A stretch of 64,000 nt of DNA from Dermatophagoides farinae (taxonomy: Eukaryota; Arthropoda; Arachnida; Sarcoptiformes; Pyroglyphidae), in contig NC_134686.1 of the NCBI RefSeq assembly GCF_024713945.1, positions 186,001-250,000 of the forward strand, read 5' to 3'. Each line of letters begins with the position of its first letter. The first letter of the stretch is position 1. Below, piece by piece: positions 1 to 64,000 of this stretch. Under the pieces are notes generated by a model. The model did no database searches. It was not told the origin of the DNA and saw nothing but the letters and a program-made list of their open reading frames with translations. Both the position numbers and the translations under genes were made by a program.

Positions 1-3000
1 CATTCATTCATTCATTTTTTCCCCTTCTCAAACTAATGATCGGACTAAATTTTTTCTTTTCAACTAGCAAATGAAAATGATAATGTCGTTGATGATCCAT
101 AATTGAGATCAAATGATGAAAACCAGAATTTTCTTAGTTTCTCTTTCTCTCTTTCGTTTTGTTTAATGTTGAAAAATAATTACAATCAATTAATATGTTT
201 CGAAGGAAAAAAGAACAATATGAATGGATCGAATTGAATAGGAAACGGAAAGGCGACATTTTTTCACGTTTAATAGTCTGTTGTTCATGAAAAAAAAAAA
301 TTTTCATTGTTAAACTTTGTATTCCGGTTCTATTAGTCTTTTGGCTCTTTTGGTTTGTCGTTGTATAACCACACAAACATCATCATCATCATTGTTATCA
401 TCAACATCAACCAAAACCGTTACTTTTTTTAGTGACTAAATCAATCTTTTTTTTCTCATCATCATCGTCAAAAAAATAGCCATTGCCATCATCATCATCA
501 TCATCGTCGTCATTGATTGTTACATCATACTAAAAAAGAGCGAAAGAAAATCAATTTGAAATTTTGTTTTTTTCATTGTTGACTGCGGCGACTGTGCTTG
601 GTTGGCAATTGGTGAGACGCGTAAAATGTGAAAATAGGCAACAACAAAAAAATTTCTAGACCCGTTTTTCGTGCTGTCGTTGCTACACAGTTGTTTACTA
701 TCTTGTCGCTTGTCGAAAATTATATTTATTGATCGATCCATTTTTTTGTCGTTGTCGTTGTCGTTGCTTTTTGCCTTGTCTCGTCATCATTTTTCTTTTT
801 TTTGTTTGTATCATTTTTTAACGCTGGTGTTTTTTCAGGATCAACAACATGAAATCCTGTGTTTGTGTGTGTATTTTTTGTCGTGAGCTAGTTTTTTCTA
901 CGTGTAAACTACACAATATGTGATGAGCCATTTTTTCTTTTGTTTTTTTTTTCATACAAGAAATGAAAAAAATCTATAGTTCATGTTTTCGTTCAATATT
1001 CTCTTCTGTGATATTCAAGCAAAAAAAAAAAATCCCTTGTTATAGCTAGCAGCAGCAGTAGAATGGAAAATCGATCGTTTTCATTCATTGAATCGGACAA
1101 TAGTGGCCAAACAAACATCAATAGCAGCAGACAGGAAATGGACAAGATTTTTTTTCTTCTGTTTTGGCCATTGTTATTTCAATCCTATTGTTGTTGTTGT
1201 TGTTGTTTTTCATTTGCCTCAATCAATGATCAATTTGTGTTTGTAGTTGATGCTGAATGATGGTGGTAAAAACAATGTTTTGTTATGACACATACATCAT
1301 GAATGATGAAACAATAAGTCAGTTTCTTTTGTCACTAAAGAATATTCATTACCATGCTCCAATACGAATGTCATTCATTTCACTGAAAACATGCTCATTT
1401 ATGTGATGAGTTTGAATTTTGATTTTCAACTATATTAATTTATTGAAAATGAAAATTTTTTTTTGATGGTGCAGGTTTGTCTGATTAAATTTTTTTTCTG
1501 TCCTAAAAAACGCCCGAAACCATTTTGTTATAAAATATAATAATAATTAGTTTGTTGTGCGTAATTTGGATTACATTCTTGATACAAAAAAAAATAATTT
1601 AAATTTGAAATTGAAGTACGCAAAAAAAAATCCCCAATTGAATTGTCTGAATGCTATTTGTTTGTTTGTTTGTTTGTCGAGATAGAAAAATTGATTCAAT
1701 AATTTTTTCTTTCTCTCTTCAATTTACCATTAGTTTTATCGCTATCCATATGCTGGGTCGAGATAGTTTTCGAAATGATAAACTCAATTTCCGAGCCGGA
1801 AAAAAACTGGTAGTAGAATTTTGACAGTCGTATAGATATGATAGGTCATGTTCTATTCTCTATTTTCTAAATTTATTCTTTAATTCATATTCACAAAAAA
1901 TGATGATGAAATTGCGTTGTGAAATATTAAAGTTCCTTATTTCATCAAAGAATTCCTGGACACAGTTTTGGTTCACTTTTTCTTGTCTGGTTCATTCATC
2001 TTGTTATGATATTTCATTTGAAATGATAAATTACTAAATTCGACATACTGACATTCATTTTTTTTTGTTGGCAGATTACACATAATAAAAGTGAACCGAA
2101 AAAATTTTTTCGGTCATTACAACATCAATGAATTCATTTCTAATGTCGCGTTTACGGGAAACTCACACACATACATACATCCCGTGTGATGGGAAAAAAT
2201 TTTCCGACCCGGAAGATATCGATGTGTAATGTTTATGGTGATGGTTTATATGATGTGGTGGATGAAATGAAAAAGAAAAGATTAGAAAAAAAATAAAATA
2301 AAATAAAATCATGTGCTATGTGTGCGTGTGGAGATTCGAGTTACTGCCGGTGCATTTTTTCTGGCTGTTCTGTTGAACGACAAAGCCATTAACTTTTTTT
2401 TAACTCCTAAACTTCTTTCATAAACGGTTTTGATTTCATATGGTGGAAAATTCACTTTGGTTTGTTATTCAAAGCCAGCGAAACGACCAATAAGATGATG
2501 ATGATGATGATAATAAATAGAAAATTTTAATTTATCATCATTTTTTTCTCTCTCCATGTCTGGATCATATACCCTACTTTTTTCAGCATCCGAATATCTT
2601 TTTTTTTGTTCAATAAAAGTTCCGTTCCAAGCTTTTTTTCTGTTTTTCATAACTCTAACTATTATTGGTGATCGGTGTTGTTTCTTTTTCAATTTCCGAA
2701 TGTTTCTTCTGGTTGGTTGGCTTGTGGTGTGTGTATGTGTGTGTCTGTGTCTGTTTGAATAATAATGATGATAATGGCAATGAAGAATGGTAATGCCGCT
2801 GTTTTTTCTTTCTGTTCCGTTTTAAAAATGGTGATGATAATGATGATTATCATTTCGAATATTCCATTCGTCGTTATTATTCAATACAATCCATTAAAAA
2901 TGAAAAAAATCCCCATTCCAAAGAATCTTTGATAATAATGATCTTTTATTATGTTGTTGTTGTTGTCAACTTGTTGCATTTATTGCACTGAACATATTGT

Positions 3001-6000
3001 TTTTCAAATCGAAAATTATTTCTTTTGATTCAAACATTTCTATGACAATAAAAAATAGTTGAAATGTGTATTATTAGCCGATTGCACTTTTCCAATCGAA
3101 TGATGATGACAGAGAATAATCCTAATTGTTCTTTTGTCATCAATTGTACACATTTCAGACACAGACAGTTTTTAGTTAAATTAAGATGAAAAGTTGTACT
3201 TCTTTTTCGTCACAGGAAAAAGTTTTTTTTTTATTTTTTCCAAATAGCCAAGAAAAAATACGGCAACAAAAACAAGAACCGAAAAGTTTTTTTTTCTTGT
3301 CATCCCCTTTTTTATATTTAACCATTTATATTCTTCTGCTGGAATGAATGGATAGATGTATGGGAATGATGAAAAAGAAAAACTTTCATTATTTCCTTTC
3401 AACTTTTTCATTTGAACTTATTTTTTCCAAATAAAAAAAAAATTCCTACATTTGCCCATTTTAGAACCGAAAATTGTCCGGTTGTAAATGGTTGTTGTTG
3501 TTATTTAGAAAAATAATGTCATCATCATAATCATTGATCCCTTTGGAGAAGATTGAGCAATGAATTCTTTCATCTCTTCTCATTGTATTATACATGTCAA
3601 TCCAATGAATCCATGTTTGTTCATCGTTTACATTTTGATTCACCATCATCATCATCATCATCATCATCATTGTTTGTGTATGGTTTGTAATTATGATTGT
3701 AGAGAAAAAAAGTTTCTCATTCATTCATTTAACCATTCTTTATTAGTGTTTGGTTGACCAATGAACATATACACACACAATGATGATTTCGAGGAATGAT
3801 TACGACAAAAACGACAAATGCACATGTATGTACACATTATAGTATAGCAGTACAACATACAAAAGAAAACAAGATGTCAAATGTTTGTCATCATATACGA
3901 AGAATGGAAGTTTTTTGTTTCCTTCCACTTGAATGCCGCTCATCATCATCATCAGATATAATAATACCATGCTTGTGTATGAAAGGGAATCACCACGAAT
4001 TGACAGGTCTTTCTGGTGGTTTTTTCGATTTATATTTTTTTTATACGTATAATTTAACCGACAAGAAAATGAAACCAGAAATTTTTTTCCAAGCCATAGT
4101 TTTGAGTAATTATAGATATGGACGATTTAATTCTGATTCATTTGGTTTGATTTCCATTTGCTTTTTATCCTTTTTATTTCACCTCCTGTTGTGGATTTTC
4201 CACATTTTTCATTGAATCCATAATGATTTCCATTCAAGGTTGTGTGTGTTTGCTGATCCTAAAAGTTTGAATCATCAAAGCAAAAAATTTCTTTTAGTAA
4301 AAGTGGATGCCAATTTCGTTTCGACCGGCAGCAACCAACAACAACAACAACAACAAAAATAAAAACAAAAATTCAACTTTCCCTTTTTTCTCTAACAACA
4401 ACAACAAACTTACCAATTTTGACCATTTATACACAGAAGGTTTTTTTTCAATTTTTGTCGCCACTTGAGAATTTTTTTTTCGTTTGATAAAGCTCTTTAA
4501 ATGTGTCTAATTTTGTCCTGTAATTTGGCCATTTGAAATGTTGTTTCAAAAATTCACTTGAAATAAAGTGAACAAATTTCTATTTGATAGCCGCTTTACG
4601 ACTACGACGAATGTTTTCGTTTTGTTTGGGTATATACTGATGAAATGGAAAATTTTTCTTTTATTTTATTTACCGTCCCATTTTTCATCCCAGTTGTTAT
4701 CGGATAATCGACAATTGTTTCAGTGAAAAAAAACCTGGTACACAAAAAATTATACAATTTTTCTCGTTGGAATTTTAGATATAAAAGAAAACAACAACAA
4801 CAAAACACTAATTTCAAATTTGCGTGTACCATTTTTTAGCTATTGATGATGATAGCCATTCACTCGGTAACATATTTTTCTTATTTTCTTGATTCGTATT
4901 TCACGATTTTGATGATCGTTTTATGGATCATTTGAATCAGATTGTGTGTGGAGATTGTTATTCGCTGTTCCATTGATAAAATGAGCTCTTGATGATGCCA
5001 ATTTGATGACAAATTTATTTTTTTTCCAATCTCACTTTCTTGAATCCACTTAAGAATTACCTACGAAGTTGAGAAATAAAAAATCTGAATTCGCTATTCG
5101 ATATTGATTGATTACTAAATATTGATTTTTAGCTTTCTCGATTCTAATTGTATGTTTGGAATTGCATTACAGCTTAGTTTATTTTTTTCTGGCTAAAATG
5201 TTTGCTATTTTAACAGTGTTTATATCCATGGTGTCATATGTCTAATTTTTTTCATTGAATATCAATGAATCGAATTGAATGAATGAATGTTTTCCATGAA
5301 ATGAATGTACTGGCACCATGAATGGTAATCAAATGGATAAAGTTTTTTTTTCCTTAGCCTCATTCATAACAGAAAAAAAACGAATAGCTAAACCAAAATC
5401 ATTACAATAGTGGTCATCAAACTATAATGATGATGATGATATATTGCTAAATGTTGGTTCACCAAGACCATTCAAAATCAATCAAATCGATCAATCAAGT
5501 TTTGTTTTTATTTTATTTTTTTCGTTTTCATTCTAAAAAATATATTGCCAAAAACAGTAATAGAATTCACAATCACAACATTGATTTTACTATTTTCCAT
5601 AGCGTTTTTTTTTCTTTGTCGTTTGTTCTTTGATTCAATATTTGTGTGAAAAAATCAATTAGCGATCAAATTTGATTGTAGTATGTTTGTAGTTGATTTT
5701 TTCTCACTGTGTGTGTGTGTGTGTGTCTGTGTTTCCAATAGCTCGATGTTCTTGGGTCCTTGGATCTTTGAGCCAGATTTTTTCTTTTTTTTGCAATCAT
5801 TGTTATTGTATGCTTATTGTCTGTTGAGTTGTTTTTTTTTCAATATTCAAGCATCGAACAATAATAAAACCAAACAGGCGATGGGCCAATGATGATAAGA
5901 AAACTATGAATCAAGTTCGAGATGATTGATCAATTCTTTAACACGCACACATACATTAAAGTTGTGGTCTTTGATGTTGCAACTTTTTTCTCCTGTTGTG

Positions 6001-7602
6001 TATCCTTAAATTGATTTGGCCATTTTCATTTTTTCCCCATTTCTTTTTGGAATCATTCATTTTCATTTTCATGCAATTTCGATTATCTTTCATATCAACA
6101 ATAACCACAACAACACCAACAACAACAACATCTATCGATAAATTTTTTTTTCGTTGTGGATTCAGAGTTTTCATGCCCATGATTTTTTGCTAAGAATTTA
6201 TTTATTTTTCCATCTATAACATTGTGTGTTCTCAATGTTTCATTGATGGTTATAATGGTGATGATGATAATGAAATTGTTGTTTGTTGGTTGATCAAAAA
6301 AGGCCTTTACACTTGCTACATGTTTGCTGTCATCAAATATGTGTATGTGTGAAGATTTGGCTTTCTTGTCGTTTTTTTTTCTTTTCACAAACTACATACG
6401 ACACATACACTCCGCCACTACTGTTATTTGGGTCGATTGCCATTTCGTTTTTTGCTTTTCTTTCCGTTATACCACCTACCATCTCAAAGGAATCGTTGAT
6501 AAATGATAATAATGAATAAACACTTATAATGAAACAAAATCAAAAAATAAAAAAAAATAAACGAAAACGACACAACCAACTAGATTCTCATATATATAAG
6601 TAATAATGATGGAAAGGAAAAGAAAATGGTTTAGAAAAAATTGAAAGTTTCTAGTGCTTCATATATTTGTATTCGATCGCTGCTATAGTATCGAGTTCAA
6701 AAAAAGACGATTGAACCAAATCAATGCGTCTATATATGGTTGCTGTTGTACATTATTGGATGGTTGATAAATGAATGAATTAATTAATAATGATTTCTTA
6801 TATTAAAAGAAAAAGACCAACAACAAAAACAAGGCAATATTTTTACTAGGGTTTGTGGTGGTGGTGGTGGTGATTTGATATACGAACATGCGAATCTGGT
6901 GCGAAAAATCTGAATTTTCTTCCTGGAATCCATGAAAGTTTTCCATTTTTTACTTTATTGATTATGATTATGTGTCAGAATGAAGAAAGAAAAAAATTTA
7001 TTATCATTCTTAATCAGTTTTTGTTTTTCCAAAAAGAGAAATCTAAATTATTGGTGAACTTGTAGTGTGTTTGTTTTTACCCATTGATCTATCTAGTGCT
7101 ATTGCTAAATCGATAAATTCTAATACATGATAATTGACCAAATCTTTGAACTTTTGGAAATCTTCAATTTTGAATAAATGAAAAATATCCTTGTTCCAGT
7201 GAATTTAATATTATTTTATGCTTTTTCGGCAAAAAAAAAGTTCGCTTCACTGCAAACACAAAACGCAAATGTAATAAAGAGTGAAATGCAATTATATTTG
7301 GTTTTTGCATTTTAGATTTTTCGATTTTTTTGACCAGTAAAAAAAGGCTTGTTGTTTATCTTTTAAATTAATTATTATCATTTTCCATTATTTTTTGTCG
7401 ATTTCACGCAATTCTCTCTTTGCCTTTCTAGTTTTTTTTTCTCAAGATGGTTCTGTTTTGTTTTTCCTCCATCCATATGTTTTTTTCACACTTTATCTTT
7501 GTGCCGTTTATTGTTGTTCTGGCATTTTTCTTCGCAACATTACAACATTACATATTAGATTTAATATATATTGTGTTGGAATTAATTTTCTCATTTTTTC
7601 TT

Positions 7603-7640
<38 letters not shown>

Positions 7641-8207
7641 CTCTTTGCCATCTTGTGTGTGTGTGTGTGTAATGGAATATGCCAGAGTTAAAAATAATTA
7701 TAAGGACATATTTTCATTGTTTTACGATGAGAATCTGTCCATATAAATATGTTGGAATCACAGTATATTTCAAGATGGATGAAAAAATGGCGAATTTCAC
7801 AAAAGAAAATCTCGACATTGTAGACACAATTTTTTTTGCAACTTTTATATATAACACTCAATATATACTCTTCACTGTTTGTGTTGTTGTTGACTAAATT
7901 GAAATTCTTTTCTCGAATGATGATTTTTAGATGAAGGAGATTGTGTGCAAAAAAAAGAAGAAAATTCTGCATCTCATACGTATAAGTCTGATTTACATAC
8001 AGTGTGTTTTTCTGTGAATTTTAACCAAATTGTCGAATAAGCTTAAAACAAATTTTCATTGTCTTTTTCCTCTATTTGTTGATATTGTTGCCCAACAAAA
8101 AAAAAGAAAAAAGAAATTATCATGTGGCTCATTTCTCATTCATGTTTCTGTTTTGCTTTTTTTTCTTTTTTTTTACATTTTTCACAAATCTTGCAATAAT
8201 AAACCAG
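1..8207. other. Non-coding stretch upstream of the first visible sidestep exon
   Basis: No exon with protein-like composition was found here on either strand. Open frames are short and made of Phe/Ser/Leu/His/Cys runs, as expected from T-rich and CAT/GTT triplet DNA. The stretch holds ATTC repeats at the left edge, a (CAT)n block near 3642-3670, GT runs near 5707-5727, and a CT block followed by a GT block at 7603-7670. Because the first visible exon at 8208 starts inside an Ig domain, this is most likely intron of the sidestep-like gene. That is inference, since the preceding exon is not visible. Confidence 0.6.
7603..7670. repeat. CT then GT microsatellite
   Basis: A CT dinucleotide tract of about 40 bp with one interruption is followed after a few bases by a GT tract of about 17 bp. 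Confidence 0.9.
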
Positions 8208-10382
8208 GAGTAATCGAGAGCAATCAATCATTGGTATTGCAACGTGTTCCACGATGGCGAAATGGAACATATCAATGTAAATGTTCTAATCAACAAGGGA
8301 CAATGATTAGTAATGAAATACATTTGGAAATCAAATTTGCACCGGTCTGCAAGATTCCATACACGTAAGTATTTAATTTTCATTATTTTATGTTTACTTT
8401 GTTTTGATTTTTTCTTTGATGTTCACAACTCAATTTCAAAAAGCAAATATTTTTCATTTATTAAAGGCGAACATCACACAAAATAATGATGAAATATTCA
8501 TTCAATTCAGGAAGAAACGTCGAAAAACAGAGTACAATGATGAATACAAGATGATATTTACATATTTTCTTTTTCTATTCTTCAATCATATGTATGATTT
8601 GTGTTTTTGATTGCATTCCACGAAAAAAAAACATTAACATTGATGTCTTTTGTTTTTGCCATTGTTTGATTTGTTTGTCCCGGAAAAAATTTTCTTTAGA
8701 TGCATCAATTTTTTATTTTTTTTTTTTTTGTTTCGTATTTTAATTCCAAGTGTATGCGTGTATAAATTACCTCTGAGAATCATATTTCATTCATGCCGAA
8801 TAATTTAAAGATGAAAAAAGATCCTTGAAAAAACAAACGTGTAATGTAATTTCCACAAAATTCCACGGAACATTGAGATTATCACAAGAATTTTTTTTTC
8901 TCTCTCTTGAAACGCCTTTGCTCGTTTATTTCATGTATTTTAAATTTTTAAAAACAAAGTTCCCATTACATTTCTATAGAATTTCCGATTGAATTATTTG
9001 TTTCTCCAGCCATATATACATTGGTTTCTCATAGGTGTTTGTGTGCATGTTTAAACTGTATTCTATTCTAGACAAGGTTTTTTTTCACATTTTTTTTTTG
9101 CAAGGAATTCCTAAGAATTTTCTGGTTTAATGTAGTAAGAAAGCAAAAATGTTGAGGAATTGATTCAAAACTAATTCAAGCTCATTTCATTATTTTATTC
9201 TATTTTTTTTCACTTGCCATTTTTCTATTTGTATTTTTCTCTATGGCTTTCGAATCAATACTAATATTGCCAGCAATGATGAGAATGTTTTCTCCTCATT
9301 TTATCAAAATACAAAACATGGACATCTCGCTTCTTTTGTTCATCATCATTATATAAGTTTTTTTTCATTATTATTTGCTTTTCATCTTCAATGCGAATTT
9401 CAGATTCAACACATATATTTTATATGTGTGTGTAGCCCGTATAGCATTTCCATTCATTCAGATCAAACCATAGTATGTATTGAATACATTATTGTATCAC
9501 ATGCACCTTATTTCATCATTCATTGATCATTGATTCATTGTCAAATTTAGCGAAAAAAAAATTTCTATGAACTAAAAATCAAAAGAAATAGTGATGGCCA
9601 TTGGATTGGTATTGACAACATATCAATGATGGTTGCGTGTGTGGATATCATGTATTCAACATTCTCTATAGGTGTTTAGTACATGATTCACATATTGGTA
9701 AATGTTGTGTATATGAAATATTCAATTTGAAAAGTTCTTTTTACGGAAGAATCGACCAAAAAATAGAATTTACATTCCTCATTTTTTTTTTCTTCTGTAG
9801 AAAAAAATTTCTTTCTACTTTGATGACCAGTGAATAACAAAATGTTTTCATTTCTTTTTTTTTCCAGACTAAATCATGAAAGGAATGTGTGTTTGCATTT
9901 CTTTTTATTTCAGATCTCAGTCCACCTCTCACAGATTCAAGTCATTTCATTTTTATTTCCAAGTTTGTTTCCATGTTTTTTTTCTCCATGGCGTTGTTGT
10001 TATTGTTGTTGTTGTCTAATCCATTTGTATGTACATAAATATGTATTTGATGATTTTACTATCCATCCATTGCACATATATATGATGCTGCTGCTGTTTT
10101 AGATATATAAATTTGGACGACGTAAACAAGAAAAATAAACTTACCGGAAAGAATATGGATTCAAAATGTTTGATCGTTAACGGCAGCAGTAAACAACAAA
10201 AAAAAAATAACAATAAGAATATTCATATTGGTGAATGTATGATAGAAAATGGACTATAAGAAACCTAATATTCAGCAATGATGATTATGATGATGATGTT
10301 GATGATGTTGATGACATGAACAGAATTTCACATTTGCATTTGTAGTATAGCTATAGTTTATAATACCAATAAATAATAAGAA

Positions 10383-10413
<31 letters not shown>

Positions 10414-12273
10414 TTGTATAAAACCACAAATGTTGTCAATGATATTTGGTTGTTGGTTGTAGTGGTTATTTTTTCATGGTTTCGCAAAAAGAAATTCTGT
10501 ATCATATCAATTATTTTGCCTGCACATGGAATTTGTCGTTGACATATTTCGCTATAGTTTTGTTGTTTGTTCAACGTTTTTATTCTCTTGTTTTTGTCAT
10601 GCAACAACAACAACAACAACAACAAAAATACGAAACCATATTTACAAAGTTTGGCTGACCGGAAATATTCATTTACTTTTAACTTTTTTTTAAATTCTTA
10701 AAGATGTTTAGTATACACACATATATAGATTTGATTGTTGTTGATTTAGAAAAAGTTCAAGTTAACTTAACAACTAAATAGATTTGTATTGTAACAACAA
10801 TTCTAATGTGACAATATTTTGAAAACCAAGTATTTCATTCCTTGTTTCATGGCATACGTGCATGCGACAGTTGTATCTGGAAGTTTTTTCCCTCTCTTAT
10901 CACATTATCGTTATCATTATTTTTTTTTGCAGCTAATTTTGGAACAAACTTTTTTTTTCTGGTCGATGAGCTAGCTACGAGTTATTATTATTATGTGGTT
11001 ATTAAAAGTCTTGAGATTGCTGACTTGGAAAACTTTTTTTTTCCCTTTTGATCTTGTTGATGATGATGATTCATTGTGTTGCCTGAATTATTTTATTTTT
11101 ATTTTTTTTTTCATTATTAACCAACATATCACCTATATTCCATTTGAGCAAAAATATGTTAATTCTAAATTGAAATTCTTATAGAAAATGTTCGCATGTG
11201 TGTAATTTAATGTGTACCTGTATATATACACAAAAAAAAACTTTCCTTACCAACATTTGAACCCTATAATCTCAGTCGATTGAAAAATGGCAAGAATATG
11301 TTTGACATTTTTTCTCTCATTCTATTACCAGAAACTCTCTGACATCATAACGAAATTCGATCACAAATTTTTTCTATGCCTCAAAATTAAAAGAGAAAAA
11401 AAATCAGGTTACCCATCAACAATATTTCGTTCTGCATCAAGGTGCTATTTTTTTTTTGTCCTTCTGTTTTTGATTGCAGGTTGTATGTTTAGATGTGAAA
11501 AAAAAGCAAAACACTGTGTACATGTTCCATACATATTGTGTTTGTTTTTGATCTTCTTCTATGTTTTGGATGATAATCGAAGAAATTTGAGTACAAGAAT
11601 CGAAATTTAGTTTCTGTAATTTTTGATTTCCAAAAAAAAACAAAATTGGAAAGTTCACCATGAACATGGTTGACACATCATTCAATTGTTGTGAAGTCTC
11701 TACTTTTTTTCTTTTTGATTTCGATTGTCTTTCAAAGTTTTAACACTCTCTCATCTTGATGATGGCTGTAGAACAAAAGAAACATTCCCATACGTCTGTT
11801 TATGATGTTTTGTTTCAAGTTTACTTTCACTACAAATCTATTGAACGTTTATTTTATTTTATCACCATTAGTATATATATGTCTATAGCTACTAGCCATT
11901 TTTCCAGTGAGTTAGATTGACCCAATTCTTATTTCTCTGTTCAAATAGTGAGTTTAGAAAACAAAATCTACTCAACTCTATTAACATGCTAGATTTTTTT
12001 TTGTATGCGACTGAAAGTTTGTCTCAAAGAAAAAAGAATTTGCGATTTGGTAAAAATATACCATTGATACAGATAGAATTTCATTGTTTAATTTGTTTTC
12101 ATTTATTGTGAAATTTTTTTCAACTATTTCGTATCAATAGTCATTTTGGATTTTGACACGTTTTAACTTTGTTCTTCAATTTGATTTTTATTCTGTGGAT
12201 ATAAATGGCCTTACAACAAGCAAAATAATGTTTTTTATCCATGACTTAATAACAGATATTATCTCGAAATTGA

Positions 12274-12322
<49 letters not shown>

Positions 12323-15300
12323 TGAGAAAAACAACAGTATAATGTGTAATTGGTGGCTCATTAATCATCATTCATTAGAAAGAATGTTTTTCTGATTGCT
12401 GTGTTTGTAGAATAAAATTCTTGTATTTTTTTTCTTGAAATGAAGCTAAATTAAACTATAATAACAGCAGTATAATAATAATAATAATCTGATTCATCTT
12501 TTTCTTTTTGATTGTTGCAAAATGTGTATTAAATCCTATTGTTTTTATATTGTCTGATGATTGAAGTTTTACAATCATCATCATTGGAATTTAAGTAAAG
12601 GGGAATTTGTTTTTTGAAACTTTCATTATCTAGATGAAAAAAAACTACTTTGTTTTCAGTGGTGGTAATGACTGAAAATCATTCGCCAATGATTTTCAGA
12701 CATTGTTTTTTGTGTGTTTTCGTGTAAAAAAGAGATGGAAAACAATTTGATCTAATTTTTTTTTTGTTTTTTCATTGTTCAATATATATATGACACAAAC
12801 AGATTGATTTACGGTTTACAATTGAACGAAATCATCCAGATCGGATGCGAAGTCCAAGCACGACCAACCGCGGATGTTTCATTCCAATGGCGTTTCGAGA
12901 AACATACTAATTTAGCCAATTTTATTGTGATCAATGAAACCAAGTAAGTAACCTCTCTCTTTTTTTTATTTTTTTTCTTGACTTTCGACGTGAATGACCA
13001 CCTCGTTCTATCTATATTTTTTTTCTGGTGAAAAAAATAACATACAGTTGAAAGAATCACAAGAAATGACAAGCTGATAATAATGATGATTATGATGATA
13101 GTAGTAGTGAACATGGCTAGAATTATATTCCAATATATCGGCATTGACCGAAATTGGAAGGATTTTTTTTTTGGTTTGTGAAAGCATCATTTTTTTCATA
13201 ACCCACACACACACACACACGCACACACTGAGATCAACTTTGTGCAAGAAAAACAAACATTTCTCAAGAATTATTAGAGTCAGCAACATTAGATATCTAG
13301 TCTTAGCACGAAAAGATTTTCTTTTTTTTTCTTCTATGAAAGTGGCATTGAACACAACACACACACATGATGCAATTAATACCACGTTTATTATAAATTT
13401 GTTTTTCATTACATTGTTGTTGTTTTTGTTGGCTCGAATATTGGAGCCAATATTGTTCTTTCAAATTTTCATTCTTTTTGTTTGGTTATCTTCAATATAC
13501 AAAATACAAAATACAAAATAAAAGAGTGAAAGCGAAAGAAAAATTTTTCAATCCAAACACCAAATTTTTATTGGAAAAAATGACTTTCAATAAAGCGCTA
13601 AACGTTTTTTATGAACACACTCACAAACACACAAGTTAAGCTGATTTCTTTTTTTCTGTTTTATTAATAGAAAGAGAAAGATGTATGTTTGTGTTTAGTT
13701 GAACAGAAATGGATTTTAAATTGAAAATTTACGAATCATTAAAGATTGATTATGGTGATTGCCTTATAAATTTGTGTGGTGGTGGTGGTGGTGGTACATC
13801 CTCAAATTCAAGAACAACAATAGAAAATATAGAATGAAACTGATTGGAAATTTTTTCTCTTTCTCATTCAAACATTTGTAGATCAATATTAGAATATGTG
13901 CCTCGTACACGAGACCAATATGGCCTTATTGAATGTACAGCAAAAAATTCAATCGGAATACAACGTGAACCATGTCAATTTCTTATCGTACCGTCTGCCA
14001 ATCCTTATTTTCCCTATCAATGTTTAGTTTCAAATCAAAGTGATTCAACACTTTCAATACGTTGTGATGGGTCATTTTTATCGGGTAATATTTCCTATTC
14101 AACTACGGAATCATCATCAATTTCTGATAATAATAATAAACATTATGATGCTACCTCATGGCTGTCATCACAACAGCAACAACAACATGGCAACAATATT
14201 TCGGATGATGAATTGGACGAATTAAATTCTGAAATAGATGCCAGTTATACCGGAAGTGGTGGTGATGATGATGATGATATAACATCATCGACAACTAAAT
14301 TGAAATATATTCACAATAGTTACAAAAATCAAAGACCGGAACAAATTTCCGATTCTGTTGCCAGTTTATTGTCTAATTTGACCACATCAGATATTTATGC
14401 AATGTATTTTGCACCGGATCTTCAACCACAGACGGCCGTCACCGGCAACAATATGAACAACAATGATGGCACATCTAATATGCCGAATACTGATCAAGAC
14501 GGTCAATCGATCAAAGTAACTTATCGGAATGGCGTCGGTCCATTTCCAGCCAATGGGCCACAACGTGCTGCTGCCGCATCGATGCTTTTCCTGAATGAAC
14601 TGGTAACAAAATTCAATTCACATCCATTAAATCTGCAACCACATTTGTTAGTCTATCCACCAACGTATTATATATGCGAAATTTATTCACTTTCACCGAA
14701 ACCTACATTGATCAAGGTAAACACTGTTTGTTTGTTTGTTTATTCAAGTTTTGAATCAATTGAATTTTGTTTTCATAGAATCTAACTATCGATGCTATCG
14801 GTAAACGGATTATGAATCCATTGCTCAATGGGAGCTTTAGTTTTCTGGTCGATGAACTACCATCGAATACACCATTGCGTGTGAATATCTATGCACAGAA
14901 TAATCGTAAACGTTCCATAATGCAAGTAGAATTGGATGCAAAAACATTACGTGCAGCTGAACGTCGTATCGATTACGAGGGGCATCAAGGCCAACATGCT
15001 GCACGAGGCAGGAAATCATATTCAACATTTTTCGAAGAATTATATGGTGGTTATGGACGATTCCGTAACAAACATATGGTTGTTGGTTTGATGATTTCCA
15101 CCGTAGCTATCACTGTCATTATAGCAATTATATTGATCACTATAGCCATTTTACGTTCACGTCATCATCAACAGCAACAAAATCCTTCATTGTTTAATCA
15201 TCGTCAAGGACAGAATGAAAATTCAACAACGAACCATAGTAAAGGACGAACACAACAAACTATGGTTAATGAAAATGAACAAATATGCCACAATACCAAC

Positions 15301-18300
15301 GAATTGATTATGTTGGGTGATAAGCTGATACATATCCAGAAGCAAAAACAACTACAACAAATGCCTGCTACAAATAATAATGATTCACTGACGGTTGGAA
15401 ACAAAAATTCCGGATCACTTAAACGAAAAAATCAACAACAACAGCAGCAGCAAAGATTGTCACGTTCAAATCAAAGTTTGAATAATAATCATGTACTAGA
15501 AACGACATTCCTGACTAGTGAAACTAATTTTGACGACGACGATGATGGCCATCATCATCATCATCATCATCATCATGACGTTGTCATGGATGGTAACCAT
15601 ATCCGTAATAACCAAATGGATTTGGTTGAATTTGCTAATGCAAATTCTGTCGGTGGTGGAGCCAATGGATATGGAATGGATCTTATTGGTGCCGATGATG
15701 ATAGCTCAATGCGTTCTGATCATCAACTTATACAATCGACAAATGATTCGGATAAATATTATAAATCCATTTTGACAACAAAACGAACAGCAACAGCAAC
15801 ACAAAATGCTGCACCACCAAATTATTATGATTTAAATCTAACGGAAACATCAGCATCTTCTGAATCGACAACAGCCGCAGCTACAGCTACTGCCTATGTG
15901 AATATTTTGCCTTCAGGTGCAGCGGCAGCACCACCGGATATTATTCAAAATGTTATGTATCAACCAACATCAACATCACATCATCATCATCATCATGCAC
16001 AAGAATTTTTTGATACAATTTCATTCGGCCAATCTAATAATAATGCAACATCGACAACGAATAATGGATCAACATCCACTGATCAACTATCAGGTTAGTG
16101 GATTCAAATTTTAAAATGAAAAATTTAATGATTTTCACAGCACACTCCTATTATTGTTATTATCAATGAATTTTTTTTATTACACAACGAGAAAAAAATT
16201 CAATTGGTTAGAGCAAACAAGCAAAAATTCATCTCCGATTCACGATGATGATGACAAAGGATAATGATAATTATTATTGTTGCATGTAATGATGATAATA
16301 ATAATTGGAATTCATATATATTGATGATCGGTTTGGGTTAGTTATAGCCCTATGATGATGATGATGATGATTAGCACTGATATCATGGTTACAATGTAAC
16401 CATATTACTACACAATGGATTCACTAATGTTTATTTCGCATGTGTATTTGATATCATAAATAAGTGATTAGCAAACAATTATGGATTTTATTATATGTCC
16501 ATTGGTCAGGCTCGATGGCCAACATGTCTCTCCCCACGCACAGAACATTTTTTATCCATATCTCCATATTGAGATTTACTATACAAATACATTTTTATGA
16601 GCAAGAATCAAAAAAAAATTATCACACTGATATTCAATATTATCGAAATATAAAAGATTTGATGATGATAATAATAATATTTTTTGGTCTACAATTATAA
16701 TTTTCTTTATAATTTATGGCTCCTCGGGTTGAATTTGCCGTTTTGTTCAATAATTTCGTTTTGATGTGCCAAAAAAAAAAAAGTTTTGTGGAACGTTTAT
16801 TCAACTTTTTTCTCTTCTTTCTCGAATATTAAATTTAGAATTACTCTGATATTGGCTAGTCAGTTGGTTAAATTTATTAGGGCAATTCTTGACCAATAGA
16901 TAATAATAGATAGTTAGTTTGATCTTTTGTTTTGTTTCTCAATAAATAAATATATCTTCAAGGTATTGTTTTCCTCTCTATCATTTATTCCTGAACACAA
17001 TTACTATAAAGACCATAATGGTCAGACTATTGTTATTCTATTGCCATTTTCTCCTTCACTTCAATTTACGCACCAAGATTCATATATAGTCATCATTTTA
17101 TGATAATGTCAATAGTTATCTTAAAGACAATAAATTGAATTTGAAATGTTTCATCAAAAAAATAAGTCCACACATTACACAAGACAATTTCATATCGATT
17201 TTTTTATTCGTTGGCTTTTTTTGTGTTGCCAGACGATAATTACTCTTCATTCATCTGTTGTTCATCTATCTACTCTATTTCAAATTATTTGGAGATGATT
17301 GAGAAAGAAAGAAAAAACCCGTTATGAATCGATCGAATGTTTCAATGTGGTAGTCGATTGTTTTATAAACGGAATGGGTCTTGAAATTTTTTTTTAACCA
17401 AAAAAAAAACAAATAAACAAACAGTGTTTTTTTTAAAAAAAAAAATAGAAGATTCGAAAATGAATGATCATTAGTATCGATTATTATTAGGATTATTGAG
17501 TTTTCTCTATATCTGTAATGGAAAAATTTTTGATGATCAGTTTTGTTTCCATTTTTTAAAATATCGTGTGAAACACTACTTTGTTGTTTTGTTGAAATAA
17601 TGTTGATTTGTAATAACAAAAAAAAAAAATAAACTGAATTTTCGATACATAATTTATATTGCACAAATGCACAGAGAAATGTTTTTCTATGTATCATTTT
17701 GACTAGAATTTAAACCCCAGAAAAAATACCAGTCAGTACTGAACACGTTTCAAGAATCATTTATGGATGATGAAAGCCAAACCAAATGATGATGGTTGGT
17801 TTTTTTTCTCTGCTTCTTTATTCACATCAAATGATGATGATAATGATAAGATTCGATCTACTCCAATTCAGAAATTTGGCCTCCGAACATCTTTTTTTTG
17901 TGTTTGAGTGTGTGTCCTCAATTCGATTATTACGATTATATATATCATAATGATCAAAAATGAACAATCAATATACATTGAATATTACAGAAAGAAAAAA
18001 AGAAACTGAAGCAAATTTGAAACATGGAAAACACAAAATACTCGCCAACGAAAAATAAATGAAATATTTCCATTTCTGTTCTCGATGATTATTATAATGA
18101 TGATGATGATGATGATGAACATTCAATCATTTTGGTTCAAAATCTATTCGTTTTTTTTTTGTTTGTTTGTTGGTGGACAATAATGATGGTGTATTAATTA
18201 TTGCGATTATTATTTCAACATAATCTAAACAAAAATGAAAATTTTCAAATTGCAAAAATTTAATTTCGAACAAACCAGAACAAAAATAATTTAGTTATCG

Positions 18301-21300
18301 ATTTGATTATAAATTTTGATACAAATTTATTCAAAAAAATTTCGATTCTCAATTTTTATTCGTATCCAGTAAAAAAAAGTGTGTGCGTGTGAGAGAGAGA
18401 AAGAAAGAAAGAAAAATATGGGAAATTTATGTGGAACTTCACGAAGAAAAAAAGTGACAATTACGAAAAAACGTGATCGTCGTAAATCGAAATCAAAATC
18501 GCTTCATAGTAATAGACATAAATCATCAAGTAGACATAAGTCATCAATTCGACATGATAAATCATCATCAAATGAACATCGTCGTCGATCAAGTCGATCT
18601 CGGAAATCTTCATCGCCTGATGGTGAAAGAAAATCTCGACAAATACCTTCAATTAAAGAAAATGAAACAAAACCTCTTGAACAATTGCAATTACAAACTA
18701 CCAACACCATTATGCCTATATTGGATAAGATTCCAAAGATTGTTATCGGTAGTCAGATTGTCAGTAGTAAACGCTCTGGCGATGTAGAAAAAAATGAAAA
18801 AATGCAAAAATCATTACCAATCATAAAATCTGATATTGTTATAAAAAAGAGTTCTTCACCACAACTATTACCTAAATTATTGCCAGAAATTAAATTGGAT
18901 ATTGGTGAGAAAAAAACCAAATCACAAATGATGATGATGACTGAACAACCACCAAAATTGGTGATAAAAACTAGTCCGATACCATTATTGGTGAAAAAAT
19001 CGTTGATCATTCAAGGAAAAAATCAAATCCAAAATCATCACCGAAGATATACCTAAATCGAAAATAGGATTGAAAAAATCAATCATTTCAAAGATAATTC
19101 CTAAATGGTCTTTGAAAAAGTCCTGCGATTGTAATGGAAAAAAGTCAACAAAAACAACAGCAAGAACAACAAGTTATCAAGCAATCTCCATCACTGAAAC
19201 ATATTGAAGTTAAAAAATCTGAAATTCGTAGAGAAAAATCTGTGTCGCAACCACCAATATTCAAAGTGATTGAAGTTGTTAATATTCCACGTCCTTTCAA
19301 ATCAAATAGTGTAGCAATGATGAAACCGCAGGAACAACAACAACAACAACAACCATTGGAACGTGAAACAACTACACAATCATTAAGAAAGACTACTTCA
19401 AAGGCATTTGGTTTGCCTGTAGATGATTTATCCATTTCGATAACCCATAGAAAAAGTATGATGATCAATGGCGATGTTGATCGACCGATAGACGTAATGA
19501 ATAATACAACAACAACACAGCAACAATTACCAGAAACGATGTCGGCATTTTCTGCTACTGAAAAAACTCAAGAAACACGACCATGGCTCAAAGATATGAT
19601 TAAGTTGAATAAAGAAATGTCACAAACAAAAACAAATAATAATAAATCATCATCAACAAAATCTTCATCAGAATCAGCATCAGAATCCTCATCTTCATCA
19701 TCATCATCATCATCGTCCAACAAACGTCGTCATCATCGTCATCATGATCCAGCTGGACACCAACAACAACGTATTCATCATCGAAATCGCCATCACCATC
19801 ATCGTAGCAATAGTCGAAAACGTCACAAACAAAGTTCAGAAAAAAATGAAAGTTCAAATAAAAAAACAACAAAATCCAAATCATCTAAACGTGTTAGTTT
19901 TGATGAAAAGATAAACATTATAAAAGATGCAGAACAATCAGAATCTATTAATAAAGTTAAAAAAACTGGTGCAGAAAGTTTAAGAAAAGATTCATTGATG
20001 GTACGATTGAAAGAAACAATCGACAGACGTAAACGTTCTCGTAGTATACGACAAAAATTGACAGGCATCAAATTTTCTGATTTTATGAAATCATCTGGTA
20101 AAAAACATCAGAAATAAAAATGCTACTATACGATTGACAATGAGTAATAATTTGTTTGCCAGTGAATTCATATTAATCAATCAACAACATATCATTATCA
20201 TTATAGTAATGAATTCTTTCTCCTGCAATTGGCCAATTTTCAAATTCATCATGTTTTAATGTGAGCGAAAGAGGATCCATTTATATAGTCTAGTTAGTTT
20301 TAGTTATAACCGAAAAAAATGACTGATTACTAACATCAGAAAACTGACATATGACTATCACACACACATACGTGATATTGTTGTTTAAATAAATATTTCC
20401 TCTCTTGTGCCTCCTTGTATAGTTGTATGATTTGACCGATACAAAACAACAACATCAACAACAACAAAAATGACCAATGAACCTATTTATATATCTTTGA
20501 TATTTATTATCATTTATCATCATTCTTCATTTCCATTGTTTTTTTCTCTTTATTTTCATGGATTCATGATTATATATTTTTGGAATTTTCGGTGCTGGTG
20601 TTATATTTGAGGGTTTTAGGTTTCATATATTCGTATTCGTACTTTACTAACACACACCGCCTTCTATTAAATGTGTGTGTGTTTTTGTTCGGATCAAAAT
20701 AATTACGAATCCCCCGTATATATGACTGATCTTTGTCATACACACTTACATTTAGTATGTGTATTGAAAATGAAATGAAAATTTTTTTTTTCACAAACTA
20801 AAAAATCATTGTCGCTTTCAATTCATACACATACACACATACTATGTGAATATACAATTGACCGAACAACAACAACAAAAAAAAAAAAAAAAAATCCACA
20901 TCATTATGCTAGACCACACGATTCTTTCAATTGTGGTGATGGGGTGCTGGATATGACCGTGGCCGTTATGATAATTGTGAAATAAAAGTGAAGATTTTTC
21001 TCTTTTTTTTCATTCAATAGAATTGGAAAAAGAAAAATTCTGCTTTTTTTTGAATGAATTCATTCATATTGTGTATATATGGATTACATGACTATTTGCC
21101 TGGAATCGAAACGTTTATTTGCTTCATATGTGTGTGTTGTCCTACACACACAAATTCCTTGCGATTTTTTCATGTTTGTTCATTTTTTTTTGACTCAATT
21201 AATCATTCTATCTCTTGGGATGATGATTCCTGTTATTATTATTATTATTATCATTGCTGTTGTTGTTAGTTTTCATTATTTAAGGGGATCATATTTCGTT

Positions 21301-24300
21301 CATCAGCTTTTTTTTGCCTGATCTATTTTAGTTTTACAGTATGGTAGAAAAATTGCTGTTGTTGATTTGATGACGCCAAAAAGTTTTCAAACTTCTAAAC
21401 ATCCATCAGAGTTTTTTGTTCTGTTCTGTTCTATTCCATTTGGTAACAACAACAACAACAAAAACAGTTGAATAAAATATGGACAACAATAGATTCAAAA
21501 AGATGAGTGAAAGAACGAAAGTTGAATATGTGTGTGTGTGAGAAATTCATTCATTCGAATCGATTCACGTTCACTATCTATGTGTGTGTGCGTGTTTGTT
21601 GATTCCTTTCATTCAGTTTTTATTTTGTTTACATATTCAAGTTGAAAATTTTTTTCATTGCATATAAATATGGATGAAAAAAATTTTTTTTTTGTTTCCG
21701 TACATCATTCCAGAAAATATTCGACAACGTCCATCATCGATATGGGTGTGTGGAAAATAAAAGTGTATCGATTGGTCATCATCATCATCATTAACAAAAA
21801 TTTAAAAAAAAAGTTGACAGATTTCATAGATTGGCTCAATATTTTCGTTTAGAGTTTAAAGAAATTTTTTCGGCATCAATCCATTAGAATATTTCTTTGT
21901 CAAATTCCAACTACATAGACGAGTGAAACATGTGTAATAACAAAATTTATTTTTTCAATATTTCATTTTTTTTTTTTTATTTTTATTGTTCAGCAAGCAA
22001 ATATGAAAACAAAGTATGGCACATGTAAAATGGGAAAAAATTTGCATTTTTAATTAAAATTGAAATTAAATTTATTATGATTTTATATGATTATTGCCGC
22101 CATCGTTGTCGTTGTTATGTTATTTTCAAATGAAAAATTTTTACATCTGGCCAACCGTCCAGAAAGTTTTTATTTGATATTTTCATCTTTTCCTCTTTAT
22201 CGCTCTCTTTGCTCTTTTTCTATCTCCGTATTTATTTGAAACATTCATTTCTGTTTTGGTTGAAATTCATTTTATTTGTATGCCCATTTTTTATTTTTTT
22301 TTTTAATTTGAAAAATATTAAAAAATACGAGAAATGAAAATCGGGTTGAAAAAACTATCTACAACTGGCCATTATATTATCACACACACACACAATGTTT
22401 TTGTAGGATATTCCATATCTGCATATATACAACAAGTTGAAACAATTTACCAGATGACAAAAAAAATATATTTTACGAAACATGAAACGACAATGATTTT
22501 TTGTCCATTTATTCATTATGTTTATTTTATTTGTTTGCTAAATTTTTTATATTTAATTTGATTTAAGCGCTAATCATACAAATGACGATGATAATTATTA
22601 TCATTTTTCTTGGTTATCTTTCTATTACCATAATCATTCATTTATTAGGTAATAATAATAATTCTGGCATTTGGTTTTTTTTTTTGCTTACAAATCGCCA
22701 TCATTTTCTATGAAAAAATGAAATGATCGCCATTTCAATAAATTAAGTAATCGAAATAGGAATAGGATTTTATTATTATATAATCATCATTCTCACTTAT
22801 AACTAGGTCCTCATTGACTAGAAAAAAAAACAGTAGCGAAAATGAAACAAATCTGAAAGAGTAAAACTGCATTTTTATCTCTCTCTCTCTCTTTTTCTAC
22901 ATTGATAATAATAATAATCTCTAGTTCTCTTGAAAAAAAGAAATGAATCGTTCGTTTTGACCACGACAACAACAACAACGACGACGACAACGAATACAAA
23001 TTTGTTTTATCTTTGTCTTTCATTCTCTTTCTGGTATTTATTCCCGGCTAAAACCAAAACCAAAAAAAAAAAAAATTCTTCAGGCTCAATGAATCTTTTT
23101 TTCTTGTTGCATTCTTGTTTCATTTCCATTCATTTGTTTGGCCAGTCTGTGTGTGTTTGTGTATGGGTAATCTTCATTTTCATCATCGTGGTTTTTTTGT
23201 TTCTCTTTTTATTTCACATTCTCTTGTTATGAATACTCGAGAATTTTCTGGGAAAAACCTCAACCAAACTCGATAGATAATATTTCTTTTTCTCTTTTTA
23301 TATTGCAGTTTTTTTTAGTTGTCAATAGCCAACCAAATACATTTATATTAAGAACCAGGATGGACCAAATTAACAAAATTAATGTACCTGAAATGAAAAC
23401 TGGAAAATGAATACCATACCGACCCATAACGATATCTGTGCCAAAATGAAAATGAAAAGAAAAAAATGAAAGTGGAAGAAGATTACAGATTTTTCTTCTG
23501 TTTGTTTGTGAATAGAAAATAAAAATGAATGAATGAATGAATGAATCAAACAAAATGTAATGAAATATCCAAAATACACACGTTTGTTGAACAGCAGCAG
23601 CATAACATAAGAAAAAATAAACCTTATGTAATGGGTGAACAAGAAAATACCTAAATTAATTTATTTCGTTTTTGTTGTTGTGGACAAATGTCGTGTGATG
23701 AAGAAAAAAAAATCTGTAATGTTCAATGATGTCTTGTTGTTGTTGCTGCTTGCTTTTGTCATTCGGTTTTGATTTGTTGTTGTGTTTTTTTTCTCTTATC
23801 TTTCTCAATTCACAGTCAATTCGCATTGTTAATGTTGTTTAATGAATACTTGAATTATTTTTTTTTCAAATGCAAGTATAAACGAAGGTCATTTTGTTTT
23901 TGTTTTTTCTGAATTAATGTTGTGTTTTTTCTTCTGATTCACTTATCTTGGTTTTTTTGGGTAATTAATAAATTGTTCATGTTTTTTCTTGGCTTTTCTC
24001 CTAGGTAACATTATTCAATTACCACCATTACGAAAATATTCAATTGATAATTCAGCCATTGGTGTTGGAAGCGGCAGCAATGGTAACCGTTCAATAATCA
24101 TATCTACAGATCAACAACAACAGATTATCTATGGTCAACAGTCATCATTACAACCAAATTCAGCTTCAACGATTTTATCGACCGGTAATAGCGGATCATC
24201 AGTATCGCGAACATCTACATTATTACGCCATTCGGGTGCCTATTATAACGGAAGCGCTAGTGGTAGTGGTGGTCATCATTCTCAATATTCCGATAATTCA

Positions 24301-24537
24301 GCAGCACATTTATTTGGTACTTTACCACGTAATGGATCACCTTCATCACAAACACAACAACAACAACAATCATATATTTACATACCATCACAACAAACAC
24401 AACCACAGTCTACACAACAACATCATCATCATCTGATCATATCATCATCGGCAATTGGCTATTCGTCACCAACAACTACAACAACAACAACCATGGCAAC
24501 ATCTAAAGTAGTCAATACATCGAACAATATTGAATAA
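8208..24537 (+). CDS. Sidestep-family Ig-superfamily transmembrane receptor (3' part, five exons)
   Basis: Exons are 8208-8364, 12803-12943, 13882-14716, 14779-16093 and 24005-24537; all junctions are GT-AG and keep phase. Exon 1 ends one Ig domain (Tyr-Gln-Cys motif followed by FAPVC). Exons 2 and 3 make a second Ig domain with the sidestep hallmarks YG near its start, GCEVQARP, FQWRF, YVPRTRDQYG and NSIGIQREPC. Exon 3 then starts a fibronectin-III-like domain interrupted by about 190 residues rich in Asn, Ser, Gln and Asp. Exon 4 finishes that domain, has one membrane span (about 15076-15153), and opens a cytoplasmic tail with Gln and His runs; exon 5 is more tail. In Drosophila the family acts at the cell surface in motor-axon guidance with Beat partners (family knowledge). 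The start lies outside the window. Retention of the last intron would end the protein two residues after exon 4. Confidence 0.82.
10383..10413. repeat. CT/GT compound microsatellite
   Basis: A CT tract runs directly into a short GT tract inside the 4.4-kb sidestep intron. Confidence 0.85.
12277..12321. repeat. AG microsatellite
   Basis: An almost pure AG tract of about 40 bp with a few A interruptions at its right end, about 480 bp before the second visible sidestep exon. Confidence 0.9.
13203..13228. repeat. CA microsatellite
   Basis: A CA tract with one G interruption in a short sidestep intron. Confidence 0.85.
16094..24004 (+). other. 7.9-kb intron of the sidestep-like gene, hosting a nested gene
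   Basis: The donor is GTTAGT at 16094 and the acceptor CTAG ends at 24004; G plus GT restores a Gly codon across the junction. Most of it is T-rich, with GAT/CAT triplet runs, GT repeats and a GAAT tetranucleotide block at 23526-23546. The exception is 18418-20117, which holds a same-strand coding region described separately. A perfect short palindrome lies at 16385-16403. Confidence 0.6.
18418..20117 (+). CDS. Basic Ser/Lys/His-rich protein nested in an intron, two frame breaks
   Basis: I do not recognise the family. The first open frame (18418-19056) begins MGNLCG, a context compatible with N-myristoylation at Gly2 and acylation at Cys5. It continues with an RS/SR-like stretch full of Lys, Arg, Ser and His, then PKL/KLVIK-type motifs. 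The second good open frame (19134-20117) carries poly-Gln, a Ser run, His/Arg-rich tracts and a basic end. Between them the same composition continues in the third frame from about 19019 to 19137. A one-base offset near each of two A6 runs (about 19016-19022 and 19137-19142) would join all three into one reading frame of roughly 560 codons. No good intron explains the break. It may be a live gene with two homopolymer errors, or a decaying gene. The nested, same-strand position in a long intron is clear; the function is not. Confidence 0.5.
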
Positions 24538-27500
24538 ACTATTTGATGATGAACCATCATTATTATAATTATTGTAATATCGATCTCAAATGGAATCAGA
24601 GGATTTGATTTGATTTTGTTTGCAAACATTTTTCGAGTCTAGACATAATGACATTTATTTTGTAAGTGAAAAAAAATAAATAACGGAAAACGTTGTTATC
24701 ATCATCATCATTATAGTAAAGTAATTTCATCCAAATGTTGATTGATTTGCGTTAATGGTACAATATACAATTGACACTTGCACCGACATAAACATACACA
24801 ATCATGATACTGGGAGCCTTATGGGAACGTCTTCAAATATATGATGATGATTATTATTATTATATTCATTGCCTACAGGGCTTTCTCTTTTGTTTTTTTT
24901 TTGCTTCTGTTGTTTTTTCTTCAACTAAACTGAATTCGATTACACACAACGATCTAAACATCATCATACTTCAATAAGAACAATCACAATAAGTAAAATA
25001 ATGTCTTGGATTTCAAATTCCAAACAAACAAACATACGACGAAAAAACTGTTAGATTCACATTAAAATTGACATGACTTGAAGGCATGAACAATAATGGC
25101 GGAAAAAAATATCCATTCTACAAGAGAATGTCCAAGTCTAAGTTTGTGTGTGGCTGTATAATTTGTAAATAGATATCCAATTCGAATTATCATCATGATT
25201 GTTAATGTTTTTGTTTTGTTGACACATTTCATCCTCAAACTTGTAACTTTTTTCGTTTTTCATATTTTTGTTTCCATTTAAATGATGAAAATATATGTTG
25301 TAATTATTTATCATTACCAAAAAAAAACCAAAGAAAATAAATTATTTTCCATTTTCATTTACTGTTTTTGCTGATTATTAGAAATCATTCATTCATCACC
25401 TGATTGCAAAATAATAAGAACTTACACATTCAGCATTGGGACCGAAACACGAAAAGTTTTTTTTTCTATCTCATTTCATGTAATCATATAATCCTTTTCT
25501 CTTTGTTTCGTTTCATTTTCGTACTTATTTATTATCCTCATCATTATTTTGTTTGTTTCTTTTTTTTCTGATAGGATCATATTACTATTATTTGTGATCA
25601 TTTAAGAATTTGACTTGTCCATTCATTTCATTTATTTTTCATTATTATTCCAATGATCACATAAATTCACTAATAAGTATTATTATTTGTGTTGATCGAA
25701 ATTGATAATCAAAATGTGAAAATATTAGAATCAGAAATCCTATTATATGCCAAACACTTTATAGATATTTCTCTTACTTACCTGAATATTAATGAAAATC
25801 ATTCATTGTAAATTGTTGTTGGACAAAACAAAAATGCTTTCACATATGATTCTATATAATTGAATTCTTGGTAAATTCCAATATATTTATTCAATAATTT
25901 ATTAAATGAAATCATTACTTTCGATTCTGTTCTTAGTTCAAGAGAAATTATCATCACATTGTTCGTTTGAGGTTTCATGATTCCATAACAGTAATTTCTT
26001 ATTCTAAACCTAGTGGTCCAGTTTTATTGTTACTGTCAGAAGATTGATGTTGCTGTTTATTATTATTATCATCATCACTTAATGTCCGTTTGAATTGATC
26101 TTTATCGTAAGAAATTGAGATAATGATAAGGTCATTGTTTTTTTAGCTTGAATTCTTGATTTTTTTTTATTTGTTTACTTAAGAAAAAGAAACAGATCAG
26201 AAGTTTTTCTGCACAAATCGAATGTTTCGATAAAATGTGTGAAGAAAAGACTCTAAAAATGGAATAGAGGTGTTAATTAAAAATTGATTATGTACAATGT
26301 TGTTAGTGTTGGTGTGTTGCTGATGTTTATGGTTGTTAATTTATTTATTCACGTTCATTCATTCGTTTTATTTTCATATAAACATGCATTTAGAGAAAAA
26401 AAAATTATTACTCATCTAACATGGATGAGAGAGAAAAAGACCCCTCTCTTCTTGCTTTTTTTTCAGATTATAGCCAACAACCGAAAAAAAGGTTTTTTCT
26501 CGTTTCCAAACTTTTCACCAATAACAACATTATAGTGTATTTATTTGTCATCATCATCATCATCATCATCATTATCATCATCAAAAAGACATGGACCACT
26601 ATGATGTTAATACTAATTTTCAACAACAACAGTATCATATACTCGTAAGTCGTTAAATTTATTTTTTTTCCATAGTCTTGTATTTTGTGCGTTTGATCTT
26701 TTTTTTTTGTTTTTTCTTTCTTTGCTTGTTTATTGATGTTAAGAAGTCGTTATTTTTTTCTTTTTTTACTTGGTTTTTTTCAACAAATACTGTATAGTTG
26801 TTGTTGCTGTTGATGCTGTCGCTGTTGATAATGATAATGATGAACAACAAGATTCTCATGTTTTTTGGTGGTAGTAATTCTTAAAGAATGATTGATTAGG
26901 TTACAAAAAAAAAAATCAAACCGATCCGACCTTCGACAATCTATTTTCAATAAGAATGCTCGTCATTGTTGTACTTTACTGGAATTCTTAAAAAAAAGTT
27001 CAATAAATACATCCATTGATGATAATAATAATGACGATAAATGGAAAATTTTGGCAAGTTTATTCTGTTTTTTCTCTATTGAAGATGAAAAGAAAAATAA
27101 CAAATTGACCCAGAGCAAAGTTTTTCACATCTTTAAATTGTGTTGATCACTATAAAAATGATTTTTTCATCATTATTTGGTGTAGTTTCGTTTTGTTTTT
27201 TGCGAAAAAAAATCCTCAAATCTCTAAAACAACGAAACAGTGATCAGAATTTTTTTCTCGTTGTGATTAATCATTAGATCTCTCTCTTTTTGTGTGTGTG
27301 TGTGTGTATGTGTAGCCGAGGATATTATTTTCGGCTATGAATCTTAAAGATGAATTTAAACAACAACAACAACAACAACAGCAAAGAGCAAGCAAAGATA
27401 TCAGAATCAAAAAAAAAAAAAATAATAGCTTTTATTTCAAAAAAAATTCGTTTATTATATAAACCAAGCTCTATAGTATCGATCAAAAGATTTATGGTTC

Positions 27501-30468
27501 CCTATGGCAGTTGATGAGAGAATTTGGTTTGAAATCAAAACAAAACACTTTGTAAATCTTTTTAAAGAGCCATATTAAATTTTCTGTATTAAGTGAATCG
27601 GTTACATTCACTTGGCATCTTACGATGATGATGATCGTATCCTTTTGACCAGAAAAAAAAATAAAGATAGAGAGAGAGAGAGAGTGAGTAAGAACATGAA
27701 AAAATTTTAATCGACTTGAATTTTATGCTTAATCTGTTTTTTGGATGTTCTTTTGGAACTTTTCATTCGGAAGAAAACACATTAACAAATAAAAAGTTAA
27801 AAATGAAAATGAAAATTCAATTACATCAGTTTTAAATCAGTGAAAAAAAATGAATATAATATTTCGTCCCTTTTCATGTAAATCTGTAATCTTCGGTCAT
27901 CGAACCTTACGATACCGAGGAATTGAACCAAACAATCCATATATACAGGAAAAATAAAAAAATCCGATTACAATTAAAGAATTTTATTATCTTGTTTTTT
28001 TCTCTTTCTATCTCAATATAAAACATACACGTATCCACAGGGAAAAAAAATTTGACTAACATAAAATCAAACAGCCAAACAAACAAACAAATAACATCAA
28101 AATGTGTTGGAATGCAACATTCATTTCCGTTTTGTGTGTGTGTGTATGTGTGTGGTTGTGATTTAGCCACTAGGATTTTTTCTTTCCTTTTGAAACATCA
28201 AATACGAAAAGGAAATAGAAAAAAGATTTTGTTTGTAACGGAAGTTTTGTTAGTCGACGGTTAGAAATCTATTTAAAGCACATCTTATTATTCTGTGTCT
28301 TTTGATTATTGTGTTGCAAAGAATTCTTTTTTTATTTTTTACATTTTCTACACATTCTACAATGATGAATCAATGAATGAATTCAGAGCATTTATTTTTT
28401 CTTGGAATATTGTCATCATTATTGGCGATTTTTTTGTACCTTCTTAGTTCTTTTGGATTTTTCATACCATTTCGCGTTTTTCAGTTGGGCACATTTCATG
28501 CTATAGAGATCCAAAGACCTACACACTTATACACAAGAACACGAAATGTAAAGAAAAGTATGATCAGCAACATTGGTAGCAAAAAAAAAAACAACAACAA
28601 CAAAGGATGTGATACGATGCCACTACAATTCAAAGATTCAATTCTTTTCAAAATCAATTTTAGATATGAAACAAACAACAAAAATTCACAATATTCATAC
28701 ACACTAAAATGTCTTTTTTCTTTTTTCTATTAATGCTGTATGTTATTTTTTTCACATTTTTCATCATAAATAAAAGTAATTACCTTATAGAGTTGTATGT
28801 ATGCCATTATTTATCATCTAAAACACATGATTAGTAGTAGTATGTATTTACATAAGTAATATGATTTGGTTTTTTCTCTTTTCTGGTGGCTATATTTTTG
28901 TTTTTGTTTTTCCATTGTGGTTAGCCACTGTCCTGTGATATAATTCACATGTATAGTGTATTTAAGGTTATTTTGTGATTTAAAATTATGAAATAAATTA
29001 TGTTTATAGACTTTGTCTGATCATCATCACTATTATTATTATTATTTATACACAAACAAAACAACTATTGTGTTGCAGAATAGCTAGATGGTTTTAAAGA
29101 ATATTAAAATAAAATTTCACCAAACAAACAAACAAAAAAAATGAAATATTTCTTTCAAGATATTGTTATCATGATGATGATAGAAAAAAATGATGTTAAA
29201 TTTGTTGCATATATAAACATAATAAACAACAACAAAAAAGATTCCTGATTAGTTTGTCGGTCTGTATTATTCTGCCTGTACGCAAATACATAGACTACTA
29301 TTTGACTAAAAACGACAACAACGATGATGATGACATTGCCATCATCATCATCATCATCAATTGTTCTTATTTGTTTAGCCGTTTTTGTTGTTGTTGTTGT
29401 TGTTATATTTGCCACTGAAAAAAATAGAAAATCCATAAATCTTTTCTTAGATGTTGTTGTCGTTGTTGTTGGAAATGTGCTACTGTATATTTTAGGCCTA
29501 GGCCGTTCGAAAAGTTTTTTTTTTATTTTGAAATAAAAAAAAAAATCCGGTGGTTTAAAAACAAACATTTTGTGTATTTGAGAATATCGTCTTTTTTTTT
29601 ACTCAACGGAAGCTATATCATCACGAATGATGAACGAATTTGAGATCAGAAAAACGACAACAAAAAACATTAATTCAAATTCCAAAAAACAAAATACGTA
29701 CCATCAACCCAACAAAAACAACGATGCCGACTAGTGAAAATGAAAGTTATTTTTTATGATTAAACTTTTTTATATGAAACCTATCTTTACAATGATAAAT
29801 TCAAAACAATGGATTCATTGATTAATTTGAATTTCGAAAATTCCATTATTATCATATCCATGACAAATCGCGATTATAATAATTGATGATGGTGATTTAT
29901 TTATATATTATATTATTATATATATATATTGTTTATTTGTTTAAGCAAATATTTTAATTTCCTGTCATTTCTAATCATTGTGATTATTTTATTAACTGAT
30001 GAAATTCAATGAATGAAATTACACAAATTGCCTAAAGCACATAATAATGAAAAAAAAACTATCGAAACGAACAAAAACATTTTGAAAATGAATCAATTAT
30101 GAAACGATGGCGCCATCATTTGTGTAAAAAAATCAACAAGAGAAAAATACTGAAAGTGATCGTATCTTGAAAAAAATTATCAAACAAGATTTCTTCAAAA
30201 AACGAGTGTATTCAATTAAATGACGACAAGGACACACAAAGATGATGAATAAATACTTAATCGTATGCTTCAAGCTATTTGATATGACTTGATTTTTTTT
30301 TTGCTCACACTTTTGATCACTTGATCATGTTGTCATGAAGCTCGAATAAGAAGCATCGATGAAGATACATTCAATTGGAAATAATGCTGATACATAAGAT
30401 AATCGAAATCACTACGACCATATACATAATCGAACGATTTTTCATGTCATTTAGTTGACAATATCATA
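24538..30468. other. 5.9-kb intergenic region without recognisable genes
   Basis: After the sidestep stop codon there is an AATAAA at 24675-24680. The rest is AT-rich with CAT/GTT triplet runs (for example about 26548-26583), GT and GA blocks, and many A/T homopolymers. Open frames are short and low in complexity on both strands. No exon chain, tRNA or transposon ends were recognised. Confidence 0.6.
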
Positions 30469-31856
30469 ATGTTTCAATCGAGTTTCAAACGAATTCTAAC
30501 CAAGTCAATTCGTCGATTTCATCAACAAACAGAAAATATTGTCGATGATTTGGTCGCAAATCGTACACCAAGTATAACTTGGAATTCTGACATTTTACAT
30601 GGATTGACACCAGAACAAATGGAATTTCGTCAAATGGTTCGTGATTTCGCTCAAAAAGAATTGCCCGAAGAACTTGTGAAAAAGGTTGCAATTTGATTCT
30701 TAATTTTTTCTATCGATATTTCAATCAATTTTTTTCACAGATTGATCGCGATGGTAGCTATAATGATTTTCGTGTATTCTGGAAAAAATTAGGATCAATG
30801 GGGTTGCTTGGCATTACAGCTCCAGTGGAATATGGTGGTTTAGGCTTAGATTATTTCAATCATGTGTTATCTATGGAAGAATTGAGTAGATGTGCTGGTG
30901 GATTGGCTCTTTCTTATGGTGCACATTCAAATCTTTGTATCAATCAAATATCTTTACATGGCAATGATGAACAGAAAGCTCGATTTTTACCCCATTTAAT
31001 CGATGGATCATTCGTTGGATCATTGGCAATGTCTGAAACGACCAGCGGTTCAGATGTAACATCAATGCGAACTACAGCAAAAAAACCTAAAAAAGATTCG
31101 GATTATTATGTCTTGAATGGTCATAAATTCTGGATCACCAATGGACCAGAGGCAGATGTTGTATTTGTTTATGCCAAAACAAGTGAAAAAGGTATCACAT
31201 CATTTTTGGTCGAAAAAGGAATGGAAGGATTCTCTGTTGGACAAGTTATTGATAAACTTGGAATGAAAGGTTCACCAACCAGCGAATTATTGTTCGATAA
31301 TGTGAAAATTCCAGAAAAAAATATCGTTGGCAAAATAGATGGTGGTGTCTATATTCTAATGTCTGGATTAGATAGTGAACGATTAGTACTATCTGGTGGT
31401 CCTTTAGGTTTAATGCAAGCTGCTTGTGAATTAGCATTCACTTATGTTCATGAACGTAAACAATTCGCAAAACCAATTGGATCATTTCAAATTGTTCAAG
31501 GAAAGATAGCTGATATGTATTCCAAATTATCAATGTGTCGTGCATATCTTTATAATGTTTCACGTGCATTAGATCAATATAAAAAAAATCAACGTAAACA
31601 AAATCCCAATAATAAACGTCCTGGTCCTAGTCCTTATACTAAAGATTGTGCAGCTGTTATTTTGACACTTGCTGAAGCTTCAACTAAAATTGCATTGGAT
31701 ACAATTCAATTGCTTGGTGGCAATGGTTATACTAATGATTATCCGGCTGGCCGAATATTACGTGATGCAAAATTGTATGAAATTGGTGCTGGAACAAGCG
31801 AAATACGAAGATGGCTAATTGGAAGAGAGTTAAACAAAGAATATTTAAATAAATAA
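30469..31856 (+). CDS. IVD: Isovaleryl-CoA dehydrogenase, mitochondrial
   Basis: Exons are 30469-30684 and 30741-31856, joined in phase 0 across a 56-bp intron, giving about 443 residues (human about 426). The N-terminus is rich in Arg, Lys and Ser with no acids, as in a mitochondrial presequence. The acyl-CoA dehydrogenase fold is complete: the [11 protein letters not shown] and [10 protein letters not shown] regions, the FWITNGP strand, the FAD-binding QLLGGNGY region and the YEIGAGTSE end. The catalytic base specific to this enzyme is the Glu in [10 protein letters not shown] (about residue 285), and the usual C-terminal YEGT glutamate is absent, which separates it from medium- and short-chain relatives. 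It oxidises isovaleryl-CoA in leucine breakdown, passing electrons to ETF. A surface loop before the KDCAAVIL helix is about 15 residues longer than in the human enzyme and basic. The gene converges on CFAP36. Confidence 0.93.
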
Positions 31857-32131
31857 TGAATCAAAACTAAGCCAAATCTTTTTTGAAACTTGGATTTATT
31901 AAACAAAATTTTTATTTAAAATCACTCTCAAAGTGTTCTGTTTTATATGTTTAATAATCCCACAGTTGATTATTCAAATATGGACGGAAAGGTTCTGATA
32001 AGGATCGATTAATTTTTTGCTCAAATTTCTCTATTTGTGCATCTACAAATCTACTCTAATATTAGTGCTCGATTTATAATGGACAACATTGATCCAAGGA
32101 TGTATTGGAAATTTTCATTTTAATCAGCCAT

Positions 32132-33482
32132 TCATTTCGATTCTGGACCTGTACCCGACCCAAGAACAACTTCGGCTTTCAATCTTGCTGCCAAACTTTT
32201 ACGAAATGCCAACATATCATCAGTGGTATCATTTTGATTTGTATTCGATTCTTCCATTTCTGTTGGCGATTTTCTAGCCGTCACTGGTCTTTGTTGTTTT
32301 TCCTTGATCAAATACTTTGAAATGCGTTCAGTTCGTTCTTTTTGCCGTTGTTTCAATATTTTATCTCGTTGTGCTCTTAAATAATCCGCACGTTTATGAA
32401 TGTCTTCGGCGCTTATACTTGGTTCCCTTCGTTTGATAATTATAGAAGAATCTTTTGTTGGTTCATTTGATTCCTGCACAGTTTCCAAAGGTTGATCACG
32501 ATTATCAACCATCGATTCTTTTGTTTTATCATTCATGAAAGCTGATTGTAGTGCTTCGGTCATTTTTTGATCAAATTTCTGCTTAACTTCCACCAATCTA
32601 ACTGCATCTCTTTGCACTATTAATTATATATATAAATCAAGACAATAATTAATTTATTTATAGTTAAAGAGTCATCCTACCCGTTTCTTTATCCGTTGTT
32701 TCATCCATCACTTCATTTTCAACGTCATCATCTTCATTTTCTTCATTTTTGGCTTCTGGAGTATCATCACTAATCGATGTTTTTGTCTCAATATCTACTT
32801 CAACATTTTTCTTGATAATTTTTCCATGTGATGAAGACTTTTTGTTATCTTTGATTTCTTTATTTTCATTATCCAATGCCATATCATTTAATGATCGTAC
32901 AATAGCTTCACGGAGAACGTGATCTTCACTAAGGAAATTTTTTGGCGACGTTCCTACTGGAACAAAAACATCATAAACAAGTCCATATTTACGAACCAAA
33001 ACTTCCAAAGCTTCTAATTGTAATTCGACATTTCTTTTAGCCATTAATCGGACAAAAACTTCATAATCTTCAGCTGCCCAAAGTTCTTCGAATAAAATTC
33101 TTTTCAATTTAGTGGCTAACATTCCTTCAGCCATTTGACATGCTTTAGCAAATTGTTGTTCATTGATCCCTAATTCAAGCATATGTGAACCAATCAATTG
33201 ATCAACCAATCTACGATATTGATAGAAAATTTCCAAATATTCTGTATGATGATGAACATTTCCATCATCATTTTCTATTTCATCTGGATCAAAAACTAGG
33301 ATAAATAGGATAGAATGTAAATGATGAAAAATACATCAAACTTTGAACTCACTGATTGAATGACGATCAATAAAATCATTCAAAGACGTTGACCATAGTG
33401 GACTTTTAAGAAAGCCGACCAATGAATCCAATACCCAGGTTTGATCTTCGTTATCTTCTTGGTTTGTATTTTCTAAGCTCAT
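32132..33482 (-). CDS. CFAP36: Cilia- and flagella-associated protein 36 (BART-domain protein)
   Basis: Exons on the minus strand are 33482-33353, 33295-32681 and 32616-32132; both junctions are GT-AG and in phase, for about 409 residues. The N-terminus has the conserved WVLDSLVGFLKSP stretch. The BART fold follows with EYLEIFYQYRRLVDQLI, LGINEQQFAKAC, AAEDYEVFVRLM and NVELQLEALEVL. Residues further on are acidic and Lys-rich. The C-terminal exon has a coiled-coil-like segment with RADYLRAQRDKIL, matching the tail of animal CFAP36 (also called CCDC104). BART domains bind ARL2/ARL3-type GTPases, and CFAP36 is linked to cilia (family knowledge). The start ATG at 33482 is the first that gives the conserved N-terminus. 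The 3' end faces that of IVD, 275 bp away. Confidence 0.85.
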
Positions 33483-33925
33483 TGGGTCGCTTGGTTTGAA
33501 TAATTGACTTGTTTTTTTTTTGACAAATCGACCTTCTTTCCACTGTAGTATTGATTAAATAAAAATGAACAAACAAATTACTGCAGTAATAAAGGCATTT
33601 TTCATTCCAATAAACAAATTTTAAAGCTTACTCGATTCTGAACCAAGAGAAAAATATTTTGTTGCAGTATAATGACGAAATAAAATTGACTATTGGTGTA
33701 CCACACCATTATGTTGCCATAGGTAACCAAAGTTTCACATAGAAAACCAAAACAGAAAAATCATTACGTAATTGTTATAATGACTAGATTATTTATAATT
33801 CAAAATGTAGTGCAAGTATTTACTCAAACATTTATTAGTCAAACAACACAATAGATTATTTCAATCAATAACATGGAAAAAAAATTCAATCAAAACGAAT
33901 AACTGATTAATGGACAGGTCTAATT

Positions 33926-34510
33926 TCAAAGATTTATCTGTTCAAATGGACTAAACATTGGTTCGTAATAATAGTTGATATAATGACGTGAAAACATTAT
34001 CGAAAAACAGCCACAAAAAAAGTTGGTCATAAAATGAAAGAATTTCTTCTTTTTGAATAAACTTTTCTTCCCAAATCGATTGTTTGAGGGTGCAGAAATA
34101 TTCTTTTCAAATCGTCGAATCAGGAAAAGATTTTCACATTGACACAGAAAACGTGAACGAGCACCTGTATCGATGAATTGTAATTTTATTTCAAATCTTG
34201 ATGAAAAATTTCGTACATACAATGATCGTTTGGAATCGGGTCGAAATTCTAGTCGATAGCAATCTAATTTCCAGAGCCAGATTCTAAATGCATGCCGTGT
34301 ATCGTATGGGTTGAGCAACAATTTCATTCCCCAACGATCGGCTACAAGCCATACCGATTTGATACCATTACCAACAACGATACTTGAATCGAATATTTTT
34401 ACTTTGAATAATGAAGTTGTAAATTTTTCGGAAAATTTCATTTTCGGCAATGATGATAATGCATGTTTGGCATATGGATTCATAGATCTGATTTGATATT
34501 TGGTAGTCAT
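33926..34510 (-). CDS. Uncharacterised 194-residue protein, possibly PH-like
   Basis: A single uninterrupted frame starts at an ATG at 34510. Its composition is ordinary rather than low-complexity, which argues for a real gene. The middle alternates hydrophobic and polar residues as in a beta-rich fold (VKIFDSSIVV, SVWLVADRWGMKLLL, AFRIWLWKLDCYRLEF). It is followed by RFEIKLQFIDTGARSRFLCQC, and a basic end with KKSLFKKKKFF. The order of an aromatic/basic start, beta strands and an F-x-(I/V)-x-x-QF segment ending in a Cys-containing helix recalls the N-terminal PH-like domain of the meiotic protein REC114 from memory. This is a weak hypothesis. No membrane span or signal peptide is convincing. 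It lies between CFAP36 and alpha-spectrin on the same strand with about 440 bp on either side. Confidence 0.5.
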   Translation of the reverse strand: MTTKYQIRSMNPYAKHALSSLPKMKFSEKFTTSLFKVKIFDSSIVVGNGIKSVWLVADRWGMKLLLNPYDTRHAFRIWLWKLDCYRLEFRPDSKRSLYVRNFSSRFEIKLQFIDTGARSRFLCQCENLFLIRRFEKNISAPSNNRFGKKSLFKKKKFFHFMTNFFCGCFSIMFSRHYINYYYEPMFSPFEQINL

Positions 34511-34963
34511 TTCGTTTTGCTGAGCAGAAATGTATTTTTAAAAACACAAAATTGATCAAAATTGAAAAAATATACTTTACTTTACTTTTTCGTGTTTTTT
34601 ATGTCGAAAAATATGTTATGTATCATTTTTATTTTGATTATTAAAAAACAAAAATGACAATAAATCAGTCAGAGCAATCGTAATGATCAATGAATCATGG
34701 TTCAATCAAAACTAGTATATAGAAATGGACAAGCAGTAAACACTTGTTGCTTTTTCATTCAACGACAAATCATCTGGATAGTGGTTAAATTCATCGAATT
34801 TTATTTTAATGACACGATAAAATATAAAATATGGAATCATTATTTTTTCTGCTTGTAATGTCTAAATAAAATTTATAATCTACTATAAAGTGGAAAAAAA
34901 ATTTCACGGTGATATCTGGAATTGTATAATTTAGATCAAATGTTTTCTCTGTAAGTTATGATT
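34511..34963. other. Spacer between the unknown gene and alpha-spectrin
   Basis: This AT-rich spacer holds the presumed spectrin 3' untranslated region and the upstream region of the 194-residue gene. No exon or RNA gene is visible. Confidence 0.5.
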
Positions 34964-37900
34964 TTATTGTATCTGGAATAATGTTCGTGTGAATTCCACA
35001 TAATCGTAGCCTTCTTTTCCTGTTTTTGGATCAGTAACCTTATTCATACGGCTCATACAATAATCGGCCATTTCCTTTGAGAGATTCTGCATAGAGAATA
35101 AAATAAATGTTAACCATGACAAATATGTAAGTCAAAAGAAATCTTACCGAATAAAGATCTTCCGCTGTGACATATGGTCGACCATCGGTAGCAATAGCGC
35201 GGAATGCATTTTCAATCTCTTCACTAGTCGAAACATTTTCTGTTTCCCTGGAAATCATAAAGGCCATGTATTCTTGCAGCTGAACGTAGCCATCACGATT
35301 AGGATCAACAATGTCAAGAATTGCTTCGAATTGAGGATCAGGTTCGCCTGGTGGTATCACCTCCAAATCGTAACCCAATGCACGAAGACAACTTTTGAAT
35401 TCTGCATGTGGTAATTTTCCATTTTTCTCTCGATCGAAATGTTTGAACATCATCGAGAATTCTTTTAATGCTTCTTCCGTCACACCGGAATGATTTCGTG
35501 CCTGTATTTGTTGTTCTAGGTTATGTTGCATACGCATACACAATTGATCCAATTGGTCCCATTGTTGAGCTAAACCAACAGTAGTATGCTCGGTGTAGCG
35601 ATTGTCCAGAATCAAATGTTCCTCAAGAACAGCACCCAACTCTTCGATCTTCTTCAGGTCACCACGTTTGGAACGTACTTCCAATGCTTTGCGTTTGGTT
35701 GCCTCCAATTGGGCTTCTAATGATCCTGTTCCTTCTAACATTGATCCACCATCAAGAAGCCACATTCTAAATTTGAAATAAATAAAGCAGTTATAGCGAA
35801 ATCTGAAATACTAAAAATCAGAACATACCTAGCATCATTGATCCATTTATGGAATTCATTAGCAGCTGCAGCAAATTGACGACGAAGTTTGTCATTGTTT
35901 TCTTGTCGTTGATATTCTTTGGCCAATTCAGCATCGCGTTCAGCAATAATTTTTTGTAAATTCAACCATGTCTCTTTCAAAGCATCCATAGTGAACCAAG
36001 TATATGGATTAGGACCAACCTTGAAATTGTGAATTCTTCTATCCAACTCTGCCAAAGCTTGGAAATCGTTTTCAGCAGCTACCAATGATTGTTTGAATTG
36101 TTGATGTGAATCCAACAATGCTCGAATCTCTTCAATTGAATTACAACGTACAGGATCAGTAAGATCTTCTTCAGCATTTTCAAACCATGAATTGAATTGC
36201 GAAGCTTTCTTGGCAAAAGTCAAGAACAAATCTTCAATCTGTTTGAATTGTTCTTGAACTTTCAATAAACGAGCTTTTCGAGCTTCACTAGCTGCACGTA
36301 GATCTTGCCATCGAGCTATCAAATTATCATAACGTTTATGAATAATGTCACTTTGTGCATGATTCGAAGAAATTAATTTATCCTTTAATTCGGTAATTGT
36401 TTGAATTCCTTCTTGCTCGAATGCTTGAAGACCAGCATCAAATGTTTCATGTTTAGTCAATAATGTAGACACGGATGACAAATCTCGACCATAATCATTG
36501 TTGTTAATGTGCATTTCTTTATCAGCAATCCAGCTTTCAACAACGTCGGATTTCCACATAAATTCCAAATAGGCATGATTATCTTCAAGTTTTTGTTTAT
36601 GTCGTCTAGCAGCATCTTCCAAACGATTCAATCGATCACGCAATTGATTCTGTCGTTGCATAATCTGATCAGCATGATGATTATCTTCGTTGATCAAGAC
36701 ATCACCAGCAGCAATGATTTCCAAACATCGTTCCTTATGCAAAGCAAAATCATTTTCAAAGGCTTCATGTTTTTTACGGACACCTTGAACCGATGCCATA
36801 CTGTCGCCTAGATCATCTAAATTCAAAAGTTGTAATTTTTCTGAAATCCAAGCTTCTTCTTCTTCCATGCGAACCAAAAACTGTTGATAAGACAATGATT
36901 GTTCAATCTTATTTTCTCGAATGGCCGTCATTTCTTTTAAACGCAACCAGAATTGTTCAAGAGCATGTAAACGAGTTTCAATTTCTGGCTTGCCCAAATT
37001 AGATTCAAGCATTAAATTCTGCGCTGCTTCTTGGATAGCCTGAATATTTGGTTCATGAGCTGCCAATTCATTTTCGAAACGTTTATGTTTTTTATGCAAG
37101 TTTTTAACACCAGTCAAATCGCGGCCATAATCATCTGAAGACACAAGTAATTGTTTCTCTTTAATCCATGATTCTTCATCAGCAATATCTCGAAGAAATT
37201 GTTGCAAGGTTGTTGCTTCATTCAATCGATTACGTCGATGATTAACGAGATTCAATACACGTTGATAACGTTCATTGACTGCATTTCGTTTCTCATTAAT
37301 AACATCGCTATCAAATTGTCCTGCATCATTCAATGAATCAGCCAAAGCATTCATGTCTTTAATTCGATCTTCATGGGCTTCAATATCAGCCTGTAATAAT
37401 TGATGCTTCTTTTGTAAATTCTGCACTGAATTTAAATCTTTGCCAACATCTTCATTATTCAACAATGATTCAACTTCAGCTAACCAGAATTCTAAATCTT
37501 TGATGGCAGCATTATAGGTACGTTGTTTGTTGGCTTCTTTTAATTTAATGGTCTTTTCGGTTGTTTTTTCGGTCAAATATTTCCATTGTTCGGTGATTAA
37601 AATCAATTTGTCTCGGACAGCTTCTTCGCCATCACCACATTTACCTTTGCCAATCAGGTTGTCGCCCATGGACAAAATTTGTTGAATTCGTTCTTTGTTG
37701 GCATTCAATTCGGCTTCAAATGCCTGATGTTTTTGATGTTTTGATTGAATATTGGCTGGATCTTTATATGATTCATCAGTGGCCATTTGTAATTTTTCTG
37801 TAATCCATTTTTCCACTTCATCTGCATCTCGAGAGAATTGTTGAATTGACTGAGAATCACCAAGTTTGGAACGTTTTTCGATCAATGCATCTTTAAGCAG

Positions 37901-40900
37901 ATTCCAACGATCCAAAACTTGGTCACGTTTTGATTTAATGGAATCTTTAGCATAGTTATCTTTGTCAATCAATTTATCGGCCAATTTTTTTAAATTTTCA
38001 ATTTTTTCCTCTTGGATTCTGATAGCTTTATTTAAATCTTCATGTTTTTTGATGAGAATTTCCACATTATCATCATCATCCTGTGTTTTCAAGAATGCTT
38101 CACGGTTACCCATCCAATTTTCGGCCTGTTCACATTCTCGATTGAACAATTGTAAATCCAAACATTGTTGCAAACGATGTTGGCGACGATCCCATGAGCT
38201 ATTCAATTCTTGGAAAGCTTGATATAATTCTTCCAATTTTTTCTGAATTAAATCCGTAGCATAATGATTTTCACGAATCAAACGTTGACCAAAATCTTCA
38301 ATATTCTGGAATGTTTGTTTACGTGCATTGATTTCAGAAGACAATTCTTGATGTCTTTCCAATAAAGCTTCAGCACCGATAGTATCAGTAGCTAATTCAT
38401 CCGATGAAACCAACCCCATCATTGTATTGATCCAGACCATTAAATCGTTGTGATCGCTCAAGAATCGTTGCAATTCATACGAATTTTGTAGCTTACGTTT
38501 TCGATCATCAGCTTTGTTTTTCAAGTTAACCCACATTTCCATAATTTCAATCTGTTTGATTCGAGTTATTTCAGCTGACTCTGGATGTTTTGATTCGATT
38601 GAATTGGCTGTCTTTTCAAGTTGACGAACCTTTTCTAACAAGGCTTCCAAATCACGTTCCAGGCCTTCATGTTTTCGTTGCAACGTTTGTACTGAACGCA
38701 AATCGTGGCCACAATCATCATTTTGGAGAGCATCTTCTTTTTCACGAATCCAATCTTTAGTTTCATCAATATCACGATGAAATCGTTGAACTTCATGAGC
38801 CGATGCTAATTGTTGGCCACGTTGCTGAGTGGCTTCGGTAAGTTGGACCCATTTTCGATTCAAATCTCCAACATGTTGGTTAATTTTATTGGCCGCTTCG
38901 ACTTGACCCAACTCGGCCAATTGTGTGGCCATTTGATTCATTTCGAGTAAACGAAGTTCATTTGTTTTCATGTCGGCCATAAAATCATCAAATTTTTTCT
39001 GCAAAACTTCTACCTGTTCTAAATCTTCACCAACTTCATCATTGACAACATTGATTTGCTCTTTATCTTTCACCCATTGACTCAATTCTGCTGCTTCACG
39101 AACCAACTGAAATCCACGAAGAGCCTCTTCAAGTTTACGTTTTCGTTCACGACCCAAAGCCAATAATGATTCATATTGAGCTTCTATTTGTGCTTGACGT
39201 GCTGGCAATGAATTCTGGCCCAAATGTTGTCGACTTGATGAAAGATTGTCTTCTAATCGTCTAACGTATGCGGCAGGTACGAAACCTTGTCGATCATTGA
39301 TTTCAACTTTCCACCAATCTTTGTTGCTAGCATTCAACAATGTGAGAACATCGCCTTTTTTCATAGAAACTTCACGAGGAGATTTTTCAGCATAATCATA
39401 CAAAGCAACAACAGCTTCACGTCCAGGAACAAATTCAGCTGGTGCTTCTTGTTGCTTACAACTGCTAGCCTGTTCCCGCAATGATTTAATAGTATTGTCA
39501 AATGCTTCTAAATCGGCCATAATGGCTTCATGTTTTTTTAACAATGCCTCGGTGGAATCTTCATCTTTACCATAATCATTGCTGCCAACAATAGGTTCTT
39601 TCTCACGCATCCATGATTCTGCTTCATTAGCATCTGCTAAATATTGTTGTGCTTGCAATGAATCTTCAAGTTCTTGTTTACGACGAGCTGCTCTTTCTTT
39701 CAATGCATTCCATTGTTCTTCGAGCCAAGTCAAACGTCGTTTGATATCTTTGGATGCAAAATGCTCCTTTCGTATCATATCATTACCAGTTTTTTCTACA
39801 GCTTTAATTCGATGTTCATGATTGTTGATTTCAGAAATTAGAGCCTGATGTTTTTTCATCAGATTTTGGACGCCGATCAAATCTCGACCACGATTCGTCG
39901 AACTAGCTACCGGTTCTTTTTCACGAATCCAAGCTTCTTCATCTTCTATGTCACGGAATAATTGTTGCACTTGAAGTGCATCATTCAAACGGCGTTTACG
40001 TTTTTCCATTGGAATCTTCAATTTATTATAACGATCGACCAAAGCATTTTGTTTTTCTCGGATAGCATCTGCATCAAAATGACCACCTTCAATGAATTGA
40101 TTGGTTTGTTTGACAATATCATTTATTCGTTCTTGATGTGTAGCAATATCAGCTTCAAGCATATTATGACGTTTCAAAAGATTTTGTACCGATGTCAAAT
40201 CTTTACCCAAATCTTCTGAACCAATTTGACTTTCAATTTCTGCAAGCCACAATTCAATATCCTCGGAAATTAAATTAACTTTCTGCTGTTCGACAGCTTG
40301 TTGTAATTTGGCAGTTTTATTTTCACCAAGATCAATCAAAGTGGCCCACAATTCATTCGTTTCATCGACACGATTTTTAATATCTGGAGAGGCATAATGA
40401 TTTTGATCAATTAATTTCTGGGCATTTTTATTAAATTCATCAATGCGGCTTTGATTGGCATTCAATTCTTGGGAGAATTGTTGTTGTTTTTGTAATTTGC
40501 CGTTAATATTTGTTGGATCACGATAATTTTCATCGCTAGCAGTTTTCAATTTTTCAACAATCAAGCCTTTGATTTCATGAAAATCTCTTTCAAATTGTTG
40601 CCATTGATAGGAATCATCCAACATTTGTCGACGTTTAGCTGCTTTTTCCAACAGTTCAGAACGTCTTTTCAACAATGCTTGACGGTGTTTTTCAATATCA
40701 TCCTTGGCATAATGTTGACCATTAATTAATCGTGTGGCGAAATTGTCTAAATTTTTTACCGTTTCTGATTGTGTTGCCAATGATTTTTCATAATCTTCAT
40801 GCTTTTTAATTAATGCTTCAACAGAATCTAATGAATCACCTAAATCATCGTTAAGGAGAAAAGTTTCATGTTTAGTAAGCCATGTTTCAGCTTGTTCTGT

Positions 40901-42403
40901 ATCACGATAGAACAATTGTAAATCCATGCATTGTTCATATAGGATTCGACGTTCTTCACGAAGATTTATCAAAGCATCATATTCTTTTTGTAATTGATCC
41001 AATTTTTGCTGCACTTCTTCTGGTGCAATATTTTTTTCAATTAACGCATCACCAGAATTTTTAAATTTAACAATTGCATCTTGGCGAGCATCAATTTCAG
41101 TTTGATATTCTTGCAAACGTTCCAAAAGTGCTTCAGCACCAGCAACATCTTTAGCCAATTCATCTGAGGCAATAATTGTTTTCATATCTTGAATCCAGGA
41201 CATTAAATCACGATAATCGGCCATAAATTGATGCAACAAGTATGAATGTTCTAAACGTATTTTTCTTTCGCTAGATTTTCGTTGCAAAGCTAACCAAACA
41301 TTTCGAATTTCTTCCAATTTCATTAAAATTTGATCACGAAGATCTGGATGTTTTTCTGTATAATTTTGTGCTTCTTTTTCAAGTTGATCCACTTTTTCGG
41401 CCAAAGCAACCAATTCTCGTTCGACACCTTCATGTTTTCGTTGAAGCGTCAACACTGAAGCCATATCTCTACCATAATCATCAGGTGAAATGACTGCATC
41501 TTTTTCATTGATCCACGAAATGGTTTCATCAGCATCACGATTAAATTGTTGAATTTCTTTTGCACCGAATAATTTATCTTCACGAATTCGACGAAGTTCA
41601 ATCAAACGGGCCCAAGCTTCTTTAATTTCAGCAGCACGTTTAGCGATTTGTTCTTTTTCAGGATGATCTTTTTGAATCAAATCATTAGCGTCACGATCAA
41701 TTTCATTGATTCGAATTTCTTGACTGGCCATATCTTTTTTAAATTCGTCAAATTTTTTCTGCAAAACTTCCACATGTTCCAGATCTTGTCCAATGTCACC
41801 AGATGAAACGATAGCTTCTTTATCTTTAATCCAATACATGATTTCATCACATCGACGTAAAAATTGAACCAAAATGAAAGCTTGTTGAAGTTTATAGCCT
41901 TTATCGTTCAATTTAATCATCAACATTTCCCATAATCGATGCAATTCTTCCAATCGTTGCTATGTACAACAAATAGAATTTGAATTTTATTTCAAACTGT
42001 CAGCAAAAAAAAAATTTAGGTTACTCACTTTTATAACTTCGGAAGCAAAATGTTGCTGGGAAATCATATCGTTACCAGTTGCATCTAATTCAGCAATAGC
42101 ATTAGCATGGGCATGAACTTCGGCTTCGAAAGCCTGATGTTTCTGAATTTTCGCTTGCAAATTCGTTGGATCTTTCCATGATTCATCGAGGGCGACTTGA
42201 AGTTTTTCATTGATCCATGATTCTAATTCATCGGCATCACGTTTGAAATATTGAAAACGTTTAGAATCTTCAAGTTTACATCGTTTGATACGTGAATTTT
42301 GTCGAAAGGCATCATAATGACCAAGAACGGTACGACGACGATCTTGAATCTCTTCAACTGTTTCCAATATTTTAATATCTTTTGGTACTGGAATGTTTTC
42401 CAT
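34964..42403 (-). CDS. alpha-Spec: Alpha-spectrin
   Basis: Minus-strand exons are 42403-42029, 41959-35829, 35766-35148 and 35086-34964, with introns of 61-69 bp, all GT-AG and in phase. The product is 2415 residues, the length I recall for Drosophila alpha-spectrin. It opens with the partial repeat that pairs with beta-spectrin ([36 protein letters not shown]). About twenty triple-helical repeats follow with the usual W-x-x-E/D and QxFxRD spacing. An SH3 domain is inserted at about residues 972-1024 ([41 protein letters not shown]). The C-terminus has a calmodulin-like region with two EF-hand loops ([24 protein letters not shown]) and ends FTRTLFQIQ. With beta-spectrin it forms the membrane skeleton under the plasma membrane. 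One exon of 6.1 kb holds most of the gene. It faces EXOSC10 head to head across about 1.3 kb. Confidence 0.97.
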
Positions 42404-43691
42404 TGTTTTGTTGTGTTGTTGATGATAATGAATCCACAAAACACTTGCGGATTTTCAGGTCATAAATCTATATATATTTATCAAAAACAAAACCACAAGA
42501 AAAATTAGCTTAGTCACTCTGCATGAAATATGGAAAATAAATAACAAAATCTCATTAAATTATATGTGACACAATTATGATCACACATAGATAGAGAGAA
42601 ATGATGATCCACCCAAAAATATATGAAAATATTTTATCTTATTATATTCGATAAAATATCAATAAATGGGTGTTGGTCTTAGAAAGTTGATATACAATTA
42701 TCCTTGATACATACAATACAATACAACTTTATGTTGATATATTTGATGGTAATAATAGTTAAAGAAATATGATAATTTGACAAAAAAATAACCAGGATTT
42801 TTTTCACACTACTCGTTGATATAATGCGGCAAATATACAAATGATATCCAGATATTTTTTTCGGCTATATAATGGATTCTTTCAGGGCTTTTCGGCGTCT
42901 CGGATCCAACTGGGCGATCCAAAAAAAAAAAAATTTGTAAACATACAAATAATTGTGGATTTATATATGATGTCGTGTGTGTGTGTGTGTGTGTGTCAAT
43001 ACTGATGATATTTGGGTAGTAGCATTGTGAATCACTGATTGTCGATAGACATTTTGTGCAGAAACGGCCAGTGTGCTTGTATTGCCGATCCATATACAAT
43101 TCAACCGTATGTGTGTAATTTATAATGCAAAAAAAAAAAAATACATTGCTATGTGTGTATTCAACCTATACCGCGCCCAGCCAGTTGTATTTGAAAAGAC
43201 GTGAATAGTGTAGCCTTGACGACCATTTAATCAAATGTGCAACAATGATGATGATGATGATTGCCATATAATGATGATTTAGCCTATTGTTTTTCTACAA
43301 TATGAATGATTCATTGTTGGAACAATAATTATAAAATGGGGTGATAGATTGAAATTGGATTGTCATTTAAAATTTAGCCATTTAAAGATTCTATATCTAT
43401 ATCTATAAGGTTTGTTTAGTCGAAAAATAAAAGACGATAAATCATTTATTCATATATTAAATCGAGGTTAACAAAACCACAAAGATGATCTGGTCGAATT
43501 AAAATAATGGATAAATATGAATAGGTCATAATATACAGATTCAATTCGGATTTCCGATTCTCTGAACACATACTTTTTGAACGGTCCATAAATCACGTGT
43601 ATTGATGGAAATTAAAACCAAACGTGGTCTTTATTATGTTTGACAATTTATTTAATTTTTTTGTAATTTAAACAATAAAATCCATCAAATC
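42404..43691. promoter_or_regulatory. Divergent spacer between alpha-spectrin and EXOSC10
   Basis: This 1.3-kb gap separates two genes transcribed away from each other, so it must hold both promoters or 5' leaders; that is inference from layout. It is AT-rich, with a GT microsatellite at about 42975-42996 and a GAT run near 43245-43261. I see no clear TATA box tied to a start, and no additional exon. Confidence 0.4.
42975..42996. repeat. GT microsatellite
   Basis: A GT tract in the divergent spacer between alpha-spectrin and EXOSC10. Confidence 0.85.
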
Positions 43692-46280
43692 ATGGTTTGT
43701 AATTTTTCATATAATAAGTGAATATATCTTTAAATTTTATTTCCTGCACAATAGACAACTTCATCATCAGTTTCGGATACAACGGCAACCGATTCTTTTA
43801 CAACAGCTGATTTTAATGATAAAATTAAAGAAACTATTCTATTAGCACGGGAAATTATGCAAAATTCAAATGCTAAAAAGAATGAAAAAATCCAAGATTT
43901 AATAAAAATTCAATGTTGTAATACATTGAAAATTCTAACTAAATTGAATCAAAATGATCTCAATCCAAATAGCCGTGATTGTAATTTTACGCGAACGAAG
44001 TTTGATGATCAACAAAAAATTGCTAAATTAATTGAAATCGATGATGCCCTTATCGACAAAACGGTAATTATCACGGTAATTAAAATGTTTTTGACAATTT
44101 GAATGATAACGATTGTTTTGCAGATACATTATTTTGAATGTGCAGAAAATTTGAAGGAAAAGAAAAATTCCGTATCTAATTTGATACAAGTTCAGATGAA
44201 TGTCAATCAAAAACAAAATAATTCTAGGATATTCATCAAAGATTTTAGCAAAAATAATAATGGCCCACTTTTAGGCGTTAACATCAAACGAAAACATTCT
44301 GATAATAACAATACCGGCCATTTAGAATCTAAGAGAAATTTTATGTTTATGGCTGCATCAAATGTTAAACGTCCTCAGATTGCATACAAAATCAAAGTAG
44401 ATAATGCATATTCAACACCTTTCATACCAAAGCTTAGGCGAAAACCTAATGCAATTGTTTCGTTGGAAGAATCTATGAAACCGCTACCGCAGAATGAACC
44501 ACCAGCAAATCTTTTAAGTGGATATAATTATCCTAAACATTCTTATCAACACCCGTATCAATATGAAATTGAAAATTTTACAATATCATCAAGCTTTTTT
44601 ACTAAACACGATTCAAACCAATTCAAGCCGCCACCATCGATACAAGAAAAACCATATAAATTTATCAATAAACGTGATGAACTCTGTGAATTGGTTCGTG
44701 AACTTAAAAATTTCAAAGAAATTGCCATAGATCTTGAACATCATTCATTCAGATCTTATCAGGGATTGACATGTTTGTTACAAATATCGACCGATCAAAC
44801 TGATTATATTATCGATGTATTTCCACTTTGGCAGGATATGCAATTATTGAATGAAATATTCACATTACCTTCGATACTGAAAGTTTTTCATTCATCAACA
44901 TATGATATTATTTGGCTACAACGTGATCTTGGTATTTATGTTGTAAATATGTTCGATACATGGGTTGCTGCCAAAACTCTCGGATATCAACATCTATCAT
45001 TATCGTCATTAGTGGAACAATTTTGTCAATTTCAAATGGATAAACGTTTTCAATTGGCTGATTGGCGAATGCGTCCAATACCCGATGAAATGCTTCAATA
45101 TGCTCGTTGTGATACACATTTTCTTTTGTATATTTATCGAAAATTAAAACAAGAATTGCTCAACACTAGTGATCAAACCGGCAATCTTTTACGTGTTGTT
45201 ATGGAACGTAGTCAACAAATGTGCCTTAAGGTAAATTATTGAGTTCATATTCATAGAATCTAATGATAATTTTATTGATCTATAGCGATATGAAAAAAAA
45301 CTTCCAGAAATCAATGATCATGTTCATTTAGTTTGGAAAAATAATCTAAGATTCAATCAACGACAAATGGCTGCCCTGAAATCATTATATGCTTGGCGTG
45401 ATGTCATCGCACGTCAAGAAGATGAGAGCACAGGCTATGTTTTACCAAATAATCTTTTGTTGAAAATTTGTGAAATCTTACCTAGGTATAAATAGCTGAT
45501 GATTTTTTTCACAATTATTCATTCATTCATTGTATTTGTTTCTTATAATTTAGAGAACAGCAAGGAATATTGGCCTGTTGTAATCCTATACCACCATTGG
45601 TCCGTCAATATATCAATGAAATACATATGATAATATTCGATGCACGATCAAAAGTTTTAATTGATCAACATTCTTCAACGACGGTTATATCACAAGAGAA
45701 AACTGATATTACTATCGATTTAACCAATGATCTATTGATTGATCATCATTCATCAAATCCCAACAAAATGGCTATTGATCATCCTGATCATCATGATCAT
45801 TTGTCTCATGAACATGATCATGTTCTTGATGATCAACAACCATTGTTACGATGGTCGAAAGAATTTGGAAAATTTATATCTCACAAACAATTTGCCGACA
45901 ATGATGATCCAATGAATGGAAGTCATACTTCAACATCATCATCATCTAATGAAATCCAATCGATCACTAAGGATATGAATCAACATTCATTGATTGATAT
46001 GTTTGATAATGATAGTATTGATTGTTCGAAAAAATATCAATCCTCCACTAACGATAAGAAAAATCAAAAAGAAAAAAGATTGCCGAAATCTAAAATTGAT
46101 GTTGAAATGGAAAAACTTTTTGATGGTTATATAACATTTTATCAAAGGGTATGTCTGTTTTATTTACGAAAAGAGAGACTTATTTTAAAATTTTTCTCCA
46201 CTTTTTTTATATTTGAAAAGTATTTAATCAAATTGAAACAAAAAGATGAACAATCACAATCATCATCGTCATCACAGTGA
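43692..46280 (+). CDS. EXOSC10: Exosome component 10 (Rrp6), DEDD-Y 3'-5' exoribonuclease
   Basis: Exons are 43755-44063, 44124-45230, 45286-45485, 45554-46148 and 46221-46280. A first exon ending in ATG at 43692-43694 before a GTTTGT donor is the likely start but is uncertain. The product is about 757 residues. The first exons match the PMC2NT helical region that binds the Rrp47 cofactor. The nuclease domain has DLE at about 307-309, the second Asp in STYDIIWL (about 365), and YARCD at about 430-434, so the DEDD-Y metal ligands and tyrosine are present. The HRDC domain (QMAALKSLYAWRD to LACCNPIPPLVRQYI) spans the next two exons. The rest is Asp/His- and Ser-rich and shorter than in human, where the tail threads the exosome. 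It trims and degrades RNA in the nucleus and nucleolus. The last intron (72 bp) has no in-frame stop. Confidence 0.92.
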
Positions 46281-47551
46281 ATCACATTTATCGAATGTAC
46301 CGAAAAAATCAGGTAACCCTATACTGGTGAACTAGAAAAGATTTTATTTCATTATTCATCAAACATTCTTTGGGATTGATTTTTTTTCTCTTTTTTATAC
46401 AATTAAAATAATTATAATTTATTTATTCACTATGACGTTACTTTTATGTTTTTTTTATATTGATATGTATGTGATGGCTTCTGATTTTCTTTATTTTTTT
46501 TCTTACTTACTTTGTCTGATCAATGCGAACAATTATCAGTTTTACGATCATCTTTTTGATCATCACCGAAAAAATCTATATTTCAATACGTGTTTGATAA
46601 AATCCTTGATCAAAGGTTTTATCTATTTGTTTGTCAAAAAAGTGGCTTTATTTAATCACAAACGAATCAAATTGGTGAATGAAATGTGTTTATATTTATG
46701 TTAATTTCATAAATGTTGCATGATTAAAAATTATTGAAATAGAGATATCATTTTATTAGCAACAGTAAAATAAAATAAAATAAAAATTGCCGAAATCCAA
46801 TGTTTTTGAAATATGGACACTTATGTCCATCATTATTAGATGGCGCAAATGTATTTGAGTCGTAATTTTCTGTGAAAAAAAATCTACAAGTGTTATATTG
46901 TCGTAATAATACATGTGTGTGTGTGGGATCGTCGTTGTTTGATGATCGTGATCATTCGTAGCGAATAATCATCGTCTTAATATGATTGCTATGGTGTGTG
47001 GTATTAGTGTTGGCTGCTCAAAAATTTTTTTTTTTGGTTCATTGAATGTGTATGTGTTTATATGCCAAATAACAACACCAACAACAAATGTGGACTTGTT
47101 TAATGATCATTCGTAGTAGCAGTGGCGATGATAATGGCCCATGGTATTCTTGATTATTATGATGATGTTGTTGTTGTTGTTGTGTATTGATCTCGATCGT
47201 TTTCCATGCACACACACACACACACAATCGGATCATTGCCTTTCCACTATAATTTATTTTCTCACTTTGTTGTTGTTGTTATTGTTGTTGAAAATTTGTT
47301 GTTTTCTTACATCAATGAATTATCTTATGCATGATTTGCACCATTTTGTGTTCTCGATTTTGAATCATAAACCATGATGAATTTGAATCATCAAAATGTC
47401 ATAATTTAATGTTGATCATCAAATCTCATTTATATTATATATTTTATTATCCATAAACTTTGTAATTTTATGAAAACACAATGATTTTGTAATGAATTCT
47501 AGGTTTTTTTTTTGTTTTAATGTTTCCAAATTGTAAATTGATCTTGAAACT
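46281..47551. other. Spacer between EXOSC10 and axin
   Basis: The spacer is AT-rich with TTG/GTT triplets, an AAAAT-type run near 46766-46785, and a CA block near 47209-47226. The open frame at 46432-46704 is Phe/Leu/Tyr-rich and has no homologous look. The spacer should contain the EXOSC10 3' untranslated region and the axin promoter, but I see no decisive motif. Confidence 0.5.
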
Positions 47552-49851
47552 ATGAGCCTTGCAGCAGCATCATCACCAACTTCATCACCTTCACCATCAT
47601 CTTCGTCGATCCAACAACAACAATCAGCTGCAACAGCATCAATTATTCTAAGTCCTGGTTATTATCGTCGTCAAGAACGAGAACAACAACAACATCATAC
47701 AAATCTTAATACTAGACAGCATATATCTGTTTTGGCCAATGCTTGTTTAGGACAACCACAGCCAGTTTCATCAACATTAGTGCCATCATCGATACCACAT
47801 CAATGGTTAAATTGTACATCAGTAACAAGAAATTCTGTTGAAAGTCCTCCTATTGAAAAGATGACTAATCAATCACATAAATGTGTTCAACAGCAACGTG
47901 ACCAAATTGATGACAATCATCAAACACCACCAATTGAAACATCGACACCATCAAGTATAGCTACTGATGAAACACCACAAATTGATCGTTGGTCAAGAGA
48001 TTTTCGTTCATTGATCGATGATCGTGATGGTGTTAATCTTTTTCGTCAATATACAGTTGAAACTGGACTTGATCATTTGCTAAATTTTTATTTCGCATGT
48101 ATAGGTTTGAAATCAACTGAAATTGATGTTAGCACAAAAAAACGTTCAATTGTTGTGATATTCAAACGTTTTATATTGAATCCAAAAATTCTTGAATTAT
48201 CCAAAGAATGTCAACAACATTTAATAGATGTCTATAAAATTCAACTAAATAGCTCGAAATCTTCATCATCATTGGATACAAATCGCCAAAATCAACAGCA
48301 GCTACAGTTTCTAGATGAGAATACATTTAATGAAGCATTTAATGAGATAGAATCTCGATTAAGTGGTGCCATTTATCAGAATTTTCTTAAATCAAGAATA
48401 TTTCTTGATTACATAAATAAATTCGATTGGACGAATAATGTACAACAACCGACTGCTGAAATCGCTTCGTGCTACAAAACTGATTTGAATCATCAACAAT
48501 CGCTACAAGCAAAAGAAAACCATTTATCACCTCAGTTATCGGAATCTTTGGATGATCCGGAACAAGAATTTGTTTCAGAGTAATTATTATTATTATCATT
48601 TTTTATGAGATAAAATAATTTCTAATCATTTTTTCATCATTGTTTTAAAGGTCCAATAATTATGTAAAAAGATTTGATATGCCAGTTATTGATGAAACTA
48701 GCGAAGATGGTGATTCAACTGTCATAGAGGTTGTGCCCAAATTCTCTCAACAACAACAGCATTCACGAATACCACAACCACAACTTAGATCATTATCATC
48801 GAACAAACCGAATCAACCCGCTGCAAGCAGGGAACGATTACATCTTCAATTTTATGCATTGGAAAATCCACCACATCCGTATCATGTAAACAGACATGCT
48901 CAATATTCATCAGTACAATATAATTCTAAAAAAGACTCTGAAATTGAATCCATATCATCCAGCGATTCATCGTTTGTTTGTTCACGTGATAGAAAATCAT
49001 TATTACGTAATATGAGTTCATCATTATCAAACAAAACATTGACACAACGATTTCAAAGGCCTCCACCTCAACAGATGAAAAATCAACTATTACCAACGGA
49101 AAATCCTGATGAATTTGCACGTAGATTGATTGAAAAATTGAATAAAGTTCGTTCAGAACAAGAAACTGATATAAAACTAAGCCAAGCATTGATATCTTTT
49201 GAACGAGCACACTCACCATCATTGCCTGGATCACAACACGGCGGTGGCAGCGTTCAACAACGTGAAGCTGGTGTGGGCAAAAATTCCACCAACAATAATC
49301 AAACATCGAGCAAATCAAATCATCGAGAATCAGGCCTAGGTTTGGCATTGAAAAATATCGATTTCAGTACACTTAAAAATGAGAGTGGTCAAGCCATATT
49401 AGATAAACATTTTGCACAAGTTTTCGAAACACCGAATGCCGATTCACCATCCACATCTAATCAATCATCATCGGCACCATATCCCCATCACACTAATCCA
49501 CAACAAATCATTCATCCACCACCACCATTATCACCGACACCACATTTTATTGCTCAATTCAATTCATTATCCGCTAACAATTCGGTGACAATACCTGCAT
49601 ATGTTAAGTTTTCTAATGAAGAAGTTCCACATAAATTGACATTGATTGGACCACATATCACTTTATTGTCATTCAAACAACAAATTCCAACCAAACGTGG
49701 TATACAAGAATTTTTTTTCAAAAGACAATCAAGTGAATCAGAAAAACTTGATTGTGGTTCCGATTCTTTGTGGATCAACATCAAAGATGATCATCAAACA
49801 TTACCACAGCTTGATGGTAAGATCCATGCAAGAGTTGAATTAACTAACTAA
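47552..49851 (+). CDS. Axn: Axin, scaffold of the beta-catenin destruction complex
   Basis: Two exons, 47552-48579 and 48651-49851, join in phase to give 742 residues. The N-terminus is Ser/Gln-rich. The RGS domain, which in axins binds APC, spans about residues 147-291 (WSRDFRSLIDDRDGVNLFRQY to RIFLDYINKF). The GSK3-binding region carries the axin-typical PYHVN near residue 417 and a Ser-rich stretch after it. The beta-catenin-binding part has FARRLIEKLNKVRSEQE (about 496) and AILDKHFAQVFETP (about 591). The DIX domain fills the C-terminus (about 655-742; VKFSNEEVPHKLTL to LPQLDGKIHARVEL) and drives polymerisation with Dishevelled. Axin holds APC, GSK3, CK1 and beta-catenin together in the cytoplasm and limits Wnt signalling. 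I do not see the N-terminal tankyrase-binding motif known from vertebrate axins. The start ATG is the first in frame; an upstream non-coding exon is possible. Confidence 0.93.
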
Positions 49852-50483
49852 TAACTATTGTACAAATGGAGAAAAAATTGCTGCCTTTTTTATGTACCGA
49901 ATTATTTATTTTTGTCTTTTTTTGTATTAAAAAAATTTGTTTCTTAATAATTGACATTTTTCTATCGATTTGATTTGATTGATTTTCCACAACACAACAA
50001 TGATTGGTTTTTGTGTTTTACACTTGCTGTCTTATCTCTGCTGGTATACGACAAACAAGACAACAGCCAAAAAAAAAAAAATTCAAGATTAGCTGTGTTG
50101 TGTATTTTTTTTCTGTTGTTTAAAAATGAAAATGAAAAAAAAAACACTTCACTTGTTGCCGTATAGCTATATTTGATGTTGGTGATAATCTTTGTTTCTT
50201 TTTTCGGCTATCATTTTCGATTTGGTCATATTTATTTTTTTCCTGGTGATTTTTTTTATGATTCAATTTGCCAGTTTTTTTTTCGATTGACGTCAGTGAA
50301 AAAAAAAAGATTAAGAGATTCAGATTTTTGATGTTTCACGTATACGTTCGCTCATCTCTATCTCTGGTTACTATAGCGATGTAAAAAATTGATTTAGAGC
50401 ATCATTGTGTTCTATCTTTGTCTTCATATAGTTGTCGTCATGATTCAATCTATTCATCCATAATATAATTCATAACCTTGGCC
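49852..50483. other. Spacer between axin and the NCKX gene
   Basis: T-rich spacer with poly-A and poly-T runs. It includes the axin 3' end and the promoter side of the exchanger gene. No exon is visible. Confidence 0.5.
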
Positions 50484-52210
50484 ATGATGATAAAATTCAA
50501 GAGAAAAAATTCATCGTTTTGGATCTATCCAAATTTAATTTTAATTTTTTTTACCGGTATAATTTTTTCATTAAGAATTGATAATGATGTTAACATTACC
50601 GATAAACCATCATCATCATCATCATCATTTGATGTTGAACAAAATGAACAGAACATTGTTGGTAATATCACAATCCAAAAGATTTATTCATCAAATAGTT
50701 ATCCACCAGATTTCATGTCCGATCATGTAAGATTTTTTCATTTCTTTTTCATAAATTTTATAAATTTTAAATTTTTTTTAAAAAAAAGATTCGTGAAAAC
50801 GGTGGCATCATTGCGCATTTTTTCCTTTTGATTTATATTTGTTTATCATTGGGTATTGTTTGTGATTATTATTTTCTTTCCTCACTTGGTGTCATCAGTG
50901 ATGGTAATATGCCAATATTTGATCCATTATTTATAAATATACATACGACAAAACTAAAAATTATTTTTTTCAATTCCTTAGAATTAAAATTACCTGCCGA
51001 TGTTGCCGGTGCAACTTTTATGGCAATTGGAACATCGGCACCAGAATTATTCACATCTGTAATTGGTGTATTCATTTCGAAAGATGATATTGGTACAGGA
51101 ACCATTCTTGGATCAGCTGTATTCAATATCATCTTCATACCGGCTGTTTGTTCATTTGCATCATACTTTTTTTCAAATCAACAAGCAAATGTGTCACAAT
51201 TTGCTATAATTCGTGATTCAATTTTCTATCTAATTACTGTAACAACATTATTGCTGGTTTTAAAGGATAATTTAGTAGATTGGTTTGTTGTTTTTCTTTT
51301 GAATATATTTTGTTTTATTATAACTAAAATTTCTTCTCTTAATTTACTTTTTAGGATTGAATCATTAGCAATGTTTTGTTTGTTTTGTATATATTTAATC
51401 ATTATGTATTACAATACAAAACTTGGTGATATTGCTGCTGCTGGTAGTGGTGGTAAAGTTTCTCCAACGGCGATAATTTTATCGGAAAAAACTCCACTAC
51501 TCACGGTTCCATTAGAATTTGATGGCAATAATGAATTGCCTAGACCACGAACGAGTTCATCTTCAAGCCGACGTTTATCATCAATGACTGAAGATGGTGT
51601 TATTGAAGAAGAGAATTGGGTAGAAAGTAATCTATTCATGAAGATTATAATGTATCCAGTACAATTTATATTTCGTTGGACAATACCAAAACCAATGGGC
51701 TATTGGTTTATAGCAACATTTATTATTTCGATTTTTTGGATCATTTTATTAACCTATTTATCCGTATGGATGGTTACAATTATTGGCAATACGTTTAAAA
51801 TTCCTGAAACCGTAAGCGGTTTAACATTGTTGGCTGCTGGAACATCAATACCTGAATTAATAAGCAGCGTTCTCGTCGTCAAAAGAGCCGGTTTAGTCGA
51901 TATGGCACTTTGTAATTCAATTGGATCGAATATTTTCGACATTCTTATCTGTCTTGGTTTACCATGGTTTATCAAATCAATTATCAATATGATTGATTTC
52001 AATACATTGAATACGGCAATCACATCCGTGCCAATAAGATCTGAAGGTTTACCATTGACAACATTTTCACTTTTAATAGCAATTATTGCATTGATTACAT
52101 CATTATCAATGTTTGAATGGAAATTAAGTTTAGGTGTCGGTATCACTTGCACTGCTATCTATGTTGTTTTCATTACTATCGCAAGTTTTGTTGAAATTGT
52201 ATTTGCATAA
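50484..52210 (+). CDS. K+-dependent Na+/Ca2+ exchanger (NCKX, SLC24 family)
   Basis: Exons are 50484-50726, 50789-50903, 50982-51282 and 51355-52210; phases fit, giving 504 residues. Introns 2 and 3 are 78 and 72 bp and have no in-frame stop; intron 3 uses a GTTTGT donor. The protein starts with one hydrophobic segment. Alpha-1 has the NCKX pattern LPADVAGATFMAIGTSAPEL and GTGTILGSAVFNI (about residues 125-172). A short Ser-rich cytoplasmic loop follows, much shorter than in vertebrate rod NCKX1. Alpha-2 has GLTLLAAGTSIPELISS and NSIGSNIFDI (about 372-412). About ten to eleven membrane spans are expected. The Asp in NIFDI, tied to K+ dependence in NCKX2, is present. The acidic residue of SIP(D/E)L is Glu here where NCKX proteins usually have Asp. 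It exports Ca2+ and K+ in exchange for Na+. Confidence 0.9.
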
Positions 52211-52367
52211 TCCACACATAAACCTGATGAATATATACACACACACACACCCGGTGGTAATTATTATTGGAAATCAAGATTCATACAATTTGCTACTTAT
52301 CATCAAACACAATGATATTGGTTTATTTATTGGAAAAAAACAAAAGTGAATTTTTTATTTTCACAAA

Positions 52368-52373
52368 AATAAA
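52368..52373 (+). terminator. Poly-A signal of the NCKX gene
   Basis: AATAAA lies about 160 bp after the exchanger stop codon. The convergent secreted-protein gene ends only about 50 bp further on, and the reverse-strand AATAAA equivalent (TTTATT) is at 52354-52359. The two transcripts therefore probably overlap at their 3' ends. Confidence 0.45.
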
Positions 52374-52424
52374 ATTCAAATTCAAATGTCAAAATTTTAT
52401 TTTATAAAATAATGAAATTCATCA

Positions 52425-53064
52425 TTATTTTGGCGGACTTAATCCAAACATCATTCCACTTTCTACGTTATTCTGCATCAAGAAAATAAGAAAATGTTAG
52501 TTAGTGAGAGAATATGAATTACAAGCAAAACTTATTGACTTACAAGAGCTGAAAATGGTGTCAATCCATATTTGGTTCGCTGATCTTTTGGTTTGTTCAA
52601 TTCATCTTTAATTGTATTGGCCAATGATTTAAGATTATCGACAAATGTTTCCATTCGTTTATCGAAATCTTTAAAGTCAGCAAATTTCCGTTCTTCAGGA
52701 TCAGACAAAAGGGCCGTCTAGAGAAAATAAATAAAATGTTTTGTCTAAAAATTGTGTTCAATTCTAAAAAAATAAATTCAATTCTTACGAAAAATTTTGT
52801 GGTTGTTTCAACAACGGTTAGCTTGAAAATATCAATTTCTTGTTTGATAAATGATGGATCATAGGCCGTATAGACATCTTTGAGTTGATCGGATCCTGGA
52901 ACCAAATCATGAATTTTTGTTTGTGATGTTATGTTCAATTTGGCCAAAGATTTTTCAACACGACCAGCATCAATAGTTTCCATTGCCGATGTTTCCGTCG
53001 ATGCTCTGGATCCTATAGTAAATGAACAATAAACAATGAAAAACAATAAAATTGTTCGAAACAT
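52425..53064 (-). CDS. Small secreted protein of unknown family
   Basis: Minus-strand exons are 53064-52789, 52717-52544 and 52472-52425, all GT-AG and phase 0, giving 165 residues. The first roughly 20 residues are a clear signal peptide: Arg near the start, then a Leu/Ile/Phe/Val core, ending around GSRA. The mature part has no cysteine, one N-glycosylation sequon (NIT), and charged, helix-prone sequence such as KQEIDIFKLTVVETTTKFF and FKDFDKRMETFVDNLKSLA. It ends in a Phe/Gly/Pro-rich tail. I do not recognise the family; a lineage-specific helical secreted protein is the simplest reading. Three clean introns and a signal peptide make it a convincing gene despite its size. It converges on the NCKX gene. 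Confidence 0.75.
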
Positions 53065-53926
53065 TTTGTGTGAGTTAAATCAATTAAAGCTTTTCGATTC
53101 GATGCTAAAGTAACGGATTTTTTCGACAAACAAAATCTAGTGAATTTTTCAACAGGTTGCTACTAAGCTTTTAAATATCAAATTCAATGCAGCGTTGTTA
53201 TGGTGATCGAGATTAATTGATAAATGTTTTTTTTTTAATTTTTTTTTTTGCTGAATAAGTAATTTTTTTTCTTGCTTGTTTATTTTATCGAAAAAATTCG
53301 AAAAACCATAGTGATTGAAAAAAAAAATGAATTTTCACTAAAAATGTTATTCAATTGCCCTAATTTTTCATATATGAAACAATTTTTGGTATTTTTTGCT
53401 TCTGTATCAACCCATTACTTTTTTTAAATCACATCATCATCATCATCATCATTAACTTACTTTTTTGGCAATAACTTGGTCGTTTATTATTCGTACATCC
53501 CATTATTGATGGATTATTGTAGCAAGGACAATTTTGTTTTTCCATTCCAATCACAGTAAATATTTAATATTTATAAAATTATCACAAGTTAATGCAAATT
53601 AATAGCAGCAGCAGCAGCAACAGAAAAAACCAAACATTTGATCAGGATTTTTGTTTATATATTTTGTTTGTCATCATTAATATAACTGAATTAATTAATT
53701 ACCACGCGTTAATTGAATTTAGTTTTTTTTTCTCGCTACATTGTTATTAAAATCAAACTCAGTTTCAATTTTTTTTGTCCATTATTAAAATGCCAATCAT
53801 TTTGATGAATACATAATAACATAACATTTTTTATTATGATTTTTTTTTGTACAAAAAAAAAACAAAATAAAATCAAATTGCCATTTTTCAAAACAAAAAA
53901 ACAATCACATTATTCATTATTTGAAA
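53065..53926. other. Spacer between the secreted protein and the first ACSL gene
   Basis: Very AT-rich DNA. A 28-codon Cys-containing open segment on the minus strand (53545-53461) ends at a GTAAGT sequence, but no matching downstream exon was convincing. Nothing else is visible. Confidence 0.45.
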
Positions 53927-56305
53927 TTAGCAATTATGATTTTTATCTTGATTATCCGATATTATTTTTCTTTCATTACATAATTTGGTCAATTCTTGAT
54001 TGTATTTTTTCATTACATTTTGTCTTTTCAATTTCATTGATGCTGTTAATATATCATTATCAGGTGACCATACATCGGGCACTATTTTGATTCGTTTTGG
54101 AATTTCTATTTTAGTCAGCGAACTTTGTTTGGAAACATCAACGATTGCTTCAAGAAATGTTGATTCTATTTGTTTATCATTACATTTTTCTTCAATTGTC
54201 ATATTGTTTTTATCCATTTGTCGAGATAATTCTTCAAATGCTTTTTGATTCGGACTAATCAAAGCCACCAGTTCAGTTGCATAAATATCACCATATACGA
54301 ATGCATTTTCAATTAATGGACACATCTTTAATGCTGCTTCCACCTTTTTTTTATTGAGGATTGAAAAAGGAAAATGAAATCAAGTTTTTGATTTCAAAAA
54401 AATACATACCTTCCCCAACGAAATATATTCACCATTCTGTAATTTAATTAAATCTTTACGGCGATCAATAATTTTAACAAAACCATTTGGGAACATTTCA
54501 GCAATATCTCCTGTTCGATACCATCTGATTCTATTCTCATCAGTATAATAAACTTCTTTGGTCAGGTGAGGATTTTTAAAATATCCCATTGTAACAATTT
54601 CACCGCCAATCAAGAGTTCGCCACGAGGATTAGGACGATCGCGTACTGAATAGCCGCCTTCATCCCAATCTTGTAATCGAAAATATGCATTTGCCAGAAT
54701 TGATCCACAATTTCCATAATCGAGAGTTTCGAAATCCATACAAATTGGTGATGAAGTTGTTTCCGTACAGCCATATCCTTGAATGAAAATAACATCAAGT
54801 GCTGATTTGATTGTTGCTTGTGTTCGTGTATTTAATGGTGCACCACCACAAATCATAAACATTAATTTATTGCCAAATTGTTCACGAACTTTTGGACATA
54901 TTAATTTCGTTACAATGTTACATTTGTAGCCATGTCTTGTCCATTCTGATTTATAATTGGCAAGAAATCGAAAAACTTGTTGCGATACCGGTGTTCGAGC
55001 TTTTAATTTTTCATTAATTTCTTTAAGAATTCTCTCCAAAACCAATGGAACTGTTGTCATTATTGTTGGTTGCAATAATTTCATGTCTGATTTTTGACCT
55101 AAACCAAGACCGGGAGCTGAATCGGTTAAAGTAAATGGTGAAGCATAGCCAAGTCGAACACCACCTGTTGTAAAATGGGTAATTATCGAAAATGTAATAT
55201 TGAAATATCCTAAAATTTAGATTACCAAGAAAGAATAATAATTCCAGTGTCAATTCCAAAATATGTGCGGATGGCAAATATGCAACATAGATTTGTTTAT
55301 CTGTTTCATGTACCAAAGAACGAACGCGACAATACATTGCCTTCATCGAAACAAAAAGTTGATTTTCCGTAATCAATGCTGCTTTTGGATCGCCATTTGT
55401 TCCCGATGTATACATTATAATCATTAAGCGATCTAATGATCCGGAATATAATGGTTTATCACGCATTTCTTTTATACATTGTTCACCTAATCGTTCAATA
55501 CCATTCAATGAAAAAATCTTAATGTTTGATGGGAATTCAAAATCTGGTTTTTTGAATCCATCCATGAAAATAATTCTTTTCACTTTGTGTTTGGAAGAAT
55601 TAGCTAAAACCGCTTGTAATATTTGAATACATTCAAATGAAACAATAACAGTATCAACTTCAGTTTGTTCCAGCGAATATAATAGACCACGGGTTCCTAA
55701 ATTTGAAAATGCTGTAACTACAACAGCACCTGTTTGTGGAATGGCCAAAAACGATAGCATCCATTCGATTTTGGTTTCAGCAAAGATCATTATTCTATCA
55801 CCTTCGGTTATACCATTAGCCATTAAACCTTTTGCAATATTTCTTGTTGTTGTCTGTGCTTGTCCATATGTTATCCATTTATAATCACTGAGGTAATATC
55901 TTTTCAATTTACGTCCATCCATACGTCGTTCTTGACCTTTATCATTTAAAATGGATTCTTCTGAAAGCACTTGACGATAACCTAAATTAGATGTGGAAAG
56001 AGATGAATAAATTTAAAAAATTGTGTTTGCGCACACTAACCGAGACAATTACGATCACGATCCAAATGATCGGTCAATGATTGAAAAATTTGTGTTACAG
56101 ATTTATAGCTGAAAAATGGATAATCAAGAATTTCTGGATCATTACGTTCATAAATTGGTGACATTTTTGAATCATTACTTCCTTTAAATATTTTTATACG
56201 TATTCGATCATTCAAACGTTTAGCTTTCCATGGTTGTTGTACAATAAAATATAATGGCCATGTTGTCCATGTATAAATTTGTACAATCGAAATGAAAATG
56301 GTCAT
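53927..56305 (-). CDS. Long-chain acyl-CoA synthetase, ACSL3/4 type (copy A)
   Basis: Minus-strand exons are 56305-56041, 55981-55226, 55164-54410 and 54343-53927, joined in phase to about 730 residues, close to ACSL3/4 (about 710-720). The N-terminus has a hydrophobic stretch before WPLYFIVQQPWK, as in membrane-anchored ACSLs. The AMP-binding motif reads YTSGTNGDPKAAL at about residue 278. GYGCTETTS is at about 469. The fatty-acyl-CoA synthetase signature WYRTGDIAEMFPNG...DRRKD lies near 554, followed by [13 protein letters not shown]. The C-terminus has the usual LTASMKLKR lysine region. It turns long-chain fatty acids into acyl-CoA with ATP and CoA, probably at the ER or lipid droplets. 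The first motif differs from the common TTGxPKG by Asn and Ala. An in-frame stop lies just upstream of the chosen ATG. Confidence 0.9.
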
Positions 56306-56420
56306 AAATATGAATTTTCAAAATTATTCCAGAAGCATTTTTGAGGGCTTTAGGATACTTTTGAATTATTCAATAATTATCATTCAAAATATTTAGAAAA
56401 AAAATGTATTTTTCGCTTAC

Positions 56421-56609
56421 TTTATTCGAATGTTGTGAATTGTTGTTGGTTTGGATTTTATTTGAAATATTTATAAATGTTTCAGCCATACTGCTATCGG
56501 TTCCTAGATACAATGGTGGATACACATTTCTATTATCATGATTTAAATTTAAATTTGAATTTGATTGTTCACATGTTGTTGTTGTTGTATTGTTCTCCAT
56601 GATGACCAT
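56421..56609 (-). other. Possible 5' exon with upstream open frame for ACSL copy A
   Basis: From an ATG at 56609 (or 56600) an open frame of 60-63 codons, Asn/Thr/Ser-rich, ends exactly at a GTAAGC donor at 56420. No acceptor downstream joins it in frame to the ACSL ORF, because an in-frame TGA sits just before the ATG at 56305. It may be an untranslated first exon with an upstream open frame, or an exon of another isoform. Confidence 0.3.
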
Positions 56610-58459
56610 TAAACTAACAAATTTGTTTGATGATCATCAGGTTTTTAAATTGAACAAACTGCGACAAAAAAAACATTGCGTCAACAGCTTGACAGTATAT
56701 TGTAATGTTACTATTACTATGATTATGATATTAGTAAATGCCGCAACCAGTGCTGTTTTTTTTTTTTTTTTGATTTATCATCAATTCTAACTATACAGCA
56801 CGACTTTCTATTGATAGGAATCGATTCAAAAAAAAAATTGCCATTGGCATCAATCGAAGTCTATATAGTGTGATCATAGCAGCGAATAAAATGGAAATTC
56901 ATGCTTGTTATTTTTAGAATTATTTTTTTTTTTTTTTTTTGTTGTTGTTGTTGTCAATCAACTTTTCATTTTTCATTGCATGATTTTAATTTATTTACTA
57001 TTTACTATTTACATTATTATTATATATCCATCTATTCATTTATCATTTTATTTTATTTAGACAGTTTTTTTCCAATGAAATTTTCCAATAAACTATTATC
57101 GTCTTTTATCTCTCGTTTTTTTTGTACCCTCTCATTGGTTATCTAGTTTTTTTTTATTCAATTTTAAAATACTGAATATTTCAACCAAGACGTCTTCATA
57201 CATTTACATAAAAAAACTGACTGGTTCTATCTGGATAATGTTATTAAATCAAGGTCAAGTTTTATTTTTTCCACCGTTGATCGAATCTATCTTGATTAAC
57301 AACATTAGATGGATTTTCAAAAAAAAAATTTTTTTATAAACAAATAAATAGTGTGTGTTACATTTTCAAATTATCAAATTTCCATAACGATTTATTGATG
57401 ATGATGATTGATCTCTCTGATCGATTCATCACTTGCATTGATAAAAGAGTAATCAAAATGAAAAGAAGAGAAAAAAGGATTGTACTGATTAAATGAACCG
57501 GAATTTTGCTTACATTACTAGATATTAAAATCTGGCTATAGTAGCAAGAAGAAGAAAGACATTCTAGGTCATCACTCTTTCTCTTTTTTGTTTGCCGATG
57601 CTCTTTCCGTACTGATGATGTAACTTGTTGATGACCTAAATATGACCACGAAAAAAAATTTTTAGCCACATCACACCACAACATAAACATTATCACAGAG
57701 TTTGACGTATGCAAACATTTTCCTTTTGATCGATTTCATATTATTATTATTGACAACGTAATTGTTTTTTCCCAATTTCAAGTAGCGTGTGGTCGATAAA
57801 CAAGATACTTTTTTTTCATGGGTCCAATCGAATTTTGTGACATAAAAAAAATATAATGTGTTTGTGTGTGCACTAAAAATCGACGCTTTTTTTTATCAAA
57901 TCAATGCTTTTTCGCTCGAATGATTATGATGATGTTGTTTGTGTATGAATGTATCACCAGAAAAAAGTTTGTTTGCCACTATCAATAATAAATTCAAAAT
58001 AAAAACTATTGTCTATGAATGATAAACACAAAAGAAAAATTTTTTTGATAATTTTTCGATAAATTTTGTCATTTTTTTTCGTCGAAACATCGTTCAGTGA
58101 CTCTCGGAAGTAATTGGTACATGGAATTTGATCGAATGATTGATTTAAATACAAATTGTACTTGATAAATTTAATTTTTCATTTTTTCATTAAAAAAATT
58201 ATTTTCATATGAATATCAAACCAGATCATCACCATTCAATTCAATTGTAAAACAAAACAATATATTTTGAATCCACAGAATATATACTGCTGCTGTTTGA
58301 TCACCAAAAAAAATGCTCACCGATTTCACAATGAAAACCATCATTCTTGAAATAATTCTTGTCATTTTCAACCTGATACAGCAATTTATCATACAATTAA
58401 AAGAGACTAATCTTGAATCCTGTATACTAATGTTTCTTTGAATTGTTTTTTTTCATTGT
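56610..58459. other. Intergenic DNA left of the retrotransposon
   Basis: AT-rich DNA with no recognised exon on either strand. The 118-codon minus frame at 57358-57714 is Ile/Ser-rich and looks like chance. The sequence runs without a break into the left target-site copy TTGT at 58456-58459. Confidence 0.5.
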
Positions 58460-58702
58460 TGTTGAAAAAATATCGGTCGATAGGTGGCGATAATTAACTA
58501 ACAAGAAATTGAGTATTGACCGTGATGAAGATGAATAGAGTTTCTTCTTCGTCGTTTATTTTTATGCTGTATTGATTTTTCTTATTTATTATGTTTTTGA
58601 TTTATATCGGTAAAGACATCGTATTATTAAATTATATGAAATAAAGTTTTCATTTTGTTGATCAGCGATCGTTTGTTTTTCTTTTGAGTATGTTTTACTA
58701 CA
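58460..58702 (+). repeat. 5' LTR of the BEL/Pao element
   Basis: This 243-bp direct repeat matches the 3' copy at 62560-62802 base for base as read. It begins TGTTGAAAAAATATCGG, ends TTTTACTACA, and contains AATAAA at 58640-58645, the likely poly-A signal; TTATATG just upstream might serve as a TATA-like element. Confidence 0.92.
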
Positions 58703-59114
58703 TTTACGTTATCAGCACCATATGATTGCCTCGCTAAGCAACATATTGGTTTTCGACGAACGAACGAACGACAAACGAACGAACGAACGAACGACAAACG
58801 AACGACAAACGTACGAACGAACGAACGAACGAAAGTAACGAACGACGAGAATAACAAACGACGGTAACGACGACGATCTATGACGACGAACGATCAACGA
58901 CGAATGACGGCGAACGATAACGATCAAACGAAATTAACGATAGCGAACGAAATTAACGACGACGAACGATAACGACGACGACGAATGAACGACGACCACG
59001 ACGAACGTAAACAACGACGAACGATTCAGCACGAGAACGAATAACGATAATCAACGAGCTACGAAATTAAACGTTCGAATAATCGAAAACCGCAACGACG
59101 AAACGAGAACGAAG
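58703..59114 (+). promoter_or_regulatory. CpG-rich, T-poor leader of the retrotransposon
   Basis: Between the 5' LTR and the ORF lies about 410 bp, most of it (58755-59114) built from ACGA, AACG and CGACG units with very few T residues. CG dinucleotides occur every few bases, unlike the AT-rich host DNA around it. A primer-binding site starting TGG is not found right after the LTR; the first TGG followed by a tRNA-like string is at 58747, 44 bp in. The leader probably holds packaging and translation signals (inference). It also contains short upstream open frames. Confidence 0.7.
58880..58972 (+). other. Upstream open frame in the retrotransposon leader
   Basis: A 30-codon ATG-to-TAA frame lies in the leader, about 140 bp before the main ORF. 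It is rich in Asn, Asp, Thr and Arg as a by-product of the ACGA repeats. Whether it is translated is unknown; it could tune initiation on the main ORF. Confidence 0.3.
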
Positions 59115-62100
59115 ATGGTTCTTACGAGGGCGGGTACCGAATACGGTGACGATATAAATCCGGAAATGCTGAGGAACGAAGTAAAGGATCTGGTTAAACG
59201 GATACGTATAAACAATATATCGATATTTCACCAAGGAGTAAAGGCTGCAATCAAAACGGGAAAAGTATTATACGATGAATACTACAAATATAGTAAGTTG
59301 ATTATCGAGGATGGAAAGTTCACATCCGAAGAAGAGAAACCGTTTGATGAAATGAAATCGATGGTGGATTTAGCGTTTAAATACGCACAAAGTATGGATG
59401 TTATCGAACGAAATTCCGAAAGGAATGATTTAACGAAATTTGAACGACAATTAACCGAAGATAAATGTAACGAAATCAGCCGAATCGCTGAACAATATCC
59501 ATGTATCGCGGATCATGTAATCAAAGTCGTCAATCGATTCCACGAGTTGAATGTAACGAAAAATCGAACGAAAACAATCGAAACGAATCCATCACGAGAG
59601 GGCGCTACCCAAAACAATCAATCATACGATACTATCGATGTCACGCCACCTGATGCAACACCAATATTAATGCCACAACCATCGACGTCAAGTAACGAAA
59701 ACAATCAACCGTTGTATACGATTTATCATCATCAAAAGCAATCGACATCGAATAGCGAAAGTGAACAACAGCAACAATCAACATCGAACGATAATCAAAA
59801 ACAACAGCAGCCGAATGCACCGTACGTAAATAATCCTCAACCATCGTCATCATCGTATAACAGTTATCGACATCCAAACGTTCCATATTATTATAACGGT
59901 CAATATTATTATTACAACGATCAAGCTTATTGGTGGGATTATAATCAATATCAGATGAACTGGTCGGGCGGAGCCAAAGTGGCCGCGAAGAAGCTTGAAA
60001 AATTCAACGGTGATCCTTTAGCATATCATACTTTTCGGAAAACGATTCAACATTACGTCGTCGACAATCCACAAATCAGAGGAAATGCTAATAAAATCAT
60101 GGAAATCATTGATTTGCTGCCGCACAAAGATCGCTACATCATCGAGTGCTTTAATCCAAATACATGCACAATGGTTTCAATAATGGCTGAACTCGACGAA
60201 CATTATGCCAGTCCCAATCGGATAATTCCCGCGCTAGTGGACCGACTTCGGAAGGCGCCGTTCTTATCATTGCGACCATCAGAACGAGACTGGGAGGCAT
60301 TAGTGGAAGTTACCATACTGATAAGAAATACATTATCAAGCGCAAATCTCGCTTCAGAAGAGAGATCGTTAGTGGGCGTGCTACTACAGAAAATCGATCG
60401 AGCACATTTCATGCATATCGGCGATAAACGTGCTATCACACTGGAGCAAATCTTACAGTACTTTAAAACAGGCCTCGATCGAGAACGAACGGCTATATCG
60501 CAGATCGCGTCCAGTGATCTGAATGTAAAATCGACTAATCGACCAAGCATGGTTGCAAATCGAACGACGAATAATGTAATGATGACTACATCGACAAACA
60601 CGTGCATGTTCGCCGACGGTAATCATAAAACAGAGAATTGTCCATTGACGATACAAGAACGACGACAAATTGCTATCGATAAACGAATGTGTTTCAGGTG
60701 TGGTGGTTTCCGACATAACAGTAAAGATTGTGATCGACGATTCAAATGTGACATCTGTAACAAGAATCATATAACGTATTTGTGCAACGATTTGAAACCC
60801 AAATCATTTCCACCAACCACGACAAACGAAATTGAATCAACGAATAATGCTAGTAATGATCAAACAGTACCGAAACAAATTGCTGAATCATCGGCGTCAA
60901 ATGTGAATCAATCATCGAAACAATCCGTAACAAACAATTTGTTGACACAAAACAGCACGAGTCTATACAAGACAACGATGGCTACGATTAACGGACGTAA
61001 CGTAAGAGTGTTGTTCGACGATGGATCAGGATCATCATTCATTTCACGACGATTAGCCGAATTATGGAAATTGCGAACCGATGAAGTTGAACCGATTTGT
61101 ATGGAAACGCTAAGTCAATCAACGCCTACTATTACCGGAAGTAAAGTGGTTTCATTATCGATCCCAATCTGTGATGGAAGCAACGAACATTTGAAATTCC
61201 GCATCAACGATAAAATAAATACATTACGATTCGATTGTGTAAATCATGAACAACAATTATTGATACGACAACAAAATATTCCGTTTTATGATGAACCAAA
61301 GATGGTAGATATTTTGATTGGTCTGGACAACATCAACAAGATACAGTTGGAAGATGAAAAACGATTATCGATCGATCTCGTGGCCAAACGAACAACATTA
61401 GGTTGGACAGTGTTTGGATTGTCAAGAAATTTGAACGGAGTGTTGTCATCATGCAAGAACATCGGTAACGAAATTGGTCCAGAACACAATGTCGATAAAG
61501 AATCCAAACTGATTATGAATAAAGTTATGACAAACTATTGTAAAACTGAAGATGTTAAATACGACGATTCGAGCAAACAATATTCAATCAAAGTACCGTT
61601 TATTATCAACGAAAAAATCGATCCAAATGTCAATGAAATTAAAGAAGTGATGAATCATATGTTGATGCAAATGAACGTTGACCGGCGAAAACAGTATCGC
61701 TCAATGATGAATGATATGGAAACAAAAGAAGTAATCGAACCGACGAAAATAGCACCGAACATCAGCTATCGTATACCGCATTTTGTGATTAGTCGAGATG
61801 ATGAAAAACAACCATGGAATAAAGCGATTTTTAAAGAAATCATATTGTGGGATATCGTTCGACCATTATTGAAGTTTTGCATGAAACCAATCGGTATAAT
61901 CAATGGTATACAATCTGTTTTTCATAATATCGAAATCGACAAGGAACATCGGGATTACGTACAGTTTTTGTGGTTGAATCTAGAAGACAATTCGATGTGC
62001 TATCGTTTTATCCGTCGGCCATTTAGAATATCGTCTAGCCCGTTTGTTACGATTGGAATTGCCGTAAACGTATCGGATGACGAAATAATGTCGCTAATTT

Positions 62101-62597
62101 ATGAAAAATCAAACTTAATCCAACGAAAAATTGTTATTGGTGAATTAATCGCATTATCATATGGAGCTATTAGAGCCAAATCGATTGAAGGAATGATTCG
62201 ACCTAAACATCTTATATTGTATTCCAATGTGACGAACAATGTAAAACGTTCTGAACGCAATATCAACCAATTTCAGTGTCCTGTGGCTGTACGTCTGTAT
62301 ACTATCAAATCGAAAGTAACCGATATCGACCTGGAAAGAAAATGTTATAACGAATGGCTTCAACAAATTGATGTGCCCCCAGATCCGTGGAAGCGAAGTA
62401 TCAATGAGGAGATGAGCAATCGAATTCCAATGTTAATGACAAAGATAATGTTTCGAATTAAGTCAATGAATGACAGATGTCGTCAATGGAGAACCAAGCC
62501 CGTGTCTGTGAATATTGATAATTGGCTATCTTGGAAATCGCCAAAAAACGGGGGAGGAATGTTGAAAAAATATCGGTCGATAGGTGGCGATAATTAA
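59115..62597 (+). CDS. BEL/Pao Gag-protease polyprotein with vestigial RT and RNase H
   Basis: The 1160-codon frame has no stop. Residues about 1-285 are a helical Gag part and a Gln/Asn/Ser/Tyr-rich linker. Residues about 290-460 match the Gag-like DUF1759 region. Three zinc-knuckle segments follow at about 497-557: the first lacks its second Cys, the second is a perfect CX2CX4HX4C, and the third is CX2CX3HX4C. An aspartic-protease-like domain (DUF1758) has FDDGSGSSFI and ILIGLDN and ends TTLGWTVFG. The reverse transcriptase part keeps its edges (RIPHFV, FLWL, SSPF), but the first catalytic Asp position reads NGIQ and no YVDD motif is present. The RNase H part keeps GELIALSYGAI, but the later Asp is Asn (LYSNV). 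No integrase is seen. The last 11 codons and the stop lie inside the 3' LTR. Any reverse transcription would need enzymes in trans. Confidence 0.85.
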   Translation: MVLTRAGTEYGDDINPEMLRNEVKDLVKRIRINNISIFHQGVKAAIKTGKVLYDEYYKYSKLIIEDGKFTSEEEKPFDEMKSMVDLAFKYAQSMDVIERNSERNDLTKFERQLTEDKCNEISRIAEQYPCIADHVIKVVNRFHELNVTKNRTKTIETNPSREGATQNNQSYDTIDVTPPDATPILMPQPSTSSNENNQPLYTIYHHQKQSTSNSESEQQQQSTSNDNQKQQQPNAPYVNNPQPSSSSYNSYRHPNVPYYYNGQYYYYNDQAYWWDYNQYQMNWSGGAKVAAKKLEKFNGDPLAYHTFRKTIQHYVVDNPQIRGNANKIMEIIDLLPHKDRYIIECFNPNTCTMVSIMAELDEHYASPNRIIPALVDRLRKAPFLSLRPSERDWEALVEVTILIRNTLSSANLASEERSLVGVLLQKIDRAHFMHIGDKRAITLEQILQYFKTGLDRERTAISQIASSDLNVKSTNRPSMVANRTTNNVMMTTSTNTCMFADGNHKTENCPLTIQERRQIAIDKRMCFRCGGFRHNSKDCDRRFKCDICNKNHITYLCNDLKPKSFPPTTTNEIESTNNASNDQTVPKQIAESSASNVNQSSKQSVTNNLLTQNSTSLYKTTMATINGRNVRVLFDDGSGSSFISRRLAELWKLRTDEVEPICMETLSQSTPTITGSKVVSLSIPICDGSNEHLKFRINDKINTLRFDCVNHEQQLLIRQQNIPFYDEPKMVDILIGLDNINKIQLEDEKRLSIDLVAKRTTLGWTVFGLSRNLNGVLSSCKNIGNEIGPEHNVDKESKLIMNKVMTNYCKTEDVKYDDSSKQYSIKVPFIINEKIDPNVNEIKEVMNHMLMQMNVDRRKQYRSMMNDMETKEVIEPTKIAPNISYRIPHFVISRDDEKQPWNKAIFKEIILWDIVRPLLKFCMKPIGIINGIQSVFHNIEIDKEHRDYVQFLWLNLEDNSMCYRFIRRPFRISSSPFVTIGIAVNVSDDEIMSLIYEKSNLIQRKIVIGELIALSYGAIRAKSIEGMIRPKHLILYSNVTNNVKRSERNINQFQCPVAVRLYTIKSKVTDIDLERKCYNEWLQQIDVPPDPWKRSINEEMSNRIPMLMTKIMFRIKSMNDRCRQWRTKPVSVNIDNWLSWKSPKNGGGMLKKYRSIGGDN
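62543..62559 (+). other. Polypurine tract
   Basis: AAAAAACGGGGGAGGAA sits directly before the 3' LTR and would prime plus-strand synthesis. It is also coding, lying within the last codons of the polyprotein. Confidence 0.8.
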
Positions 62598-62802
62598 CTA
62601 ACAAGAAATTGAGTATTGACCGTGATGAAGATGAATAGAGTTTCTTCTTCGTCGTTTATTTTTATGCTGTATTGATTTTTCTTATTTATTATGTTTTTGA
62701 TTTATATCGGTAAAGACATCGTATTATTAAATTATATGAAATAAAGTTTTCATTTTGTTGATCAGCGATCGTTTGTTTTTCTTTTGAGTATGTTTTACTA
62801 CA
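62560..62802 (+). repeat. 3' LTR of the BEL/Pao element
   Basis: This is a direct repeat of 58460-58702, identical as read, including AATAAA at 62740-62745. Its first 38 bp carry the end and stop codon of the ORF. It is followed by the right TTGT target-site copy at 62803-62806. Confidence 0.92.
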
Positions 62803-62806
62803 TTGT

Positions 62807-63247
62807 AAATATTTTTGTGTTAAAAATAAACTTTTTTTTCTTTTTTTTCACCACAACAAAAACAACAACAAAATAATCATTTTTCAATGAAATAATGAAT
62901 TTGTACTCATCAAATTATTATTATTCGAGGAAAAATGAAATCTGGGAAAATTTTGGGTTTAAAATGGAAAAAATCAACCAATATATTCTTTCTCTATTTA
63001 TCTACATGGATTGTTGAGAAAAAAGCCATCCGGTTCTGTAATCTCGAATGTAATTGTATTGTATTGTGTTGACGTCATCGATTGAGTATTGATTGAATAT
63101 TTCATTGTGATGATATTTTAATGTACTTTCCAATAATCTTTCTTTTATTGGATGAAAAAATGGATAATTTCCAGCATTTATTAAATCAATGACATCGTAA
63201 AACACACAAACACACGAGTTTTATGATGAATTCAAATAAATTCTATT
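62807..63247. other. Spacer between the retrotransposon and ACSL copy B
   Basis: AT-rich DNA downstream of ACSL copy B. On the minus strand, 63205-63002 reads openly with ordinary composition, but it lacks an ATG near its start and a splice acceptor, so no gene is called. Confidence 0.45.
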
Positions 63248-64000
63248 TCAATTTTTATACATTTCATTGATAGTTTCTTCATAAAATTTTTGTATTTCAC
63301 GACGTTTAATCTTGAGAGAAGCGGTCAAGAAACCACTGTCCATTGACCATTCTTTGGAACATAATTTTATCTTTTGTGGTGTTTCCATTTTGTGCAAACC
63401 AACTTCGGCACAGAATTGTTTCAATTCCGTAAGAATTCTATTCAATATTTCTGGATCTTCACATTGTTCTTCGAACGACAGATTTGATTTATTCATTTCT
63501 TGTGCTAAACGGGCCAAATTTGCACGTGATGGTGATATCAATGCAATCACATATGTATGCATTGAATCGCCATAAATACAAATGTTTTCAACATATGAAA
63601 AAACTTTCAATTCCGTTTCCACCTATTAATATGAATTAATTGGTTGATAATTAATTGAAATAAAATATAATTATTACAAACATACTTTACCCAATGAAAT
63701 ATATTCACCAAATTGTAATTTAACTAAATCTTTTTTACGATCAATAATTTTGATGGCACCAATTTTATTTATCTCACCAATATCTCCCATTTTAAACCAC
63801 CAGATGCCATCTTTATCTTCGAATGATTCTGCAGTTTTTTCTGGAAGTTTGAAGTAACCTTTGGAAATTGATTTACCACCAATTACCAATTCGCCACGTG
63901 GATATGGTTTATCGTGAACCGAATATCCACCTTCGGTCCAATCTATCAAACGAATTTTGACACCTTTCAATGGTGTACCAACATTACCTATGGATAGATC
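63248..64000 (-). CDS. Long-chain acyl-CoA synthetase, ACSL3/4 type (copy B, C-terminal part)
   Basis: Two minus-strand exons are visible: one from the window edge to 63686, and 63622-63248, joined in phase 0 across a 63-bp intron. The visible 230 residues cover the end of the enzyme: the [16 protein letters not shown] strand, [31 protein letters not shown], the [12 protein letters not shown] signature, [14 protein letters not shown], and LTASLKIKR near the C-terminus. The ACSL signature usually reads W-x-x-TGD; here the Thr is Met (FKMGD). The exon boundary after SLGK is the same as in copy A, so the two are tandem duplicates with diverged sequence. They share orientation and are split by the retrotransposon and spacer DNA. 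The gene continues beyond 64000. Confidence 0.85.

What the first reader, a model, noticed from the sequence alone, without database searches (positions are those of the whole stretch)
58460..62802. Recently inserted BEL/Pao element that kept a long ORF but lost RT, RNase H and integrase function
Two 243-bp LTRs read as identical, TTGT flanks both sides, and the polypurine tract is intact, so the copy looks young. Yet the only ORF (1160 codons, no stops) lacks YVDD, has NGIQ where the first RT Asp should be, has Asn at an RNase H Asp, and has no integrase. A decayed copy would be expected to show stops. A clean Gag-protease ORF with internally reduced enzyme domains suggests a family of compact derivatives whose Gag is still selected, mobilised by a full-length partner.
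Basis: partly seen in the sequence, partly recalled or inferred. Interest (0 to 1): 0.75.

Follow-up and report, generated by a model that had tools for sequence, protein, structure and literature searches.

The report
Compact gag-protease retrotransposon family
This is one of four closely similar copies of a shortened jumping element, in what is probably a mite genome, that still encodes its own coat protein and protease but has lost its copying and inserting enzymes, so it very probably moves with enzymes made by other elements.

Summary
The window copy has identical 243-bp LTRs, a TTGT target-site duplication, a polypurine tract and one open frame of 1160 codons. Its genome holds three more copies with the same internal deletions, each with its own 4-bp duplication. 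Compared with full-length BEL/Pao relatives, the frame keeps Gag and protease, but has lost the YVDD block, RNase H residues and the integrase core through in-frame deletions. Between window and C4 copies, Gag core to protease is under purifying selection (ratio 0.20, p 1.4e-10); the eroded pol tail shows no detectable constraint (0.69, p 0.48). The youngest copies show little or no constraint over the whole frame. Two further compact families with different deletions occur in the same genome. No full-length element with matching LTRs was found; two longer relatives (C7, C6) share the primer-binding 14-mer, and the closest pol-bearing relative found is a fossil. Best reading: a semi-autonomous Gag-protease element mobilised in trans, a new variant of a kind known from plants and mouse IAP. 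Mobilisation is inferred.

The parts
58456..58459 (.). left target-site duplication TTGT
58460..58702 (+). 5' LTR, 243 bp, TG...CA
   Evidence: 100% identical to the 3' LTR
58707..58720 (+). primer-binding region CGTTATCAGCACCA, shared with family B and with C7 and C6; called PBS from its place after the 5' LTR
   Evidence: genome pattern search, 12 places; contexts; primer RNA not identified
58756..58861 (+). ACGA-rich leader repeat; the leader varies in length between copies
59115..59969 (+). Gag N-terminal part (residues 1-285; boundary set by me)
   Evidence: ORF; the C6 copy of family B begins MVLTR too
59970..60614 (+). Gag core (residues 286-500)
   Evidence: homology to the same region of longer relatives; no Pfam family over cut-off
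60615..60950 (+). nucleocapsid part with zinc-knuckle-like Cys/His motifs (residues 501-612)
   Evidence: no Pfam zinc knuckle match in this piece
60951..61424 (+). aspartic protease (residues 613-770, motif LFDDGS)
   Evidence: Pfam Asp_protease_2, RVP_2 and Peptidase_A2B over cut-off; C7 and C6 have FDDGA
61695..62048 (+). RT remnant: 15-codon loss at about 61808/61809, first Asp replaced (NGI), YVDD block missing at its end
62046..62051 (+). junction of the largest internal deletion (about 197 codons, from after SSSPF to past the first RNase H Asp)
62049..62327 (+). RNase H remnant (SDS to SNV; end lost at about 62328)
62328..62549 (+). remnant up to the integrase zinc region; catalytic core absent
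62550..62559 (+). polypurine tract GGGGGAGGAA, inside the open frame
62560..62802 (+). 3' LTR; the open frame ends 38 nt inside it (62597)
62803..62806 (.). right target-site duplication TTGT

Best explanation
A recently inserted copy of a small, semi-autonomous BEL/Pao family (family A, 4 copies found). The element transcribes from its LTR, translates Gag and protease plus an enzymatically dead remnant of pol, and packages its RNA in particles built at least partly from its own Gag. Reverse transcriptase, RNase H and integrase come in trans from full-length BEL/Pao elements, possibly of the lineage that shares its primer-binding region (C7/C6-like). Shown: family, deletions, recent independent insertions, selection on Gag core to protease between window and C4 copies, mosaic divergence between those copies. 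Inferred: transcription, particle formation, supply of enzymes in trans.
For: 4 copies at 4 loci, each flanked by its own 4-bp duplication (TTGT, ATAT, GGGG, CAGC), same deletions, LTR pairs identical in 3 of 4. Catalytic residues or blocks of RT, RNase H and integrase are missing in the window copy, and no indel that would restore them distinguishes the other three. Gag core to protease between window and C4 copies: 37 synonymous against 26 nonsynonymous differences, ratio 0.20, p 1.4e-10; eroded RT-RH-IN tail 3 against 8, ratio 0.69, p 0.48. Family B (C2-C6 pair) shows a like contrast: Gag+PR 0.35, p 0.011; tail 0.76, p 0.67. Synonymous divergence between window and C4 copies is patchy (37 of 323 sites in one block, 11 of 402 elsewhere, p 3e-6; leader 2 of 412 sites, LTR 21 of 239), as template switching between co-packaged RNAs would give. 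The primer-binding 14-mer is shared with C7 and C6. In the NC-PR tree (11 rows, midpoint root) A groups with C7/C6, support 96/99.
Against: No full-length element with matching LTRs was found. C7 and C6 are only 33-48% identical in protein, by piece; their LTR regions show no similarity to the A LTR; the ends of the C7 LTRs are damaged and the C6 Gag start is split over several frames. Only 4 copies were found. Between close copies the whole frame shows little or no constraint: C10-C2 3 synonymous, 2 nonsynonymous; C10-C8 7.5 and 15.5, ratio 0.54; C2-C8 4.5 and 17.5, ratio 1.02. The selected block may have come by recombination from a full-length lineage, so the constraint need not have acted on compact copies. 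Gag N-terminus shows no constraint. Family B Gag alone is not significant (0.42, p 0.067). No expression data.
Confidence: 0.75

Rival explanations
1. Purely parasitic element: its own Gag is dispensable, and it is moved wholly by the Gag and enzymes of a full-length element. The selection signal was inherited from an autonomous lineage by recombination.
For: The divergence between window and C4 copies is mosaic and concentrated in Gag core-PR, so the constrained block could be imported. The close copies C2 and C8 differ at ratio 1.02 over the whole frame. Gag N-terminus is unconstrained. One of three family B copies (C9) has a broken frame (open frames 669 and 409).
Against: Families B and C show constraint between copies: B Gag+PR p 0.011 (C2-C6), Gag-to-PR stretch p 0.0022 and 0.0091 (pairs with C9); C piece between C1 and C4 ratio 0.20, p 1.9e-6 (that the C4 copy is compact is inferred from its LTR spacing). 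All 4 A frames stay open through Gag-PR.
Confidence: 0.22
2. Interfering element: the compact Gag with its dead pol tail co-assembles with full-length Gag-Pol and lowers the mobility of full-length elements, so it is retained as a brake that also spreads itself.
For: The closest pol-bearing relatives of A that I found survive only as fossils (L019, L033).
Against: No functional data; fossils of full-length elements are ordinary; other long BEL/Pao frames occur in pairs with equal scores and lengths, which suggests recent activity.
Confidence: 0.1
3. Single dead-on-arrival copy or assembly artefact.
Against: Four loci, four different duplications, identical deletion boundaries.
Confidence: 0.01

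Closest known systems
RLG_Quinta with RLG_Cereba (einkorn wheat), PMC11302176, passages seen
   Same: Short element with intact Gag, no RT or IN; primer-binding site conserved with an autonomous partner; Gag region recombined between its lineages while the rest stays over 90% identical
   Different: Plant centromeric element whose partner shares parts of the LTRs; here BEL/Pao in an animal, protease and an in-frame pol remnant kept, no matching-LTR partner found
RLG_Sabrina_SA and RLG_WHAM 'semi-autonomous' GAG-Pro elements (wheat), PMC9744471, passages seen
   Same: Gag-protease ORF, RT and IN absent, very little homology to a proposed partner
   Different: Gypsy, plant, thousands of copies (5397 Sabrina_SA)
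TR-GAG elements (plants), PMC8704663, passages seen; Chaparro 2015 seen only as a reference
   Same: LTR element with a single Gag ORF; one new insertion observed in ddm1 Arabidopsis
   Different: Gag alone; a potentially autonomous element of the same subfamily is suggested as partner
IAP 1-delta-1 (mouse), PMC6466679, one passage seen
   Same: Internal deletion gives one fused Gag-Pol-remnant ORF; needs proteins in trans; fusion reported to act in cis
   Different: Endogenous retrovirus, one 1.9-kb deletion that also removes part of gag
roo/rooA (Drosophila), PMC3087523, passages seen; that roo is BEL/Pao is recalled
   Different: Copies described as short, some with stop codons; no intact Gag-PR family in the passages seen

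Membership tests
BEL/Pao (order LTR) elements | LTR pair with TG..CA, 4-6 bp duplication, PPT and PBS region (recalled) | tested here: met
   4-bp duplications in 4 of 4 copies; primer not identified
BEL/Pao (order LTR) elements | Single Gag-PR-RT-RH-IN frame homologous to Pao elements | tested here: met
   Remnants align collinearly with C7, C6, C4b, C8b; C7 and C4b score Peptidase_A17 'Pao retrotransposon peptidase' and DUF5641 over cut-off. The window frame itself scores only weakly for DUF1758, below cut-off
BEL/Pao (order LTR) elements | Functional RT, RNase H and integrase | tested here: not met
   hence a non-autonomous derivative, not a complete BEL/Pao element
Semi-autonomous GAG-Pro elements (Sabrina_SA/WHAM/Quinta type) | Intact Gag(-protease) ORF with RT and IN absent, in several copies | tested here: met
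Semi-autonomous GAG-Pro elements (Sabrina_SA/WHAM/Quinta type) | Gag kept by selection | tested here: inconclusive
   Window-C4: Gag core-PR ratio 0.20, p 1.4e-10, Gag N-terminus 1.31; C2-C8 whole frame 1.02; recombination from elsewhere possible
Semi-autonomous GAG-Pro elements (Sabrina_SA/WHAM/Quinta type) | Autonomous partner sharing LTR ends, PBS and PPT | tested here: inconclusive
   PBS 14-mer shared with C7/C6; LTRs not similar
TR-GAG | A single ORF encoding Gag only (as in PMC8704663) | tested here: not met
   protease kept and pol remnants kept
IAP 1-delta-1-like | Fusion protein acts in cis | not testable with these tools
   needs an experiment

The most novel reading that the evidence does not exclude
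In one small genome three BEL/Pao lineages independently became short Gag elements by losing pol in steps that keep one frame open through the polypurine tract into the 3' LTR. This suggests a filter acting on frame length or on the tail itself (for example RNA surveillance against long 3' untranslated regions, or a tail used in particle assembly or in recruiting the partner's enzymes).
Probability: 0.3. Interest if true: 0.72.

Novelty: new variant of a known kind. Interest (0 to 1): 0.55.

Why it matters
Semi-autonomous Gag elements are described in grasses and, in another form, as mouse IAP deletions. The listings of my searches showed none for BEL/Pao or for mites; the library holds only open-licence papers, the longer lists were capped, and I opened only seven papers. 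Three such families in a 62-Mb genome would mean that keeping Gag while discarding enzymes is a repeatable outcome in animal LTR elements, and a small genome with few copies is a tractable place to test who supplies what.

Tried and rejected
Assembly artefact and single copy: rejected by four loci with four duplications. C7 as a matching-LTR partner: LTRs not similar. Longer family-C-like element at C4:3734281-3740262 as a full-length partner: in its middle 2.5 kb I saw a repeat array beside a Gag-protease frame 93% like family C, and no pol; the rest of it was not read. Shared origin of the A and B deletions: not supported. A keeps RT up to SSSPF and loses the connection; B appears to lose the palm and keep a connection-like stretch, by a weak pairwise alignment; and the NC-PR tree puts A with C7/C6. 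The Gag tree does not resolve it. Primer as a tRNA-Ile half read through inosine: not supported; no such tRNA gene was found by pattern, and none of the 20 tRNA genes read matched (20 of 62 listed), so the primer is unidentified. Target-site duplication of the C4b element: not resolved, LTRs 88% alike. Structure prediction of the Gag core: the machine was busy each time, never run. Family B copy C9 has a broken frame and counts against universal frame retention.

Full report
Setting. The window is C10:186001-250000 of a genome of 62,435,336 bases in 22 contigs. The host is probably an astigmatan mite: of 7 ML-domain matches I read 3 and searched 2, and both match Der p 2 or Der f 2 best among solved structures. 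This is an inference, not an identification. By my reading of translated ORFs, with no family search, the element lies between two long-chain acyl-CoA synthetase-like genes on the minus strand (54380-56012 and 63248-63622).

Observation. The LTRs, duplication, PPT and 1160-codon frame are as stated. Pfam finds an aspartic protease over cut-off, nothing over cut-off in the Gag pieces, and nothing in the last 258 residues. Relatives supply the rest: the Gag core matches longer elements, and the tail aligns collinearly with RT, RNase H and the integrase zinc region of C7, C6, C4b and C8b. C7 and C4b themselves score RVT_1, Peptidase_A17 and DUF5641 over cut-off.

Anatomy of the loss. From positions in C7 and in the window (subtraction by me), the frame lacks about 15 codons in the RT fingers, about 197 codons from after SSSPF (including YVDD) to past the first RNase H Asp, and about 59 codons of the RNase H end; more is missing in the integrase zinc region, where the alignment is weaker, and the whole integrase core is gone. 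Flanking blocks stay in one frame. For the three clear deletions alone, chance retention of frame is 1 in 27, suggestive only. The first RT Asp and an RNase H Asp of the surviving blocks are also replaced. The protease motif FDDGS resembles FDDGA of C7/C6, so there is no sign of protease decay at that motif.

Family. An LTR search of the genome gave 8 matches, all in 4 pairs: C10 (window), C2, C8, C4 (the tool warns that counts are lower bounds). LTRs of the C4 copy are 88% identical to the window's, the others 97-98%. Each copy has its own 4-bp duplication (TTGT, ATAT, GGGG, CAGC). LTR pairs are identical in 3 of 4; in C8 the two differ in length by one base. Frames are 1160 (C10), 1160 (C2), 1149 (C8) and 1161 (C4) codons; the C8 frame ends early after a 1-bp loss in the PPT. 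Copy-to-copy indels lie in the LTR and leader, plus one 3-bp insertion in the frame (C4) and that PPT loss, so all four share the deletion boundaries. No unpaired LTR was found. The leader (window 58700-59130) occurs in the four copies and otherwise only as a 40-base match on C5.

Selection and recombination. Between window and C4 copies: codons 286-770 have 37 synonymous and 26 nonsynonymous differences, ratio 0.20, p 1.4e-10; codons 1-285 have 3 and 16, ratio 1.31; codons 901-1145 have 3 and 8, ratio 0.69, p 0.48. Against the reading, the three close copies show little or no constraint over the whole frame: C10-C2 3 and 2; C10-C8 7.5 and 15.5, ratio 0.54; C2-C8 4.5 and 17.5, ratio 1.02. Numbers are small, and most copies are expected to drift once inserted. 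The synonymous difference between the 286-770 block and the rest of the frame is significant (p 3e-6). With a leader differing at 2 of 412 sites and LTRs at 21 of 239, the C4 or the window copy looks recombinant. The constraint on the Gag-PR block may therefore have been exerted partly in another lineage. Against a fossil relative (L019) the RT remnant shows ratio 0.22 over about 53 codons, so most of that divergence passed under constraint and the loss of function in A is probably younger than that split.

Relatives in the same genome. Family B (C2, C6, C9) has LTR pairs of about 246-250 bp, identical or nearly so, and duplications GCAG, CCAA, TTGT by my reading of the flanks. It has the same PBS 14-mer and a similar PPT, a Gag-PR frame and a differently eroded tail. 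Frames are open in C2 and C6 and broken in C9 (2 of 3 open). Family C (C1, C2, C3) has 225-bp LTRs, identical in the C1 copy, a GCACTT repeat at its flanks and a different PBS region; frames of 975, 991 and 976 codons; Gag and part of RT kept, the YMDD block lost. C1 and most of C2 were read; C3 is known only from its rows. A C4 copy carries a repeat array, and one LTR at C4:3107475 has only a weak partial match near it. In A, B and C the frame runs through the PPT into the 3' LTR, by 38, 14 and about 150 nt. The C7 frame also crosses its PPT, ending about 5 nt inside the LTR by my count, so crossing the PPT is not peculiar to compact forms; in C4b the frame ends before the part that aligns as LTR. 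Selection: B, C2-C6 pair, Gag 0.42 (p 0.067), Gag+PR 0.35 (p 0.011), tail 0.76 (p 0.67); pairs with C9 0.31 (p 0.0022) and 0.39 (p 0.0091) over the Gag-PR stretch held; C piece between C1 and C4 copies 0.20, p 1.9e-6, while C1-C2 has 3 differences in all.

Partner. The primer-binding 14-mer occurs 12 times: 4 in A, 3 in B, 1 each in C7 and C6, 1 in a truncated relative (C3:6728165) and 2 unassigned; the reversed-pattern control gave 1. C7 has an open frame of 1699 codons; the C6 frame is 1433 with its Gag start split over frames. No full-length copy with A LTRs was found. The nearest pol-bearing relatives of A are fossils: L019, 74% over 54 residues, with the first RT Asp and thumb still visible, and L033; L059/L060 are Gag fossils. 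Peptidase_A17 matches occur at 19 places, 15 of them in open frames above 690 codons, some in pairs of equal score and length. So full-length BEL/Pao families that could supply enzymes exist, but I cannot say which does.

Mechanism. Shown: loss of enzymes, recent independent insertions, constraint on Gag-PR between two copies, mosaic copies. Inferred: LTR transcription, particle assembly with own Gag, RT/RH/IN in trans. The IAP 1-delta-1 precedent, where the fusion acts in cis (PMC6466679, one passage), and the Gag-supply model of Quinta/Cereba (PMC11302176, passages) both fit. My data do not separate them.

Novelty. Semi-autonomous Gag-PR elements are a known kind (PMC9744471, passages; PMC11302176). 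A BEL/Pao case in an arthropod, three times in one genome and with a pol remnant kept in frame, did not appear in the listings of my searches, of which I opened seven papers in part. Culex CM-gag, seen only as a reference title in PMC3286476, is an earlier mosquito element said to contain only a gag gene.

Noticed in passing
window 58756-58861: The leader holds an ACGA-rich, T-poor tandem array; leader length differs between copies (+31 in C2; +8, +6, +3 in C8).
   Followed up: partly
G000:C8:2684120 (L005 585) and C5:4364775 (L082): Two further copies of the primer-binding 14-mer not assigned to any element; the C8 one lies about 0.9 kb from a family A copy.
   Followed up: partly
G000:C4:6128540-6139595: Four near-identical matches to a tRNA-like pattern at spacings of about 2.3, 2.3 and 6.4 kb, suggesting a tandem array.
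   Followed up: no
L053, L076 (C7:1594-1601k): The C7 element has LTRs 98.9% alike over 446 bp, but the start of the 5' LTR and the end of the 3' LTR seem to be missing, and no duplication was seen.
   Followed up: partly
contigs C11-C21 of G000: 37 of the 62 tRNA genes listed lie on small contigs (157-645 kb for the seven whose length was shown); these may be unplaced or foreign.
   Followed up: no
L104 (C4:3736300-3738800): A family C copy with a repeat array next to its Gag frame; its protease motif reads FGYGS where C1 has FDYGS.
   Followed up: partly
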